From Comamonadaceae bacterium (GTDB taxonomy: Bacteria; Pseudomonadota; Gammaproteobacteria; Burkholderiales; Burkholderiaceae_C): DNA of 64,000 bases. Within the stretch, counting starts at the first letter, position 1. Every line of letters starts with the position of its first letter. The position numbers and the translations under genes were made by a program. The stretch is taken from positions 124,001 to 188,000 of the forward strand of contig CANFXC010000001.1 in assembly GCA_947450765.1 (NCBI GenBank). Reading direction: 5' to 3'. Below, one piece after another: positions 1 through 64,000 of the stretch. Under the pieces are notes generated by a model. It was not told where the DNA came from. It did no database searches and was given only the letters and a program-made list of their open reading frames with translations.

Positions 1-737
1 GGATACCAGGAGTGGCCACTGATGCTGGCTTTGGCAAGAGCCTGTGCCACCGTGTCCGTGGCGTCAAGCCATTCAATGTCAGCGCGAGGCAACATCAACG
101 AGGGCAGCAAACGGTCGTCCAATAAGAAGACGTTTTGCACCATCTGGTGTTCATGCTCCTCGATCAGACCGGCGCTCACGCCCTCCTCCAGGCTCGCGGT
201 GATCTCTTCCTCGGTGACGGCCCGACTGGCCGCGTTGTCGACGCGCAGCAACTTCAAAACCGCTTGCGTGCTGAACGACAACAAGCGCACAAACGGCCGC
301 GCAGCGCTGGCCACCCACATCATGGGCCGCGACACAAGGCGCGCCACGGTTTCAGGGTAAAGCTGGCCGATGCGTTTGGGCACCAGCTCGCCAAAAACGA
401 TGGTGACGTAAGTGATGATCACCACCACAATCGCCGTGGCAGAAATATCGGCGGCAGCGATCGAAACGCCCAACGTTTGAAGCCACGCCGACAAGCCGCC
501 ACTGAAGGCCGCCTCGCCGATGATGCCGTTGACCATGCCGATCGAGGTGATTCCCACCTGCACGGAGGACAAAAATTGCGTCGGATTCTCCAGCAAGCCC
601 AACGCCGCCTGCGAGCCTTTGTCGCCCCCTTCAGCGGCCGCTACCAGCCGCGCCTTGCGGCTCGACGCGAGGGCCAACTCCGACATCGCAAAAACCCCAT
701 TGAGAAGGGTCAGCAGAGCTATCAGCAAAATATCCAT
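1..737 (-). CDS. CNNM/CorC-family membrane protein (hemolysin family, UPF0053), C-terminus outside window
   Basis: Reading the minus strand from the ATG at 737 gives MDILLIALLTLLNGVFAMSE, the typical start of CNNM (DUF21) transporter-domain proteins. Further hydrophobic segments follow, then VFGELVPKRIG, a conserved CNNM motif. The next part, to about residue 245, leads towards the CBS and CorC_HlyC domains, which lie off the window. The family is linked to magnesium or cobalt efflux in the inner membrane; the ion here is an inference. The gene is missing from the ORF track because its stop is outside. It is divergent from apaH and nearly touches it: the CATG at 735-738 could hold the start codons of both genes. 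Confidence 0.88.
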   Translation of the reverse strand, partial: MDILLIALLTLLNGVFAMSELALASSRKARLVAAAEGGDKGSQAALGLLENPTQFLSSVQVGITSIGMVNGIIGEAAFSGGLSAWLQTLGVSIAAADISATAIVVVIITYVTIVFGELVPKRIGQLYPETVARLVSRPMMWVASAARPFVRLLSFSTQAVLKLLRVDNAASRAVTEEEITASLEEGVSAGLIEEHEHQMVQNVFLLDDRLLPSLMLPRADIEWLDATDTVAQALAKASISGHSWY

Positions 738-759
738 GAATCCAGACGAGAATAAACAC

Positions 760-1629
760 ATGGCACTTTACTTCATTGGCGACCTTCAGGGCTGCCACGA
801 GCCGTTGCAGCGTCTTTTGCAGCGCATCGATTTCTCACCCAGCCGCGACACGATTTACCTGCTCGGCGACCTTGTCAATCGCGGCCCCGACTCACTGGCT
901 GTGCTGCGAACTGTCATGCAGCTCGGCGACTCGGCGCAAAGTTTGCTCGGCAACCATGACTTGCATTTGCTCACCGTCGGCTATGGCCTGCGCCAGCAGC
1001 ACAAGGGCGACACGCTAGACGCCATCTTGCAGGCGCCAGACCGCGCAGCCTTGCTCGACTGGGTACGCCACAGGCACATGGCCATGCATGTCAAGGGCTG
1101 GCTGATGGTGCATGCTGGCGTGCTACCTCAATGGACAACGGCGCGCACGCTGGCCTTGGCAGTAGAAGTCGAACAAGCCTTGCGAGGCGCTCAGGCTGTT
1201 GAGTTTTTAAGCAGCATGTACGGCAACACGCCGCAGCGTTGGGATGACAAGCTCACAGGCCACGACCGCCTGCGCGTGATCGTCAACGCACTCACACGTT
1301 TGCGCTTTTGTACGCCCGAAGGCGAGATGGAGTTCAAGGCCAAAGGCTCCGCAGATGCCACGCCCGCCGGCTACATGCCTTGGTTCAATGTGCCAGGTCG
1401 GCTGACGGCAGACACACCGATCGCTTTCGGGCATTGGTCAACGGTCGGTTTGGACGCCCCGGAAGGCAAGCCCATCATGCGCCAAAACACCTTGGCGCTG
1501 GACACTGGCTGCGTCTGGGGCAACTGCCTGACGGCGGCCAAACTGAGTGAGGCGCCGGGCAGTGAACCCGGCGCGTTCGAGCTTTTTTCAGTCGCTTGCA
1601 AGGCGATGCAGAAACACAGCGGCCAATAA
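760..1629 (+). CDS. apaH: symmetrical bis(5'-nucleosyl)-tetraphosphatase
   Basis: The protein has 289 residues from MALYFIGDLQG. It hydrolyses diadenosine tetraphosphate to two ADP in the cytoplasm and belongs to the calcineurin-like phosphoesterases. Their metal-binding motifs are visible in order: GDLQGC near residue 7, GDLVNRGPDS near 36 and GNHD near 65. The ORF track extends upstream to 520, but that part is antisense to the CorC-like gene. An in-frame ATG at 736 would give MNPDENKHMALY and is the only reasonable alternative start. The gene ends just before a bidirectional terminator shared with rhlE. Confidence 0.93.
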   Translation: MALYFIGDLQGCHEPLQRLLQRIDFSPSRDTIYLLGDLVNRGPDSLAVLRTVMQLGDSAQSLLGNHDLHLLTVGYGLRQQHKGDTLDAILQAPDRAALLDWVRHRHMAMHVKGWLMVHAGVLPQWTTARTLALAVEVEQALRGAQAVEFLSSMYGNTPQRWDDKLTGHDRLRVIVNALTRLRFCTPEGEMEFKAKGSADATPAGYMPWFNVPGRLTADTPIAFGHWSTVGLDAPEGKPIMRQNTLALDTGCVWGNCLTAAKLSEAPGSEPGAFELFSVACKAMQKHSGQ

Positions 1630-1659
1630 AAAACCCGGCACCGCGAGGAACCGGGTTTT
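1630..1659. terminator. bidirectional intrinsic terminator between apaH and rhlE
   Basis: AAAACCCGG and CCGGGTTTT form a 9-bp stem around a 12-nt loop, with A and T runs on the outer ends. It can act in both directions between the two convergent genes. Confidence 0.8.
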
Positions 1660-1673
1660 GCATCAAGCCTAGA

Positions 1674-3161
1674 TCAGCTTTCTGTGACGGCTGTCTTGAA
1701 CAAGGCTGCGATTTTTTTCTTCGGCTTGATGTTGGCCGACATACCGCGCGGTCCCGCTGATTTGGCGGCCGCTTCCCAAGCTGGCTGAGCTTCAGCCGCC
1801 AAGGTCGACTCATAAGGCTGGTCAAAAAACGGATCACGCGCTGCACTCGACTGCCGCGGTGCATATTCGCGGCGCTCACGCGGCTCGCGTGTTTCACGAC
1901 GCTCGCGCGAAACAGGCTGCTTCACACCCGGCTCATCCGGTTGATCAGTGCCTTCGGCCTCACGGTACATCCGGCGGCCGTCGTTGATGCGACCCTGCTC
2001 GCTGATGCGTGGCCGGTCCTCTTCAAACTCCATCGGCTCCAATTCAATCTTGGTCTTGATGAGCTTTTCAATGTCACCCACCAAGCGTGTGTCGCTCGGT
2101 GCCACAAAGCTCACGGCCAAACCTGACGCGCCAGCACGACCCGTGCGGCCGATGCGGTGCACATAGTCTTCAGCGTTGAAAGGCACGTCGAAATTGAACA
2201 CGGCTGGCACGTCTTTGATGTCGAGGCCACGGGCCGCCACGTCGGTGCACACCAACAAATCGACTTCGCCACTTTTGAAGGCTTCGAGCGCCTTCAAACG
2301 CTCATCTTGGCTCTTATCGCCGTGCAGGGCGGTGGTCTTCAGACCTTCGCGCTCCAACGAGCGGGCCAAGCGCGCGCAGCCGAGCTTGCTGTTGACGAAC
2401 ACGAAGGCTTGCTTCATGCCGCGTGCTTTCAGAATTTGGTGCAAGGCGCGACGCTTGTCGTCGGCGCCAACGCTGTAGAAATGCTGCTCGACAGTCGACG
2501 CGGTGGCGTTCGAACGGGCCACTTCAATAGTGACCGGGTCTTGCAAGTAACTGGAAGCCAGACGCTTGATCTCAGGCGAGAAGGTCGCAGAGAACAACAA
2601 GGTGATGCGCTTTTTCGGCAGGTAACTCAAGATACGCTGCAGGTCGGGCAAAAAGCCGATGTCGAGCATGCGGTCGGCCTCGTCAAGCACAACGTATTCG
2701 ACTTGGTTCAGGACCGCGTTTTTGGCTTCGATGTGGTCCAGCAAACGGCCCGGCGTGGCCACCAGCACTTCAACCCCTTTTTTGAGCTCGGCGGTTTGTG
2801 GCTTCATGTCCATGCCGCCAAACACCACGGCGCTGCGCAGGTTGGTGTACTTGGCGTAGAGCTTGACCTGCTGCGCCACTTGGTCGGCGAGTTCACGGGT
2901 TGGCAACAACACCAACGCGCGCACCGGATGCCGGGCTGGCGAGGTCGAGGCGTTTTCGTGCGCCATCATGCGCTGCAACAGCGGCAATGAAAAAGCCGCT
3001 GTTTTGCCTGTGCCAGTCTGGGCCGCGCCCATGACATCTTTGCCCTGCAAAACGACAGGAATAGCTTGCTCCTGGATCGGAGTCATGGACTCGTAGCCCA
3101 TTTCGGCCACGGCACGCGCCAGTGGTTCAGCCAGATTGAGAGTAGAAAAAGAGGACGTCAT
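1674..3161 (-). CDS. rhlE: DEAD-box ATP-dependent RNA helicase, RhlE group
   Basis: The protein has 495 residues and all core helicase motifs: a Q motif in the first 35 residues, AQTGTGKT at 47-54, PTRELA near 87, TPGR near 136, DEAD at 160-163, SAT at 191-193 and HRIGRTGR near 335. After about residue 390 comes a basic, low-complexity tail rich in RRE/RERR repeats, ending in KPKKKIAALF. Such tails bind RNA in RhlE proteins. The role is unwinding of RNA duplexes in ribosome assembly or RNA decay; this is family knowledge. The gene stands alone, with its terminator at 1630-1659. Confidence 0.93.
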   Translation of the reverse strand: MTSSFSTLNLAEPLARAVAEMGYESMTPIQEQAIPVVLQGKDVMGAAQTGTGKTAAFSLPLLQRMMAHENASTSPARHPVRALVLLPTRELADQVAQQVKLYAKYTNLRSAVVFGGMDMKPQTAELKKGVEVLVATPGRLLDHIEAKNAVLNQVEYVVLDEADRMLDIGFLPDLQRILSYLPKKRITLLFSATFSPEIKRLASSYLQDPVTIEVARSNATASTVEQHFYSVGADDKRRALHQILKARGMKQAFVFVNSKLGCARLARSLEREGLKTTALHGDKSQDERLKALEAFKSGEVDLLVCTDVAARGLDIKDVPAVFNFDVPFNAEDYVHRIGRTGRAGASGLAVSFVAPSDTRLVGDIEKLIKTKIELEPMEFEEDRPRISEQGRINDGRRMYREAEGTDQPDEPGVKQPVSRERRETREPRERREYAPRQSSAARDPFFDQPYESTLAAEAQPAWEAAAKSAGPRGMSANIKPKKKIAALFKTAVTES

Positions 3162-3270
3162 ATTTGGCGCTATTGTCTCATTCCGGCGTGTCCAGACCTG
3201 CGACCGGCCAGAAGCCCTGTTTTTGCCTCTGCGACAGGAACCTTCTGAGCGTGCAGAATATCTGAGATAA

Positions 3271-3966
3271 ATGGTCTATTCAATTCACGTCCCTCCCCTC
3301 TTTCAGTTCAGCCGCGCCCGACTTTTGGGTGGCGTACTGATCTTGCTCGCACTGCTGAGCGGCTGCGCCTCGCCGATCACCGCGCGGGTCAGCAGCTTTC
3401 AGCAATGGCCAACAGATGTGGTTGGCGCCAATTTTGGCTTTCTGGCACCGGCCGACCACACCCGGGAGTTGGAGCAGGCGTCTTACGCTGGTCTTGTGGC
3501 CACCGAACTCGCCAAACAAGGCCTGCAAGCAGCAGCCAGTGGTCAGCCGGTGCGGATTTTGATCGACATGAGCGTCAGCAGCCAACTTGAAAATCGCAGC
3601 TATTCAAGGCCGGTCTACCAAGACCAGTACGTTTACCGCCCAGGTTTTCGAGACGCAGCCGGTCGGATGTATCCCGGCTATTGGATGCCCGACCCTTTTG
3701 GTCCGCGCTATGTTGGCAACCAGCAGTTGATGGAGACGATTCAGGTCAGCAGCTTGCGTCTGCGCTTGCTAGACACACAAGGGCCTGCTGGCAGTTCACC
3801 GCGTACCGTCTTCGAATCAAACGCAACACACGAAGGTCGTCCAAGCCCCTTGCCATCTGTAGTGCCGTATCTGGTTCGAGCGGTTTTTGAAGGCTTTCCG
3901 GGTGCCAATGGACGCGTTCAGGTGGTTCGTTTCAAGGCGGACACCGGCGAGGTGATCCGGAAATAA
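3271..3966 (+). CDS. lipoprotein, DUF4136-like
   Basis: The protein has 231 residues. Its N-terminus has a hydrophobic stretch ending in the lipobox LLSGC, so it should be lipidated at Cys32 and anchored in a membrane facing the periplasm. The body (SSFQQWP, a middle Tyr/Arg-rich segment, and a C-terminal part that ends in TGEVIRK) resembles DUF4136 lipoproteins of Burkholderiales. The function is unknown. It is divergent from rhlE, with 109 bp between them in which I see no clear promoter. Confidence 0.75.
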   Translation: MVYSIHVPPLFQFSRARLLGGVLILLALLSGCASPITARVSSFQQWPTDVVGANFGFLAPADHTRELEQASYAGLVATELAKQGLQAAASGQPVRILIDMSVSSQLENRSYSRPVYQDQYVYRPGFRDAAGRMYPGYWMPDPFGPRYVGNQQLMETIQVSSLRLRLLDTQGPAGSSPRTVFESNATHEGRPSPLPSVVPYLVRAVFEGFPGANGRVQVVRFKADTGEVIRK

Positions 3967-3988
3967 GCACCCAAACGAGCTAAGCGGC

Positions 3989-4234
3989 CTAGTGAGGTGG
4001 CTCGAAATAATCCAACATCTTAAGCACCAACTGATCTACGGTCGGGTCATGCAGTGCGCTGGCTTGTGTCAGTTTTTGGCGGGCGTAACCGGCGTCGCCC
4101 AGCATCATGGCTTCATGCACACAGATGCCGCGCGCCGCCATCTCCAGCGTGAAAGCGTGCAGCAATTCGCAAGGCCAATAATGCAAGGGTCGATCACGGG
4201 GGCTTGCGTTTGCAGGTGAAGACTGATGCAGCAT
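3989..4234 (-). CDS. small hypothetical protein
   Basis: This 81-residue ORF is in the same direction as dcd and 64 bp downstream of it. It contains HYWPCELLHAFTLEMAARG and ends in MLDYFEPPH. The composition looks like a folded helical protein and not like a shadow ORF, but I do not recognise a family. An in-frame stop lies four codons upstream of the ATG, so the start cannot be earlier. The gene converges on the DUF4136-like gene with a 22-bp gap. Confidence 0.5.
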   Translation of the reverse strand: MLHQSSPANASPRDRPLHYWPCELLHAFTLEMAARGICVHEAMMLGDAGYARQKLTQASALHDPTVDQLVLKMLDYFEPPH

Positions 4235-4298
4235 TCGCCCATGCTAGGCGGCAGGCTTGCCAGCGCCTTCAGCCGCCAGCGCGCCGCACTGTAGGAAT

Positions 4299-4874
4299 TT
4301 ACGCTTTGGGCAGCGTGACGCCGGTTTGACCTTGGTACTTGCCGCCGCGGTCTTTGTAGGAAACTTCGCAAACGTCGTCCGGGTCGCTCTCAAAGAACAA
4401 GACCTGCGCGCAGCCTTCACCGGCATAAATGCGCGCTGGCAGAGGCGTGGTGTTAGAGAATTCCAACGTCACATAGCCTTCCCACTCAGGTTCAAAAGGC
4501 GTCACGTTAACGATGATGCCGCAACGCGCATAGGTACTTTTGCCGAGGCAAATGGTCAGCACGTTGCGCGGGATACGGAAATACTCCAGCGTGCGCGCCA
4601 ACGCAAAACTGTTGGGCGGGATGATGCAACTGTCGCCATGGAAATCGACAAAGCTTTTTTCATCGAAGTTTTTCGGGTCCACCACGGTGCTGTGGATGTT
4701 GGTGAACACCTTGAACTCGGGCGCACAGCGAATGTCGTAGCCGTAGCTGCTGGTGCCGTAGCTGATGATCTTCTGGCCGTCGGCTGCTTGCCGAATTTGA
4801 CCGGGCTCGAACGGCTCGATCATGCCGGTTGATTCGGCCATACGGCGTATCCATTTGTCGCTCTTGATGCTCAT
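4299..4874 (-). CDS. dcd: dCTP deaminase
   Basis: The protein has 191 residues when started at [12 protein letters not shown], and matches the usual length of about 188-193. It deaminates dCTP to dUTP, feeding thymidylate synthesis. Family signatures seen are [12 protein letters not shown], the KSTYARCGI segment, and the nucleotide-binding loop with [12 protein letters not shown]. The catalytic Glu of the family lies in the last of these. The ORF track starts 21 codons earlier, but that extension is not conserved in the family. guaD lies 59 bp upstream on the same strand. Confidence 0.93.
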
Positions 4875-4933
4875 GGTGGGGTGCTCGCGTCGGAAGATCG
4901 TTGATGAGCCGCCATTGTAGGCAACCCAAACCT

Positions 4934-6217
4934 TCAACCCGCCTGAGATATCACCGTTTTCTCGATCAGCCGATCGTCACCCAGCACGATCATCGCAAAC
5001 AACAGCTCGTCCAAACTGTTGGCTTGCGCTGTCTTGCGCGCCAGCAGCGGCGTGGCGCTTGGGTTGAGAACCACAAAGTCAGCCTCGCAGCCAGGTTGTA
5101 AATTTCCCACCACACCGGCCAGCCCGAGCGCTTGGGCGGCGCCCGCCGTGTGCTGCCACCACAGCTGCTGCGGCTTGAGTGACAAGCCGGTCTTGGTTTG
5201 CCCTTCGCGGCCGACGTAATAAGCCGCCAGCATGGTGTGAAACGGGCTGAAACTGGTGCCACCACCGACGTCGCTGGCCAAGCCATACGCAAAGCCGACG
5301 CGGTCGGCGCCAGCGTAGTCAAAAAAGCCACTGCCCAAAAACAGATTGCTGGTCGGACTGATGGCCGCCGCCGCACCGCTGCTGCGCATCAGCGCGCGGT
5401 CGTCGTCGTCGAAGTGAATGCAGTGCGCATAAACGCTGCGTGAGCGGAGCAAACCGAATTGCTCATACACCGCCAAGTAGCTGCGCGCCGCCGGGTACAG
5501 CGAACGCACCCAAGCAATCTCTTCGCGATTTTCAGCCACGTGCGACTGCACCCAGACGTCCGGGTATTGAGCCGCCAGCACACCCGCGCCACGCAGTTGC
5601 GCGTCGCTGCAACTCGGTGCAAAACGCGGCGTGATGGCATAGCCCAACCGGTCTTGGCCGTGCCAGCGCTGAATCAAGGCCTCAGTGTCGATCAAGCTTT
5701 GTTCAGTCTCATCGCGCACACCATCGGGCGAGTTCCGGTCCATCAGGCACTTGCCGGTGATGAGCCGCAACTGCCGTTGTTGTGCCTCTTCAAACAAGGC
5801 GTTGACCGAACTCGGGTGCGAGGTGGCGAAGGTCAGCGCGGTGGTGACGCCGTTTCTCAACAGTTCATCGATGAAAAAATGCGCTACTTCAGCAGCATGC
5901 GCCGGGTCACTGAAGCGGGTTTCCTGCGGAAAGGTGTAGTTTTCCAGCCAAGGCAACAAGCCATCAGCAGGCGATCCAATGACGTCGACCTGCGGGTAAT
6001 GAATGTGCATGTCGACAAAGCCTGGCGCGATGATGCGGCCGGGCAAATGTTCAATCTTCAGGTGCGCATAAAGAGGCGCTAACTCGCGCCATGGCCCAAC
6101 CGCCTCGACCCGTTGCCGGCCGCTGGCGTCAGCCGCCACGACCAGCAAACCGTCGGCCTCGTAAACGGCAGAGTGGTCAGCGGCAAAACGAAGAATGGCG
6201 GCGCGGTAAGCTTTCAT
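4934..6217 (-). CDS. guaD: guanine deaminase
   Basis: The protein has 427 residues from [11 protein letters not shown]. It converts guanine to xanthine plus ammonia and belongs to the amidohydrolase superfamily. Zinc ligands are visible as HIH at 71-73, the His of QSHVAEN, the His residues of YAHCIH and the Asp of [18 protein letters not shown] is characteristic of GuaD. I moved the start 11 codons in from the ORF-track start to reach the family N-terminus. Downstream of queD on the same strand (54 bp), it supplies xanthine to XdhAB encoded about 10 kb away. Regulation is not evident. Confidence 0.92.
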
Positions 6218-6271
6218 ACGGCAAGCGTAACGCAGCAGCACGGCCCGCACATACGGTGCGCCGCATGAGGA

Positions 6272-6658
6272 CTATTTCACAGCAGGCGTTGCGCGCAAAG
6301 TGCAGCTGTCACCGATCGAGTCGCGCCAGACCCGCACCGACGACAACTGCGGCAAGCTTGGCTGCAAGGCGCGCCAAATAAAGGCGCACAAATTCTCCAG
6401 CGTCGCCGGGCCCAAGCCGGCCACATCGTCCAGCATGCGGTGGTCCAGCTGCGGCCGCAGTTGCTCAACCGCGAGGCGAACAAAACCGAGGTCGACCACC
6501 ATGCCAGTCACCGGGTCGGGCTGGCCCGACACCGTGGCTTCGGCGTAATAAGTGTGGCCGTGGATGCGGCGGCTGCTGTCGGCTTCAATCTCGCGATTCA
6601 GCGTGTGGGCAGCGTCAAAGAAAAACTTTTGGCTGATCTCGAAGTTGTCGTAGTTCAT
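6272..6658 (-). CDS. queD: 6-pyruvoyl tetrahydropterin synthase/QueD-family protein with altered active site
   Basis: The protein has 128 residues from MNYDNFEIS, chosen because ATGA at 6655-6658 overlaps the queE stop. QueD makes 6-carboxy-5,6,7,8-tetrahydropterin from dihydroneopterin triphosphate, the step before QueE in 7-deazaguanine synthesis. Zinc-ligand histidines are present (H18, then H33 and H35 in RIHGH). However, the catalytic Cys of the QueD motif CxxxHGH is Ser29 here (SRRIHGH), and the C-terminal catalytic Glu region reads VWRDSIG. Context still supports the QueD step. The symbol rests on position more than on active-site identity. Confidence 0.8.
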   Translation of the reverse strand: MNYDNFEISQKFFFDAAHTLNREIEADSSRRIHGHTYYAEATVSGQPDPVTGMVVDLGFVRLAVEQLRPQLDHRMLDDVAGLGPATLENLCAFIWRALQPSLPQLSSVRVWRDSIGDSCTLRATPAVK

Positions 6659-7290
6659 CGGATTCCCGTGATCTTGTGGGTCTGCAAACTCAGTCGCCAA
6701 GCTGGCCGCTGCTTGCACAGCGCAATGCAGTCCTGCAAGTTGTGATCCCGCAGAACGTTGTCCATGGGTTGTAAATAACGGTGCGTGAAATGCGCGGCTT
6801 CGAGTTCCGCCAAGTTGAGCAGAGGCTGTGGCCAGACAACTTTGAGCTCATGGCCTTCGCGCTGCAACCAAGCAGCGCCGGTCTTAGGACTGACGCAAAT
6901 CCAGTCGATGCCTGCGGGCGCGACCAGCGTGCCGTTGGTCTCCACAGCGATCTGAAAACCACGCGCGTGCAGCGCGGCAATCAGCGCGTCATCGACTTGC
7001 AGCAAGGGTTCACCGCCAGTCAGCACGACAAAACGGTGCGCGGTGTCGCTCGCCGGCCATTGCACTTCGATCTGTTGGGCCAGTGCATCAGCGGACGAAA
7101 ACTTGCCGCCCAGTGTGCCGTCGGTGCCGACAAAATCGGTGTCGCAAAACTGGCAAACCGCGGTCGATCGGTCTTGTTCGCGTCCTGTCCAAAGGTTGCA
7201 GCCAGCAAAACGGCAGAACACAGCCGGACGGCCTGCATTGGCGCCCTCGCCTTGCAAGGTGTAAAAAATTTCTTTGACCTGATAGCTCAT
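6655..7290 (-). CDS. queE: 7-carboxy-7-deazaguanine synthase
   Basis: The protein has 211 residues. It is a radical SAM enzyme that rearranges 6-carboxytetrahydropterin to 7-carboxy-7-deazaguanine for queuosine. The cluster cysteines are C31, C46 and C49, giving the long CX14CX2C spacing known from the Burkholderia enzyme instead of the usual CX3CX2C. FYTLQGEGANAGRPAVF is the substrate/SAM-region signature, and LTGGEPLLQ is the radical SAM GGE motif. It is translationally coupled to queD by ATGA. Its Shine-Dalgarno sequence is buried in a hairpin (see the leader entry). Confidence 0.93.
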   Translation of the reverse strand: MSYQVKEIFYTLQGEGANAGRPAVFCRFAGCNLWTGREQDRSTAVCQFCDTDFVGTDGTLGGKFSSADALAQQIEVQWPASDTAHRFVVLTGGEPLLQVDDALIAALHARGFQIAVETNGTLVAPAGIDWICVSPKTGAAWLQREGHELKVVWPQPLLNLAELEAAHFTHRYLQPMDNVLRDHNLQDCIALCKQRPAWRLSLQTHKITGIR

Positions 7291-7360
7291 ACGGCGCTCC
7301 GGATAACTGCCGGAGCCGTGAGGTTTTTATACATGGTAGTCCTCTACATGGCCCCGGTGA
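7291..7360 (-). promoter_or_regulatory. structured queE leader with Shine-Dalgarno-sequestering hairpin, candidate riboswitch
   Basis: On the minus strand, directly before the queE ATG, ACGGCTCCGG and CCGGAGCGCCGT form a 10-bp hairpin with a 2-nt bulge and a 7-nt loop. The only plausible ribosome site, GGAG six bases before ATG, lies in its 3' arm. Just upstream, CATGTAG AGGA CTACCATG forms a second hairpin. Its AGG loop can pair with CCT after the A-rich linker TATAAAAA, giving an H-type pseudoknot. A7-like linkers and compact pseudoknots occur in preQ1 riboswitches, but I cannot match it to a known preQ1 class. Confidence 0.45.
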
Positions 7361-7404
7361 AGCAAAAATCCTCAGCGCCGGGACGCCGCTAAGGGATTCG
7401 TATT

Positions 7405-8673
7405 CTAACGGTCAGGCGTCAACGCGGACACTGCATCTGGTTGCACCGGATAGACCCGCCGCATCCAGCCGAAAACGGCGGCACCGACCAACAAGCTGGC
7501 CATGGCGATCTGCAGCGACAAGCTAAAGGTCTCGCCGGGCGTGCGGTCGCCGTGCATCAAAAAGGCCACCATCGGCGGGCCCAGGATCTGCCCCACGCTG
7601 TAGGTGGCGGTCATCAAACCCATGAAACTGGCGGCAGCGGCGGGCCGCAGTCGACGCACTTCTTGCAACGCAAAAAACGTGTTTGCCGTGAACGGCAGGC
7701 CCAGCAACAAACTGCCCAAGGCAAAGCCGAGCAAGCTCGGGCTCCACAAACTGATGCCGATGCCAAACGCCTGAACCAGATAGCCGGACAGCAACAAGCC
7801 GCGGAAGTCGCTGCCTGGTCGGACGCGCGTGGCCAGCCAAGCGCCGGTCATCACGCCCGCGCCAAAGATCGGCCAAAACAGATCCAGCCAATGCGATCCC
7901 GGCAAGGCCGCGCGCGCAATCACCGGCAAAAAAGTCGCGGTGATGATGTAGCCAAAACCAGCGATGCCATAGCTCAGCGTGAGCCAGACCATTTCAAACG
8001 AACCGTGACCGACGTTGACTGCGGCTGACGGTTCGCCAGCCGCTTTTTTAACCAGCGGCAGCAAGCGTTCGTCGTGGCCGCTGAGGCGGGGCCAGACCAG
8101 CGCTGTCAGCACGCAGGCCAGCAGCCCAAAAATCAGCCAGCCGGTGGCGGCCGTCCATTGCCACGCCAACATGCCACTGGCAAACAGACCGCTGAGCACA
8201 ATGCCGGCCCCCGGCCCCATGTAAATAAAGCCGCCCATGCTGGGGAAGCCAAGCCTCGCCAGCTGCGACAAGCACCAGCCCGAAGTGAAGACAAACACCA
8301 CGCCGCTGGTGACGCCGGCCAGAAAACGCAGCAGCGGCCAAGCCGACGCATTCGAGCCCACCATCGCCAGCGTCAGCACCGCGGTCGTCAGCAAACCGCC
8401 GCGAATCAATTGCGTGAACGCCAGTGACGGCAGGCGCGGAAAACGCGCCCACAACCACGGCTGCGCCATGCACAGCAGCGCACCCACCAGATAGCCAAGG
8501 TAGTTGGCGCTGGCCAACCAACTGGCCGCCGGCAGATCGATCACGCCATCGTTCAACATCATCGGCAACAGCGGCGTGAAGGCAAAGCGGCCAATGCCCA
8601 TGGCCACGCCCAACGACACCATGCCCGCCAGCGCGATGGTCCAAGGGTTAGCGGAAAGTCGCAAAGCTTTCAT
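7405..8673 (-). CDS. MFS transporter, YbfB/YjiJ family
   Basis: The protein has 422 residues with about 12 hydrophobic segments. The N-terminus GMVSLGVAMGIGRFAFTPLLPMM is the hallmark of the YbfB/YjiJ group of major facilitator carriers. Substrates of this group are largely unknown. Its ATG lies inside the end of the adenine deaminase gene (26-bp overlap, different frame), so the two are co-transcribed and probably translationally coupled. This suggests export or uptake of a purine-related compound; that is inference only. Confidence 0.82.
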   Translation of the reverse strand: MKALRLSANPWTIALAGMVSLGVAMGIGRFAFTPLLPMMLNDGVIDLPAASWLASANYLGYLVGALLCMAQPWLWARFPRLPSLAFTQLIRGGLLTTAVLTLAMVGSNASAWPLLRFLAGVTSGVVFVFTSGWCLSQLARLGFPSMGGFIYMGPGAGIVLSGLFASGMLAWQWTAATGWLIFGLLACVLTALVWPRLSGHDERLLPLVKKAAGEPSAAVNVGHGSFEMVWLTLSYGIAGFGYIITATFLPVIARAALPGSHWLDLFWPIFGAGVMTGAWLATRVRPGSDFRGLLLSGYLVQAFGIGISLWSPSLLGFALGSLLLGLPFTANTFFALQEVRRLRPAAAASFMGLMTATYSVGQILGPPMVAFLMHGDRTPGETFSLSLQIAMASLLVGAAVFGWMRRVYPVQPDAVSALTPDR

Positions 8674-9688
8674 CCAATTGGTTGATCAAAACCTGCTTTG
8701 CCGACGGCTCGATGAAGCTCGCTTCAAAGCTGTTGCGCGCCAGTGTGTAGGCCTCGGCAGCGCCCAAGGGCAGCGCCGCAAAAGTCTGGGTGAAGTTGTC
8801 GTTCATGTAGCCGCCAAAGTAAGCCGGGTCGTCCGAATTGACGGTAGCGGCAATGCCTGCCGCCAGCAACTGGCCCAGCGTGTGGCTGGCCAGATCAGGG
8901 AACACACACAGCTTGAGGTTCGACAGCGGACACACTGTCAGCGCGATGCGGTCTTGCGCCAGCCGCTGCATCAAGGCCGCGTCATGGGTCGACTGCACGC
9001 CATGGTCAATGCGCTCGACCTTGAGCAGGTCCAACGCCGTCCACACATACGCTGGCGGACCTTCTTCGCCGGCATGCGCCACCAGCCGAAAGCCGAGCTG
9101 TCGGCAACGCGCAAAGACACGCGCAAATTTTTCAGGCGGATTGCCGACCTCGCCCGAATCGAGGCCAATGCCGACGATGTGGTCGCGAAACGGCAGCGCC
9201 TGCTCCAGCGTCGCAAAGGCGTCTTCTTCGCTCAGATGCCGCAAGAAACACAGGATCAGCAAACCGCTCACACCCAGCTCGGCCTTGGCATCGACACAGG
9301 CGCGGTGCAAACCCTTGACCACGGTCTCCATCGCCACACCGCGCGCCGTGTGCGTCTGCGGATCAAAGAACAACTCCGCGTGCAACACGTGGTCTTCGGC
9401 AGCTTTGACGAAGTAAGCGCGCGCCATGTCGTAGAAGTCTTGCTCGGTCAACAACACACTGGCGCCAGCGTAATAAATATCTAGAAAACTTTGCAAGTTG
9501 GTGAAAGCGTAAGCACTGCGCAGCGCTTCGACATTGGCGTAAGGCAGGCTCACGCCATTGCGCTGAGCCAGGGTAAAAATCAGCTCAGGCTCCAGCGAAC
9601 CCTCAATGTGAATGTGCAGCTCCGCCTTCGGCATGCGCCTGAGCAGTTCAGGCAAGCGGTCGGCGGCAACAGGTCGGATCAAGGTCAT
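8648..9688 (-). CDS. adenine deaminase, adenosine deaminase-like type
   Basis: The protein has 346 residues in the adenosine/adenine deaminase superfamily. Zinc and catalytic motifs are HIHIEG at 25-30, HAGEEGPP near 205, and NSDDPAYFGGY near 287. The combination FFDPQTHTARG, CFLRHLSEEDA and DDPAYFGGY matches the adenine-specific branch (yeast Aah1 and Pseudomonas PA0148) more than true adenosine deaminases. The likely reaction is therefore adenine to hypoxanthine plus ammonia. Databases often label such proteins adenosine deaminase. It heads a two-gene operon with the MFS carrier and delivers hypoxanthine to XdhAB. Confidence 0.88.
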   Translation of the reverse strand: MTLIRPVAADRLPELLRRMPKAELHIHIEGSLEPELIFTLAQRNGVSLPYANVEALRSAYAFTNLQSFLDIYYAGASVLLTEQDFYDMARAYFVKAAEDHVLHAELFFDPQTHTARGVAMETVVKGLHRACVDAKAELGVSGLLILCFLRHLSEEDAFATLEQALPFRDHIVGIGLDSGEVGNPPEKFARVFARCRQLGFRLVAHAGEEGPPAYVWTALDLLKVERIDHGVQSTHDAALMQRLAQDRIALTVCPLSNLKLCVFPDLASHTLGQLLAAGIAATVNSDDPAYFGGYMNDNFTQTFAALPLGAAEAYTLARNSFEASFIEPSAKQVLINQLDESFATFR

Positions 9689-9763
9689 GGTCAGCTTTCA
9701 AAGACTTCAGAGTGTCGACGCAAAACAGACATGGCGAGAAAATCGCAAGTCAAAGGCCTGAAA

Positions 9764-9793
9764 CAAAAACAGCTGCCCGAAGGCAGCCGTTTT
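9764..9793. terminator. intrinsic terminator downstream of the BMP-type binding protein gene
   Basis: GCTGCC-CGAA-GGCAGC forms a tight stem with a tetraloop, flanked by AAAAAC and CGTTTT. Read on the minus strand it ends in a T run about 20 bp after the stop of the binding-protein gene. It insulates the ABC transporter operon from adenine deaminase. Confidence 0.75.
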
Positions 9794-9813
9794 AACGTTC
9801 AGCAGTGACTGGC

Positions 9814-10950
9814 TCAGTTACCTGGAACTTTGCCTTCAACGCCTTTGACGTAAGACTTCAGACCACCCAAGAATTTATCATCGGCAACCACGTCTTTGGC
9901 GATCAAGACCTTACCGGTGTTGTCCATGATCGGGCCTTTCCAGATAGCAAAGCTGCCGTCCTTCAAGCCGGCCTTGACTTCGTCGATACGCTTTTTCGTG
10001 GCGTCAGGCACGTCAGCGGCGATCGACACCATGTCAATCGCACCTTCTTTCACACCCCACCAAGCTTGACCGGTAGACCACTTGCCTTCAAGTGCTTCGC
10101 CCACGGCTTTGACGTAGTAAGGACCCCAGTTGATGATCGCCGAACCGAGGTGGGCCTTGGGGCCGTAGGCGGTCATGTCGGAGTCCCAACCGAAGGCGCG
10201 CTTGCCCATTTTCTCGGCGGTTTGCAACACGGCAGACGAGTCGGTGTTCTGGAACAGCACGTCAGCGCCGCCGTTGATCAACGCGGTGGCGGCTTCGGTT
10301 TCTTTCGGTGGGTTGAACCACTCGTTGACCCAGACGACTTTGGTCTTGACCTTCGGATTGACCGACTGCGCGCCCAGCGTGAAGCTGTTGATGTTGCGCA
10401 CCACCTCAGGAATGGGCACCGAGCCAACCACGCCGAGCGTGCCGGTCTTGCTCATCTTGCCGGCGATCACGCCAGCCAGGTAAGCGCCTTCGTAGGTGCG
10501 GCTGTCGTAGGTGCGCATGTTGTCGGCGGTTTTGTAGCCGGTGGCATGCTCAAACTTGACGTCTTTGAAATCGGCGGCGGCTTTGAGCATCGGCTCCATG
10601 TAGCCAAAGGTCGTGCCGAAAATAAGCTTGTTGCCTTGACCGGCCATGTCGCGCAGGACGCGCTCGGCGTCGGCTGACTCAGGTACTTTTTCGACGAAGC
10701 TGGTGACGACCTTGTCACCATAAGCGGCTTCAACCGCTTTGCGGCCGTTGTCGTGGGCAAAGGTCCAGCCGCCGTCGCCGACCGGGCCGACGTAGGCAAA
10801 CGCGATTTTGAGCGGTTCCGCCTTGGCCGGCGCAGCGACAGGTGCCGGCGCTGGTGGTTCTTCTTTTTTACCGCACCCCACCAGGGCAGCAGCAGCCACT
10901 GCAGAAATTGCAGCGAACTTGAGCAAGGAACGTTTTTGCAAATCAGTCAT
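9814..10950 (-). CDS. BMP-family nucleoside ABC transporter substrate-binding lipoprotein
   Basis: The protein has 378 residues from MTDLQKRSLLKF. A hydrophobic segment ends in the lipobox ALVGC, followed by a short Pro/Ala linker, so it is a periplasmic lipoprotein. GPVGDGGWTFAHDNGRK and TFGYMEPM are typical of the BMP/PnrA family, which binds purine nucleosides. The ORF track begins 20 codons earlier, before any family sequence. It is the last gene of the cluster LysR, ATPase, permease, permease, binding protein. An intercistronic hairpin separates it from the second permease. Confidence 0.9.
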   Translation of the reverse strand: MTDLQKRSLLKFAAISAVAAAALVGCGKKEEPPAPAPVAAPAKAEPLKIAFAYVGPVGDGGWTFAHDNGRKAVEAAYGDKVVTSFVEKVPESADAERVLRDMAGQGNKLIFGTTFGYMEPMLKAAADFKDVKFEHATGYKTADNMRTYDSRTYEGAYLAGVIAGKMSKTGTLGVVGSVPIPEVVRNINSFTLGAQSVNPKVKTKVVWVNEWFNPPKETEAATALINGGADVLFQNTDSSAVLQTAEKMGKRAFGWDSDMTAYGPKAHLGSAIINWGPYYVKAVGEALEGKWSTGQAWWGVKEGAIDMVSIAADVPDATKKRIDEVKAGLKDGSFAIWKGPIMDNTGKVLIAKDVVADDKFLGGLKSYVKGVEGKVPGN

Positions 10951-10974
10951 GTCGTCTCCAGTAGCGACGGTTTC

Positions 10975-10999
10975 GAAAAATGAGCCCTGTGAAGGGCTC
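10975..10999 (-). terminator. intercistronic hairpin with T run, partial terminator or mRNA stabiliser
   Basis: Read on the minus strand, GAGCCCT-TCAC-AGGGCTC is followed by ATTTTT. It lies in the 72-bp gap between the second permease and the binding-protein gene, 25 bp before the latter's ATG. It may terminate part of the transcripts or set a different mRNA level for the binding protein. Confidence 0.55.
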
Positions 11000-11022
11000 G
11001 GGAAAAACACAAAGAACCAAGA

Positions 11023-11943
11023 TCAAGACCCGGGATGAAAGGGCTTGCCGATCGACGAAGGCATGTTCAGGCGGATCCATTGCGGGTTGCGTGAGATTAG
11101 CACCAGCACCACGATGGTCGCCAGGTAAGGCAACATCGTCAGAAACTGGCTCGGAATATCAACCCCCAAACTCTGCAAATGAAACTGCAACATGGTCACA
11201 CCACCGAACAGATAAGCACCAAGCAAAACACGTGCCGGACGCCAAGTTGCGAAGGTCGTGAGCGCCAGCGCAATCCAGCCCTTACCGGCGATCATGCCTT
11301 CGACCCACAAGGGCGTGTAAACCACCGACACATAAGCGCCGGCCAAACCGCACAGCGAGCCGCCAACCATCACCGCCGCCAGCCGAATGCGCCGCACTGG
11401 GTAACCCAGCGCATGGGCTGACTCGGGGCTCTCGCCAACCGAACGCAACACCAGTCCGGCGCGGGTGCGGTATAAAAACCAGATCAGGCCCAATGTCAAA
11501 ACGATGGTCAGGTAGACCATCGGGTGCTGGCGGAAAAAAGCCGGACCGACAAACGGTAAGTCTGCCAAAAAGGGAAGCGGGTAGTGACTTTGTTCAGGCA
11601 ATTTTTCTTGCACATAACGCGTGCCAGCAAAGGCTGAAAAACCAGCCCCAAACAAGCTCAGCGCCAAGCCGGTGGCGTATTGGTTGGTGTTGAGCCAGAT
11701 CACCAGCACGCCAAACAGCGCCGCCAATAGCGCGCCCGCCAACATGCCAGCACCAAAGCCCAGCCAGCTGTTGCCGGTGTGCACCACGGTGACAAAACCA
11801 GCCAACGCGGCGCACAGCATCATGCCTTCTGCGCCCAGATTGACGATGCCAGCTTTCTCGTTGATGAGCAGCCCAAGGGCCGCAATCGCCAGCACGGTGC
11901 CGGCGCTCAGGGTGGCTGCGAGCAGCAAGGCCGTTGAGTCCAT
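11023..11943 (-). CDS. nucleoside ABC transporter permease (second, NupQ-like)
   Basis: The protein has 306 residues from MDSTALLLAATLSAGTVLAIAAL. It has about eight to ten hydrophobic segments, and NEKAGIVNLGAEGMML is the cytoplasmic-loop motif of BPD_transp_2 permeases in the BMP/guanosine transporter group. The long ORF-track version (450 aa) wrongly includes 144 codons that overlap the other permease. The start is fixed by the TGATG overlap with the upstream permease stop at 11943-11945. Confidence 0.9.
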   Translation of the reverse strand: MDSTALLLAATLSAGTVLAIAALGLLINEKAGIVNLGAEGMMLCAALAGFVTVVHTGNSWLGFGAGMLAGALLAALFGVLVIWLNTNQYATGLALSLFGAGFSAFAGTRYVQEKLPEQSHYPLPFLADLPFVGPAFFRQHPMVYLTIVLTLGLIWFLYRTRAGLVLRSVGESPESAHALGYPVRRIRLAAVMVGGSLCGLAGAYVSVVYTPLWVEGMIAGKGWIALALTTFATWRPARVLLGAYLFGGVTMLQFHLQSLGVDIPSQFLTMLPYLATIVVLVLISRNPQWIRLNMPSSIGKPFHPGS

Positions 11944-13028
11944 CAGCGAGCCCCCTGCTTGATCTTGATTCGGTAAGCGATCAGTGTGTCGCAGGCCAGC
12001 AGGCTGAACAGCAGCAAGCCCTGGAACACACCGGTGAGTGATTTGGGCAGACCCAGACGCGACTGCGCCAATTCGCCGCCGATGTAAAACATGCTCATGA
12101 GCAGTGCCGAAAAGATGATACCGACAGGATGCAGGCGCCCGACAAAGGCGACGATGATGGCCGCAAAGCCATAGCCCGCCGGCACGTAGGGCGAGAGCTG
12201 ACCAATCGGGCCGGCGACTTCGAGCGCGCCAGCCACACCGGCTGCACCGCCCGACACCAGCAGCGCCACCCACAAAGCTTGGCGTGACGAAAACCCGGCG
12301 TAACGCGCCGCGGCTGGTGCCAGACCGCCCACCTGCTGCGCAAAGCCAGCGTAGGTACGGTACAAATAAAGCCACAACGCCGCGGCACCGGCCAAGGCCA
12401 GCAAGATGCCGATGTTGACCCGCGAGCCCGCCATCAGCCGGGGAATTTGCGTGACCGAATCAAAGGTCTTGGTTTGTGGAAAGTTGTAGCCCGCCGGGTC
12501 TTTCCAGGGCCCGTAAACGAGGTAGCTCAGCACCATGTCGGCCACATACACCAGCATCAAACTGACCAAAATTTCGTTGGCATTGAAGCGGTCGCGTAGC
12601 AGCGCCGTGATGCCAGCCCAGAGCATGCCGCCCAGCGCCCCGGCCAACACAATCGCCGGGATGATCCAGACACCGGTGGACTTGTCGGCCAGCATCGCCA
12701 CGCCACCAGCGGTCACCGCGCCAATGATGAATTGACCTTCGGCGCCAATGTTCCAGACGTTGGAGCGAAAGCACACCGCCAGGCCGAGCGCGATGATCAA
12801 CAGCGGCGTGGCTTTGACCATCAGCTCACCTAACGCATAAGTGCTGCGGATCGGCTCCCAGAAAAAAACCTGCAAACCTTGCAGCGGATTTTTACCCAAC
12901 GCGATGAACAACAACACGCCGATCACCACGGTGATCAGCAACGCCAGCACTGGCGACAAATAACCCCAGGTGCGGGAAGCGTAGGGACGCGCTTCGAGTT
13001 GCAGCCGCAGCTTGAAAAACTCAGCCAT
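11943..13028 (-). CDS. nucleoside ABC transporter permease (first, NupP-like)
   Basis: The protein has 361 residues from MAEFFKLRLQLEARPY. It contains the ribose/guanosine-type permease motif FRSNVWNIGAEGQFIIGA and multiple membrane segments. With the second permease it forms the inner-membrane channel of the nucleoside importer. The chosen ATG at 13028 overlaps the end of the ATPase gene by 8 bp (ATGGCTGA), which is a typical coupled junction. The ORF-track start 13 codons earlier lies inside the ATPase gene and is unlikely. Confidence 0.9.
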   Translation of the reverse strand: MAEFFKLRLQLEARPYASRTWGYLSPVLALLITVVIGVLLFIALGKNPLQGLQVFFWEPIRSTYALGELMVKATPLLIIALGLAVCFRSNVWNIGAEGQFIIGAVTAGGVAMLADKSTGVWIIPAIVLAGALGGMLWAGITALLRDRFNANEILVSLMLVYVADMVLSYLVYGPWKDPAGYNFPQTKTFDSVTQIPRLMAGSRVNIGILLALAGAAALWLYLYRTYAGFAQQVGGLAPAAARYAGFSSRQALWVALLVSGGAAGVAGALEVAGPIGQLSPYVPAGYGFAAIIVAFVGRLHPVGIIFSALLMSMFYIGGELAQSRLGLPKSLTGVFQGLLLFSLLACDTLIAYRIKIKQGAR

Positions 13029-14577
13029 GGGCTGCTCCTTGCGTGGATGCTTCGTCCTGCGCTTCATCTTTCCAGAGGCCGCTCATCCACAGGCCAACGC
13101 GCTCGACCGTGGCCTCGGCGCGCGGCAGTGACGGCGAGGTTTGCCCCTTGGCCATGACATACAGGCGGTCGCAAATTTCAAACAATTCTTCAAGCTCCTC
13201 ACTCACCACCAAGACCGCACAACCGGCGTCGCGCAGTTTCAAAATCTCACCGCGAATCTGCGCGGCCGCTCCGACGTCAACGCCCCAAGTCGGCTGCGAC
13301 ACGATCAACAATTCAGGGTCCGCTTCGATCTCACGACCAACAATGAACTTTTGCAAATTGCCGCCCGACAAAGACCGCGCTGGCGCATCTGGCCCACCGG
13401 CCTTGACGTTGAAGCGCTGAATGATGCCTTCGGCCTGCGCCTGCAACGTGGCCAGCTGCAGCCAGCCACCACGGCCAACCGCGTCTCGCCGCGTCAGCAA
13501 CAAGTTTTGCGCGAGGCCAAGCGACGGCACCGCACCGCGTCCCAGTCTTTCTTCAGGCACAAAATGCACGCCACGGTCGCGGCGCTGCATCGGGTCAAGT
13601 TTGCCAACCGGCTCGGCCTTGACTTGAATCGCATCAGCCGGTGCGCGCGTGTCCTCACCTGACAGCGCATAGAGCAACTCTTTTTGGCCGTTGCCAGAAA
13701 CCCCGGCAATGCCGACCACCTCACCGGCCCGAACGTCCAAGGTGATGCGGTCTAGGTCAACGCCAAACTGGTCTTCACGGGCGAGGCTCAGCGCACGCAC
13801 CTGCAACACCACGGCACCGGCGTGGACGGCGCGGTGTTCCAGCGCTGGCGGCTCGGCGCCAATCATGAGGCGACTCAATGAAGCGTTGGACTCTTGCTGC
13901 GGGTCGCAAACGCCGGTGACCTTGCCGCCGCGCAGCACCGTGCAGGCGGTGCACAAGGCGCGAATTTCATGCAGCTTGTGGCTGATGTACAAAATGCTGC
14001 ACCCGCGCTCAGCCAGCAGACGCAAAGTGACGAAGAGTTTTTCAACCGCTTGCGGTGTCAGCACCGAGGTCGGCTCGTCCAAGATCAGCAGCTTAGGGTG
14101 CGTCAGCAACGCACGCACGATCTCGACCCGCTGACGCTCACCCACGCTGAGGGTGTGCACAGGCCGCGACGGGTCCAGTTGCAGCCCATATTCTTCAGTG
14201 GTGGCAGCAATCTGCGCCGCCACCTCCGCCAGACTCAATTTTTTATCGAGCCCCAGCCAAACGTTCTCAGCCACGGTCAGCGTTTCAAACAAATTGAAAT
14301 GCTGAAACACCATGCTGATGCCCAACGCCCGCGCTTCTTGCGGGTTGCGAATCGTCACGGCCACGCCGTCGACCATGACGCTGCCGGCATCGGGCTTGAC
14401 CGAGCCGTAAATAATCTTCATCAACGTCGATTTGCCCGCACCGTTTTCGCCCAACACAGCATGGATTTCGCCGGGCTGCACCGTCAGCGACACGTCGCTG
14501 TTGGCCACCACGGCTGGGTAGCTTTTGGTGATGCCGTGAAGCTGTAGTCGTGGGCTGAGCTGTGCGTTTTTATGCAT
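13021..14577 (-). CDS. nucleoside ABC transporter ATP-binding protein (duplicated ATPase, NupO-like)
   Basis: The protein has 518 residues with two ATPase domains, as in sugar/nucleoside importers. The first has Walker A GENGAGKS near 42, signature LSVGERQRVE and Walker B LLILDEPTS. The second is degenerate: GVSGNGQKE replaces Walker A, the signature is LSGGNLQKF, and Walker B reads LLIVSQPTWGVD, lacking the catalytic Glu. Such asymmetry is usual in this family. It energises the two permeases encoded next. It lies 16 bp after the LysR gene on the same strand, so they may be co-transcribed. Confidence 0.92.
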   Translation of the reverse strand: MHKNAQLSPRLQLHGITKSYPAVVANSDVSLTVQPGEIHAVLGENGAGKSTLMKIIYGSVKPDAGSVMVDGVAVTIRNPQEARALGISMVFQHFNLFETLTVAENVWLGLDKKLSLAEVAAQIAATTEEYGLQLDPSRPVHTLSVGERQRVEIVRALLTHPKLLILDEPTSVLTPQAVEKLFVTLRLLAERGCSILYISHKLHEIRALCTACTVLRGGKVTGVCDPQQESNASLSRLMIGAEPPALEHRAVHAGAVVLQVRALSLAREDQFGVDLDRITLDVRAGEVVGIAGVSGNGQKELLYALSGEDTRAPADAIQVKAEPVGKLDPMQRRDRGVHFVPEERLGRGAVPSLGLAQNLLLTRRDAVGRGGWLQLATLQAQAEGIIQRFNVKAGGPDAPARSLSGGNLQKFIVGREIEADPELLIVSQPTWGVDVGAAAQIRGEILKLRDAGCAVLVVSEELEELFEICDRLYVMAKGQTSPSLPRAEATVERVGLWMSGLWKDEAQDEASTQGAAHG

Positions 14578-14593
14578 TTTTTTCGCGTGCTTG

Positions 14594-15541
14594 TTATGCC
14601 TGTTTGGGCTCTTCTTTTCGGAGCGCCATGGCCACAGACTTCACCCGTTCGCGCAGCCACTTGGCAGAGTTGGAGGCGTGCGAACGTTCGTGCCAAAGCT
14701 GGTAGTACATCATGCGGGGAAATTCAATCGGGCAAGGCAATATTTTCAAGGGCAGCACCTCGCTGTAACGCTCGCAATACTGCCGCCCCGTGGTCAGCAC
14801 GAGCAAGCTTGATGCCACCATCGCCGGGATCAGTCCAAAGTGCGGGCAGCGCGCCATGATGTTGCGCTGCAGACCAAGATGCTCCAGGTGATCGTCGATC
14901 ACACCTTTGGCCCCGAGGTGCGTCGGCGTGGGCGCAATGTGTTCGGCTTCCAGCCAGCTTTTAGCGTCCCAGCCACGCCGCACGGCCGGGTGCTCGCGTG
15001 ACACCAAACAGACCACCTCGTCACCAAACAGCCGCCCCATGTGCAGGTCATCCGGCGGCGAGGCCCAGTTGCCGATAACGATGTCAATGTCGCCTTGAGC
15101 CAGATGGCTTCGATAGTCGGACTCCGGCGACAGCGCCCGCATTTCAATGCGGCAGTGCGGTGCCAGCGACTTGATCTGTGCGACCAGTTGCGGCAAAAAT
15201 AGCGGGTCTAGGTAGTCGCTCGCGGCCAGACTGAACACGGTCTTAGCGGTGGCCGGATCAAAGCCACGGGCATCGCTGAACATCACCTCGGCAGCGCGCA
15301 AAATGCTCGCCGAGGGTTCGATCATGCGCAGGCCAGCGTCGGTCGGCACCATGCCGGCGCCCGAGCGCACCAACAAGGGGTCACCTGCCAAATCACGCAG
15401 GCGCCGCAACGCCGCGCTGACCGCGGGTTGGTACATTCCAAGACGGATGGCTGCGCGCGAGACGCTGCGTTCTGTGAGCACGGTGTTCAAGACCCTGATG
15501 AGATGAAGATCTATCTTGTCAAAAAGTGCCTGATCGTTCAT
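14594..15541 (-). CDS. LysR-family regulator, likely of purine genes
   Basis: The protein has 315 residues. The N-terminal winged helix-turn-helix (RSVSRAAIRLGMYQPAVSAALRRLRD) is followed by a LysR substrate-binding domain with TVFSLAASDYLDPLFLPQLVAQI, resembling the NodD/LinR-like branch. It sits between the nucleoside ABC transporter genes (same strand, 16 bp) and xdhAB (divergent, 67 bp). From this position it probably controls both in response to a purine; this is inferred from context. Confidence 0.88.
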   Translation of the reverse strand: MNDQALFDKIDLHLIRVLNTVLTERSVSRAAIRLGMYQPAVSAALRRLRDLAGDPLLVRSGAGMVPTDAGLRMIEPSASILRAAEVMFSDARGFDPATAKTVFSLAASDYLDPLFLPQLVAQIKSLAPHCRIEMRALSPESDYRSHLAQGDIDIVIGNWASPPDDLHMGRLFGDEVVCLVSREHPAVRRGWDAKSWLEAEHIAPTPTHLGAKGVIDDHLEHLGLQRNIMARCPHFGLIPAMVASSLLVLTTGRQYCERYSEVLPLKILPCPIEFPRMMYYQLWHERSHASNSAKWLRERVKSVAMALRKEEPKQA

Positions 15542-15608
15542 ACCTGTTTAACCATGAGGTTGATATGCCGATCCGTATGCCGACGTTTGCCTGATTGTTT
15601 ACCCTGAC
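15542..15608. promoter_or_regulatory. LysR/xdhA divergent control region with direct repeat
   Basis: The 67-bp gap carries TATGCCGA at 15564-15571 and again at 15576-15583, a 12-bp phased direct repeat. The overlapping ATATGCCGATCCGTAT also has the dyad ends expected of a LysR-type site. No strong sigma-70 hexamers are obvious. Confidence 0.4.
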
Positions 15609-17129
15609 ATGTCTATGTCCATTGCTATGCTCACTTCAATGCCTACACCCAACAGTCAAACCATTCAGTTCCTGAGGCGCGGCGAAGTCGTGACGCTGAA
15701 CAATGTACCACCCACCCGCACCCTTTTAGAGGTCTTGCGCGAAGACTTGAGTCTCACCGGCACCAAAGAAGGTTGCGGCGAAGGCGACTGCGGTGCCTGC
15801 ACGGTGGTGCTCGGCGAGGCAAATGGAGATGGTGAAGGCGAGCAACTGACTTTCAAGGCCGTCAACAGCTGCATTCGCATGGCCCATTCGGTTCATGGGC
15901 TGGCGCTGTGGACGGTCGAAGACCTGAGCACTGCGGACGCAGACAGCCAACACCCGGCGCAAGAAGCGATGGCTCAGTGCCATGCCTCGCAATGCGGTTT
16001 TTGCACGCCCGGTTTTGTCATGAGCCTGTTTGCCATGTACCAAAACCACGTGTTGCAGGGCCAGCCGATCACCCGCGAGCTCGCCCAAACAGAGCTCTCT
16101 GGCAACCTGTGCCGCTGCACCGGCTACCGGCCGATTCTGGATGCAGCGCAACAAATGGCCAGCTTGCCGGAGGTACGCCTAGACCAGCCAACCATCACCC
16201 GCCAACTGGCCGGGATTCAGCCGCAAGCACCCAGCGCCAACAACCCTTACCAATTACCCGGCACGCTGGCAGAGTTGCTGGCTGCCCGCGCCGCGCATCC
16301 CAATGCCCAACTGGTGGCCGGCTGCACCGATGTCGGACTCTGGGTGACCAAGCTGCACAAGCAGTTTGATGCTGTGATCGACGTCACTCGCGTGGCCGAA
16401 CTGCGGTGCATTGAACAGCGTGGTGGCGACTGGGTGATTGGTGCTGCCGCCACTTTGCAAGACGCCTTTGCGGCTGTGCTTACAAGTTGGCCGGAGCTCA
16501 CCACGTTTGCCGCGCGCTTTGCGGGTTTGCCGGTGCGCAACTCGGGCACGCTGGGCGGCAACGTCGCCAACGGTTCACCCATCGGCGACTCCATGCCGCT
16601 GTTGATCGCGCTGAAAAGCCGGCTGGTGCTGGCCAGCCTGCGCGGCGAACGCGAGATGCCGTTGGAAGACTTTTACACCGGCTACCGTCAAAACCTGATG
16701 GCGGCTGACGAAGTGGTGGCGTTTATCAAAGTGCCGCTGCCAGCGTCTTCCTCTCAAACTACTTTGCTGCGCGCCTACAAAATCTCCAAGCGCTACGACG
16801 ACGATATATCGGCCGTGTGTCTGGTGCTGAATCTGACGCTGGATGGCGATGTGGTCAGCGACATCTCGATTGGTGCGGGGGGTGTGGCGGCCACGCCGGT
16901 GCGCGCCCGACAAACCGAAGCCGCGCTGCGCGGCCAACCGTGGTCGCAGGCCAGTGTGGAATCGGCCATGCACACCCTGCGCGCCGAGTTCGAGCCGATT
17001 TCGGACATGCGCGCATCGTCCAGCTATCGCCGAGAAGTACTGGGGAATCTGCTGCAACGCTTTTGGCTTGAAAGCCAAGGCGAGCAGCACATCAACCTCG
17101 AAGCGTTCAAGCTGAAGGTGCTGGCATGA
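15609..17129 (+). CDS. xdhA: xanthine dehydrogenase small subunit (2Fe-2S and FAD)
   Basis: The protein has 506 residues. The first [2Fe-2S] cluster is CGEGDCGAC (C56, C61, C64) and the second uses QCGFCTPGF and NLCRCTGYRP. From about residue 210 a CO-dehydrogenase-type FAD domain follows, with GTLGGNVANGSPIGD, and then its C-terminal domain. It passes electrons from the molybdenum site in XdhB to NAD. Several in-frame ATG codons (15609, 15615, 15627, 15639) could start the gene; 15609 is the longest. It overlaps xdhB by ATGA. Confidence 0.93.
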   Translation: MSMSIAMLTSMPTPNSQTIQFLRRGEVVTLNNVPPTRTLLEVLREDLSLTGTKEGCGEGDCGACTVVLGEANGDGEGEQLTFKAVNSCIRMAHSVHGLALWTVEDLSTADADSQHPAQEAMAQCHASQCGFCTPGFVMSLFAMYQNHVLQGQPITRELAQTELSGNLCRCTGYRPILDAAQQMASLPEVRLDQPTITRQLAGIQPQAPSANNPYQLPGTLAELLAARAAHPNAQLVAGCTDVGLWVTKLHKQFDAVIDVTRVAELRCIEQRGGDWVIGAAATLQDAFAAVLTSWPELTTFAARFAGLPVRNSGTLGGNVANGSPIGDSMPLLIALKSRLVLASLRGEREMPLEDFYTGYRQNLMAADEVVAFIKVPLPASSSQTTLLRAYKISKRYDDDISAVCLVLNLTLDGDVVSDISIGAGGVAATPVRARQTEAALRGQPWSQASVESAMHTLRAEFEPISDMRASSSYRREVLGNLLQRFWLESQGEQHINLEAFKLKVLA

Positions 17130-19444
17130 GCGCCCCGACATCAGCCGCCGGTCAATCGCATTTTCATGAAAGTGCCAGAGCGCAAGTCGCCGGGGCAGCG
17201 AACTACATCGACGACATTCCTGAAGTCAAAGGCACGCTGTTTGCCGCGCCCATTTTGTCAACCGTGGCGCACGGTAAATTGCTGGGCGTCGATGCTTCCG
17301 CAGCGCTGGCCATGCCCGGCGTGCGCGGCGTGGTGCTGGCAGCCGACGTGCCGGGTGATCCGCTGTTGGCCACTTTTGTGCACGATGAACCGGTCTTTGC
17401 GCTTGATAAAGTCGAGCACGTCGGCCAAGTCATTGGCCTCGTGGTGGCTGACACGGTGATGCAGGCTCGGCATGCGGCCCACAAAGTCGTGCTGAACATC
17501 GAAGTCTTGCCCGCCGTGCTGACGGTTCAAGAAGCACTGGCCGCGAAAAATTTCGTCCTGCCACCCGTGGTGGTTAGGCGCGGTGCGGCTGACGCGGCCT
17601 TGGCGCGCGCGGCGCACACCTTGAGCGGCTCGCTGGAAGTCGGCGGCCAAGAACATTTTTACTTGGAAGGCCAGATCGCCTACGTGCTGCCGCAAGAGCA
17701 AAACCAGTGGCTGGTGTATGCCAGCACGCAGCACCCTGGCGAGGCTCAGCATTGGGTCTCGCACGCGCTCGGCATTGACAACAACGCGGTGCGCGTCGAA
17801 TGCCGGCGCATGGGCGGCGGCTTCGGCGGCAAAGAAACACAGAGCGGCCACATGGCCGTCTGGGCGGCCTTGGCTGCACGCAAATTTGGCAAGCCCGTCA
17901 AGCTGCGCATGGACCGCGACGACGACTTCCTCGTCACCGGTAAAAGACATCCGTTTGCCTACGAGTACACGGCCGGCTTTGACGACAGCGGCAGACTCTG
18001 CGGCTTGAAATTGATGATGGCGGCGAACTGCGGCTTCAGCGCTGATCTGAGCGGACCGGTCGCGGACCGCGCCATTTTTCATGCCGACAACGCCTACTTT
18101 TTGGAAGACGTCGACATCACCTCTTACCGCTGCAAAACGAACACCCAAAGCCACACGGCGTTTCGCGGCTTCGGTGGGCCGCAGGGCATGATCGTCATCG
18201 AAAATATCCTAGGCGACATCGCACGGCACTTGGGCTTAGACCCGCTAGACGTGCGCCTGCGCAACCTGTACAGCGACGAAGCCACCAGCAGCACAGGCCT
18301 GCGCGACACCACGCACTACGGCATGCAGGTCGAAGACAACATCCTCGCGCCGCTGATCAACACGCTGGCAACATCCGCCAACTACCGGCAGCGTCGCAAG
18401 GTCATCGCCGAATGGAACGCCAGCAGCCGCGTCATCAAACGCGGGCTGGCGTTGACGCCCGTGAAGTTCGGTATTTCTTTCACGGCCACGCTGTTCAACC
18501 AAGCTGGCGCACTGGTTCATGTGTACACCGACGGCAGCGTGCAGGCCAACCACGGCGGCACCGAAATGGGCCAGGGCCTCAACACCAAAGTGGGGCAAAT
18601 CGTGGCCGACGAACTCGGTGTGACTTTTGAGAAAGTTCTGGTCACGGCCAGTGACACCAGCAAGATTCCGAACGCCTCGGCCACCGCAGCCTCAGCTGGC
18701 ACAGACCTCAACGCCCGCGCCGCGCAATACGCCGCCCGCAATGTGCGCAACAACTTAGCGCAGTTTGTCGCCGGGCTCGACACCTGCGGCGCAGGCGCTG
18801 TGCGCTTTGTAGCCGGCGAAGTGATCTCTCCAACACAAACGCGGCCCTTCAAAGACGTGGTGCGACTGGCGTACGCCAACCGCATTCAGTTGTGGAGCGA
18901 CGGCTTTTACCGCACGCCCAAAATCCATTACGACAAAACCACCCTGACAGGCCGGCCGTTTTACTACTTCGCCTACGGTGCGGCCTGCACCGAAGTCGCC
19001 ATCGACACGCTGACCGGCGAAAGCCGCGTGCTCAAAGTTGACATCCTGCATGACGTCGGCACCAGCATCAACCCGGCGATTGACATCGGGCAAATTGAAG
19101 GCGGTTTTATTCAAGGCATGGGCTGGCTGACCACCGAGCAGCTGGTCTGGAACGACAAAGGCCAGCTCAGCACACACGCCCCCAGCACCTACAAAATTCC
19201 CGCCACTGGCGATGTACCCGAACACTTCAAGGTCGCGCTGTGGCCTGAGGCCAACCGTGAAGACAACGTCTTTGGCAGCAAGGCCGTGGGCGAGCCGCCC
19301 TTCATGCTGGCGATCAGTGTGTACGAAGCCTTGAAGGACGCAGTGAGCAGCACCACACCGGCCCGCCAAGCAGTGCAATTGCGCGCACCTGCCACGGCTG
19401 AAAATGTGCTGCAAGCGCTAGGTGCGGCTCGAACGCCTGGCTAA
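17126..19444 (+). CDS. xdhB: xanthine dehydrogenase large subunit (molybdopterin)
   Basis: The protein has 772 residues. It oxidises hypoxanthine and xanthine to urate in the cytoplasm. Signatures include GSLEVGGQEHFYLEGQ, RRMGGGFGGKE, AFRGFGGPQGM and the C-terminal KAVGEPPFMLA, which holds the conserved catalytic Glu. Length and order match bacterial XdhB. The stop codon TAA overlaps the TAG of the convergent Nramp-like gene, so no terminator fits between them. The cofactor chaperone XdhC is encoded about 18 kb away at 36968. Confidence 0.94.
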   Translation: MSAPTSAAGQSHFHESARAQVAGAANYIDDIPEVKGTLFAAPILSTVAHGKLLGVDASAALAMPGVRGVVLAADVPGDPLLATFVHDEPVFALDKVEHVGQVIGLVVADTVMQARHAAHKVVLNIEVLPAVLTVQEALAAKNFVLPPVVVRRGAADAALARAAHTLSGSLEVGGQEHFYLEGQIAYVLPQEQNQWLVYASTQHPGEAQHWVSHALGIDNNAVRVECRRMGGGFGGKETQSGHMAVWAALAARKFGKPVKLRMDRDDDFLVTGKRHPFAYEYTAGFDDSGRLCGLKLMMAANCGFSADLSGPVADRAIFHADNAYFLEDVDITSYRCKTNTQSHTAFRGFGGPQGMIVIENILGDIARHLGLDPLDVRLRNLYSDEATSSTGLRDTTHYGMQVEDNILAPLINTLATSANYRQRRKVIAEWNASSRVIKRGLALTPVKFGISFTATLFNQAGALVHVYTDGSVQANHGGTEMGQGLNTKVGQIVADELGVTFEKVLVTASDTSKIPNASATAASAGTDLNARAAQYAARNVRNNLAQFVAGLDTCGAGAVRFVAGEVISPTQTRPFKDVVRLAYANRIQLWSDGFYRTPKIHYDKTTLTGRPFYYFAYGAACTEVAIDTLTGESRVLKVDILHDVGTSINPAIDIGQIEGGFIQGMGWLTTEQLVWNDKGQLSTHAPSTYKIPATGDVPEHFKVALWPEANREDNVFGSKAVGEPPFMLAISVYEALKDAVSSTTPARQAVQLRAPATAENVLQALGAARTPG

Positions 19445-20700
19445 CGGCTAGGCCACACATCCCACAGCATCATCAGCACGGCCAGACCCATCAGGCCTGC
19501 GCCTAACCAGCCGAACCAGCGCGTTTTAACGCCTGAGATGAAAGGCCCCATGACACTCTTGTTGCTGGCCAACAGCATCAGGCCGACCATGATGGGTGCG
19601 GCCACCACACCGTTGATGATGGCGCTCCAATACAGCGCTTTCATCGGGTCAATTGAGGTGAAGCTCAGGCCGGTGCCGACAACCGTGGCCACGGCAATGA
19701 TGGCGTAAAAGCGCTTGGCTTCGTACCAACGCCGCTCCAGCCCCTCGGGCCAGCCAAAGGCTTCGGCCACGGCATAGGCGGCTGATGAAGCCAACACCGG
19801 CACCGCCAGCAAGCCGGTGCCAATCACGCCACCGGCAAACAACATGAAGGCGAATTCTCCGGCCAACGGTTTCAGCGCCAGTGCCGCTTGCGCCGCCGAG
19901 GTGATGTCGCGAATACCAGCGGCATACAACACCACGGCAGCCATCACCATGATGAAAAAAGCGATCAGATTAGAAAAGCACATGCCGACGATGGTGTCGC
20001 GCCGCACCCGCTGCAGGTCGAGCCCAATGGTCGAATGGCTGCCACCGCCCTGACCTTTGAGTCGCAGTTCTTCCACCTCTTGCGAGGCTTGCCAAAAAAA
20101 CAAGTACGGCGAAATGGTCGTGCCCAGCAATGCCACCAACATCATCCAGTACGCCGACGACCACTCTATTTTAGGAATCACCAAGTCGTGCAGCACCTTG
20201 GCCCACGGCACATTGACGGTGAAGATGGCGATCACGTAAGCAAAGAGAAACAGCGTCAACCATTTGAGGATGGGTGCCAGCCGGCGGTAGGGCACAAAGA
20301 TTTGCAGCAGCACCGTGAGCAGCCCAAAAAATACCGCATGAAAATGTTCGCCGCCGCCCACCACCAGTTGCAGAGACTCGCCCATGGCCGCAATGTCAGC
20401 CGCAATGTTGATGGTGTTGGCCACCGTTAGCAAGACCACCACCGAGAGCAAAAAGGAACGCGGCGTGTGCTCGCGCAAATTAGCCGCCAGACCCTTGCCG
20501 GTGACCCGGCCAATGCGGGCGCTCACCAACTGAATTGCAATCATGAACGGCAGTGACAAAAACACGGTCCAGATCAGCCCGGTACCAAACTGCGCGCCCG
20601 CCTGTGTGTAAGTGGCAATACCGGATGGATCGTCGTCCGCAGCGCCCGTGACAACGCCCGGGCCGACATGGCGTAGAAACGACGGAATCAGTTTTGGCAT
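19441..20700 (-). CDS. Nramp-family divalent metal transporter, variant motifs
   Basis: The protein has 419 residues and about 11 membrane segments of the Nramp/SLC11 fold. TM1 reads DDDPSGIATY where canonical Mn/Fe Nramps have DPGN, and TM6 reads GTTISPYLFFWQ where they have the MPH motif. The metal-coordinating Asn and Met are therefore not conserved, and the transported ion is uncertain. A conserved transport-motif-like TGKGLAANLREH is present. It is convergent with xdhB and divergent from the Tsx-like channel, whose regulatory region it shares. Confidence 0.85.
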   Translation of the reverse strand: MPKLIPSFLRHVGPGVVTGAADDDPSGIATYTQAGAQFGTGLIWTVFLSLPFMIAIQLVSARIGRVTGKGLAANLREHTPRSFLLSVVVLLTVANTINIAADIAAMGESLQLVVGGGEHFHAVFFGLLTVLLQIFVPYRRLAPILKWLTLFLFAYVIAIFTVNVPWAKVLHDLVIPKIEWSSAYWMMLVALLGTTISPYLFFWQASQEVEELRLKGQGGGSHSTIGLDLQRVRRDTIVGMCFSNLIAFFIMVMAAVVLYAAGIRDITSAAQAALALKPLAGEFAFMLFAGGVIGTGLLAVPVLASSAAYAVAEAFGWPEGLERRWYEAKRFYAIIAVATVVGTGLSFTSIDPMKALYWSAIINGVVAAPIMVGLMLLASNKSVMGPFISGVKTRWFGWLGAGLMGLAVLMMLWDVWPSR

Positions 20701-20757
20701 GGGGGCAGTCTAGCAAGACCATTTTTCAATCTCCAAAAGTGCAAAAACAGTGCGTAC

Positions 20758-20774
20758 TGCACCGGATAAGAGCA
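20758..20774 (+). promoter_or_regulatory. candidate NtrC-type enhancer site
   Basis: TGCACC-GGATA-AGAGCA matches the NtrC consensus TGCACC-N5-GGTGCA at 10 of 12 defined positions. It lies 73 bp upstream of the sigma-54 element, a usual enhancer distance. Confidence 0.45.
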
Positions 20775-20830
20775 AAAATGAAAAGAAACTCAGCAATTCG
20801 TTGCTTTTAACCATAACAACAGTTCACAAG

Positions 20831-20847
20831 TTGGCACAGCTCATGCA
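20831..20847 (+). promoter_or_regulatory. sigma-54 promoter of the Tsx-like channel gene
   Basis: TTGGCAC followed by AGCTC and ATGCA fits TGGCAC-N5-TTGCA with one mismatch and the exact 10-nt spacing between GG and GC. The predicted start near 20858 leaves a leader of about 50 nt before the ATG at 20908. Confidence 0.65.
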
Positions 20848-20907
20848 TAGTAGATTTCGGAACGGCATCCGCTGCTTCGCCTTTCACGCACAACAACAGG
20901 ATTTACC

Positions 20908-21741
20908 ATGAAAACCGTGTCTCGTTTCACCGCCATCGCAGCCGTTTTACTAGCCAGCTCAAGCGCTTTTGCCGCTGACTGGAGCAGCAACTCCGTCACT
21001 TACGCGTATGCACCGCATCAGTCTGAGCCTGCCGTTTCCGACAAGGTGGCGAAGAACATCATGACCTTCACGCACGTGAGTGGCGACAAGCTGGGTACCA
21101 ACCTGTTCAACATTGACTTGCTCAAGTCAGACAGTTCAGATCAGGCCAATAATGGCGGCGGCGGCGCTCAGGAGTGGTATGGCTTTTACCAGCGCAACTT
21201 TTCCTTGAACGCCATGACCGGCAACAAAACCGGTTACGGCATCGCCAAAGACCTGAACTTGACAGCCCGTGTCGACGCTGGTGCCAAAAACACTGCATTT
21301 GCCCCTGCTCCCCGCAAACTGCAACTCGGCATGTCAGCTGCCATGCCGGTGAGCGCGGGCTTCTGGGACATCGGTTTTGCTGCCTATAAAGAAACGAATC
21401 ACAACGGAGATTTAGGCACGTCTGTGTCATTCAAAACTGCGCCAGCACTGAATTCAGCTTGGGCAATCCCCGTAGCGGGAATCGGCACTCTTGGCGGTTT
21501 TGTCAATATCGTTGGTCCCAAGGGCAAGGATGGTTATGGTGGGCAAACTGCGACGGAAACCCTGATTCGTGCTACTTTCATGTTTGACGTCTTGGGGCCA
21601 AAAAGCGGGCTGAGTGCAGGTGCCGGCGTTGAATACTGGAACAACAAGTTTGGCTGCGACAGCAGCATTTCTAACGGCGGCCTTAACGGCAATAAATGCA
21701 CATCCACCACACCTTTGGTGCTGGTTTCCTACAAGCTGTAA
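20908..21741 (+). CDS. Tsx/OmpK-family outer-membrane channel, probable nucleoside channel
   Basis: The protein has 277 residues with a clear signal peptide ending in SSSAFA. The mature part resembles Channel_Tsx (OmpK) barrels: KNIMTFTHVSGDKLGTN, FNIDLLKSDSSD, then GGGGAQEWYGFYQR, and alternating strands up to the terminal aromatic-containing LVLVSYKL. Tsx proteins let nucleosides cross the outer membrane. With the BMP-type ABC transporter and purine enzymes nearby, nucleoside uptake is the likely role. A sigma-54 promoter and a possible NtrC site suggest induction by nitrogen limitation. A strong terminator follows. Confidence 0.82.
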   Translation: MKTVSRFTAIAAVLLASSSAFAADWSSNSVTYAYAPHQSEPAVSDKVAKNIMTFTHVSGDKLGTNLFNIDLLKSDSSDQANNGGGGAQEWYGFYQRNFSLNAMTGNKTGYGIAKDLNLTARVDAGAKNTAFAPAPRKLQLGMSAAMPVSAGFWDIGFAAYKETNHNGDLGTSVSFKTAPALNSAWAIPVAGIGTLGGFVNIVGPKGKDGYGGQTATETLIRATFMFDVLGPKSGLSAGAGVEYWNNKFGCDSSISNGGLNGNKCTSTTPLVLVSYKL

Positions 21742-21760
21742 TCCGTCTTCAAAGACCTGA

Positions 21761-21798
21761 AAAAAGGCGGTTGGAGCGTTCGCTCCGACCGCCTTTTT
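21761..21798. terminator. strong intrinsic terminator after the Tsx-like gene
   Basis: AAAAAGGCGGTTGGAGC and GCTCCGACCGCCTTTTT form a long stem (one mismatch) with a 4-nt loop and T run. Being nearly symmetrical, it can also stop the convergent glycerate kinase operon. Confidence 0.88.
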
Positions 21799-21839
21799 CA
21801 TGGGCGTTCACAAGCGCTGTGTGGGCCCGCTGCCAACGC

Positions 21840-23198
21840 CTACAAAATCAAAATCGCCCTGAAGTCATTCACATTGGTATGAGTCGGCCCGGTGATGACC
21901 AGGTCCCCCAGCGGCTCAAAGAAACCGTAAGCGTCATTGCGGTCCAAATAGCGGTCAATTTTCATGCCGGCAGCTTGGGCCCGGGCCAGCGTATCTGGCG
22001 CCACATAAGCGCCGGCGTTGTCTTCAAGTCCGTCGATGCCGTCGGTGTCGGCAGCCAAGGCGTGAACGCCCGACTGGCCCTGCAAACCGAGTGCGAGCCC
22101 TAGGCAAAACTCTCCCGCCCGACCACCGCGACCGCGCATTTTTTCATCCGCAACCGCTGGCTGCGCACGCACCGTCACGGTGGTTTCACCGCCGCTCAAA
22201 ATCACGCAAGGTGCTTCAAACGGTTGGCCTTTTTGCTTCACGGCACGTGCCAGCGCCGCATGCACCTTGCCGACTTCGCGGGACTCGCCTTCCATCTCGT
22301 CACTCAGGATATAGGCCTTCAGTCCAGCCGCACGCGCCACGTCAGCGGCTGCCTCCAAGCTTTGCTGCGGTGTGGCAATCAAGTGGACTTCGTGGCCCTT
22401 GAAAACAGCGTCGCCGGGCTTCGGCGTTTCGAGCGCGCCGCTTTCAAGGTCGGCGCGTAAAGCCGCCGGTACATCAATCGCGTACCGCTGCAAGATCGCC
22501 AGCGCGTCAGCGCAAGTAGTCGCGTCGGGCACAGTCGGCCCGCTGGCGATGATGGACGGGTCGTCGCCCGGCACGTCACTGATGGTCAAAGTGACCACAC
22601 GCGCCGGTGCGCAAGCAGCCGCCAGTCGCCCGCCCTTGATGCGCGACAGGTGTTTGCGCACGCAATTCATCTCGCTGATATTCGCGCCGCTGTTCAACAA
22701 CTCTTTGTTGATGCGCTGCTTGTCGGCCAGCGTCAAGCCGTCGGCGGGTAACGTCAGCAAGGCAGAGCCGCCACCTGAAATCAGGCACAACACGAGATCG
22801 TTTTCAGTCAAGCCCTGCACCATGGCCAAGATGCGTTCGGCAGCGACCAGCCCGGCGGCATCAGGCACCGGGTGCGCGGCTTCAACGATCTCGATGCGCG
22901 GTTTCAACCCAGCAGGGCGCGGTGGAATGTGGTGATAACGCGTGACCACCAACCCGTGTAATGGCGCATCAGCGGGCCACAGTGCTTCCACAGCTTGCGC
23001 CATAGAACCACCCGCCTTGCCAGCGCCAATGACGATGGTGCGGCCACCACTGTCACGGCTGGGCGGTGAGGGTAAAAAAGCGGCCGTATTGTGCAAGGGC
23101 AAGGCGCGCTGCACGGCAGCTTGGTAGAGACTCAGCAAAAATTCGCGTGGCTGGTCTTGGGGCGACTTGCCAGGGTCGAGAGAGGATGGTGAAGTCAT
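21840..23198 (-). CDS. glycerate 2-kinase / TtuD-type MOFRL-family protein
   Basis: The protein has 452 residues. Family motifs are the N-terminal GRTIVIGAGKAGGSMAQA, CLISGGGSALL, SEMNCVRKHLSRIKGGRLA, and the C-terminal MOFRL part with RGGRAGEFCLGLA and AADTDGIDG. These enzymes phosphorylate D-glycerate to 2-phosphoglycerate; the same family was first named TtuD, hydroxypyruvate reductase, in tartrate operons. As the last gene of the tartrate cluster it would bring glycerate from tartrate dehydrogenase into glycolysis. It lies 16 bp after the tartrate dehydratase gene. Confidence 0.88.
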   Translation of the reverse strand: MTSPSSLDPGKSPQDQPREFLLSLYQAAVQRALPLHNTAAFLPSPPSRDSGGRTIVIGAGKAGGSMAQAVEALWPADAPLHGLVVTRYHHIPPRPAGLKPRIEIVEAAHPVPDAAGLVAAERILAMVQGLTENDLVLCLISGGGSALLTLPADGLTLADKQRINKELLNSGANISEMNCVRKHLSRIKGGRLAAACAPARVVTLTISDVPGDDPSIIASGPTVPDATTCADALAILQRYAIDVPAALRADLESGALETPKPGDAVFKGHEVHLIATPQQSLEAAADVARAAGLKAYILSDEMEGESREVGKVHAALARAVKQKGQPFEAPCVILSGGETTVTVRAQPAVADEKMRGRGGRAGEFCLGLALGLQGQSGVHALAADTDGIDGLEDNAGAYVAPDTLARAQAAGMKIDRYLDRNDAYGFFEPLGDLVITGPTHTNVNDFRAILIL

Positions 23199-23214
23199 GC
23201 GTTGACGTCGGAAC

Positions 23215-24381
23215 TTAACTCGCCAAGTTCTTCATCTCGGCGTACAAGTCGGCCTTGCCTTCAAAACCAATACCGACCAGCGCTGGCAGCGTCACCAGAC
23301 TATTTTCCACTTTCACACCATCCGGAAAGCCGCCATACGGCTGGAACAAATCGGGGTAACTCTCGTTGCCGCCCAAGCCCAGACCCGCCGCAATCGCCAG
23401 CGACATCTGATGTCCACCGTGAGGAACGCAGCGACTGGCCGACCAGCCGTTCTCGCGCAGCATGTCCAGCGTTCGCAAGTACTCGACCAAGCCATAGCTC
23501 AGTGCACAGTCAAACTGCAGCCAGTCGCGGTCGGGTCGCATGCCGCCGTAGCGAATCAAATTCTGGGCATCTTGCATCGAGAAAAGATTCTCGCCGGTGG
23601 CCATGGCGGGCGCGTAATGCTGCGCCAGCTCAGCCTGCAAAGCGTAGTCCAGCGGGTCGCCGGCTTCTTCGTACCAAAACAAGTTGTAGCCCGCCATGGC
23701 TTTGGCGTAGGCCACGGCTGTGGGCAAATCAAAGCGGCCATTGGCGTCCACCGCCAAGCGTTGGCCAGGGCCGAGCAGCTTGAGCACGGCCTCGATGCGC
23801 TTGCAGTCGTCCGCCAGTGGCGCACCACCAATCTTCATCTTGACCACCGAATAACCGCGGTCTAAATAGCTCTGCATTTCGCCGGTCAAACCTTCCAGCC
23901 CTTTGCCGGGCCAGTAGTAACCACCGGCGGCGTAAACAAACACCTGCCGGTTCGCCGTGCCGTTGCCATAACGCTCGGCCAGCAATTGGTACAGCGGCTT
24001 GTTGGCGATCTTGGCCACCGCGTCCCAGACCGCCATGTCAATGGTGCCGACCGCCACCGAGCGCTCACCATGGCCGCCCGGTTTTTCATTGTTCATCAAG
24101 GTCGCCCAGACCTTGTGCGGGTCGATGTTGCCGTCTTTGTCGTCGAGCAAACTGGCTGGATCGGCTTCAAGCACACGTGGAATGAAACGCTCGCGCATCA
24201 AAGCGCCTTGGCCGTAGCGGCCGTTGGAGTTGAAGCCGTAACCGATGACCGGTTTGCCGTCCCGTATCACGTCGGTGACCACCGCCACCAGACTCAGCGT
24301 CATCTTGGAAAAGTCGATGTAAGCGTTGCGGATGTTCGACTTGATCGGGCGCGTGGACTCGCGGATTTCGGTGATTTTCAA
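23215..24381 (-). CDS. tarD: D(-)-tartrate dehydratase
   Basis: The protein has 388 residues in the enolase superfamily and resembles the characterised Bradyrhizobium D-tartrate dehydratase along its whole length. It dehydrates D-tartrate to oxaloacetate. K181 and K183 in KMKIGG correspond to the catalytic lysine pair, VDANGRFD and EEAGDP carry magnesium ligands, and CVPHGGHQM holds the His acid/base. N-terminal RNAYIDFSKM and GYGFNSNGRYGQG are also typical of this specific group. It stands between the binding-protein gene (66 bp) and glycerate kinase (16 bp). Confidence 0.92.
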   Translation of the reverse strand: MKITEIRESTRPIKSNIRNAYIDFSKMTLSLVAVVTDVIRDGKPVIGYGFNSNGRYGQGALMRERFIPRVLEADPASLLDDKDGNIDPHKVWATLMNNEKPGGHGERSVAVGTIDMAVWDAVAKIANKPLYQLLAERYGNGTANRQVFVYAAGGYYWPGKGLEGLTGEMQSYLDRGYSVVKMKIGGAPLADDCKRIEAVLKLLGPGQRLAVDANGRFDLPTAVAYAKAMAGYNLFWYEEAGDPLDYALQAELAQHYAPAMATGENLFSMQDAQNLIRYGGMRPDRDWLQFDCALSYGLVEYLRTLDMLRENGWSASRCVPHGGHQMSLAIAAGLGLGGNESYPDLFQPYGGFPDGVKVENSLVTLPALVGIGFEGKADLYAEMKNLAS

Positions 24382-24447
24382 AGCAGGTTTCCAGTTTCAA
24401 TTCATTGAACAACGATGAACAACGGCCCCCGTGAACGGCAGCAGCAC

Positions 24448-25431
24448 TTATTTTTTACCCAAGCCCAAACGCTGCGCACCCTCAACATACAAGCTGATGC
24501 GCTCCTTCATGAAAGCGTCCATCTCAGCATTGCCGATATTGACCAACTCAAAGCCGCTTTTGGCGGCCAAGGCCTTCATCTCTGGGTCGTTGTTCATCGC
24601 CATCCACATGTCAGCGATTTTTTTGCGGTTTTCAGGCGAGGTCGATTTTGGCACGCCAATGCCGCGGTAAGCACCATCGACCCAGTCCACACCGAGTTCA
24701 CGGAAAGTAGGTACATCGGGCATCAGCGGGTGGCGCTGCTCCATGGCCACGGCCAGCGCCCGCACTTTGGCCCGGTTAGCAATCGCAAACGGCGTGTAGG
24801 TCACCGCGCCATCAATCTGCGCACCGACCACGGCCAGCGCCATGTCGCCCGTGCCTTTGTAGGGCACATAAGTACTCTTGATGCCAAAAGCCGCATTCAG
24901 ACGTTCGTGGGCCGCGTGGTTGGCCGAGTTCAGACCGGAGCCACCGAGGCTCATTTTGCCGGGCTCTTTTTTAGCGGCAGCGATGAACTCTGCAAAGGTT
25001 TTGTACGGGCTGCTCACCGGCACGATCAGCACGTCTGGCGTGTAATGAAACCAAAAAGCCGGCGTGATATCGGCCGTTTTGTATTGCACCTGGCCTTCGA
25101 TCGGCTGAAAAACAATGTGCGGCAAATTGATGCCGACCACGTTCAAGCCGTCGCCGGGCAAGCTGTTCATCTGCCCCCACATCAGGCCACCGCCGGCACC
25201 GGCTTTGTACTGAACGATGGTTTCAATCGCAGCGCATTTTTTCTTCAAAACCATCTGCTGGTGACGCGCCGACAAATCAGACTCACCACCGGGCGGAAAG
25301 GCCTGCCAATAGAGCATATTTTTCTCGGGACATGGGGGCATCACGGACGTCGTGGGTGCCGTTTGAGCCATTGCCGCAGGGGCTGCGGCGATGCAAAAAA
25401 TACCGATCAGATGGCGGATGTTGAACTGCAT
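24448..25431 (-). CDS. TctC/Bug-family periplasmic binding protein, tartrate cluster
   Basis: The protein has 327 residues with a signal peptide ending in AAMAQ. The family loop AGAGGGLMWGQ, the ADITPAFWF segment and SLGGSGLNSANHAAHE place it in the tripartite tricarboxylate transporter binding proteins, which hold dicarboxylates such as malate or tartrate. The N-terminal CP and KKKC cysteines are unusual and could form a disulfide. No TctA or TctB membrane genes occur nearby, so it must use a carrier encoded elsewhere or serve another role. Confidence 0.85.
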   Translation of the reverse strand: MQFNIRHLIGIFCIAAAPAAMAQTAPTTSVMPPCPEKNMLYWQAFPPGGESDLSARHQQMVLKKKCAAIETIVQYKAGAGGGLMWGQMNSLPGDGLNVVGINLPHIVFQPIEGQVQYKTADITPAFWFHYTPDVLIVPVSSPYKTFAEFIAAAKKEPGKMSLGGSGLNSANHAAHERLNAAFGIKSTYVPYKGTGDMALAVVGAQIDGAVTYTPFAIANRAKVRALAVAMEQRHPLMPDVPTFRELGVDWVDGAYRGIGVPKSTSPENRKKIADMWMAMNNDPEMKALAAKSGFELVNIGNAEMDAFMKERISLYVEGAQRLGLGKK

Positions 25432-25543
25432 AAGATTGTCTCCTCGAGTGGTCCTCTGGAATGGCCAGCATCAACATGCCGCGGCCATGCGCTTGGGCAT
25501 CCTTCAGGATGCTCTTGTGGTGTTTTTGTCCTGACGCGAGCGC

Positions 25544-26629
25544 TCAGGCTGCGCGCCTCTGCTCTCCGCGAAGCAGCTGACAAACAGCATCGGTCACTTG
25601 CGCGGTATTGGCCTGGCCGCCGAGGTCACGCGTGTGCAAGCGAACATCGGCCGTCACAGCTTCAATGGCTTGCATGAGTTGCGCGGCCTCTTGCGCCAAG
25701 CCAAGGTGCTCCAGCATCATCACGCAGGACCAAAAGGTGCCGACCGGATTGGCCAGGCCCAAGCCCATGATGTCAAAGGCCGAGCCGTGGATCGGTTCAA
25801 ACATGGATGGGTAGCGACGCTCGGGATCGATGTTGCCGGTGGGTGCAATCCCTAGGCTTCCGGCCAGCGCGGCGGCCAAGTCGCTCAACACGTCAGCGTG
25901 CAGATTGGTGGCGACCAGCGTGTCCAGCGTGGCCGGGCGATTGACCATGCGGGCGGTGCAGGCGTCGACCAGTTCTTTATCCCACTTGACGTCGGGAAAC
26001 TCTTGGCTGATCTGCACGGCGATCTCGTCCCACATCACCATCGCGTGGCGCTGGGCGTTGGATTTGGTCACCACCGTCAGCAGCTTGCGGGGGCGTGACT
26101 GGGCCAGTTTGAAAGCGAAGCGCATGATGCGCTCGACACCGGCGCGCGTCAGGATCGACATGTCGGTGGCGACCTCGATCGGGTGCCCTTGGTGAACCCG
26201 GCCACCGACGCCGGCGTACTCGCCTTCCGAGTTTTCACGCACGATGACCCAGTTCAGGTCGTCAGCGCTGCAACGTTTGAGCGGGCTGTCAATGCCGGGC
26301 AAGATGCGCGTCGGCCGCACGTTGGCGTACTGATCGAAGCCTTGACAAATCTTCAAGCGCAAGCCCCACAAGGTGATGTGGTCAGGGATGTGCGGGTCAC
26401 CGGCGGACCCGAAAAGAATCGCGTCCATCGGCCGCAGTGCGTCCAGGCCGTCGGCAGGCATCATCACGCCATGCTGGCGGTAGTAGTCGCCGCCCCAGTC
26501 GAAGGCATGAAAGTCAAACTTGAACTTGTTTTGGGTGGCGGCCAGCGCCTGCAGCACGGTTTGCCCTGCGGGCACCACCTCTTTGCCAATGCCGTCACCA
26601 GGAATGCACGCGATTTTGTAAGTTTTCAT
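25544..26629 (-). CDS. ttuC: tartrate dehydrogenase/decarboxylase
   Basis: The protein has 361 residues in the isocitrate/isopropylmalate dehydrogenase family. IPGDGIGKEVVPAG binds NAD, RPTRILPGI and IVRENSEGEYAGVGGR bind the substrate, and DVLSDLAAALAGSLGIAPTGNI holds metal-binding aspartates. HITLWGLRLKICQGFDQYANVRP is characteristic of tartrate dehydrogenases and D-malate enzymes. It oxidises L- or meso-tartrate and can decarboxylate D-malate. It is first in the minus-strand tartrate operon and divergent from its LysR gene by 73 bp. Confidence 0.9.
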   Translation of the reverse strand: MKTYKIACIPGDGIGKEVVPAGQTVLQALAATQNKFKFDFHAFDWGGDYYRQHGVMMPADGLDALRPMDAILFGSAGDPHIPDHITLWGLRLKICQGFDQYANVRPTRILPGIDSPLKRCSADDLNWVIVRENSEGEYAGVGGRVHQGHPIEVATDMSILTRAGVERIMRFAFKLAQSRPRKLLTVVTKSNAQRHAMVMWDEIAVQISQEFPDVKWDKELVDACTARMVNRPATLDTLVATNLHADVLSDLAAALAGSLGIAPTGNIDPERRYPSMFEPIHGSAFDIMGLGLANPVGTFWSCVMMLEHLGLAQEAAQLMQAIEAVTADVRLHTRDLGGQANTAQVTDAVCQLLRGEQRRAA

Positions 26630-26702
26630 GGCTTGACTTTAGCCATTGCCGCAAGCTCTGCCAGCGCTTAAAGTGATGTCATTGTTTACCTGGGAGTTAT
26701 CA

Positions 26703-27638
26703 ATGACCGCTTCGGTTTCAGCCCCTTCCGAGATGGCTTTTTTCAGCGAGCTGGTTCGCTGCGGCGGTTTTTCGCTGGCGGCGCGTGAGTTGGGCGTGAC
26801 GACCGCGGCCATCAGCAAACGACTGGCGCACTTGGAACAACGGCTTGGCGTGCGCTTGCTGAACCGCACCACGCGCCGCACCAGCCTCAGCGCTGAAGGC
26901 GAAATTTACCTGGCCCATGCGCGCCGCATTCTGGCCGACATCAGCGACATGGAGCAGCTGGTCTCTGAGGCGCATGCCATGCCGCAAGGCCTGCTGCGCA
27001 TCAACGCGACACCGGGTTTTGGGCGCAGCCATGTCGCGCCGCTGATTTCACGCTTCGTCAAACTCCATACGGAAGTTCAGGTGCAGCTGCAGCTGACGGT
27101 GGACCCGCCGAGTTTGGCCGAAGACGCCTTTGATGTGTGCATCCGCTTTGGTGAGCCACCCGACGCGCGGGTGGTGGCGCGCAAAATTGCACCCAACCGC
27201 AGGCTGTTGTGCGCCTCACCGGCTTACTTGACACGGCGCGGCACACCCAAGGTGCCGAGCGACCTGACGCAGCACAACTGCCTGGGTATCCGTCAAGGCG
27301 ACGATGCCTACGGCAGCTGGCGGCTGACGTCAGGCAAACGCATGGAAACCGTCAAAGTGCGCGGCAACCTCAGCACCAGCGATGGCGAAATCGCCGTCGA
27401 TTGGGCGCTGGACGGCCACGGCATCCTCATGCGCGCCGAATGGGACATTGCCAAATACGTCCGCAGCGGCCGGTTGGTGCAAGTGCTGGAAGGCTATGAA
27501 ACACCGCCGGCCGACATCCATCTGGTCTGTCCGCAGCGCTTGCAAATGTCCGCACGGGTACGGGCTTTTGTAGATTTCACCGCCAAACATTTTGAAAAAT
27601 CATCGACGTTGGCGGCGGGTCTGGTGACGCGCTGGTGA
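26703..27638 (+). CDS. LysR-family regulator of the tartrate cluster
   Basis: The protein has 311 residues from MTASVSAPSEM. The ATG at 26703 has GGGAG seven bases upstream, and the ORF-track start 19 codons earlier is not supported. The helix-turn-helix is ARELGVTTAAISKRLAHLEQRLGVRLL, and the effector domain belongs to the DsdA/GcvA-like group. It is divergent from ttuC, matching the TtuA arrangement in known tartrate operons. It ends 2 bp from the convergent LysR gene. Confidence 0.88.
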   Translation: MTASVSAPSEMAFFSELVRCGGFSLAARELGVTTAAISKRLAHLEQRLGVRLLNRTTRRTSLSAEGEIYLAHARRILADISDMEQLVSEAHAMPQGLLRINATPGFGRSHVAPLISRFVKLHTEVQVQLQLTVDPPSLAEDAFDVCIRFGEPPDARVVARKIAPNRRLLCASPAYLTRRGTPKVPSDLTQHNCLGIRQGDDAYGSWRLTSGKRMETVKVRGNLSTSDGEIAVDWALDGHGILMRAEWDIAKYVRSGRLVQVLEGYETPPADIHLVCPQRLQMSARVRAFVDFTAKHFEKSSTLAAGLVTRW

Positions 27639-27640
27639 CC

Positions 27641-28543
27641 TCAAGCTGACTGGCTGAGCGCCCACTCGCGCAAGGCCTCGGCAAACTCCAGCACCGCCGG
27701 CGAAGTGTTGTCGGTGCGCCGCAGCAGGTAGACATCACCGCTGACGCTTGCAGCCTGAAGTTCACCTTTGAGCTGGCACAGCACCACCGCGCCTTCGCGC
27801 ATGCGCACCAGTGAAGCCGGCACCAAAGACACCCCCAAACCGGCGGCAACCAAGTTCAGCACAGCCGGAATCTCCACCACTTGCTGCACGATGCGCGGCG
27901 CAAAGCCCGCTTGCACGCAGGCGTCAAAAACACTCTGCGCAAAGGCTGACGACTCCAGCCGCAAAAACACGAAGTCCTCGTGCTTAAGCTCCGCCAGCCG
28001 AATGCTTTTGCGCCCAGCCAGAGCATGGCCCAACGGCAAAGCACAGACCAGCGGGTCGCGCCAGAGCAGGGTCGATGTCAACTCGCCGTCGCTGGGTGCG
28101 CTGCGCGACACGCTCAGGTCCAGTTGCCCTTCGCGCAAAGACTGCACATGGTCAGACGGTCGCATTTCTTGCAGCACCACTTCGACACCCGGCCGGCGTT
28201 CGCGGAACTGCTTGATGAAACTCGGGAATGGCCCCAAAAAATGCGAGCCGGCCAGCCCCACCTGCACGCGGCCCTCGACCCCTTCGGCGACGCGCCGCAC
28301 ATGGCTGCGCGCGTCTTCGATACGCTCCAAAACAGCGCGCGCATGCGGCAACAAAGCCTTGCCGGCTTCGCTGAGTTCAACGCTGCGGCTGGTCCGGTTG
28401 AACAGCCGTGCACCCAGCTCAGCCTCCAGATTGGCTATTTGATAACTCAAAGGCGGCTGGGAGACGTGCAGCTTTTGCGCCGCCCGGGTGAAGCTCAGCT
28501 CGCTGGCCAACACCGTGAAATAGCGCAACTGTCGAAGGTCCAT
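27641..28543 (-). CDS. LysR-family regulator beside maleate isomerase
   Basis: The protein has 300 residues starting MDLRQLRYFTVLASELSFTRAAQKLHVSQPP, the classic CatR/CbbR-like N-terminus. The effector domain contains VGLAGSHFLGPFP. It is divergent from the maleate isomerase gene with 118 bp between, and most likely controls that cluster in response to an organic acid. The intergenic region has a perfect ATACCGGTAT palindrome. Confidence 0.88.
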   Translation of the reverse strand: MDLRQLRYFTVLASELSFTRAAQKLHVSQPPLSYQIANLEAELGARLFNRTSRSVELSEAGKALLPHARAVLERIEDARSHVRRVAEGVEGRVQVGLAGSHFLGPFPSFIKQFRERRPGVEVVLQEMRPSDHVQSLREGQLDLSVSRSAPSDGELTSTLLWRDPLVCALPLGHALAGRKSIRLAELKHEDFVFLRLESSAFAQSVFDACVQAGFAPRIVQQVVEIPAVLNLVAAGLGVSLVPASLVRMREGAVVLCQLKGELQAASVSGDVYLLRRTDNTSPAVLEFAEALREWALSQSA

Positions 28544-28553
28544 GATTCATCCA

Positions 28554-28563
28554 ATACCGGTAT
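28554..28563. promoter_or_regulatory. palindromic candidate LysR operator
   Basis: ATACCGGTAT is a perfect 10-bp palindrome 10 bp upstream of the LysR start codon and 98 bp before the maleate isomerase ATG. Its place suggests autoregulation or activation of the divergent operon. Confidence 0.35.
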
Positions 28564-28661
28564 AGATCAATCCATATTATGTATTTGCGCGTATCAATCA
28601 AGCCGCCGAAGATCGGACCACTTTGACACCCTCTCACCCTGAGACCAACAGAAAGCATCGC

Positions 28662-29414
28662 ATGAGCCGTTCATACCGCGTGGGACTGATCGTCCCGAGT
28701 TCCAACACCACCATGGAAACCGAGATTCCGGCCATGCTGCGCGCCCGCGAGCTGGTGCTGCCGGAGCGCTTCACCTTTCACTCCAGCCGCATGCGCATGA
28801 AGGAAGTCACCAAAGCCGAACTCGAAGCGATGGACCGCGACTCTGACCGCTGCGCTCTGGAACTCTCGGACGCCCGTATGGACACCATGGGCTACGCCTG
28901 TTTGGTGGCCATCATGAGCATGGGCAAGGGCTACCACCGCGAATCCCAACGCCGGCTGCAAGAAGTTTGCGCCGCCAATGGCGGGCCGACATCCGTCACC
29001 ACCAGCGCCGGTGCCTTGGTCGAAGGCTTGCAGGCGCTAGGCGCCAAGCGCGTGTCGATCATCGCGCCCTACATGAAGCCGCTGACGCGCATGGTCATTG
29101 ACTACCTTGAGCACGAAGGCATTGAAGTGGTGGACAGCATTTCGCTGGAGATCCCGAACAACCTTGAAGTCGGTGCGCGTGACCCGAAAGCACCGGCCGA
29201 GTTGTACAAGCAGCTCAATATCAAAGGCGTGGACGCCATCGTGGCGTCAGCCTGCGTGCAAATGCCGTCGCTGGCCGCCGTGCCGATGATCGAGCAAGCC
29301 AGCGGTCTGCCGGTGGTCTCAAGCGCGGTCTGCACCACTTGGGCTTTGCTGAAAAACCTCGGCCTTGAGCGCCACGTGCCCAATGCCGGTACGCTACTCT
29401 CCGGCAAGTATTAA
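28662..29414 (+). CDS. maiA: maleate cis-trans isomerase
   Basis: The protein has 250 residues from MSRSYRVGLIVPSSNTTME, chosen over an ATG 13 codons upstream that precedes the family sequence. It converts maleate to fumarate and belongs to the Asp/Glu racemase superfamily. The two catalytic cysteines are C80 in MGYACLVAIM and C198 in VASACVQMPS. It resembles NicE/MaiA from nicotinate degradation. The other nicotinate genes (nicC, nicD, nicF, nicX) are not here. It opens a plus-strand cluster with a binding protein and a molybdenum hydroxylase. Confidence 0.9.
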   Translation: MSRSYRVGLIVPSSNTTMETEIPAMLRARELVLPERFTFHSSRMRMKEVTKAELEAMDRDSDRCALELSDARMDTMGYACLVAIMSMGKGYHRESQRRLQEVCAANGGPTSVTTSAGALVEGLQALGAKRVSIIAPYMKPLTRMVIDYLEHEGIEVVDSISLEIPNNLEVGARDPKAPAELYKQLNIKGVDAIVASACVQMPSLAAVPMIEQASGLPVVSSAVCTTWALLKNLGLERHVPNAGTLLSGKY

Positions 29415-29458
29415 AAATTTCAATCGCTTCCCCATAAATTCTTAAACGAGAGACAGCC

Positions 29459-30436
29459 ATGACCCACCCACGAAATTTTCTTCGCCAGACCGCCATGGCC
29501 GGCTGCGCCCTGCTGCTGAGCGCTGCCGCACTGGCGCAAGCCTTTCCGAGCAAACCAATCACGCTGGTGGTGCCGAATCCACCTGGCGGCTTTGTCGATG
29601 CGTCAGCCCGCCTGCTCAGCGAGCCACTGTCGCGCGTGATGAACCAGACCGTCATCGTTGACAACAAAGGCGGCGGCAGCGGCAACGTGGCTTATGGCCA
29701 AGTCGCCCGCGCCCACGCTGACGGCTACACGCTGTTGACGTCTTACTCGGCGTACCACGTCGGCAACCCGGCGCTGTCGCCCAAGCTGCCTTGGGCGCAA
29801 AAAGACCTGGCACCCGTGGCCCTCATCACCGTGGCCACCAACATCATTGCGGTGCACCCTTCCGTGCCCGCCAACAACCTCAAAGAATTCATCGCTTATC
29901 TCAAAGCCAACCCCGGCAAGTTGAGCTACGCCTCGCAAGGCAATGGCTCACTCTCGCACATTGGCACTGAGATGTTCAAGATGCAGACCGGTACCAGCAT
30001 GGTTCACATTCCTTACCGTGGCTCCGGTCCGGCGGTGCAAGACGTGCTGTCTGGCCAAGTGCAGGTCTTCATCAGCACCCCACCGTCTTTGATGAGCCAC
30101 GTACAAGCCGGCAAACTCAAGGGCCTGGCGGTGACCAGCAAAACCCGTCACCCCGGCGTTCCCAACGTGCCGACGACGACTGAAGCCGGTCTGAAAGGTT
30201 TTGAACTGGAAGCCTGGGTGGCGATTTTTGCGCCGGCAGGCACGCCGCCAGACGTGGTCGCCAAACTCTCCAGCTCGATCAAACAAGCGCTGGAACTGCC
30301 AGAGACAAAAAGCCGCGCCAGTGCCGCCGGCATTGACCTGCGCTACCAGCCACCGGCAGAGCTGGACGCACTGGTGAAGCGTGAAACCGAGTTCTGGGCC
30401 AAGACCATCAAGGCGGCGGGTATCACGGCTGACTGA
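29459..30436 (+). CDS. TctC/Bug-family periplasmic binding protein
   Basis: The protein has 325 residues with an N-terminal signal segment ending near ALAQA. It shows the complete family pattern: FPSKPITLVVPNPPGGFVD, VDNKGGGSGN, ADGYTLL, MVHIPYRGSGPAVQDVLSG and a C-terminal AWVAIFAPAGTPPDVV. It lies 44 bp after maiA and 73 bp before the iron-sulfur subunit, so it likely captures the substrate of this cluster, perhaps a dicarboxylate. TctA and TctB partners are absent from the window. Confidence 0.88.
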   Translation: MTHPRNFLRQTAMAGCALLLSAAALAQAFPSKPITLVVPNPPGGFVDASARLLSEPLSRVMNQTVIVDNKGGGSGNVAYGQVARAHADGYTLLTSYSAYHVGNPALSPKLPWAQKDLAPVALITVATNIIAVHPSVPANNLKEFIAYLKANPGKLSYASQGNGSLSHIGTEMFKMQTGTSMVHIPYRGSGPAVQDVLSGQVQVFISTPPSLMSHVQAGKLKGLAVTSKTRHPGVPNVPTTTEAGLKGFELEAWVAIFAPAGTPPDVVAKLSSSIKQALELPETKSRASAAGIDLRYQPPAELDALVKRETEFWAKTIKAAGITAD

Positions 30437-30509
30437 GCCCATTTTTCTGATTGATAGACATTTTTTCAGGCCCCCGTAAGACTTCATAAAAACCCGATAG
30501 GAGACAAAC

Positions 30510-30968
30510 ATGCCCCGCTACTCACTCATGGTCAACGGCAAAAAGCAAACCGTCGAAGCTGATGCCGATACGCCGCTTTTGTATGTATTGCGTGACAACT
30601 TAGCCCTCAATGGCCCCAAGTTCGGTTGCGGCCTCGGTCAATGCGGGGCATGCACTGTGCATGTCAACGGTGTGGCCACGCGCTCTTGCCTCTTGCCTGT
30701 CAGCTCCCTAGCTGGCAAGGCCGTGACAACGCTCGAGGGTCTGCTGATAGACGGTCAGCCAGGCAAGCTGCAACAAGCCTTCATCGACGAACAGGCTGTG
30801 CAGTGCGGGTACTGCATCAACGGCATGATCATGACCTCGGCGGCGTTACTCAAAGGCAAGCCCAACCCGAGTGAGAGCGAGATCAAAAATGCTTTAGCTG
30901 GCAATCTTTGCCGCTGCGGCACGCATCAACGCATCTGCGCGGCCGTCAAGCGCGCAGCAACAGCCTAA
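30510..30968 (+). CDS. [2Fe-2S] subunit of a molybdenum hydroxylase (IorA/NicA-like)
   Basis: The protein has 152 residues. The plant-type ferredoxin cluster uses CGLGQCGAC and a later RSC, and the helical domain cluster uses QCGYCINGM and NLCRCGTHQR. This is the isoquinoline 1-oxidoreductase / nicotinate hydroxylase small-subunit architecture, without an FAD domain. It has no signal peptide and would be carried out folded with the Tat-tagged large subunit. The large-subunit gene begins 10 bp downstream, with GGGGAG as its ribosome site. Confidence 0.9.
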   Translation: MPRYSLMVNGKKQTVEADADTPLLYVLRDNLALNGPKFGCGLGQCGACTVHVNGVATRSCLLPVSSLAGKAVTTLEGLLIDGQPGKLQQAFIDEQAVQCGYCINGMIMTSAALLKGKPNPSESEIKNALAGNLCRCGTHQRICAAVKRAATA

Positions 30969-30978
30969 GGGGAGCGAC

Positions 30979-33237
30979 ATGAACAACATCGCAATCAACA
31001 ATCAGATCAGCCGCCGCAACCTTTTGAAAGCCGGTGCCGGCGCTTTAATCGTGGGCTTCAGTGCCAGCGCCACTTTGGCGCAAGCTGCCGCCCCCGCCCT
31101 ACGTCCAGCCAAATCAGTCGCCAAAGATGTGGTCGATTCGTTCCTGGTGATTGGTGCTGACGGCAAGATCACCGTCTTCGTCGGAAAAGTCGACCTTGGA
31201 ACCGGCACCAAAACAGCGCTGGCTCAGATGGCTGCAGACGAACTCGATGTCGCCTTTGAGCGTATTGAAATGGTCATGGGTGACACCGCCACCACGCCGG
31301 ACCAATGGATCACAGGCGCCAACCTGACGATTTCGCAAGGCGGCGGGGAACTGCGACGCGCTTGTGCCACGGCGCGTGGCGCACTGTTGGCGCGTGCCTC
31401 TACACGGCTGGGCGCTGCAGTTTCAGAGCTGAGCGTGAATCAAGGCATGGTGAGCCTCAAGGCTGATCCTGCCAAGACCGTTTCTTACGGCGAGCTGATG
31501 CAATCTTCGGCGGCTTTTGATTTAAAGATCGATCCCAAGGCGCCGCTGAAACCAGCCGCCGACTACAAGGTCGTCGGTCAGTCGATAGCGCGCGTGGATA
31601 TTCCATCCAAAGTCAGCGGTGCATTCCCTTATGCGCATGACCTGCGCCTGCCCAACATGTTGCACGCTCGGGTTATCCGGCCCGAAGAAGCCGGGGCGAA
31701 ACTCTTGACCGTCGACGACAGCGCTGCGCGCAAGATCAATGGGTTTGTGCAGACAGTGCGCAAGGGTAATTTTCTGGCTGTTATTGCGCGCTCAGAGTGG
31801 GGTGCCGTCAAGGCTGCCCGTGCACTCAAGCCGAGTTGGTCAGCCGGAGTCGAGCTACCAGACCAAGCCACCGTGTTCGAATACTGGCGCAAACAACCGC
31901 TGGCAAAAGAAGAGGCCACACAAAAAGTGGGTGACGCACCTGCCGCACTGGCCAGCAGCGTACGCAAGGTCAAGGCCAGCTACGAGTTCGCGGTGCAAAC
32001 GCACGCGTCCATCGGACCGTCCTGTGCTGTAGCCGACTTCAGCGCTGGAAAACTGGTTGTTTGGTCGCCCTCACAGGCCACCCACTCGATGCAAAGCGAG
32101 CTGGCCAGCATCACCGGCCTGCCAATGGAAAGCATCCGCCTCCTGTATCTTGATGGCTCTGGCTGCTATGGTCGTAACGGCCATGAAGACGCCACAGCAG
32201 ATGCCGCACTGATCGCCACCCTGATCGGCAAGCCCGTGCGCGTGCAGTGGATGCGTGACGACGAGACTGCACGCGCGCCTAAAAGTCCGCCGCGGGCCAT
32301 CGACATGGAAGCCGGTTTTGACCAAGGCGGCAAGCTTCAGGCTTGGTCTGGAGACTTCCACATCGCCGTCAACCACATAGTGGCCTTCAAACCGCTAGAC
32401 TTCCCTTTGCTGGCGGCAACAGATGTCGGTTTGCCAAAGCCGGGCAACTGGGTCGGCTTCCTTTTCCAGAATGCAGGCGCACCGTACGAGATTACCAACA
32501 TACGCGTGAACACTCGACACATCGCTGACACGTTCTTCCGTTCGGCCCACCTGCGCAGCCCGGGACGGATCGAAAACAGCTTTGCCAACGAATCCTTCAT
32601 GGACGAGCTGGCGACAGAAGCCAAAGTAGACCCAGCAGAATTTAGGCTGCAGTACATCAAGGATCCTCGCGCCGTGGCGGTCATAGATGCCGTGATGAAG
32701 CGCGCCAAATGGGAAAAACGAGTCGGCAAAAATCAGGCCGGTCAGTCTGGTGATATATCTCGTGGACGCGGGATATCGTATGTGCGCTACAACAACACCA
32801 CCACCTATTTAGCCGCCGTCGCTGAGGTCGAGGTCAATCTCAAAACAGGAGCAGTGCAAGTCACGCGGGTTTGCGTTGCCCATGACTGTGGCCAGATCAT
32901 CAACCCCGACGGTCTGGCGAACCAGATCGAAGGCGGCGTTATACAGACTGTCAGTCGGACCCTGATGGAGCAGGTTCAATGGGACCGGAAAAAAGTCACC
33001 AGCGTGGATTGGAATAGCTACCCCATCTTGCGCTTTCCAGCAGTCCCGAAAGTTGAGGTCGACATGATCAACCGTCCCGGCGAACCCTCTTGGGGTGCTG
33101 GTGAGCCGACAGCGACTGCCATCCCAGCTGCAGTGGCCAACGCCATTCACGACGCGACCGGCGCACGACTTCGGTCTATTCCGATCACGCCGGACAAAGT
33201 CCTTGCCGCTTTAGCAAAGCTCAGCAAAAGGGCCTGA
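30979..33237 (+). CDS. Tat-exported molybdopterin subunit of an IorB-like hydroxylase
   Basis: The protein has 752 residues. The N-terminus has the twin-arginine motif SRRNLLKAG and a hydrophobic stretch, so the holoenzyme is periplasmic. Xanthine-oxidase-family segments are VDLGTGTKTALAQMAADEL, SQGGGELRRACATARGALL, FRSAHLRSPG and the C-terminal GAGEPTATAIPAAV, which holds the active-site Glu. The cytochrome c domains of NicB are lacking, so electrons must leave through another acceptor. The substrate is unknown; N-heterocycles or aldehydes are family precedents. Maturation probably uses an XdhC-type chaperone. Confidence 0.87.
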   Translation: MNNIAINNQISRRNLLKAGAGALIVGFSASATLAQAAAPALRPAKSVAKDVVDSFLVIGADGKITVFVGKVDLGTGTKTALAQMAADELDVAFERIEMVMGDTATTPDQWITGANLTISQGGGELRRACATARGALLARASTRLGAAVSELSVNQGMVSLKADPAKTVSYGELMQSSAAFDLKIDPKAPLKPAADYKVVGQSIARVDIPSKVSGAFPYAHDLRLPNMLHARVIRPEEAGAKLLTVDDSAARKINGFVQTVRKGNFLAVIARSEWGAVKAARALKPSWSAGVELPDQATVFEYWRKQPLAKEEATQKVGDAPAALASSVRKVKASYEFAVQTHASIGPSCAVADFSAGKLVVWSPSQATHSMQSELASITGLPMESIRLLYLDGSGCYGRNGHEDATADAALIATLIGKPVRVQWMRDDETARAPKSPPRAIDMEAGFDQGGKLQAWSGDFHIAVNHIVAFKPLDFPLLAATDVGLPKPGNWVGFLFQNAGAPYEITNIRVNTRHIADTFFRSAHLRSPGRIENSFANESFMDELATEAKVDPAEFRLQYIKDPRAVAVIDAVMKRAKWEKRVGKNQAGQSGDISRGRGISYVRYNNTTTYLAAVAEVEVNLKTGAVQVTRVCVAHDCGQIINPDGLANQIEGGVIQTVSRTLMEQVQWDRKKVTSVDWNSYPILRFPAVPKVEVDMINRPGEPSWGAGEPTATAIPAAVANAIHDATGARLRSIPITPDKVLAALAKLSKRA

Positions 33238-33251
33238 GCACTGATAACGTC

Positions 33252-33277
33252 AAAACCGGGGCAAGCCCCGGTTTTTT
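33252..33277. terminator. bidirectional intrinsic terminator
   Basis: AAAACCGGGGC-AA-GCCCCGGTTTTTT is a near-perfect stem with a short loop, between the convergent molybdenum hydroxylase and puuD genes. Confidence 0.88.
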
Positions 33278-33286
33278 AATGCAGGA

Positions 33287-34486
33287 TCAGCGCACCGGCG
33301 CACCGCTTTCAAACCAGCGGCCAATCAAGGCCCGCTCGTCGTCGGTGATGCCGGTGGCGTTGTTCATCGGCATGATTTTGCTGACCACCGCCTGCTGGTA
33401 CATCGCCTGCGCATGCAACTTAACGGCTTCGGGTGAATCGACGCGCACGTTTTTCATTTGAACTTGCTCGCCGTGGCACATGTAGCAGCGCTGAGCCAGC
33501 ACCGGTTGCAGCATCTGGTAGCTGACGACCGCAGGCACAGCACTGGCCGCCGCACGCGGCGCCGGCTTGAGCCAAACGATGGTGGCCAGAATGACCGCCA
33601 CGCCGACCAGCGCGTAGGCCAGCGGGTTGCCGTTGCGACCGAGCTTGTAGCCGTGGCGCAGCACAAAAAACTGGCGAATCGCCGCGCCGGCGAACATCAT
33701 CAGAATCAGCACCAGCCAGTTTTGCGGATGACTCCAGGTGAAGCTGTAGTGGTTGCTGAGCATGGCAAACAGCACCGGCAGCGTGAAGTAAGTGTTGTGC
33801 ACACTGCGTTGCTTACCGCGCTGGCCGTGGACAGGATCGACCGGCTCACCCGCCTTGATGCAGGCGACCACCGTACGCTGGCCGGGAATGATCCAGAAAA
33901 ACACATTGGCGCTCATGGCAGTGGCGATCATGGCGCCGACCAATAAGAAAGCCGCACGCCCTGCAAACAAATGGCAGGCCAGCCACGAGGCCACGCACAC
34001 CAGCACCAAGACACCCGCACCGACCAGAACATCTGCATTTTTGCGCTGGCCCATCACGCGGCAAATGCCGTCGTACAGCAGCCAGAAAATCACCAAAAAT
34101 GACAGCGCCGCCGCACCGGCTGCCATCGGCGACCAATCCATCAGCGACTTATCAATCAAGTAAGTGCTGGCCTGCCACAGGTAAGACAGCGTGAACAGCG
34201 CAATGCCGGTGAGCCAGGTGCTGTAGGCCTCCCAGTAAAACCAGTGCAAATGAGCCGGCATTTGCGGCGGTTTCACGGCGAACTTGACCGGGTGGTAAAA
34301 CCCGCCACCATGCACCGCCCAGAGCTCGCCACTGACGCCCTGTTTTTTAAGGTCTTCGTCCACCGGTGGTGTCAGGCTGGAGTCCAGAAAGACGAAATAA
34401 AACGAGGAGCCAATCCAGGCGATGGCGGTGAGCACGTGGACCCAACGCAGCAGCAGGTTGGCCCAGTCGAGAAGATAAGTTTCCAT
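33287..34486 (-). CDS. puuD: urate hydroxylase PuuD, membrane urate oxidase with cytochrome c domain
   Basis: The protein has 399 residues. About eight membrane segments (start LLRWVHVLTAIAWIGSSFYF) form the urate hydroxylase domain. After a linker near residue 310 comes a cytochrome c domain with the haem motif CYMCH and axial Met in SKIMPMNN. The enzyme oxidises urate to 5-hydroxyisourate in the inner membrane, passing electrons to the respiratory chain instead of oxygen. It continues the pathway from XdhAB. There is no strong Shine-Dalgarno sequence before the ATG. Confidence 0.92.
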   Translation of the reverse strand: METYLLDWANLLLRWVHVLTAIAWIGSSFYFVFLDSSLTPPVDEDLKKQGVSGELWAVHGGGFYHPVKFAVKPPQMPAHLHWFYWEAYSTWLTGIALFTLSYLWQASTYLIDKSLMDWSPMAAGAAALSFLVIFWLLYDGICRVMGQRKNADVLVGAGVLVLVCVASWLACHLFAGRAAFLLVGAMIATAMSANVFFWIIPGQRTVVACIKAGEPVDPVHGQRGKQRSVHNTYFTLPVLFAMLSNHYSFTWSHPQNWLVLILMMFAGAAIRQFFVLRHGYKLGRNGNPLAYALVGVAVILATIVWLKPAPRAAASAVPAVVSYQMLQPVLAQRCYMCHGEQVQMKNVRVDSPEAVKLHAQAMYQQAVVSKIMPMNNATGITDDERALIGRWFESGAPVR

Positions 34487-34754
34487 GGTGTATGCCTAGC
34501 AATCCTCATGCCCTGGGTGCGAAACGGCGTCGCACCAGCGGACATGGCTGTCGGACTGCTCACCACTGCGGGCGCTGTAAGCAGCATGGACCGCGACACA
34601 GGAATGAGATTCCGGCTCCGCTGCGGTCTTGCGTAGTCGAGTGTATCCAAGATTCCCCCGTGGTCTAGGTAATAACAGGCCGCATAAGTCAGCCAGCGGT
34701 CAGGTTCAAGCGCCCACAATTACTCACTATTTTGTGTACCGCAAGTAAAGATCC
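34487..34754. other. non-coding gap between puuD and the VirK/YbjX gene
   Basis: I see no convincing gene here. A minus-strand ORF (start 34719) gives EPDRWLTYAACYYLDHGG before running into the puuD region out of frame; this could be a remnant of a lost gene. The far end is AT-rich (TTACTCACTATTTTGTG) and may hold the promoter for the downstream gene. Confidence 0.4.
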
Positions 34755-35810
34755 ATGTATTTGAGGCAAATTTTGACATCAGTTGGGTTGTTGCCTGGGG
34801 CAAAGCGTTTGCCACAGACCTTGCATCTGATGAGCTTTGCCCCGATGGAAACCCAACTGATATGGCCTTCGATGAGCGAAGTGATCGGTGTGCTCAGGGC
34901 TGGCCAGTTCTTTAACCGACTCAAGTACCAATGTCGGCTGTTGCAGGCATCCGCAGCGCGCCAAATATTTCTTGGCTATTTGTCAAGAAACGTCCTTTGG
35001 CGTTCGCTTTTCGTGTTGAATCAACGCTGTTTTTATGTGCCTTTCAGGCTCTATCTGGACCGCCGCTGGTCACAGACAAAGCGCTTTACACAATGCGCCA
35101 CAGACCTGCAGGTGGCCCAAGCCAAGTTTGGCTTGACGAACGCCCAGCGACTGGTTGAGGGTCATCGGATTCGGCTCTGCGAGCAGGCTCACTGTTCGAT
35201 CGACCTTGAACTTAACCGCGTCAGTTTTCATGAGGGTTTTTGGGCTTTATCACTCAAAGACAGCCATGAGAAACCGTTGTTCAACATCAGCTTCGGTTTT
35301 CTAAGCCACAGCAGCGTTCTGATTGCCTCCGTACAGGGCGTTCGGGGTGACACAGGCTGCAACCTTGAGGCCATCCAGTCCATCACCAAGCAAAACCACG
35401 GACTGCGCCCGCATCACTTGTTACTCAACATCTTCCAGATGGCCTGCGCTGATTGGGGCATCACGGAGATACGCGGCATTGACCCTGAACATCAGGTCAA
35501 AAAACGCCGTAACGCAGACAAACAAGGCTTCACGTTTGACTACCGCGAGTTCTGGACCGAGTTGGGCGCCGTGCAACTCGACGATCAGGATTGGCTGCTG
35601 CCAAGCCAAGCGCAACGCCGTTCTGTAGAAGACATCCCATCCCGAAAACGCGCTTTGTACCGCAAGCGTTACGCTTTGCTCGATGAGGTTGCCGCCGTGG
35701 TCTCGGCATCTTTAGCCAGCGCGACGGCCGACGCCTGCGCCACCTGGCGCAAGCCGGCCAGCGCCGGCGCCAGTACCGCCATGTCGGCGTCTGCCGCATA
35801 CACCGCATAA
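34755..35810 (+). CDS. VirK/YbjX (DUF535) family protein with extended tail
   Basis: The ORF has 351 residues; an in-frame TAA nine bases upstream fixes the earliest start. From about residue 130 it matches DUF535: EGFWALSLKDSHEKPLFNISFGF, ASVQGVRGD, HGLRPHHLLLNIFQMA and FTFDYREFWTELG. The family is linked to envelope and virulence traits, without a known biochemical activity. The last 45 residues are Ala/Ser/Thr-rich and overlap the 3' end of the convergent LysR gene by 142 bp, so they look like accidental read-through. GC content appears lower than in neighbouring genes, suggesting transfer. Confidence 0.78.
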   Translation: MYLRQILTSVGLLPGAKRLPQTLHLMSFAPMETQLIWPSMSEVIGVLRAGQFFNRLKYQCRLLQASAARQIFLGYLSRNVLWRSLFVLNQRCFYVPFRLYLDRRWSQTKRFTQCATDLQVAQAKFGLTNAQRLVEGHRIRLCEQAHCSIDLELNRVSFHEGFWALSLKDSHEKPLFNISFGFLSHSSVLIASVQGVRGDTGCNLEAIQSITKQNHGLRPHHLLLNIFQMACADWGITEIRGIDPEHQVKKRRNADKQGFTFDYREFWTELGAVQLDDQDWLLPSQAQRRSVEDIPSRKRALYRKRYALLDEVAAVVSASLASATADACATWRKPASAGASTAMSASAAYTA

Positions 35811-36571
35811 GCGGGATACAAGAACTCAGGCGCGTTCGGCACGCGGTGCAACCGCCCTTCTTGCAGGTGTTTTTGCACCACGTTCTGCCTGAAGTAACCA
35901 GCGCCACCCACCGCCAGCAGGTACTCCAAACCCAAGGGCCCAAAGCTTGAGGAGAGTCCAACGCTGGACAACGCCGGAAACGCTAAGCTGTGTTGCGCCG
36001 CGAACTCGCTGCCCCAATCGACATACACATAGTCAGCGGCTTGCGGCAGATCCGGGTTGGGTGAGGTGCTCAGCAGCACCAGCTTTTCCTCGATCAGCAA
36101 CTCAATGCGCAGACCTGTCCGCTGCCGCGGCGCGTAGGCAATCACGATGTCCAGCGTGCCGTGGGCGACCCGCTCCAACAGGTCGTCGGCAACACCGACG
36201 TCGGTGTGCAGGGCGAGGTCGGGGGCACTTTGGCGCATCCACAGCAGCCAGTCCAACATCAGCGGATGCCACAGGCTGATCTCGCAGCCCACCGTCACCA
36301 GCGCCCGCCGACCTGGCGGCACCGCCATCTGCTGACGCGCCCGCTCCCAGACCTGCACCAAGGTCATGGCGTGACGCACAAACTGTTCGCCGGCCGGGGT
36401 CAGCGAAGCGCCTGCCTTGTTGCGCACAAACAGCTGGCGACCGAGCAATTCTTCTAGCGTTTTGACACGCGCACTGACGGCGGTCTGCGTCACATGCAGG
36501 CGTTCTGCGGCTTGGGCAAAGCTGTGACTGGAGACGATCTCCAGAAAGGTTCGGGCGAGGTTGATGTCCAT
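35669..36571 (-). CDS. LysR-family regulator
   Basis: The protein has 300 residues. The winged helix-turn-helix MDINLARTFLEIVSSHSFAQAAERLHVTQTAVSARVKTLEE is followed by an effector-binding domain with GCEISLWHPLMLDWLLWMR. It is divergent from a small gene at 36725 and convergent with the DUF535 gene, overlapping its 3' end. Its target is probably the small divergent gene, its own promoter, or both. The last residues (ETTAATSSSKA) look dispensable. Confidence 0.88.
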   Translation of the reverse strand: MDINLARTFLEIVSSHSFAQAAERLHVTQTAVSARVKTLEELLGRQLFVRNKAGASLTPAGEQFVRHAMTLVQVWERARQQMAVPPGRRALVTVGCEISLWHPLMLDWLLWMRQSAPDLALHTDVGVADDLLERVAHGTLDIVIAYAPRQRTGLRIELLIEEKLVLLSTSPNPDLPQAADYVYVDWGSEFAAQHSLAFPALSSVGLSSSFGPLGLEYLLAVGGAGYFRQNVVQKHLQEGRLHRVPNAPEFLYPAYAVYAADADMAVLAPALAGLRQVAQASAVALAKDAETTAATSSSKA

Positions 36572-36636
36572 GCGTGCGGGTCTTCCAAGCTAACTTACAA
36601 AGCAAAAATAATGCATTCAAACGCAATATAAGTCGT

Positions 36637-36665
36637 TTTACATTTATCCTCGTAAACCCTATATT
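36637..36665 (+). promoter_or_regulatory. sigma-70 promoter of the small gene at 36725, overlapped by a dyad
   Basis: TTTACA, 17 bp, then TATATT: each hexamer differs from consensus at one position. The dyad TTTAC-N10-GTAAA covers the -35 element and resembles a LysR-type site, fitting control by the divergent LysR gene. Confidence 0.7.
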
Positions 36666-36724
36666 TGTGCTATTCCCTCTGTTCAGCTGCTTTCTGCCGA
36701 ACACGTCACCTTGAAGGAGTTCCC

Positions 36725-36964
36725 ATGACAAGCCATGTTCTTTTTGCCGATCAAGACCACGCAGCCAACGCTTCAGTTGGCCGGTCTGCCAAGCAGGCGC
36801 ATACCACTTCGGTCACTTCTTTCGTGAGCCAGTTCTTGGATGTCCTGCGCGCCGTGTTTGCCGATCCAGCCGCTGCCAGTGAGCAGAACCATCCTTGGCT
36901 GAACACCAACATTCGCAGCCGCATGAGCCGTCGCGCACAACGGCTGATGCGCTCGGACTATTGA
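36725..36964 (+). CDS. small hypothetical protein
   Basis: The protein has 79 residues from MTSHVLFADQDHAAN. AAGGAG lies 6 bp before this ATG and a strong sigma-70 promoter lies further upstream, so it is very likely expressed. The ORF-track start 20 codons earlier overlaps the promoter-leader region. A central hydrophobic helix (SVTSFVSQFLDVLRAVFA) is followed by a basic C-terminus (RSRMSRRAQRLMRS). No family is recognised. It is divergent from a LysR gene and ends 3 bp from xdhC on the other strand. Confidence 0.7.
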   Translation: MTSHVLFADQDHAANASVGRSAKQAHTTSVTSFVSQFLDVLRAVFADPAAASEQNHPWLNTNIRSRMSRRAQRLMRSDY

Positions 36965-36967
36965 GGC

Positions 36968-37792
36968 TCAGGCTTTCAACGCCGTCCGGACTTGCAGTAA
37001 TTGCGCAGCCACGGCCAGTGCAATCACCTCGGGTTCTTTGCCTTCAATACCGGGAATACCGATCGGACAGGTGACATGCGCGAGTTCTTCAGCGCTGTAG
37101 CCACGGGCTTCTAGGCGGTGCCTGAAGGTCGCCCATTTGGTTTGGCTGCCGATGAGGCCGATGTAGGGTAAATCTCGTTGCATGCGTTGCCGCGCCAAAC
37201 ACTGGGTCAGCACATCGAGGTCTTCAGCGTGGCTGAAGCTCATGATGAGAACGCAAGACCCTGGCGTCAAGTCTTTCACTGCAGACTGCACCGGCTCAGA
37301 GTGTTCGCAAACCACATGCGCCGGCAAACCGATAGGGAAAATACCTTCGCGGCTGTCGATCCAGTGCAGCGCCACCGGCAAGCGCGCCAACACGTCGGCC
37401 AGCGCATGTCCCACATGGCCACCACCAAACAGCACCACCGGCATGCGCTCAACATCCAAGCGTCGGCGCAGTTCTGACGAGTCTGCAGCCGTCAAGCGTT
37501 CAAGTTGCAGGTGCACCACGCCGCCGCAGCATTGACCTAAAGAGGGGCCGAGGGCTAGGCGCATCAGCTCGGCTGGCTGGACATTGCCTTCGACAGTCAG
37601 CAGCGCACGCGCCCTGTCGATGGCCTCAAACTCAAGATGCCCACCGCCAATCGTGCCGACCAGTGCATCTGAAAAAACAGCCATCCATGCACCGGCATCG
37701 CGCGGCGCGGAACCTTCGGTGGCTTGCACCTGCACCAGCACCGCCGACTCGTTGGCGAGTCGCGCCAGGAACAACTCGGCGAGTGGCGACAT
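36968..37792 (-). CDS. xdhC: xanthine dehydrogenase accessory protein XdhC
   Basis: The protein has 274 residues. The N-terminal CoxI/XdhC domain contains EGSAPRDAGAWM, GTIGGGHLEFEA and LGPSLGQCCGG; the paired cysteines belong to the family. The C-terminal Rossmann part begins VVLFGGGHVGHAL and includes GLIGSQTKWATFRHRL. XdhC binds and sulfurates molybdenum cofactor and hands it to XdhB. It is separated from xdhAB by about 17.5 kb and lies 6 bp after serS, so it seems to be expressed with serS. Confidence 0.92.
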   Translation of the reverse strand: MSPLAELFLARLANESAVLVQVQATEGSAPRDAGAWMAVFSDALVGTIGGGHLEFEAIDRARALLTVEGNVQPAELMRLALGPSLGQCCGGVVHLQLERLTAADSSELRRRLDVERMPVVLFGGGHVGHALADVLARLPVALHWIDSREGIFPIGLPAHVVCEHSEPVQSAVKDLTPGSCVLIMSFSHAEDLDVLTQCLARQRMQRDLPYIGLIGSQTKWATFRHRLEARGYSAEELAHVTCPIGIPGIEGKEPEVIALAVAAQLLQVRTALKA

Positions 37793-37798
37793 ACAGCC

Positions 37799-39142
<1,344 letters not shown>

Positions 39143-39154
39143 TTAAAGGCGACT

Positions 39155-40180
39155 TCACTCGCCCAATGGATGCAGCCGACTGCTGCCGGCGGCGAGCGTT
39201 TGTTCGCTGTCCATCTTCAGTCCTTTGGGCAACGGAAACTTGATGGTTTCCTCGATGCCGTCCATCTTGCGGACCGACACCGCACCCATCGCACGCAGGC
39301 GGTCAATCACCTGACGAACCAGCACATCCGGGGCCGAAGCACCGGCAGTGAGGCCAACGCGGCTGCGACCTTCAAACCAGCTTTCCTGCAGTTCACTGGC
39401 ATCGTCGACCATGTAGGCGTCGGTGCCCAGTTTGGCTGCGAGTTCACGCAAGCGGTTGCTGTTGGAACTGGTCGGGCTGCCAACCACAATCAAAATATCA
39501 ACCTGCGGGCTCATCACCTTGACAGCGTCTTGGCGGTTTTGCGTGGCGTAGCAAATGTCTTGCTGCTTGGGCGCGCGCACTGTCGGGAACCGGGCCTTCA
39601 CGGCCGCGCTGATCTCGGCAGCGTCGTCAACGCTGAGCGTGGTCTGCGTGACCACTGCCAACAAACGGGTCTGGCTGGGCTGAATGCGCGCCACGTCAGA
39701 CACGTCTTCAACCAGATGAATGCCACTGTCGAGCTGGCCCATCGTGCCCTCCACTTCAGGGTGCCCCTTGTGGCCGATCATGATGAACTCATAACCTTCC
39801 TTGTGCAGCTTGGCCACTTCAACGTGCACCTTGGTGACCAGCGGGCAGGTCGCATCAAAGATCTGAAAACCACGCTCGCGAGCGTCGTCTTGCACCGCGC
39901 GACTCACGCCGTGCGCACTGAAGACCAGCGTGGCACCGGGCGGCACATCATCGAGTTCCTCAATGAATATCGCGCCCTTGTCTTTCAGGTCATTGACGAC
40001 GTAGGTGTTGTGAACGATTTCGTGGCGCACATAAATCGGCGCGCCAAATTTGATCAAGGCGCGCTCAACAATTTCAATCGCCCGGTCGACGCCGGCGCAA
40101 AAACCGCGTGGCTCCGCCAACAAAATTTCTTGCGGATGCGAAGCAGGCAGTGCATTGGCCTGCGCCTGGACATCAGTCAT
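39155..40180 (-). CDS. ispH: 4-hydroxy-3-methylbut-2-enyl diphosphate reductase
   Basis: The protein has 341 residues. It performs the last MEP-pathway step, giving IPP and DMAPP. The three [4Fe-4S] cysteines are in [24 protein letters not shown] and [11 protein letters not shown]. Substrate residues are in [11 protein letters not shown] and [10 protein letters not shown]. The start overlaps the stop of the FKBP gene by ATGA, an arrangement (fkpB-ispH) common in Proteobacteria. Confidence 0.96.
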
Positions 40181-40686
40181 AGAACCCCAATCACATGCAC
40201 TTCAAAGACCACACCTTGACCGGCCAAAGGATGGTTGAAGTCGAATTGAACCGCGCTGCCGTCTGCTTTGACTTGCTGCGCCGAACCAGCGTACTGGCCC
40301 ATGCCGTCAGGCGTCGGGAATTGCACCACGTCGCCCACTTTATATGACTCATCAGGGTCGCCCAATTCATTCAGCAGCTTGCGCGCCACCCACTGGATCA
40401 GATCCGGGTTGCGCTCACCAAAAGCTTCGCCAGCGGGTAACTCAAACGTGGCACGCGTGCCTTCCGGTAGTCCCAGCAGGCGTTGTTCCAGCGCGGGGGA
40501 CAACTGACCGTTGCCCAAGCTCAACGTGGCGGGCTTGTCCTGAAAGGTGTTGATGATGTCGGCGCCCGGCTGGCCGTTCACAGCGGGAGCGGCCATGCGG
40601 TAATGCAGTGTCAAAAATGAACCAGCGGCCACCACGGGCACTGCTGCGTTGCTGGCAAGGGACAGATCTGGCGACACAAGCGACAT
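40177..40686 (-). CDS. fkpB: FKBP-type peptidyl-prolyl isomerase, SlpA/FkpB group
   Basis: The protein has 169 residues from [12 protein letters not shown]. The FKBP half-domain begins at [11 protein letters not shown], and the [16 protein letters not shown] segment leads into the inserted flap domain typical of SlpA/SlyD-like isomerases. It has no His-rich tail, unlike SlyD. The ORF-track start 35 codons earlier lacks family sequence. It is translationally coupled to ispH. Confidence 0.9.
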
Positions 40687-40855
40687 GAAAAACTTTCGGC
40701 GGAACGCGAAGTCCGCAATGACGTAGACAAAGACAGGGGCTTTACCGGCAGGCCTCTGCCTCAAAATGGAATGTCCAAATGAAGATGTCATTGTAAGTTT
40801 TCCGAATCTGCTCTGATGCCGCCAACGCGCAAAACCCCGCTGCTGCGCAGCCCCC

Positions 40856-40933
40856 CGTCACTGCGAGCGCAGCGTGGCAGTCCAGGAGCCAGAATTCGGA
40901 GTCATGGACTGCCACGCTGCGCTCGCAGTGACG
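40856..40933. repeat. 29-bp perfect inverted repeat, REP/MITE-like hairpin element
   Basis: The left arm CGTCACTGCGAGCGCAGCGT continues to TCCA (29 nt) and is matched exactly by the right arm, with a 20-nt spacer containing GAATTC. It resembles the widespread TGCGAGxxxGxAGCAATCCA-type palindromic repeats of bacterial chromosomes. No transposase is next to it. Confidence 0.9.
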
Positions 40934-40966
40934 CACGGGCGATGGATGACGCGCGGACAGCTGCAG

Positions 40967-41012
40967 CGCTTTCCAATGGCGCTTTTCATCGCTTTCCAAT
41001 GTCGCTTTTGCT
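40967..41012 (+). repeat. two-copy 23-bp tandem repeat
   Basis: CGCTTTCCAATGGCGCTTTT is repeated directly at 40990 as CGCTTTCCAATGTCGCTTTT, with one difference in the shared 20 bases. It sits 50-100 bp upstream of the radC start codon. Confidence 0.8.
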
Positions 41013-41063
41013 TGTACTGAACAAAGTCAGCCCTGTTTCGAAACCCGCTGGCTAAGCTGCGCC

Positions 41064-41738
41064 ATGCTGCTCAAAGACCTCCCCGAAGATGCGCGACCCC
41101 GTGAAAAACTACTGGCGCGTGGCGCCGCAGCTCTGAGTGATGCTGAATTACTGGCACTGATGCTGCGCAGCGGTATCCGTGGCAAAAACGTCTTGCAGTT
41201 GGCGCAAGAACTGGTGGACACGTTCGGCGGCGTGGCCGGCCTGCTGCACACGCCAGCCGAGGCGCTCAAGTCTATTAAAGGGCTGGGGCCCGCCAAGCGG
41301 GCGGAGTTGGTGGCGGTGCTGGAGCTGTCGCGCCGAGCGCTGACGCAGCGGCTGGCAGAAAAACCGCTGTTTGCTTCGCCCCAAGCCGTCCGTGATTACC
41401 TTCAACTGCAACTCGGCAGCCGGCCGCATGAGATTTTTGCGGTGCTGTTTTTAGACAGCCAACACCGCCTGATCGCGCTTGAAGAAATGTTTCGCGGCAC
41501 GCTGACACAAACCAGTGTTTACCCACGAGAAGTGGTGCTACGGGCGCTGGCCCTGAATGCCGGCAGCGTGGTGCTGGCGCACAACCACCCGAGCGGCAGC
41601 GCCCAGCCTTCGCGCGCCGACGAAGCGCTGACGCAAACCCTGAAAACCGCGCTAGCGCTGGTCGATGTGCGGGTACTTGACCATTTTGTCGTGACCAGCA
41701 CGGAGGCGGTGTCGATGGCCGAGCTCGGATTGGTCTAA
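41064..41738 (+). CDS. radC: RadC-family JAB-domain protein
   Basis: The protein has 224 residues. An N-terminal helix-hairpin-helix-like part ([19 protein letters not shown]) precedes the JAB/MPN+ metalloprotease-like domain with the zinc motif [14 protein letters not shown] and a conserved Glu in [10 protein letters not shown]. It was named for DNA repair, but its true role is unsettled. It is followed 9 bp later by the Smr-domain gene. Confidence 0.93.
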
Positions 41739-41747
41739 AGTTCGGGC

Positions 41748-42413
41748 ATGAAATCGCCTGCCATCACAGCCCTCAAAGACCTGCGCGGCCTGAAAGCCCT
41801 GAAACTGGAGATCGAAAACCAGAAACGGCTGGCAGCCGAACTGCAAGCAGCCCGGCTCGCCGCCGCCCGCCAACTGAAGGCGGAAAAAGAACTCTTCGCC
41901 CACAGCATCGGGCCGATCAAGGCCCTGCCAACAAGACACGGCCCAGGCCAAAAAGCACAGATCAGCATCCCTCAGCCGGCGCCCATTCCGGTGCAGCTAC
42001 AACTCGACGAGCAAGCCGTCATGCGGGAAGCGCTATCAGACGAGTTTGATGGCGACGCGCTGTTGGACACCGACGAAGCGCTGAGCTTCAGGCGGCCCGG
42101 CATTGGCGTTGATGTGGTGCGCAAATTGCGGCGCGGCGCTTGGCGCATTCAGGGCCAGCTTGACCTGCACGGCCTGCGCCGTGACGACGCACGCGACACG
42201 CTGTCAAAATTCATCCGCGATGCCCAAAAAACCGGCTGGCGCTGCGTTCGCGTGGTCCACGGAAAAGGGCTCGGTTCACCCGGCAAGACGCCTGTTCTCA
42301 AAGGCCGCGTGCAAAGCTGGCTGATTCAAAAAATAGAAGTGTTGGCGTTTGCACAGGCACGGCCTGCCGAGGGCGGTGCGGGCGCGCTGGTGGTCTTGCT
42401 GGCGCCGAGCTAA
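41748..42413 (+). CDS. Smr/MutS2-type domain protein
   Basis: The protein has 221 residues. The N-terminal half is a charged helix (LRGLKALKLEIENQKRLAAELQ) and linker. From about residue 140 the Smr domain follows, with LDLHGLRRDDARD, VRVVHGKGLGS and a terminal GALVVLLAP. Smr domains are nucleases acting on DNA or on mRNA of stalled ribosomes. It is probably co-transcribed with radC. Confidence 0.9.
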   Translation: MKSPAITALKDLRGLKALKLEIENQKRLAAELQAARLAAARQLKAEKELFAHSIGPIKALPTRHGPGQKAQISIPQPAPIPVQLQLDEQAVMREALSDEFDGDALLDTDEALSFRRPGIGVDVVRKLRRGAWRIQGQLDLHGLRRDDARDTLSKFIRDAQKTGWRCVRVVHGKGLGSPGKTPVLKGRVQSWLIQKIEVLAFAQARPAEGGAGALVVLLAPS

Positions 42414-42428
42414 ATCACCAACAACAGC

Positions 42429-42845
42429 TCAAACACCCCGATTGCGCATCCAGTCAGCGGTCTGAAAGAAGGACTCTTTCAAGCGTGCGCGCAGCACCTC
42501 ATCGACACCGGTTTCTTGCATCGCTTGGTCCATGCAGGCAACCCATTGGTCACGCTCCAGCACACCAATGGAAAACGGCATGTGGCGCCTGCGCAGCATG
42601 GGATGGCCAAAGCGCTCGGTGTAATGTTGCGGTCCGCCCATCCAGCCGCACAAGAACATATTGAGGCGTTCTCTGGCATTGACAAGTTCCGGACCATGCG
42701 CTGCCCGCAGCGCGGCATAGCCAGGCTCCAAGTCCATCAGGTCGTAAAAGCGTTCGACCAAGGCGTGGATGCGTGCTTCGCCGCCTATCCATTCAAAAGG
42801 GGTCTCGAACGGCGGCGTGCCGGGTGGTTTTTCTTCAATCTGCAT
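42429..42845 (-). CDS. group II truncated haemoglobin
   Basis: The protein has 138 residues. FEWIGGEARIHALVERFYDLMD starts the globin fold, FLCGWMGGPQHYTERFGHPMLRRRH contains the proximal His region, and TADWMRNRG carries the group II Trp at position G8. Such proteins bind oxygen and are thought to handle peroxides or redox signals. It lies 8 bp after the FtsX-like permease gene on the same strand. Confidence 0.9.
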   Translation of the reverse strand: MQIEEKPPGTPPFETPFEWIGGEARIHALVERFYDLMDLEPGYAALRAAHGPELVNARERLNMFLCGWMGGPQHYTERFGHPMLRRRHMPFSIGVLERDQWVACMDQAMQETGVDEVLRARLKESFFQTADWMRNRGV

Positions 42846-42853
42846 GGTGCCGA

Positions 42854-45388
42854 TTATTGTCCCTGAGTCTGACGCAAGGTTTCAACCACCGGCGTGTTGA
42901 GGACGGAGCGCAGGCCCCACCAACCGGCCGCCAGCGCCAACAGCGCGCCTGCCAGACTGCCAAGCACCAGCACCATCCACGATGCGGTCCACGCGAAATT
43001 AAACACATAGCGGGCCAAGGCCCAACCCACCGCCACCGCCGCCACGGACGCCAAAAATCCGGCCAGCAAGCCGACGCCAGCCAGCTCGGCGCGCTGCACT
43101 TGCCGCAACAGTGAGGCACGGGCACCCACCGCACGCATGATGGCGAAGTCACGGGCGCGCTCCTCACGGGTTGCGGTCACAGCGGCAAACAACACCACCA
43201 AGCCGGCGGCCAGCGTGAAGCCAAAGAGGAATTCAATGGCGCGAATGACTTGGTCCAAAATTCGCTGAACCTGCGCCAGCGTGCTGGTCATGTCGATATT
43301 CGTGATGTTAGGAAAAGTACGCACAAGCGCGTTGTCAAAGCTACCCGGCGGGCCGGTCGTTTCTGGCGCTCGGAAAGCGCTGATGTAAGTGATCGGTACA
43401 TCGGCCAACTGACTCACTGGGTAAATGACGAAGAAGTTCACGCGCAGCGAGCCCCAGTCGACCTTGCGCAGACTGGTGATTTTGGCCTCACTGAGCTGAC
43501 CAGCGATGTCAAAACGCAAGCGGTCGCCGAGCTTAAGACCCAAGGTTTCGGCCAGCCCTTCTTCGACGCTGAGACCGTCTTTTTCTTCCGGCGTCCAGCG
43601 CCCGGCCACGACCTGGTTGTGCGTTGGCTTTTCGGCGGTGTTGGACAAGTTGAACTCACGGTCGACCAAGCGCTGAGCACGATCGTCTGTGTAATCTGTG
43701 GGCACCACGGCTTGCCCATTGACGGCCACCAAACGGCCGCGAATCATCGGGTACCAGTCGTAACGTGCTACGCCAGCGTCACGCAAAGCCTGCTGAAACG
43801 CAGCGCTTTGATCGGGCTGCACATTGATGATGTAACGATTGGGTGCATCGGCCGGTGTCGCTTGGCGCCAGCTGCTGATGAGGTCCGTCCGCAGCAACAC
43901 CAGCAAGACCAGCGCCAGCAAACCGACCGCCAACGCGCTGACCTGCACCACGGCATAGATCGGGCGCGCGGCGAGTTGCCGTGTCGCCAACACCAACCAA
44001 CGCGGCGCGGTGGTTTCGTTGACGCTGACGCGCAGCAAGCGCACCGCCAGATAACTCGCCAGCGCAAACAAAAGCACAGCCCCGGCAAAACCACCGACGG
44101 CAATCAGCCCGAGCTTGAGGTCGCTGCTGGCGGCCAGCAACAAGGTGGAAAACCCCAGAATACCCACCAACAACACGGCAATAGAGACGGGCTTGAGATT
44201 GCCGACTTCGCGGCGAATGACGCGCAACGGTGGCACCTGAGCCAGCTGCAACACCGGTGGCAAACCAAAGGCCAGCATCAGCGTCAGGCCCATGCCCATG
44301 CCAAAAGCAGCTGGCCAAAAGGTGGCTGCGGGCAGTACGGATTCGACCAAGCCCGCCAGCAACAAGACAAACGCGTAATGCACCGCAAAACCCAGCGCGA
44401 CACCCAACGCGCTGGCAAACAATCCGACCACGACGAACTCGAAGGTGTAGGCCCATGCAATCGTTCGCTGCGGCTGACCGAGCACGCGCAACATGGCGCA
44501 ATCATCCAGATGCTTGGCGGCAAAACCGCGCGCCACGATGGCAACGGCCACGGCGCTCAAAAGTGCGGCCAACAAGCTCACCAAGTTGAGGAATTTTTCA
44601 GCCCGGTCCAGCGTCTGGCGCATCTCCGGGCGACCACTGTCGAGAGACTCAATACGGACACCCCGATCACCCGGTTTTTTCACTTCTTCCGTGGCCCAGT
44701 CGACGAACACCTTGACGACGGGATCGGTGCCTGCCACCGCCAAACGGTAGGTGGTGCGGCTGGCCGGCTGTATCAAGCCAGTCCCTGCCACGTCGGCCTG
44801 ATTGACCATCACGCGCGGCGAAAAGCTGATGAAGCCGCCGCCACGGTCAGGCTCGCTGACGATGATTTTGGTGACGGTGAAGCTGGCGTCTCCGAGCAGC
44901 AAGGATTGGCCCATGGCCAAGCCCAATGAATTCATCAGCGGCGCGTCAACCCACGCGGTGCCGGGTGCGGGTATCTCGCGCGTGATATCACCCGGCGCTC
45001 CAGGAGTGTCGGCAATGCGCAAGTTGCCGCGCAAGGGGTAGCCGGCTGCCACGGCTTTGAACGCCACCAGCTTGGTGGCGCCACCAGCGTCGTCTGGCGC
45101 TCGCGCCATGGTCGGGAAGCTGACGATGGACACCGCCTGCAAACCCAATTCATTGGCCTTGGCCATGAACGGTGCAGGCGTCGGTAAATCGCTGTTGACG
45201 ATGGCGTCGCCGCCCAGCAGTTGACGCGCATCGCGCTCCAAGCCACCTTTCAGTCGGTCGGCAAAAAATCCAACCGCTGTGAGGGACGCCACAGCCAAGG
45301 CCACCGCGACGATCAACAAACGCAACTCACCCGCGCGCAAATCGCGCAGAGTGATCTTCCAACCCAGCTTCAAGAAAAGAAAATTCAT
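42854..45388 (-). CDS. FtsX-like ABC transporter permease, YbbP type
   Basis: The protein has 844 residues. An N-terminal membrane helix (residues about 22-45) is followed by a large periplasmic MacB-like domain, then two FtsX domains with groups of membrane segments, near 260-480 and 700-844; GLGVTATREERARDFAIMRAVGA-type sequence is seen before the last helices. YbbP-type permeases work with an ATPase (YbbA) in lipid or lysophospholipid handling at the envelope. The partner ATPase is not adjacent here. Confidence 0.85.
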   Translation of the reverse strand: MNFLFLKLGWKITLRDLRAGELRLLIVAVALAVASLTAVGFFADRLKGGLERDARQLLGGDAIVNSDLPTPAPFMAKANELGLQAVSIVSFPTMARAPDDAGGATKLVAFKAVAAGYPLRGNLRIADTPGAPGDITREIPAPGTAWVDAPLMNSLGLAMGQSLLLGDASFTVTKIIVSEPDRGGGFISFSPRVMVNQADVAGTGLIQPASRTTYRLAVAGTDPVVKVFVDWATEEVKKPGDRGVRIESLDSGRPEMRQTLDRAEKFLNLVSLLAALLSAVAVAIVARGFAAKHLDDCAMLRVLGQPQRTIAWAYTFEFVVVGLFASALGVALGFAVHYAFVLLLAGLVESVLPAATFWPAAFGMGMGLTLMLAFGLPPVLQLAQVPPLRVIRREVGNLKPVSIAVLLVGILGFSTLLLAASSDLKLGLIAVGGFAGAVLLFALASYLAVRLLRVSVNETTAPRWLVLATRQLAARPIYAVVQVSALAVGLLALVLLVLLRTDLISSWRQATPADAPNRYIINVQPDQSAAFQQALRDAGVARYDWYPMIRGRLVAVNGQAVVPTDYTDDRAQRLVDREFNLSNTAEKPTHNQVVAGRWTPEEKDGLSVEEGLAETLGLKLGDRLRFDIAGQLSEAKITSLRKVDWGSLRVNFFVIYPVSQLADVPITYISAFRAPETTGPPGSFDNALVRTFPNITNIDMTSTLAQVQRILDQVIRAIEFLFGFTLAAGLVVLFAAVTATREERARDFAIMRAVGARASLLRQVQRAELAGVGLLAGFLASVAAVAVGWALARYVFNFAWTASWMVLVLGSLAGALLALAAGWWGLRSVLNTPVVETLRQTQGQ

Positions 45389-45456
45389 GACTCTGACCTT
45401 AGCCTATAAAGATTAACCGTGGTTAAGCCTTGGTTAGGTGCTTGGCCTTGGGTGAG

Positions 45457-46305
45457 TCAAGGCGAGGTCATGTCGCGTTTCACCAAACCAGGCTCCAGCT
45501 GCAAGCGCTCTGGGCTGGCGTAACAAACAAAGCGTTTGTTGGTGGCGCGGCCAATAGCGCACAGGCCCACAGCTTGCGCTATTTGATGGCCCATCTGTGT
45601 GATGCCACTGCGCGACACCACAATCGGCACGCCCATCTGCGCCGACTTGATGACCATCTCGCTGGTGAGCCGGCCCGTGGTGTAGAAAACCAAACCCTGG
45701 CTCGTGATCACATTCATAGCCAGCCAACCGGCAATCGTGTCGATGGCGTTGTGGCGACCGACATCCTCAATGAACAACAGCATCTTCGGCTCATCACCAC
45801 CCAGCTGAAACAAAGCGCAGGCGTGAACCGAGCCGGCCGACTTGTACGTGGTTTCTTCAAGCCGAATGGTGTTGACCACGCTGTAAAGCTGGCGCTGCGT
45901 GATGCGGATGTCCTTGGGCAGCACCAGTTGGTCGACCTCGTCCATCAACCCGCCAAACACACTGCCCTGCCCGCAACCGGTGGTAACCACTCGGTGCGCT
46001 GTTTTTTCTTCGATGTCGTCGATGCCGGCGCGTGTCTTGACGGCCGCTGCACCGACATCCCAGTCCACCGTGATGGACTCAATTTGCGCTGCGGAGTCAA
46101 TCAATCGCTGGTTGCGCAAATAGCCCAGCACCAACAGTTCCGGATGCGCACCCAGCGTCATCAAGGTGACCAGTTCGCGCTTGTCCACGTACACGGTGAG
46201 CGCACGCTCGGCCGGAATCGACATGCGCTGCAGCTCGCCATATTCATTGACGATGTCAACTTCGCAGGTCAGCGGCGCGCTGGCTTGGGTCAGAAAAGGC
46301 AGCAA
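45457..46305 (-). CDS. fdhD: formate dehydrogenase sulfurtransferase FdhD
   Basis: The protein has 282 residues. FdhD passes sulfur from a cysteine desulfurase to the molybdenum cofactor of formate dehydrogenase. Conserved parts are ERALTVYVDKRELVTLM, LVLGYLRNQRLI, LFIEDVGRHNAIDTIAGW and TTGRLTSEMV. The active loop reads TTGCGQGSVFGG: the first Cys of the usual CGxCG loop is kept, the second is Gly. It is the last gene of the formate dehydrogenase operon, 21 bp after a secreted unknown protein. Confidence 0.9.
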   Translation of the reverse strand: MLPFLTQASAPLTCEVDIVNEYGELQRMSIPAERALTVYVDKRELVTLMTLGAHPELLVLGYLRNQRLIDSAAQIESITVDWDVGAAAVKTRAGIDDIEEKTAHRVVTTGCGQGSVFGGLMDEVDQLVLPKDIRITQRQLYSVVNTIRLEETTYKSAGSVHACALFQLGGDEPKMLLFIEDVGRHNAIDTIAGWLAMNVITSQGLVFYTTGRLTSEMVIKSAQMGVPIVVSRSGITQMGHQIAQAVGLCAIGRATNKRFVCYASPERLQLEPGLVKRDMTSP

Positions 46306-46326
46306 AGAAGGCGGGAGCGTCTGGGG

Positions 46327-46701
46327 TCAGGATTTCTTGGCTGGTGCCGCAGCAGGTGCCTTGGCTGTCGACTTGCCAGCGGCTGGTGCGGCAACTGGCG
46401 TGGCCGCCACAGCGGCCGTCGCCGGCTTGTAAACAAAGGGGCCCGGGTCAGCGCAAGGTGGCGTTTGCGCCGCGGGCTTGGCTGGCTTACCGGCGGCTTT
46501 GGCCGTCTTGTAATACGAGGCGGCTGCCTTGTCTTGCGACTTGCAGAGCTGGTAACTATCGACCTTGCCGCTCCAAGCGGTTTTGGCAGCGGTTTCGGCC
46601 GCTTTGGCCTTGGCCGCATCGTCCAAAACGGGGGCCGGAATTTTGGCCGAGACCAACACTGACGCGCTGAGCAAAAGGCCTGCAACTAAGAATTTTTTCA
46701 T
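46327..46701 (-). CDS. secreted hypothetical protein in the formate dehydrogenase operon
   Basis: The protein has 124 residues with a signal peptide ending near VLVSAK. The mature part is helical and Lys/Ala-rich with two Cys (LCKSQ and PPCADPG) that could form a disulfide. The C-terminal 40 residues are a low-complexity Ala/Pro/Lys tail like that of cell-envelope binding proteins. It lies 12 bp after the gamma subunit gene. I do not know its function. Confidence 0.72.
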   Translation of the reverse strand: MKKFLVAGLLLSASVLVSAKIPAPVLDDAAKAKAAETAAKTAWSGKVDSYQLCKSQDKAAASYYKTAKAAGKPAKPAAQTPPCADPGPFVYKPATAAVAATPVAAPAAGKSTAKAPAAAPAKKS

Positions 46702-46713
46702 GTGCGTTCTCGC

Positions 46714-47901
46714 TTAAATTTGGACAGGCTGACTAGGCACGACAGGCTCGGCAGGCACGGTGCGCTGAGCAGGAATCTTGCCGGCCTTGATATCGTCATA
46801 CCAGTACTCGTGATGCTCACGGGCCCAAGTTTCGTCGACATAGCCTGTCTTCATGCCTTGATACGCGCCCTGCATGCCGATGGTGCCGATGTAGATGTGA
46901 CCAATGAACATGGTCATCATCAGCAAGGTCGACACCGCATGAATCATGTGTGCAATCTGCATGGTCCCGCGCTCGTAAACCAAGCCCGGCAGAATTTTGT
47001 CAAGCACAAAGCCCGAAGAAACAACCACGATGCCTAGGAAGAACACGCCGCCCCAGAACACCAGCTTTTCGCCGCCGTTGAAGCGGTGTGACGGCACTTC
47101 TTTACCGGACAGCAAGCCACCGCCCTTGAGCAGCCAGATCACGTCATCACGGTTCGGAATGTTGTCGCGCAGAAAAGTCACGAAGACGACGATCAATGAC
47201 ACCGCAAACACCGGACCGGCGAAGTTGTGCATGTTTTTCAGCGCGTAGGTCAGCCAGCCAAACAACGTGAGCCCCATGACCGGCAACAAGAAAAACTTGC
47301 CAAACGCCATGACGATGCCCGAGACGCCCAAAATGCAAAACGCAATGGCGTTAGACCAGTGCGCTGAGCGCTCAAAAGCGGTGAAGCGTTCGATCTTTTT
47401 GCCGGTGTCAACACCATGCTGTTTGATCGTGCCCTTGGTCATGTAAAAGACCGCGATCGCACCCATCACGATCAACAACAAAGCGCCGCCGTAAGGGATC
47501 AGCCAGTTGTTACGCACCTGACGCCAAGCGTCACCGGCGTTGGTCAACCTAGAGCCCGGGTACTGAACAAAGGGTTGAATCAGATTGCCGGCTTCTGGAG
47601 CCTGACTTTTAGGCAAGCTGCTATAGCCCGTGACACCCGCCCCGACTTGACGCCACATCGGCGCGTTGTTGCCGGGCTGAACCTTGGCGCGCTCCGCGTT
47701 GGTCTGCGAGGCATAACCGGGTGCCTCGTTGGCGTCAGATTTGACGTCGAAGATATTGGCACTTTGAATGCCGCTGTTGCCAGCGACAACCGCCGTTGTG
47801 GCTGGCGCCGCTGGCGCGGTCTGCGCTGAAACGCCAGACCACATCAGTGCGGTGCAAGCCGTCAGGAGCAGCGCTCTTAATAACTGTGATGGGTGTTGCA
47901 T
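46714..47901 (-). CDS. formate dehydrogenase gamma subunit (cytochrome b)
   Basis: The protein has 395 residues. A cleavable signal is followed by an N-terminal extension of about 120 residues rich in Asn/Ala/Pro, then one membrane segment (YGGALLLIVMGAIAVFYM) and the four-helix FdnI/FdoI-type domain starting RFTAFERSAHWSNAIAFCILG. Haem b His residues lie in SAHWSNA, NMHNFAG and MIHAVS. It takes electrons from the beta subunit to quinone. The long extension is characteristic of the betaproteobacterial version. Confidence 0.9.
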   Translation of the reverse strand: MQHPSQLLRALLLTACTALMWSGVSAQTAPAAPATTAVVAGNSGIQSANIFDVKSDANEAPGYASQTNAERAKVQPGNNAPMWRQVGAGVTGYSSLPKSQAPEAGNLIQPFVQYPGSRLTNAGDAWRQVRNNWLIPYGGALLLIVMGAIAVFYMTKGTIKQHGVDTGKKIERFTAFERSAHWSNAIAFCILGVSGIVMAFGKFFLLPVMGLTLFGWLTYALKNMHNFAGPVFAVSLIVVFVTFLRDNIPNRDDVIWLLKGGGLLSGKEVPSHRFNGGEKLVFWGGVFFLGIVVVSSGFVLDKILPGLVYERGTMQIAHMIHAVSTLLMMTMFIGHIYIGTIGMQGAYQGMKTGYVDETWAREHHEYWYDDIKAGKIPAQRTVPAEPVVPSQPVQI

Positions 47902-47914
47902 GAAAACTCCCCTT

Positions 47915-48136
47915 TTAATTCACGCGGTTGTATTCGTTTTGCGAATTTTGGCCGCGCACCTTGAGATGCTGTTCCCACGACGTCTTGTCACCCGCAGTCC
48001 AGCCCGGGGCGTTGTACGGGTTGCTGGTTCCTTGGAAAGCCGGCGTGTCGCGCTTGGCGCCTGAACTGGTCTGGGGCTTTTCTCCACAGGCAGCCAGAGT
48101 CACCACAGCAGCCAAGATCAATGCGATGCGGATCAT
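47915..48136 (-). CDS. small lipoprotein between formate dehydrogenase beta and gamma genes
   Basis: The protein has 73 residues. A signal with lipobox VTLAAC is followed by a mature part of about 56 residues, including NPYNAPGWTAGDKTSWEQHLKVR. The start overlaps the beta subunit stop by one base (TAATG), so it is translated in step with the enzyme. It may help anchor or assemble the periplasmic complex; this is inference. It was ignored by most larger ORFs in the track but the junction strongly supports it. Confidence 0.78.
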   Translation of the reverse strand: MIRIALILAAVVTLAACGEKPQTSSGAKRDTPAFQGTSNPYNAPGWTAGDKTSWEQHLKVRGQNSQNEYNRVN

Positions 48137-48756
48137 TATTTAACCCCTTCCACAGGTGGACGGCCTGCTTGCTTCGAGCCGTAGGCGGTACCCCAGCCCC
48201 AGACTTCAGCACCCTTGCCACGTTGCACCACACGGTTGCGGAAAATGTCGGCAACCACGTCGCCATCGCCCGCCAGCAAAGCCTTGGTGGAGCACATCTC
48301 GGCACAGGCCGGCAGTTTGCCTTCGGCCAAGCGGTTACGGCCGTATTTTTCAAACTCGGCTTGGCTGCCATTGGCTTCAGGGCCACCCGCGCAGAAGGTG
48401 CACTTGTCCATCTTGCCGCGCACACCAAAGGTGCCTTGAGATGGGAACTGCGGCGCGCCAAACGGGCAGGCGTAGGAGCAGTAGCCGCAACCAATGCAGA
48501 CGTCTTTGTCATGCAGCACCACACCTTCGTCGGTGCGGTAAAAGCAGTTGACCGGACAAACAGCCATGCACGGTGCGTCGCTGCAATGCATGCAGGCCAC
48601 CGAGATGGATTTTTCGCCAGGAACACCGTCGTTCAGCGTGACCACGCGGCGGCGATTGACGCCCCATGGAACTTCGTTTTCGTTTTTGCAAGCCGTGACG
48701 CAACCGTTGCACTCAATGCAGCGTTCAGCGTCACAGACAAATTTCATGCGTGCCAT
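48136..48756 (-). CDS. formate dehydrogenase beta subunit (iron-sulfur)
   Basis: The protein has 206 residues. Four [4Fe-4S] binding motifs are visible: CIECNGCVTACKNE, CMHCSDAPCMAVCPVNC, CIGCGYCSYACPFGA and CTFC plus a later CAEMC. It relays electrons from the molybdenum subunit to cytochrome b. No C-terminal membrane anchor is present, unlike FdnH/FdoH. It lies 9 bp after the alpha gene. Confidence 0.94.
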   Translation of the reverse strand: MARMKFVCDAERCIECNGCVTACKNENEVPWGVNRRRVVTLNDGVPGEKSISVACMHCSDAPCMAVCPVNCFYRTDEGVVLHDKDVCIGCGYCSYACPFGAPQFPSQGTFGVRGKMDKCTFCAGGPEANGSQAEFEKYGRNRLAEGKLPACAEMCSTKALLAGDGDVVADIFRNRVVQRGKGAEVWGWGTAYGSKQAGRPPVEGVK

Positions 48757-48765
48757 ATTTTTTCC

Positions 48766-51744
48766 TTATGCTCTTTCGACGTTGCAAACAGTCGTCTTGG
48801 TTTCTTGCATCATCGTCACGCTGTCGTAACCGTAGGTTGTTGCTGTATTGATCGCTTCGCCGCGCACGATAGGGGCCGCGCCTGCCGGGTAGTAAGCCAG
48901 CATGTCAGCGCCCTGCCAATGACCCGAGAAGTGGAACGGCATGAAGACCGTGTCGGGTCCGACCCGCGGTGTCACCATGGCCTGAACATTCAGGCGTGCA
49001 CCCGTTGGCGTGGTGACCCAAGCGCGCTCACCATTGCGAATGCCTTTTTCAGCCGCCACTTTGGGGTTGATCTCGATGAACATTTCCTGCTGCAACTCAG
49101 CCAGCCAAGGATTGGAGCGGGTTTCCTCGCCGCCACCCTCGTACTCGACCAAGCGACCGGAGGTCATGACCAGCGGGAATTTCTCGTGGACTTTGTCGGC
49201 AATGTTCTTGTCCTGAATCGACTTGTACAACGTCGGCAAACGCCAAAATGATTTCTTGTCGTCATGGGTTGGGTACTTGGCTTGCAAGTCAGCCCGGTTG
49301 CCATACAAAGGCTCGCGGTGCTGCGGAATCGCATCGGGGAAGTTCCACACCACAGCACGCGCTTTGGCATTGCCAAACGGATGGCAGCCATGGTTTTGCA
49401 TGAACACACGCATCATGCCGCCGGAAGAATCGGTCTTCCAGTTTTTGCCTTCAGCCGCGATTTTTTCAGGCTCCGACAGCTCATCCCACCAGCCGAGTTT
49501 TTTCAGCAAAATGTGGTCTAACTCTGGGTAACCGGTCGTGATGTCCGCGCCTTTGGAGTGCGAGCCGTCTTCGGCCAGCAGGCTCTTGCCCTCCCGCTCA
49601 ACGCCAAAGTTAGCGCGGAAGTTTCCGCCGCCGTCCATGACATGTTTGGAGGTGTCGTACAGGTTAGGCGAGCCTGGGTGCTTGAGCTCTGAGGTGCCAA
49701 AGCAAGGCCAAGGCAGACCGAAGTAATCGCCGCCCAAGTCGTAGCCGGTTTCTTTGTCTTTACCGCCTTTGGACTTGAGGGTCTTGACGTCAAACACATG
49801 CATGTTGCGCATGTGCGCTTTCAGGCGCTCAGGGCTCTGACCGGTGTAGCCAATAGACCAGCACGACTTGTTGATTTCGCGCAAGATGTCTTCGGGCATC
49901 GGCTCGTCCATGCCTTTGACCTTTTGCATCTTGAAGTTCTTCGAGAGCTCGGTGGCAAAGCCAAACTTCTCTGCCAGCTGATGCATGATCATGTGGTCAG
50001 AGCGACTCTCCCACAAAGGCTCAATGACTTTTTCGCGCCACTGCAGGGAGCGATTCGAGGCCGTCACAGAGCCGCTGGTTTCAAACTGCGTGGCCGCTGG
50101 CAACAGGTAGACGGCGCGGTTCGGGTTCAGGTCTTCTGGCTTGCCTGGCATGGCTGCCATGGCGGCCGTCGCAGACGGGTACGGGTCAATCACCACCAAC
50201 AAGTCCAGCTTGTCCATGGCGCGTTTCATTTCCAGACCGCGGGTTTGCGAGTTCGGTGCATGGCCCCAGAACACGCAGGCCTTGAGGTTGGAGTCTTGGT
50301 CGATCAGCTCGTTTTTCTCGAGCACGCCGTCAATCCAGCGCGACACCGTGATGCCGGGCTTGCCCATCATGGCGGGCGTCGCATAGCGGCCCTTGATCCA
50401 GTCGAAGTCAACACCCCACGTCTTGGCGAAGTGCTTCCACGAGCCTTCAGCCAGACCATAGTAGCCTGGCAGCGAGTCAGGGTTCGGGCCGACGTCAGTC
50501 GCGCCCTGCACGTTGTCGTGACCACGGAAAATGTTGGTGCCGCCGCCGGAAACACCGATGTTGCCCAGCACCAGTTGCAAGATGCAGGACGCGCGAACGA
50601 TGGCATTGCCGATGGTGTGCTGGGTTTGACCCATGCACCAAACGACCGTTGATGGGCGATTCTTGGCCATGATTTCAGCGGCCATGTAGACCTGTGCTTC
50701 AGGCACGCCGCAAGCTTCTTCGACCTTCTCTGGCGACCACTTGGCCATCACCTCAGCCTTGATCTTGTCCATGCCGTACACACGGTCGTTGATGTACTTG
50801 GTATCTTCCCAACCATTTTTGAAGATGTGGTACAGCATGCCGAACAAGAAGGGAATGTCGGAGCCGGAACGGATGCGGATGTGGTGATCGGCCTTGGCGG
50901 CGGTGCGGGTGAAGCGCGGGTCCACCACGATCATCTTGCAGCCAGTTTCTTTGGCATGCAGCATGTGCAACATGCTGACAGGGTGCGCTTCAGCGGCGTT
51001 GGAGCCGATGTACAGCGCAGCCTTGCTGTTCTGCATGTCGTTGAACGAATTGGTCATGGCACCGTAGCCCCATGTGTTGGCGACGCCAGCGACGGTGGTT
51101 GAGTGGCAGATGCGGGCTTGGTGGTCGCAGTTGTTGGTACCCCAGAAGCTGACAAACTTGCGCATCAAATACGCTTGTTCGTTGTTGTGTTTGGACGAGC
51201 CGACCCAGTACACGGAGTCAGGGCCGCTGGTCTTGCGCAGCTCAAGCATGCGGGCGCTGATTTCATTCAGGGCGACATCCCAGCTGATGCGCTGGTACTT
51301 GCCATTGACCAGCTTCATCGGGTAGCGCAGGCGGAACTCGCCATGGCCGTGCTCGCGCAGGGCGGCACCCTTGGCGCAATGTGCACCGAGATTGATCGGA
51401 GAGTCGAACACCGGCTCTTGGCGCACCCAGATGCCGTTTTCAACGACCGCGTCAACCGCGCAACCGACTGAACAGTGTGAGCAGACGGTGCGCTTGACGA
51501 CCAGCTTGCCGCTGCCATCGCCAACCGCCTCAGAACCTGCGGCCTTGGCTTTTTTCACCAGCGCGAGTTGCGTCGCAGCCAGACCAACGCCAACGCCGAG
51601 ACCGGAACGGCGCAGAAAAGCGCGACGATCCATGGTCGGCAGAGCGTTGCTCAGGCCGCGTGACAGACTTTGCACAAAGCGTGCAGAGCCCGCGCCGTGC
51701 ACGGTACTGCGTTGGACATCATGTGATTTTTTCGTGAGCAGCAT
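48766..51744 (-). CDS. formate dehydrogenase alpha subunit (molybdopterin, Tat-exported)
   Basis: The protein has 992 residues. The Tat motif RRAFLRRSG is unusually far in, near residue 40. The [4Fe-4S] domain has CSHCSVGC and a later HCAKG. The active site reads ARICHSTTV, so cysteine, not selenocysteine, ligates molybdenum, and no UGA read-through is needed. FGTNNCDHQ and the C-terminal dinucleotide-binding domain (SGRLVEYEGGGEETRSN) fit the FdhA/FdnG group. It oxidises formate to CO2 in the periplasm. The downstream ATG at the Tat motif (about 37 codons in) is an alternative start. Confidence 0.93.
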   Translation of the reverse strand: MLLTKKSHDVQRSTVHGAGSARFVQSLSRGLSNALPTMDRRAFLRRSGLGVGVGLAATQLALVKKAKAAGSEAVGDGSGKLVVKRTVCSHCSVGCAVDAVVENGIWVRQEPVFDSPINLGAHCAKGAALREHGHGEFRLRYPMKLVNGKYQRISWDVALNEISARMLELRKTSGPDSVYWVGSSKHNNEQAYLMRKFVSFWGTNNCDHQARICHSTTVAGVANTWGYGAMTNSFNDMQNSKAALYIGSNAAEAHPVSMLHMLHAKETGCKMIVVDPRFTRTAAKADHHIRIRSGSDIPFLFGMLYHIFKNGWEDTKYINDRVYGMDKIKAEVMAKWSPEKVEEACGVPEAQVYMAAEIMAKNRPSTVVWCMGQTQHTIGNAIVRASCILQLVLGNIGVSGGGTNIFRGHDNVQGATDVGPNPDSLPGYYGLAEGSWKHFAKTWGVDFDWIKGRYATPAMMGKPGITVSRWIDGVLEKNELIDQDSNLKACVFWGHAPNSQTRGLEMKRAMDKLDLLVVIDPYPSATAAMAAMPGKPEDLNPNRAVYLLPAATQFETSGSVTASNRSLQWREKVIEPLWESRSDHMIMHQLAEKFGFATELSKNFKMQKVKGMDEPMPEDILREINKSCWSIGYTGQSPERLKAHMRNMHVFDVKTLKSKGGKDKETGYDLGGDYFGLPWPCFGTSELKHPGSPNLYDTSKHVMDGGGNFRANFGVEREGKSLLAEDGSHSKGADITTGYPELDHILLKKLGWWDELSEPEKIAAEGKNWKTDSSGGMMRVFMQNHGCHPFGNAKARAVVWNFPDAIPQHREPLYGNRADLQAKYPTHDDKKSFWRLPTLYKSIQDKNIADKVHEKFPLVMTSGRLVEYEGGGEETRSNPWLAELQQEMFIEINPKVAAEKGIRNGERAWVTTPTGARLNVQAMVTPRVGPDTVFMPFHFSGHWQGADMLAYYPAGAAPIVRGEAINTATTYGYDSVTMMQETKTTVCNVERA

Positions 51745-51807
51745 GAGCTCTCCGTGGAAGTTAAAGGGGGCTGACCGGGATGGGTCTGGATGGCTTATAG
51801 CCTAGCG

Positions 51808-52014
51808 TTAGAGCCGCGTGGTCTTGTAGTAGCGCTTGACGTGCTCCGACAAGCTGTAGCCGCCGCCATTTTCTGGCGCTGGTTTGAGCTCAGTCTGCAG
51901 AACCTCAGGCAAGGTAGCACCGGGCATGACAGCGATCGCAGCCGCTGCAGCGCCAGTGGCGGCTGCACCGAAAAAGAACCCCCGACGGGAAGGTTTGGAT
52001 GGGCTGTCTTGCAT
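51808..52014 (-). CDS. small Tat-signal protein of the formate dehydrogenase region
   Basis: The protein has 68 residues from MQDSPSKPSRRGFFFGAA; GGAGAG lies just before this ATG. The twin-arginine motif is followed by an Ala-rich hydrophobic stretch and a short tail ending in HVKRYYKTTRL. Such short Tat proteins occur next to formate dehydrogenase genes in many proteobacteria (formate region Tat target). Their role is unknown. It lies 63 bp before the alpha gene. Confidence 0.85.
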   Translation of the reverse strand: MQDSPSKPSRRGFFFGAAATGAAAAAIAVMPGATLPEVLQTELKPAPENGGGYSLSEHVKRYYKTTRL

Positions 52015-52191
52015 GGTCTCTCCGCTAAAAAGGTAGGAATTTGAGTTCATAGGATCCTACGACACAAAAGTGTGCAGAGCATAGTAAAAACCCTAAAAAT
52101 TCGTGGAAATCTAGGAAATACAGCGAAAGCAATAGCTCTTTTGGCAATTATTTAGCGTGCCTATTATCATCTCGGATTCAGCCCAAAAATG

Positions 52192-52809
52192 TCAGGTCAG
52201 CATGTCAAAGCCTTGCGACTCGACATGGGTGAAAGTTTGCGTGAAGTTAGCCAGACTTTTGTAAAAACGCGCTTTCGGTTGTGCGCCGATCGCCTCACAC
52301 ATTGACAGCGCCCAAGGCTGCAAGTGCCGCGTGAAAAATTCGCGTTGACGGGTCAGGTTGGCCACCTCAACGTCTTCCCCAGCGATCAGGTAGCGCATCA
52401 CCTCGCAAACATAAGCGTAGTGGTCTTCCGTTTCGGACATCTCATCGCCGCGGTCTAGACCGAGCGCTGCCAAGTCGCCACGCAGAGCCGCCAGTGGCTT
52501 TTCATTCAAAAACCCACTCAGGTAATGCGAGCCGTACAAATACACCGCTGGTTTTCCAACGCCGCCAAACAAGGCGTCGTACTCGTCAGCCGCTTCAGCG
52601 GCCGACATGGCACGCGCGCATCCTACGACCTCACCCCAACTGGCTTCTAGCAGGGCGCCGGCGGCCGGTGCTTCGGTCACCGCAGCTCGCAGGTTCTCCC
52701 ATAGCGCAGGCGTGGGAGCCGCATAAAAAAGCGCCGCCAACAGGCCGTAGATTTCGGCGCGGGCGGTTTCTTCGTCAAGCGTTGACGGTACGAGGATGGC
52801 TGGTTGCAT
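52192..52809 (-). CDS. TorD/DmsD-family chaperone
   Basis: The protein has 205 residues, mostly helical. EIYGLLAALFYAAPTPALW, EYDALFGGVGKPAVYLYGSHYLSGF and DHYAYVCEVMRYLIAG are TorD-family segments. These cytoplasmic chaperones bind the Tat signal of molybdoenzymes and hold them back until the cofactor is inserted. Its client is most likely the formate dehydrogenase alpha subunit. A 177-bp AT-rich gap to the next gene may hold an internal promoter. Confidence 0.9.
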   Translation of the reverse strand: MQPAILVPSTLDEETARAEIYGLLAALFYAAPTPALWENLRAAVTEAPAAGALLEASWGEVVGCARAMSAAEAADEYDALFGGVGKPAVYLYGSHYLSGFLNEKPLAALRGDLAALGLDRGDEMSETEDHYAYVCEVMRYLIAGEDVEVANLTRQREFFTRHLQPWALSMCEAIGAQPKARFYKSLANFTQTFTHVESQGFDMLT

Positions 52810-52840
52810 GCGGCTACTTCTTAACTGAACTGGACTTGAT

Positions 52841-54979
52841 TTAGCGGATGTCGGTGATTTTGACTTCGTTCTCAGCCGAGTAAATGTCGATGACGCGGCA
52901 GTCGCCGCACATCTTCAAACGATCAGCCGCAGCACCCTGAAACATGGCGTGGCTTGAGAGTTTGCCCAGCATCGACTCGATGGCCTTGAGCGTGCCAAAC
53001 GGCTTGGCGCAGCGAATACAGGCGTAGGGCTGGGTCTCGTTCAGCACCCTCGCCTCTTTGCGCAGCGGCGTCAGCAGCAGGCGCGGCTGCAGGGTGATGG
53101 CGTCTTCCGGGCAGGTGATGGCACACAGCCCGCACTGCACGCAATTTTTCTCGATGAACTTCAGCTGCGGCATTTCAGGGTTGTCTTGCAGCGCACTGGC
53201 CGGGCAGGCGCTGACACAGCTCAGGCAGAGTGTGCAGCTGTCTTTGTTGACCGTCAAACTGCCAAAGGGCGAGCCCAGCGCGGGCAGCTCAATGGCTTCA
53301 GGCAACGCGGCTGGCGCTTGCGTTATCAAATGGTCGAGCGCCATGTCGAGCGTGCTGCGTTTTTCCTGGGCCACCGCAAAACGTGCGGCCACCGCCGGGC
53401 CGGCGGCTTTGGCTTTGCCGATGGCCTTCAAACTGGCGTCAAGCGAGGCCACGCTCTGGGCATTCAGCGCACCGGGCGATTGGATCAAATGAAAGTGAGT
53501 GCCGCTGTAACCCAGCCCCGTGAGAATCGTTTGCGCGACCTTCATTTGCGCGGTCAAGCCGGTCAAATAGTCAGGTGCTTCTTCGTCCGTCACCAGCACC
53601 GCTACCTGCCGCGCACCGAGCGCGATGGCGCTCAGCCAGAGGTCAATACCGACGCTGGCGGTGTGCCACAAGGCCTGCGGGATCATGCTGGCGGGCACGC
53701 CTTGGGCTAAGCCCAACTGCGCCGCGCGACCCAAGGCTTCAATGGCTTGTTGGCCGCTGCCTTGGCTGTGAAACAACAAGCTGGCGTCTTGGCCACCGGC
53801 TCGGGTGTAGGTACTCAACAAGGTTTTGAGGCGAACGCCCTGCTCGCTGGCGCGCGGGTAAGCGTAGGTCAGCGCGCCCGTTGGGCAGACCGTGGTGCAG
53901 GCACCGCAGCCGATGCACAGGTTCGGATTGACCTTGATCTGCTGGCGGTTCTTTTCGCTGCTGATCGCGCCTGCCGAGCAGATGTCGACGCAGGCGTTGC
54001 AGCCGACGGTTTCATTGCGGCTGTGGGCGCATATTTTTTGTTTGTAGGCAAAAAACTTGGGTTTTTCAAACTCACCGACCATGTCGCGCAGCTTCACCAC
54101 CGTCGACAGCAAACCGGGCGTGGCCAAACCGACAAAGCCCGGCAAGGCGAAATAGCCTTGCGGCGGCGCATGCAGCGTGATCAGCGGCTTGGCGCCGAGG
54201 TCCAGCACCAAGTCAAAGGCCTCAGTCAGCGCTTGTGGCGCACGCGCAAAATCAATCGCGCCGGCCACTTTGCAGACCGCCACACAGTCGCGGTGCGAGC
54301 TGCATTTGTTGCTGTCGACTTGGTAGCTCAGGTCAATCGCGCCCTCTGGGCAAACGGCGACACAGGCGTTGCAACGGGTGCACAGGTCGAGGTCAATCGG
54401 GTTGGTTTTGTTCCAGTTCAACTCGAAGGCGCCGAGCCAGCCCTTGAGCTGTAATGCCTCACCGCTGATGACCGGGTACTGACGTTCTTGCGCCGGTGGC
54501 AGTGCGCCGTTTTGGGCTGACACACCTTGCGCAAAAATCGTCACACTGAGCGTGTCAGACAACATGGCCGCCACTTGCTCGACCTGGTCAACCGGGCCGA
54601 CGATAAGCAGGCGACCGGTGCTGGTGTAGGTGACGGTGGCCACCGGCTCCGCATCAGGCAGGTGCGCAGCGGCCAGCAGTGCCGCTACTTTGGGCATGGC
54701 GTTGGCTGCGTCTTTGCTCCAGCCACCGGTTTCGCGAATATTCACAAACTTGATGGGCGACACAGCGCCAACGGTCTCTTTTCCGAGTTCGGCAAAGAGA
54801 CGTTTTTCTTGGGTGCAGGCGACGACCACGTCGTCACCGGACTGAATGGCTTTTTGGAAGGCCCCGGCCTCACGGCGGCACAGGGCCGAGTGCAGCGTCA
54901 GCTCTTCATGCAGCACCGCGCCCAGTGTCTGGGCCTTCAGGGGCATGGTCTGGTTGCAGTCGCAAATCAATGTGGGCAT
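52841..54979 (-). CDS. polyferredoxin-like 4Fe-4S protein of the formate dehydrogenase operon
   Basis: The protein has 712 residues from MPTLICDCNQTMPL; the ORF-track start is 70 codons too early and lies in DUF3306. An N-terminal domain with CDCN, a later LCRRE and VACTQE precedes cysteine clusters CTRCNACVAVCPEGA, CSSHRDCVAVC, CNACVDICSAGA, CIGCGACTTVCPTGA, CTLCLSCVSACPASA and CVQCGLCAITCPEDA, and a C-terminal CIRC/CGDC pair. This implies about six iron-sulfur clusters plus a possible zinc site. It has no signal peptide. An electron-carrier or cluster-insertion role for formate dehydrogenase is inferred from context. Confidence 0.85.
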   Translation of the reverse strand: MPTLICDCNQTMPLKAQTLGAVLHEELTLHSALCRREAGAFQKAIQSGDDVVVACTQEKRLFAELGKETVGAVSPIKFVNIRETGGWSKDAANAMPKVAALLAAAHLPDAEPVATVTYTSTGRLLIVGPVDQVEQVAAMLSDTLSVTIFAQGVSAQNGALPPAQERQYPVISGEALQLKGWLGAFELNWNKTNPIDLDLCTRCNACVAVCPEGAIDLSYQVDSNKCSSHRDCVAVCKVAGAIDFARAPQALTEAFDLVLDLGAKPLITLHAPPQGYFALPGFVGLATPGLLSTVVKLRDMVGEFEKPKFFAYKQKICAHSRNETVGCNACVDICSAGAISSEKNRQQIKVNPNLCIGCGACTTVCPTGALTYAYPRASEQGVRLKTLLSTYTRAGGQDASLLFHSQGSGQQAIEALGRAAQLGLAQGVPASMIPQALWHTASVGIDLWLSAIALGARQVAVLVTDEEAPDYLTGLTAQMKVAQTILTGLGYSGTHFHLIQSPGALNAQSVASLDASLKAIGKAKAAGPAVAARFAVAQEKRSTLDMALDHLITQAPAALPEAIELPALGSPFGSLTVNKDSCTLCLSCVSACPASALQDNPEMPQLKFIEKNCVQCGLCAITCPEDAITLQPRLLLTPLRKEARVLNETQPYACIRCAKPFGTLKAIESMLGKLSSHAMFQGAAADRLKMCGDCRVIDIYSAENEVKITDIR

Positions 54980-55616
54980 GGTCTTCCTGGCGAATGCCGG
55001 AAGGCGAGAGTGCTTCCGGCTGGTGATCGGTATTGGGGTTGGGCAGTGCAGCCAGCTCTTCGGCAGCAGGCTCTGACTGTGCCACTGAATCATCGGGCGG
55101 CGTCTGCGCGGTTTCCCGCGCTGCCTCGGCGTCTTTGGCTTTTTTCGCTTCTTCCTCGTCATCGTCGAAAAGTTTGAGGAACTTGGCACTGGTCATTTGC
55201 CGCAGCATGGACAAAGGCAAGGGGTCGGGCTTCGAATAATCATCGATGTAAATGTCCAGCCCATCCATCACGTTGAAGTGCGGATCGGCGAACAGCTTTT
55301 TCATGGCGGCGTTGCGCACACCGGGCTCGACGCCGCGGCTCATGAAAGGCTTGAAGTCGGAGTCTTTGGTCAGGTCTTTGACGTCATCCAACGACAGCTG
55401 CTTGAGGGGTTTAGCCGGTTCAGCGAGCTCGGCAGACTCAGCGCCTGGCGCTGGTTTGGCCGTGGTCTTGGTGGGAGGGGTTGCGTCTGCGCCCGCGGGC
55501 TTGACGGCGGCCGGCACCGCCGCAGCCGGCGTCGGTTCTTCCAGCGGCTTGCCTTGCAGCGCATCGTTTTTGCGACGCGCCCAGCGCCCCAGAAAGCCAT
55601 CCGCGCCTTCAGCCAT
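54906..55616 (-). CDS. DUF3306 protein
   Basis: The protein has 236 residues from MAEGADGFLGRWARRK, the typical DUF3306 start. A Pro/Ala linker is followed by the conserved LSLDDVKDLTKDSDFKPFMSRGVEP and LDIYIDDYSKPDPLPLSMLRQM, then an acidic tail. Its start overlaps the DUF3305 stop by 8 bp (ATGGCTGA), and its end overlaps the polyferredoxin gene by 74 bp in another frame. Function is unknown, although the gene is constantly linked to formate dehydrogenase. Confidence 0.85.
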   Translation of the reverse strand: MAEGADGFLGRWARRKNDALQGKPLEEPTPAAAVPAAVKPAGADATPPTKTTAKPAPGAESAELAEPAKPLKQLSLDDVKDLTKDSDFKPFMSRGVEPGVRNAAMKKLFADPHFNVMDGLDIYIDDYSKPDPLPLSMLRQMTSAKFLKLFDDDEEEAKKAKDAEAARETAQTPPDDSVAQSEPAAEELAALPNPNTDHQPEALSPSGIRQEDHAHIDLRLQPDHAPEGPDTGRGAA

Positions 55617-56226
55617 GGCTAGCTCCGCGTATTTTTTCGGTGCTGACCCGCGCCGGATTGCCAAAACGGTCTTGCAAAGATTTGAAACTGTCCGGGCGCT
55701 TGCGCCGCTTGAGTTCCAGCACGTGATGTTGGTCGACAAAGGCCTGCATCCAGCTCAGCACCTCGACAGGCGCAGGCACTTGCTCGACGGACTCTTGCGC
55801 GTCCAACCAGCGGCCGGCATCGGTGTAACTCAGCGTCACCGTCTGCGGCACCGCGATGCATTCGTCGCTGATGGCCGGCTCTTCTTCCATGCGCCAGACC
55901 ACCCAAAAACAAGGGTGGTCTGTCGTCAAATTCAGGTGGTAGCCCTCGGTGTCATCAGTGAACAGCTCAACCGTGAAACCCGGATGCAGCCAGCGCTCCT
56001 CCTGGTCGTCTTTGAGCAGCAGGCGCGGCTGCGTGCCAAATCCATCTTCGTGTGGAATGATTTCAGACAGGCTCCAGCGCCAAGGTTGCCAACGGTTGTC
56101 AATATGTTCGCGGTGCATGACCACAGCCACCTGCGTGAACGGCCGACGCACAGCCTGTGCCGCATCAAGCGAGACAGCTTCTGGCGAACCAGGGGCCGCA
56201 GGGGAATACAAGACAAATCCAGACAT
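55609..56226 (-). CDS. DUF3305 protein, first gene of the formate dehydrogenase operon
   Basis: The protein has 205 residues from MSGFVLYSPAAPG. QVAVVMHREHIDNRWQPWRWSL, VELFTDDTEGYHLNL and CFWVVWRMEEE are DUF3305 signatures. The ORF-track start 13 codons earlier is unsupported. The function is unknown; it is a soluble, Trp-rich protein encoded with DUF3306 and formate dehydrogenase. As the first gene, its upstream region (56227-56329) should carry the main operon promoter. Confidence 0.85.
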   Translation of the reverse strand: MSGFVLYSPAAPGSPEAVSLDAAQAVRRPFTQVAVVMHREHIDNRWQPWRWSLSEIIPHEDGFGTQPRLLLKDDQEERWLHPGFTVELFTDDTEGYHLNLTTDHPCFWVVWRMEEEPAISDECIAVPQTVTLSYTDAGRWLDAQESVEQVPAPVEVLSWMQAFVDQHHVLELKRRKRPDSFKSLQDRFGNPARVSTEKIRGASHG

Positions 56227-56255
56227 GGCGGGGAGTGTACGGTGGACAGCGCTAG

Positions 56256-56270
56256 CCCATGACACATGGG
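56256..56270. promoter_or_regulatory. short palindrome upstream of the formate dehydrogenase operon
   Basis: CCCATG-ACA-CATGGG is a 6-bp perfect dyad, 30 bp upstream of the DUF3305 start codon. It could be an operator or a leader hairpin; no factor is recognised. Confidence 0.25.
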
Positions 56271-56329
56271 GTCTTGGCGCTTAGGGTTAAATCTCGGCAA
56301 CAACTTCATTGCCGCTCTGCACCTCCACC

Positions 56330-56563
56330 ATGACGCCCTTCGCACTCAAACCCCTCAACGCCGGCACCTGCCAGCTGCTGGATAAACATGGCCAGCATGT
56401 GGGTAATTTGAAATTGATCAACGGATGGTGGAAGTTCAAAGCCATTGGCTATGGCCCGCAAGGCGAGGTGATTCCTGGCGGTGGGCCACTCACCGACCTG
56501 CACAACACGACTTTTGCAAGGCTTGATGCGGCGGAGATTGGGGCCGGGCTGGTGCAGGACTAA
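56330..56563 (+). CDS. small hypothetical protein
   Basis: The protein has 77 residues from MTPFALKPLNAGT; the ATG seven codons upstream is less likely. It reads like a compact beta-rich fold (CQLLDKHGQHVGNLKLINGWWKFKAIGYGPQGEVIPGGGPLT) and not like a shadow. I do not recognise a named family. It is divergent from the formate dehydrogenase operon and converges on a LysR gene 25 bp away. Confidence 0.62.
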   Translation: MTPFALKPLNAGTCQLLDKHGQHVGNLKLINGWWKFKAIGYGPQGEVIPGGGPLTDLHNTTFARLDAAEIGAGLVQD

Positions 56564-56588
56564 GGTATTCCTGCTTTCAAGAATGCGG

Positions 56589-57524
56589 CTACACGCTTAT
56601 TTTTGTAACGCCAGTTGGTGCGGTAAGTTTCGCTGAAAGCACCGTCCGATGAACCACCTCTGCAAGCAACCGTGCAGCCTCTGACGGCTCCCTGCCTGGG
56701 GCAAAAATCAAACCCAATCTCCGAACAACTCCTGGCTTGTAAAGGGGGCGCACAGCAAAAAGGCCGTGCGCAGGATCAGGGCAGAGCATGGACGGCAAAA
56801 CGGTCACTCCAAGCCCCGCCTCCACCAGACCCAACAACGTCAGAACCTGTGTTGTTTCATGGACCACATTAAGCCGAATGGTCAATTTTTCTATAACGCG
56901 ATCAAACAAATCACGAATCCCTGAACCTCGACGGAGCAGAACGAGTTCATGCATGGCGAGATCCGCGCCTGAGATTTTTTGGCGCTGAGCCAATGGGTGA
57001 TCTGTACGGCACACGACTTGGAAGCTGTCGTCCATGAGAGGGATTGCAAGTCCCCACTTCACAGAAGGGTCCTCACTGACGATGGCCACATCGCACTCAC
57101 CCGTGTCAATTTTGTGAAGAATCCCCCGCATGTTGTCATCTAAAAAAACAACATCAATACCCGGGCAGCAACGCTTCATCTCGGCTAACACAGGCGGCAG
57201 AAGGCGATAGACCGCTGACGACAAGCAGGCAACTGAAACGCGACCACGGCCGGAGGCTGCCAATTCACGCAGTGCCGTAATCGAGTGATCCATGCCCTCC
57301 ACCAATCTTTCGGCATCAACCAAAAAAGCCGCGCCGGCATCACTGATACGAACTGAACGTGTCGTTCTATCCAGCAGCTTAACGGCCAGCAAGGTCTCCA
57401 GCTGTGAGATGGCTTGGCTCGCTGCAGGTTCACTCATGTGCATTGCATTGGCCGCATTGCGAAAACTGCCGCGACGGGCGATCTCAATAAAGACACGCAA
57501 GTGCTTGAAATTTGGATTGATCAA
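56589..57524 (-). CDS. LysR-family regulator of the sulfatase/aldehyde dehydrogenase cluster
   Basis: The protein has 311 residues. The helix-turn-helix lies in GSFRNAANAMHMSEPAASQAISQLE, followed by GRGRVSVACLSSAVYRLLPPVL of the effector domain. It is divergent from the binding-protein gene with 149 bp of AT-rich DNA between, which carries a strong inverted repeat. It therefore probably controls the whole plus-strand cluster. Its GC content appears lower than that of the core genes in the window. Confidence 0.88.
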   Translation of the reverse strand: MINPNFKHLRVFIEIARRGSFRNAANAMHMSEPAASQAISQLETLLAVKLLDRTTRSVRISDAGAAFLVDAERLVEGMDHSITALRELAASGRGRVSVACLSSAVYRLLPPVLAEMKRCCPGIDVVFLDDNMRGILHKIDTGECDVAIVSEDPSVKWGLAIPLMDDSFQVVCRTDHPLAQRQKISGADLAMHELVLLRRGSGIRDLFDRVIEKLTIRLNVVHETTQVLTLLGLVEAGLGVTVLPSMLCPDPAHGLFAVRPLYKPGVVRRLGLIFAPGREPSEAARLLAEVVHRTVLSAKLTAPTGVTKISV

Positions 57525-57571
57525 TGTTCAGGTCTTCAGAGATTGTGAGAAACCAGCTGAGGCTTCATAAC

Positions 57572-57600
57572 TTGATTATTCGTAATTTTGAATTTATATA
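57572..57600 (+). promoter_or_regulatory. candidate sigma-70 promoter of the terminal catabolic cluster
   Basis: TTGATT, 17 bp, then TATATA. Its -10 element overlaps the left arm of the inverted repeat at 57596-57627, so a bound regulator would compete with or contact RNA polymerase. Confidence 0.5.
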
Positions 57601-57627
57601 TTAGATATTTCAACTTGTCTAATATAT
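57596..57627. repeat. AT-rich 10-bp inverted repeat, candidate operator
   Basis: ATATATTAGA and TCTAATATAT are perfect inverted arms separated by 12 bp, between the LysR gene and the first binding-protein gene. Confidence 0.7.
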
Positions 57628-57673
57628 TTTAGCTTCCTAGAATTGCGGCCAACTGAACAATTTGGAGACACTT

Positions 57674-58696
57674 GTGGGGCTCAAACTGCTGAGGAATGAA
57701 CTTCAAAACGCTGCAAACTGCATCGGATTTATTTTGGTTACTGCTATGACTATTCTGGCGAGTAGCCAAGTGGCAGCAGAGCAGAAAACATCCACATCGG
57801 GCATTGAACTGGTTGTGCCAACGGCCGCAGAGGGTTCTACAGATCAATTGGCCAGACTGATCGCTGCAGGTCTGACACGCAAAGGATTCGGGGACGTCAA
57901 CGTTCACAACATGCCCGGACGCAGCGGCACCTTAGCAGCGAGTCATGTCGCCACATCCGCGCCCGATGGCCGGACCTTGCTAGTGGCCACCCCCAGCAGT
58001 CACGGTATTGCATCCGCATTCGAAAGCAAGATGGCCTACGACCCTGGCACGAGCTTCACACCCATTATTCGTTTCGCGGCTGCCCCGTACGTGCTTGTGA
58101 TCAAGCCTGGGAACATTGGAACCCTGGCGCAATTCGTCGACAAAGCCAAGTCAGCCCAAGGCCAATGGCACTACTCCTCCACAGGCATCGGCGGGCCTCA
58201 CCACCTCATAGCGGAGCTCTACTTTCAGAGCGCTGGTCTCTCGCTGCGCCATGTACCGGCAAAAGGGGGGGCGGCGGCTCTGGAAAAACTCATAGACGGC
58301 AGTGTCGAAGTCATGCTTCCAGCGGCCATATTGGCTCTGCCCCGTATCCAGCAAGGACAGCTCAAAGCGCTTGCCGTGACCGGCAACCAAAGACTCAAAT
58401 TCCTGCCTGAAGTTCCAACGTTCACGGAACTCGGAACGCCCGTTGATCTTGTCTCCTGGTACGGCTTGATGGGGCCAGCAGGCATGCCCGCTGCACAGGC
58501 GAAACGACTGGCCATCACTGTACAAGAAATTCTCGCAGAGCCGACCGTACAAGCCCAGTTGAGCGAACTGGGAATTGATAGAACCGCAGACGTTGGCACA
58601 GCATTCTTGGACGTTATCGCAAACGAAGTCACCCGCTGGAAGGCACTGGTAAGCGGCCTCGGCATTCGTTCTAGCGACATGGCGACAGACAAATGA
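57674..58696 (+). CDS. TctC/Bug-family periplasmic binding protein
   Basis: The protein has 340 residues, starting at GTG 57674, which has GGAG six bases upstream; the track start TTG at 57662 lies before that site. A signal segment ends near QVAAEQ. IELVVPTAAEGSTDQLAR replaces the usual PGG loop, and the later ADGRTLLV-like PDGRTLLVATPSS and VPTFTELG are typical. The family loop motif is partly degenerate, so ligand preference may differ from that of the next gene. It lies 60 bp before a second binding protein. Confidence 0.83.
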   Translation: MGLKLLRNELQNAANCIGFILVTAMTILASSQVAAEQKTSTSGIELVVPTAAEGSTDQLARLIAAGLTRKGFGDVNVHNMPGRSGTLAASHVATSAPDGRTLLVATPSSHGIASAFESKMAYDPGTSFTPIIRFAAAPYVLVIKPGNIGTLAQFVDKAKSAQGQWHYSSTGIGGPHHLIAELYFQSAGLSLRHVPAKGGAAALEKLIDGSVEVMLPAAILALPRIQQGQLKALAVTGNQRLKFLPEVPTFTELGTPVDLVSWYGLMGPAGMPAAQAKRLAITVQEILAEPTVQAQLSELGIDRTADVGTAFLDVIANEVTRWKALVSGLGIRSSDMATDK

Positions 58697-58756
58697 AAAG
58701 CGGCCACGTCCCTTTTGAGCTGAATCATTCACCTCCATCGATATGAACACTCCATC

Positions 58757-59791
58757 ATGAGCAGGACTATGAACCCATTGCAATCTATCAACGCGGTTTC
58801 CCGTGGCCTCAGCAACGCTCTGAAGAGAATCGTGCAGGATCAATCTTGCTTACTGATGACGATATTTTTATTCGGATCCTTCTCCGCACACGCGGCATGG
58901 CCTGAGAAACCAATTCGAATTGTGGTGCCCTTTGTGCCTGGCGGTGCAGCAGACAGCGCAGCACGTTTGATGGCTCCAAGCCTACAAAAGCGCTTGGGTC
59001 AGCCCGTGGTGATTGAAAACAGAGCGGGGGCGGGGGCGACGATCGGTACGTCAGCAGTAGCGACTGCACCACCCGATGGGTACACCTTGTTGATGGGGAG
59101 CGCGAGCAACGCTATCAGCAACGCGATTCAAAGCAAGCTGCCTTACGTCTTTGAGCGCGATCTGGTCCCGGTGATGCTGGTCGCAGAAATTCCGGGCGTC
59201 GTCGTTGTACCCAGCAAACTGCCCGTTAAAAACATCAAAGAGCTCATCGCCTACGCAAAGACCCACCAAGATGACATGAGCTACGGCTCGCCCGGGTACG
59301 GCACCAGCGTTCATCTCGCGGGAGAGTTATTCCAAAGCATGACCGGAACGTCCATGGTTCACGTGCCCTACAAGGGCGCCTCGGCCGCCATGACGGATTT
59401 ACTGGGAATGCGTTTGCAACTCATGTTTCCAGCACTCGCAGCAGCGCAGCCGCACATTCAAGCGGGGAATCTACGCGCACTGGCTGTGACAACACGCAAG
59501 CGTTCAGTCTTAGCGCCGGATTTACCCACCGTCCATGAAGCCGGGCTCGCAGGATTCGAGGTCGGTGCATGGATCGGATTTTTTGTACCCAAGGGCCTTG
59601 CCCCCGAGGTCATGACAGCCCTGCAACTCGCCATCGAAGACACCATGAAAGATGAAGAGCTGCAGCGCGCACTTTCTAAGTTAGGTATCGAGCCCACGCC
59701 CGCATCCGCACAGGTGCTGCGCGAAAAGGTCGAATCGGACACGCGCCGGTGGGAACAAGTCATTAAAAACAGAAAGATGCAAATTCAATGA
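58757..59791 (+). CDS. TctC/Bug-family periplasmic binding protein
   Basis: The protein has 344 residues with a signal peptide ending in SFSAHA. It shows the canonical features: WPEKPIRIVVPFVPGGAADSAAR, ENRAGAGATIGT, PDGYTLLMGS and MVHVPYKGASAAMTDLLG. The N-terminal extension before the signal core is long; ATG 58769 is an alternative start. It overlaps the aldehyde dehydrogenase gene by ATGA, so uptake and metabolism genes are coupled. Confidence 0.87.
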   Translation: MSRTMNPLQSINAVSRGLSNALKRIVQDQSCLLMTIFLFGSFSAHAAWPEKPIRIVVPFVPGGAADSAARLMAPSLQKRLGQPVVIENRAGAGATIGTSAVATAPPDGYTLLMGSASNAISNAIQSKLPYVFERDLVPVMLVAEIPGVVVVPSKLPVKNIKELIAYAKTHQDDMSYGSPGYGTSVHLAGELFQSMTGTSMVHVPYKGASAAMTDLLGMRLQLMFPALAAAQPHIQAGNLRALAVTTRKRSVLAPDLPTVHEAGLAGFEVGAWIGFFVPKGLAPEVMTALQLAIEDTMKDEELQRALSKLGIEPTPASAQVLREKVESDTRRWEQVIKNRKMQIQ

Positions 59792-61368
59792 ATCCAAGCT
59801 CATCATCACCCTTGGCATCCCAGGCAAACTCCGTCAACAGCCAGACAGCCAACGACAATCGTTTAAAAGCCCAAGGACTGATCGACGCATTGGCTGCACC
59901 CGTTTTGCCGCACATCATTGACGGCAAGCCCTGCACCAGCATCGACGGACAGACATCGTCAAACCGCTCGCCTGTAGACGGCTCTGAACTTAATAAAACA
60001 GCTCTTGGCAGCGAGGCCGATGTCAGTGCGGCGAGTTTGTCGTCAAGCATCGCCTTTGAGGCTTGGCGTCTATGGCCCGCAGGAAGGCGGCGTGACGTGC
60101 TGCATGCCATCGCTGACAAACTTGAATCGAACGCAGAAGCCATTGCCCTGATTGAGACGGCAGATACAGGTCAACCGCTGCACTTCACGGGCAAGACCGC
60201 AACACGTGGCGCGGAGAACTTCCGCTACTTCGCGGATCTTTGCACGCGCGCCTCAGACGGTCATAGCTACCCAACGCCAACGCACCTGAATTACACGATG
60301 CGGGAGCCGATTGGCCCGATCGGTGCCATCACGCCTTGGAACATGCCTTTCATGTTGGCCACTTGGAAGATCGCACCGGCTCTAGCGGCAGGATGCACGG
60401 TAGTGCACAAACCTGCTGAATGGAGTCCGTTGACAGCAACGCTGCTGGCGAAGATCGCGCTTGAAGCCGGCTTACCCGCAGGCGTTCTGAACATCGTCCA
60501 AGGCATCGGTGATGGTGCCGGCAGTGCGTTGACACAGGACCCGCGAATCAAGGCAATCGCCTTTGTTGGCGGGACCAAGACCGGCTCGCGGATCATGGCC
60601 CAAGGTGCACCGAGTCTCAAGCGCGTTCACTTTGAGCTCGGCGGGAAAAGTCCGGTGGTGGTCTTTGACGACGCTGACTTGGATCGCGCCGTCGATGCCG
60701 TGGCCTTCATGATTTTTAGTTTGAACGGACAGCGATGTAACGCAGGATCGCGCCTGCTGGTGCAGCGCTCCATCCACGATCAGTTCGTTGAGAGGCTAGT
60801 CAAGCGGGCACAAAGTATTCGGGTCGGAGACCCCTTTGACCCTAACACCGAGGTCGGACCCCTGATTCACGGCGTTCAACTCGCCAAGGTGAAAGAGCAT
60901 TGCGACCGGGCCCAGCAAGCAGGCGCCACGGTTCACTGTGGTGGCGCCCCTATAGGCAACCCCTTACTGCACCCGCAAGGACATTGGTTCGCCCCAACAG
61001 TCGTTTCTGGAGTGACCGCCTCCATGGACATCGTCAGAGAGGAGGTCTTCGGTCCAGTACTCGCTGTTCTGCCGTTTGATGACGAGGCTGAAGCCTTGGC
61101 ACTCGCCAACGACAGCCGATACGGTTTGTCGACCTATCTTTGGACTAGCAACGTAGGCCGCGTCCATCGTTTAGCGCGGTCATTTCAGTCAGGCATGGTC
61201 TGGGTCAATACAGAAATTTCCCGTAATTTGTCTACGCCATTTGGCGGGATGAAGGACAGCGGCGTTGGCCGCGACGGTGGCGACTGGAGCTTCGACTTTT
61301 ACATGGAAACACGCAACGTGTGCATTGCCCTCGACGAGCACCGCATTCCAAAAATTGGAAAGAACTGA
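59788..61368 (+). CDS. aldehyde dehydrogenase, HpaE-like
   Basis: The protein has 526 residues. NAD-binding and catalytic motifs are ITPWNMPFMLATWKIAPAL, FELGGKSPVVVFDDADLD with the general-base Glu, and FSLNGQRCNAGSRLL with the catalytic Cys. The C-terminus DGGDWSFDFYMETRNVCIAL ending in HRIPKIGK resembles 5-carboxymethyl-2-hydroxymuconate semialdehyde dehydrogenase. A semialdehyde substrate is thus possible. The first 35 residues are a non-conserved Ser/Asn-rich extension. It lies between a binding protein (ATGA overlap) and the sulfatase (8 bp). Confidence 0.9.
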   Translation: MNPSSSSPLASQANSVNSQTANDNRLKAQGLIDALAAPVLPHIIDGKPCTSIDGQTSSNRSPVDGSELNKTALGSEADVSAASLSSSIAFEAWRLWPAGRRRDVLHAIADKLESNAEAIALIETADTGQPLHFTGKTATRGAENFRYFADLCTRASDGHSYPTPTHLNYTMREPIGPIGAITPWNMPFMLATWKIAPALAAGCTVVHKPAEWSPLTATLLAKIALEAGLPAGVLNIVQGIGDGAGSALTQDPRIKAIAFVGGTKTGSRIMAQGAPSLKRVHFELGGKSPVVVFDDADLDRAVDAVAFMIFSLNGQRCNAGSRLLVQRSIHDQFVERLVKRAQSIRVGDPFDPNTEVGPLIHGVQLAKVKEHCDRAQQAGATVHCGGAPIGNPLLHPQGHWFAPTVVSGVTASMDIVREEVFGPVLAVLPFDDEAEALALANDSRYGLSTYLWTSNVGRVHRLARSFQSGMVWVNTEISRNLSTPFGGMKDSGVGRDGGDWSFDFYMETRNVCIALDEHRIPKIGKN

Positions 61369-61376
61369 CTTCCTTT

Positions 61377-62945
61377 ATGAACACGACGACATCCACTCAA
61401 GCAGACTGCACTCAGCAAGCCAAGCGGCCGAATATTCTGTTCATCACCACCGACCAGCAGCGCGCAGATTGCATCGGCTATGAAAACCCCTTACTGAAAA
61501 CGCCGCACCTGGATGCACTGGCACGTGCGGGAACTCACTTTTCTAACTGCATCACGCCCAGCATTGTTTGCCAGCCAGCACGTGCCTCCATTTTGACTGG
61601 CAGCCTGCCATTGACGCATGGCGTTTGGGACAACGGAGTCGATCTTGATCCGGCCGTAGGGCAGCAAGGCATGGCGGCTAAGTTGGCCGCCAGTGGCTAC
61701 GCCACGGCATTCATAGGGAAGGCACATTTTTCTTCAAAGATCACCTTTGCGCCCACAGGCACACCTGAGTGCCGGAAAAGTGCGCCGGACTACCCTGACG
61801 ACTGGTTTGGTCCCTACATGGGTTTTGACCACGTCGAGCTAGCTGCTTTAGGGAAGTTCCATCGCAACCGTTTGCCACAGGACGCGCCGACCATTCATCG
61901 CTTCGAGCACTGGCTTTTGAGTCATCCTAACGCTTTGGAGTTATGGAAAAGCAGCTCTACAGAAGGCAGTGGCGCCGCGCAGACTTGGGATTCAGGCTTA
62001 CCTGCAGAGTGGCACAGCAGCGCCTGGGTGGCCGACCAAACTCTGGCTCTTTTACACAGTCGCAAGGACGAGGCTAAGCCCTTCTTCGCATGGGCCTCTT
62101 TCCCCGACCCACACCACCCTTTTGATTGCCCCGCGCCGTGGAACTCGATGTACGATCCGGCCGACATGGCGCTACCAGCGCACCGCACGCTCGACCTAGA
62201 CAAGCGGCCATGGTGGCACCGCGCCGCGCTGGAAGGTTCGCCGCAGATCGCTGACCCAGAGTTGGCCAAGTTCCGATCTGAAGGCTTCAAGGTACCGCCA
62301 CAAACAGACCAGCAACTCGCCGAGATGACGGCCAATTACTACGGCATGATCTCTCACGTTGATCACCATATTGGGCGCATTCTGGAAGGCCTGAAACAGG
62401 CAGGTCTGTCTGACAACACCCTCATCATTTTCGCCAGCGACCACGGCGACATGCTGGGAGATCACGGCCTGTACCTCAAGGGCCCGATGTTTTACGAGGG
62501 CGTTTTGCGGGTCCCCTTGATCGTCGCAGGCCCCGGGATTCCGGTTGATCAGACCATCGACACGCCCGTGTCCACGATCGACCTGGCCGCTACCTTGTTG
62601 CAAAGTGCGGGTCTGACCTGTGCCAGCGAGCAAAGCCGTTCACTGCACCCCGTGATGCACCGCAAGGAAACACGCGAATGCGCCTGGAGTGAGTGGCAAG
62701 TGCATCCGGCTCGGCTGGGCGTGGCCCTTGAGCTTCGGGCAGTGCGCACTGCAAGATACAGCTACACACTTGAACTCGGCTCGGGCAGCGGTGAACTGTA
62801 TGACTTGCAGAAAGACCCGCAGCAACTCGTCAACCGCTTTGATGATCCGGATTGGGGGGATGTGCGCACACACATGCAGGACTTGCTGATGGCGCGACCG
62901 GGCCCTGTGCGCGTGGTACAGACTGAGCCCGTAGGAATTGCCTGA
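61377..62945 (+). CDS. type I sulfatase, formylglycine-dependent
   Basis: The protein has 522 residues from MNTTTSTQADC. PNILFITTDQQRADC holds the first metal-binding Asp residues. C65 in CQPARASILTG is the CxPxR site that is oxidised to formylglycine. DPHHPFDCP and FASDHGDMLGDHGLYLKG add further metal and substrate residues. It resembles choline-sulfatase and related aryl/alkyl sulfatases. There is no signal peptide, so it acts in the cytoplasm on an imported sulfate ester. No formylglycine-generating enzyme is visible in the window. It overlaps the next gene by TGATG. Confidence 0.9.
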   Translation: MNTTTSTQADCTQQAKRPNILFITTDQQRADCIGYENPLLKTPHLDALARAGTHFSNCITPSIVCQPARASILTGSLPLTHGVWDNGVDLDPAVGQQGMAAKLAASGYATAFIGKAHFSSKITFAPTGTPECRKSAPDYPDDWFGPYMGFDHVELAALGKFHRNRLPQDAPTIHRFEHWLLSHPNALELWKSSSTEGSGAAQTWDSGLPAEWHSSAWVADQTLALLHSRKDEAKPFFAWASFPDPHHPFDCPAPWNSMYDPADMALPAHRTLDLDKRPWWHRAALEGSPQIADPELAKFRSEGFKVPPQTDQQLAEMTANYYGMISHVDHHIGRILEGLKQAGLSDNTLIIFASDHGDMLGDHGLYLKGPMFYEGVLRVPLIVAGPGIPVDQTIDTPVSTIDLAATLLQSAGLTCASEQSRSLHPVMHRKETRECAWSEWQVHPARLGVALELRAVRTARYSYTLELGSGSGELYDLQKDPQQLVNRFDDPDWGDVRTHMQDLLMARPGPVRVVQTEPVGIA

Positions 62946-63526
62946 TGACAACGACCTTGAACGTCGGCAGAACGTGTTCATTCTGGCTGGCCATCGTTCT
63001 AACTTTGGGACCACTGTCTGCGCATGCGCAATGCACGGGGATGTTGGAATCGCTAGACCGGTTGGAGTCAATGGTAAGTGCAGAAAACACCGCCCGCAAT
63101 GCGTTGGCAACGATCCGCCGCAACGCACAGGACTGGAAGAATCTGCTGCTGCGAGGTCGTGATGCCAACGAGCGCCAGACCATGCAGACCCGCTTTGACA
63201 CGCAGGCAAAAACCTATGTGGCTCGACTGTTGCACCTAAGGGACCAAATGAGTCAGCTCAGCCTAGCGCTTGATCGCCTAGACGTACTGGACCGGGAACA
63301 ACTCAAATTATTTGACAAGTACCGTGCGGCACTGGCGCGACACGGCGTGGACTCCTTAGAGGCTGCGGCAGCGGCAGACCGTGAAGTTCAAGGCGCGGAT
63401 GTCATCACCTTCAGGACACTTGAGCAGACCATTGAGGTGCTCTCTGCCAGCAACCTCACGCAGTTTCAAACAGTGCGTCAGAGCATGCGCAATTGCCAAG
63501 CCCTGAACACACCCACTCCAAAATAA
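62945..63526 (+). CDS. secreted helical protein resembling a chemoreceptor sensor domain
   Basis: The protein has 193 residues. A signal peptide ends in LSAHAQ, and the mature part is helical with the segment RNAQDWKNLLLRGRDANERQTM. That segment resembles the N-terminal periplasmic helix of many methyl-accepting proteins (the QxQEWKNxLLRG pattern). No HAMP or signalling domain follows: the protein ends at residue 193. Two Cys (QCTGM and RNCQAL) could pair. The gene overlaps the sulfatase stop (TGATG) and is 8 bp before the thiamine-diphosphate enzyme gene, so it belongs to the cluster. Confidence 0.65.
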   Translation: MTTTLNVGRTCSFWLAIVLTLGPLSAHAQCTGMLESLDRLESMVSAENTARNALATIRRNAQDWKNLLLRGRDANERQTMQTRFDTQAKTYVARLLHLRDQMSQLSLALDRLDVLDREQLKLFDKYRAALARHGVDSLEAAAAADREVQGADVITFRTLEQTIEVLSASNLTQFQTVRQSMRNCQALNTPTPK

Positions 63527-63534
63527 CACCCCCC

Positions 63535-64000
63535 ATGGAAACCAACTCAGCGCCTACGGGCGCGACATTGCTGATTGATGCGCTGGCAGCGCAAGGCGTC
63601 GACACCATTTTTTGCGTGCCCGGCGAAAGCTATCTGGCAGCCGTGAATGCGCTCTATGACCATCGTGACGACATTCAACTGGTTGTGTGCCGCCACGAAG
63701 GCTCAGCCACCTTCATGGCTGAGGCTCATGCGAAAGCGACTGGGCGGCCCGGGGTGTGCTTTGTAACGCGCGCGCCTGGTGCTACGCAAGCCTCTATTGG
63801 CTTACACACCGCTCACCAAGATTCGACCCCCTTGATACTTTTCATTGGTCAAGTCAGCCGTGACTTCATGGAGCGCGAAGCCTTTCAGGAAGTGGATTAC
63901 CGGCGCATGTTTGAGCCGGTGACGAAGTGGGTCGCGCAGATTGATGATCCAGCGCGAGTCCCGGAGATGGTGAGCCGGGCCTTCCATGTGGCGCTGTCCG
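63535..64000 (+). CDS. thiamine diphosphate enzyme, acetolactate-synthase-like, cut by window end
   Basis: Reading from ATG 63535 gives 155 residues: TLLIDALAAQGVDTIFCVPGESYLA, then VVCRHEGSATFMAEAHAKATGRPGV with the catalytic Glu that activates thiamine diphosphate, and GQVSRDFMEREAFQEVDY. This is the N-terminal Pyr domain of the acetolactate synthase/glyoxylate carboligase/sulfoacetaldehyde acetyltransferase family. The missing C-terminal part is needed to choose among them. No stop codon is in the window, so the ORF track omits it. Confidence 0.88.
   Translation, partial: METNSAPTGATLLIDALAAQGVDTIFCVPGESYLAAVNALYDHRDDIQLVVCRHEGSATFMAEAHAKATGRPGVCFVTRAPGATQASIGLHTAHQDSTPLILFIGQVSRDFMEREAFQEVDYRRMFEPVTKWVAQIDDPARVPEMVSRAFHVALS

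Follow-up and report, generated by a model that had tools for sequence, protein, structure and literature searches.

Gene organization at the queE locus

The window analysed here, a stretch of 64,000 nucleotides from a Comamonadaceae bacterium (GenBank assembly GCA_947450765.1, contig CANFXC010000001.1, positions 124,001 to 188,000), carries on its minus strand queE, encoding 7-carboxy-7-deazaguanine synthase (6655–7290; TIGR04508, 340.9 bits, over the cut-off). The next gene in the operon encodes a queD-like PTPS protein (6272–6661, minus strand; PF01242), which scores 70.4 bits against the QueD cut-off of 89.25 bits (TIGR03367), so that its assignment as QueD rests partly on its position; it is followed by guaD. 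An MFS gene (PF06779), add, a gene for a BMP-family binding protein and ABC transporter genes lie 5' of queE. Comparison of leaders showed that a further gene, here called bmpQ, has been deleted in the window and in its closest relatives, where its first codons are left as a short upstream open reading frame (uORF). In four related loci (L010, L013, L015 and L016) bmpQ still lies directly 5' of queE, and the conserved block described below, found about 1.1 kb upstream of queE, is the start of bmpQ (MYKNL...).

The uORF of the window (MYKNLTAPAVIRSAV*; 7287–7334, minus strand) is thus the remnant of the bmpQ start, and its TGA stop codon overlaps the queE ATG (ATGA). In all 21 leaders in which the RNA element directly precedes queE, the AUG of the conserved block opens a reading frame of 15–50 codons. 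The overlap between its stop and the queE start is exactly 4 nt every time (ATGA or GTGA) and occurs in two frames, which points to translational coupling, with initiation at the uORF controlling queE. A riboswitch-like element would in this way outlive the deletion of its gene and capture the next one by stop–start coupling. Attenuation by a leader peptide was also considered and was dropped because the peptide is not kept across the two frames (MYKNL... versus MFKTS...).

A conserved RNA structure in the queE leader

The queE leader contains a structured RNA of about 75 nt (7394–7320, minus strand), in which the loop of a hairpin, P1, pairs with CCGGGGC to form a pseudoknot, P2, followed by a near-invariant block that holds a Shine–Dalgarno (SD) sequence, an AUG and an anti-SD, CCUC. 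The arms of P1 occupy positions 7394–7387 (CCTTAGCG) and 7377–7370 (CGCTGAGG), while P2 is formed by GTCCCGG in the P1 loop (7378–7384) and CCGGGGC directly 5' of the block (7357–7351), all on the minus strand. Among 31 homologues, changes on both sides were found in 9 of the 10 pairs of P1 and in 5 of the 7 pairs of P2; the covariation score was reached by none of 500 shuffles and was lost when the partners were slid by 1–3 columns. The 3' strand of P2 consists of the 5–7 nt right before CATG, and the helix takes such forms as GCTGCCG/CGGCAGC, GCCCGAT/ATCGGGC and ACCCC/GGGGT. When strands were swapped among 98 elements, the mean pairing was 3.3 bp, as against 5.2 bp for an element's own strands. 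In leaders that precede only queE, 7 of 8 P1 pairs covary, and P2 is paired in every cell (100 %), three of its pairs showing compensatory change; this indicates that the RNA is still under selection after the loss of bmpQ. The minimum free energy fold of the window leader on its own is not unusual (z −1.29) and favours other pairings, so that the reality of the element becomes visible by comparison only.

Just 5' of P1 lies a −10-like box, TAGAAT (7402–7407, minus strand), and TANAAT was found at this position in 73 of 98 homologous leaders, compared with 1.6 expected from shuffles, which places the probable transcription start at the 5' edge of P1. A scan of the window leader with the sigma-70 consensus returned no promoter at this box. 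Together with the ATTTTTG that follows it, P1 (7370–7394, minus strand) has the look of a weak intrinsic terminator for the MFS gene upstream, and it may serve both as terminator and as part of the leader structure. The window gives a weak match to a plain intrinsic terminator, but since a number of GC-rich homologues have a poor run of U residues, termination was not adopted as the mechanism. Two loci, L055 (1501–1605, minus strand) and L119 (7005–7165, minus strand), carry an additional hairpin within the linker that separates P1 from the 3' strand of P2, and the P2 complementarity is kept in both.

The ribosome-binding block and the proposed helix P4

The near-invariant block, CATGTAGAGGACTACCATGTATAAAAACCTC (7320–7350, minus strand), is almost identical letter by letter in the queE leaders of the source genus, and a pattern search allowing up to three mismatches found it in 90 of 251 genomes of the family, with no match to the reversed control pattern. 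It contains the SD of the uORF, originally that of bmpQ (GAGGA, 7340–7344, minus strand), whose GAGG would form the 5' strand of the proposed helix P4, and, 3' of an A-rich linker (7331–7324), the anti-SD CCTC (7320–7323, minus strand), its proposed 3' strand. GAGG and the CCTC located 17 nt downstream are both unbroken in 98 of 98 intact elements. The block is broken in two elements, L099 (4518–4596) and L113 (4269–4338); these are decayed, with 12-codon reading frames where bmpQ would be expected, and bmpQ looks pseudogene-like there, the SD block having decayed along with it.

At the bmpQ leucine codon that lies under CCTC (codon 5), all 81 of the 81 genes use CTC, whose share at their other positions is 28 %. 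This bias is overstated by the selection of the gene set by pattern and is matched by the covariance-model hits; AAA makes up 16 % of lysine codons elsewhere in bmpQ genes. A linker shortened by one base and a changed frame are seen in Malikia, Curvibacter and Macromonas, yet AAAACCTC is still present there, and its survival of the frame change indicates that the constraint acts on the RNA and not on the protein. Pairing of GAGG with CCUC would hide the SD; since these pairs never vary, closure of P4 is put forward here as a proposal. The P3/P4 region might form an H-type knot with an A-rich tail that pairs back to the loop, as in preQ1-I; its pairs are invariant in homologues, and hence give no covariation signal for either helix, and the inner hairpin pairs are broken.

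A first-pass annotation of positions 7291–7360 had described two hairpins and an AGG/CCT complementarity across the A-rich linker, and these are indeed present there on the minus strand. The 10-bp hairpin said to mask the queE SD (ACGGCUCCGG/CCGGAGC-G-CCGU with one bulged G; 7319–7291, enclosing GGAG at 7300–7297) exists in the window but is shared only with the sister locus L002, being absent from the other leaders of the source genus that were compared; it lies inside the uORF, and translating ribosomes would presumably open it. The second hairpin, with loop AGGA, folds as drawn in the window, but its inner pairs are not kept: the inner A–U pair is broken in 23 of 31 homologues and the next G–C pair in 8 of 31, with no compensation, while the outer CAUGU/A-CAUG pairs, which include the start codon, never vary and so leave no room for a covariation test. 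Covariation was accordingly absent from both named hairpins, and the helices that do covary, P1 and P2, lie mostly outside 7291–7360. It is the AGG/CCT complementarity that proved to be the conserved part, kept across frame shifts, and the broader idea of a conserved, pseudoknotted leader 5' of queE able to hide a ribosome site is borne out. The SD concerned, however, belongs to the upstream start codon (that of bmpQ or of the remnant uORF coupled to queE) and not to queE itself.

Distribution of the element and its usual target

A covariance model of the RNA, R1, was built and run on 301 genomes of the source's family, where it found the element in 139 genomes and in 73 of 141 genera. Within the order Burkholderiales a second family was found to have it, in two genomes, again in the arrangement RNA-bmpQ-guaD, and a sample of the class outside the source's family yielded nothing. 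The element always precedes either bmpQ or queE-queD and occurs once per genome, except in Curvibacter gracilis (G235; loci L102 and L133, G235 C6, and L128, G235 C1), where bmpQ and queE-queD, situated on different contigs, are each preceded by a copy. A gene-blind pattern scan of contigs returned nine loci, all 5' of queE-queD, although the pattern used was one base shorter and catches only the shortened queE-type elements, so that the result is not a census. One queE locus, L135, matches Malikia and Comamonadaceae while its record names a Chitinophaga pinensis metagenome-assembled genome; the bin is probably mislabelled or contaminated.

The usual target is therefore not queE, as the annotation had supposed, but bmpQ, which encodes an orphan substrate-binding protein of the BMP family (PF02608) and lies within a purine-uptake cluster, in many genomes together with the gene for BMPup, ABC genes, add and guaD. 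The product, BMPq, is a distinct paralogue of its cluster neighbour BMPup, in which the conserved site NTDS is replaced by H[TS][GA]S, and its nearest relatives of solved structure are 3s99 and 6pi5 (a Brucella basic membrane lipoprotein and an atrazine-pathway binding protein). Two bmpQ-like genes, L141 (G110) and L143 (G118), occur without the RNA; their upstream regions share another stretch, ATGAAGAGCGTCACTTCTAAAATACGCAG, which is perhaps an alternative start or leader.

Genomic clues to the ligand

Co-occurrence was assessed in 121 genomes, of which 56 carry the RNA and 22 a full-strength match to the preQ0/preQ1 transporter YhhQ. None of these 22 also carries the RNA (p = 2.7e-7, kinship ignored); the exclusion weakens to p = 6e-5 when weak YhhQ-like matches, found in five RNA-bearing genomes, are included. 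The gene queC is absent from 21 genomes, eight of which carry the RNA. These eight also lack queE and a strong YhhQ match but retain tgt, queA and a QueF match, the last being in five cases short and below the cut-off, as expected of unimodular QueF. Such a gene set would be expected to make them dependent on imported preQ0 or preQ1, and they look like queuosine-precursor salvagers. Judged by gene content, BMPq may import queuosine building blocks. On the other hand, the frequent position of bmpQ beside guaD and add makes a purine ligand a serious rival. For the annotation's suggestion of ligand control by preQ1 or a relative, the genomic data give separate hints, pointing to a precursor of queuosine as ligand.

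Relation to known RNA and transporter families

At the gathering score, Rfam 15 gave no relevant match in the window; a search of positions 7201–7480 with E up to 10 found neither RF00522 nor any other relevant family, and 12 homologous loci searched with E up to 1 gave no match to preQ1-I, II or III, in agreement with the earlier failure to place the leader in these classes. The element shares with translational riboswitches in general a conserved, covarying structure in the 5' leaders of metabolically related genes. Translational riboswitches of the SAM-II type combine a hairpin with a pseudoknot near the SD, as the new RNA does; here, however, the SD follows the pseudoknot on its 3' side, a second, putative pairing covers the SD, the genes are unrelated and no Rfam match was obtained.

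The preQ1-I class (RF00522) is similar in its small pseudoknot and A-rich linker, its nearest representative being type III, which regulates yhhQ in E. coli (PMC10622847). In that class the SD is paired in the last helix and a gene for queuosine-precursor uptake is regulated, a pairing and a role that the new RNA and its target would share. The new RNA differs in its reversed order, in which the SD comes first and the anti-SD follows on the 3' side, within the reading frame, in the extra covarying P1/P2 pseudoknot upstream, and in its target, a BMP-family protein or queE. The preQ1-II (RF01054) and preQ1-III classes are likewise multi-helix pseudoknots with SD-based control of queuosine-precursor genes, and their known members are found in Bacillota (PMC11625349), whereas the new RNA occurs in Burkholderiales and departs from them in helix order and conserved letters, with no Rfam match. 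YhhQ/QPTR (COG1738) and QueT are the only two known families of queuosine-precursor transporters, and BMP proteins do not appear among the other candidate families given (PMC11130926). BMPq would resemble YhhQ and QueT in its proposed role in salvage, for which gene content argues, but as an ABC substrate-binding protein it belongs to a separate protein family. In the open-access literature neither this RNA motif nor a BMP-type queuosine transporter was found described.

Proposed mechanism and alternative explanations

The element is almost certainly a real, conserved and structured cis-regulatory RNA; control is very probably exerted on translation through the SD, and the RNA is likely to sense a metabolite. 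That this metabolite is a 7-deazaguanine, as the genomic evidence hints, has chances approaching even. We tentatively regard the RNA as a new class of cis-acting translational switch, for which a preQ0 or preQ1 riboswitch is the leading candidate. The fuller reading, as a fourth, structurally distinct preQ0/preQ1 riboswitch class in Burkholderiales, associated with precursor uptake by a BMP-family ABC system and extended to queE through a leftover uORF, is more speculative still.

We infer the closure of P4, the direction of control and the ligand in the following scheme. The transcript would start at the 5' edge of P1, with P1 and the P2 pseudoknot serving as a scaffold. The invariant 3' block would then close, the SD GAGG pairing with CCUC a few codons into the frame, and initiation at the adjacent AUG would be switched off. 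An abundant precursor would bind and stabilise this closed form, so that less BMPq, and hence less precursor uptake, would result. In the window, where bmpQ has been lost, the closed form would lower translation of the uORF and, via the ATGA coupling, that of queE and queD, which act in precursor synthesis.

The main rival, which we consider less likely, is that the same RNA senses an ordinary purine base or nucleoside (guanine, xanthine, hypoxanthine or adenine) and that queE came under its control merely through the deletion of bmpQ. Such a ligand would suit the clustering of bmpQ with BMPup, ABC genes, add and guaD, which recurs in the second family, as well as the identity of the nearest solved relatives of BMPq; the position of bmpQ beside guaD and add and the two bmpQ genomes without the RNA were counted against a 7-deazaguanine switch. 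It fits poorly with the separate copy that Curvibacter gracilis has 5' of queE-queD and with the coupling maintained in every RNA-queE leader, and also with the YhhQ exclusion, the salvage genotype and the absence from BMPq of the NTDS aspartate that BMPup keeps.

Improbable, too, is recognition of the structured leader by a protein or small RNA instead of a metabolite, in the manner of repressor-type translational control. The very strong conservation around the SD and AUG would befit a protein site, but small translational riboswitches are typically built with a covarying pseudoknot immediately 5' of the SD (PMC11625349), and no dedicated regulator gene was recognised beside the RNA at the compared loci, with a limited reference set. 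Very little weight attaches to a constitutive translation enhancer or stabilising leader, in which P1 and P2 would protect the 5' end and place the SD: the apparent transcript start at P1, the strong SD and the A-rich early codons agree with it, whereas the invariant anti-SD CCUC, persisting across a frame change, is left unexplained. Chance hairpins devoid of function, for which the unremarkable fold energy of the window leader might speak, are contradicted by the covariation and the distribution and are hardly credible.

Whatever its ligand, this RNA family is new to Rfam 15, and nearly one in two of the genomes sampled from a large bacterial family carries it. Should the ligand be a 7-deazaguanine, the element would represent a fourth solution for sensing such compounds, and would suggest the missing queuosine-precursor transporter in tgt-containing genomes that lack both the synthesis genes and a strong YhhQ.

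Two further groups of genomes were noted in the survey of queuosine genes. Matches that score in two pieces mark a divergent YhhQ-like group, found in ten genomes (G042, G044, G063, G067, G094, G109, G112, G119, G126 and G156), five of which also carry the RNA. Three others (G050, G078 and G135) possess tgt and queA, with no queC, full queE, YhhQ match or RNA, and may use a further route of queuosine-precursor uptake (the G050 assembly is 89 % complete).
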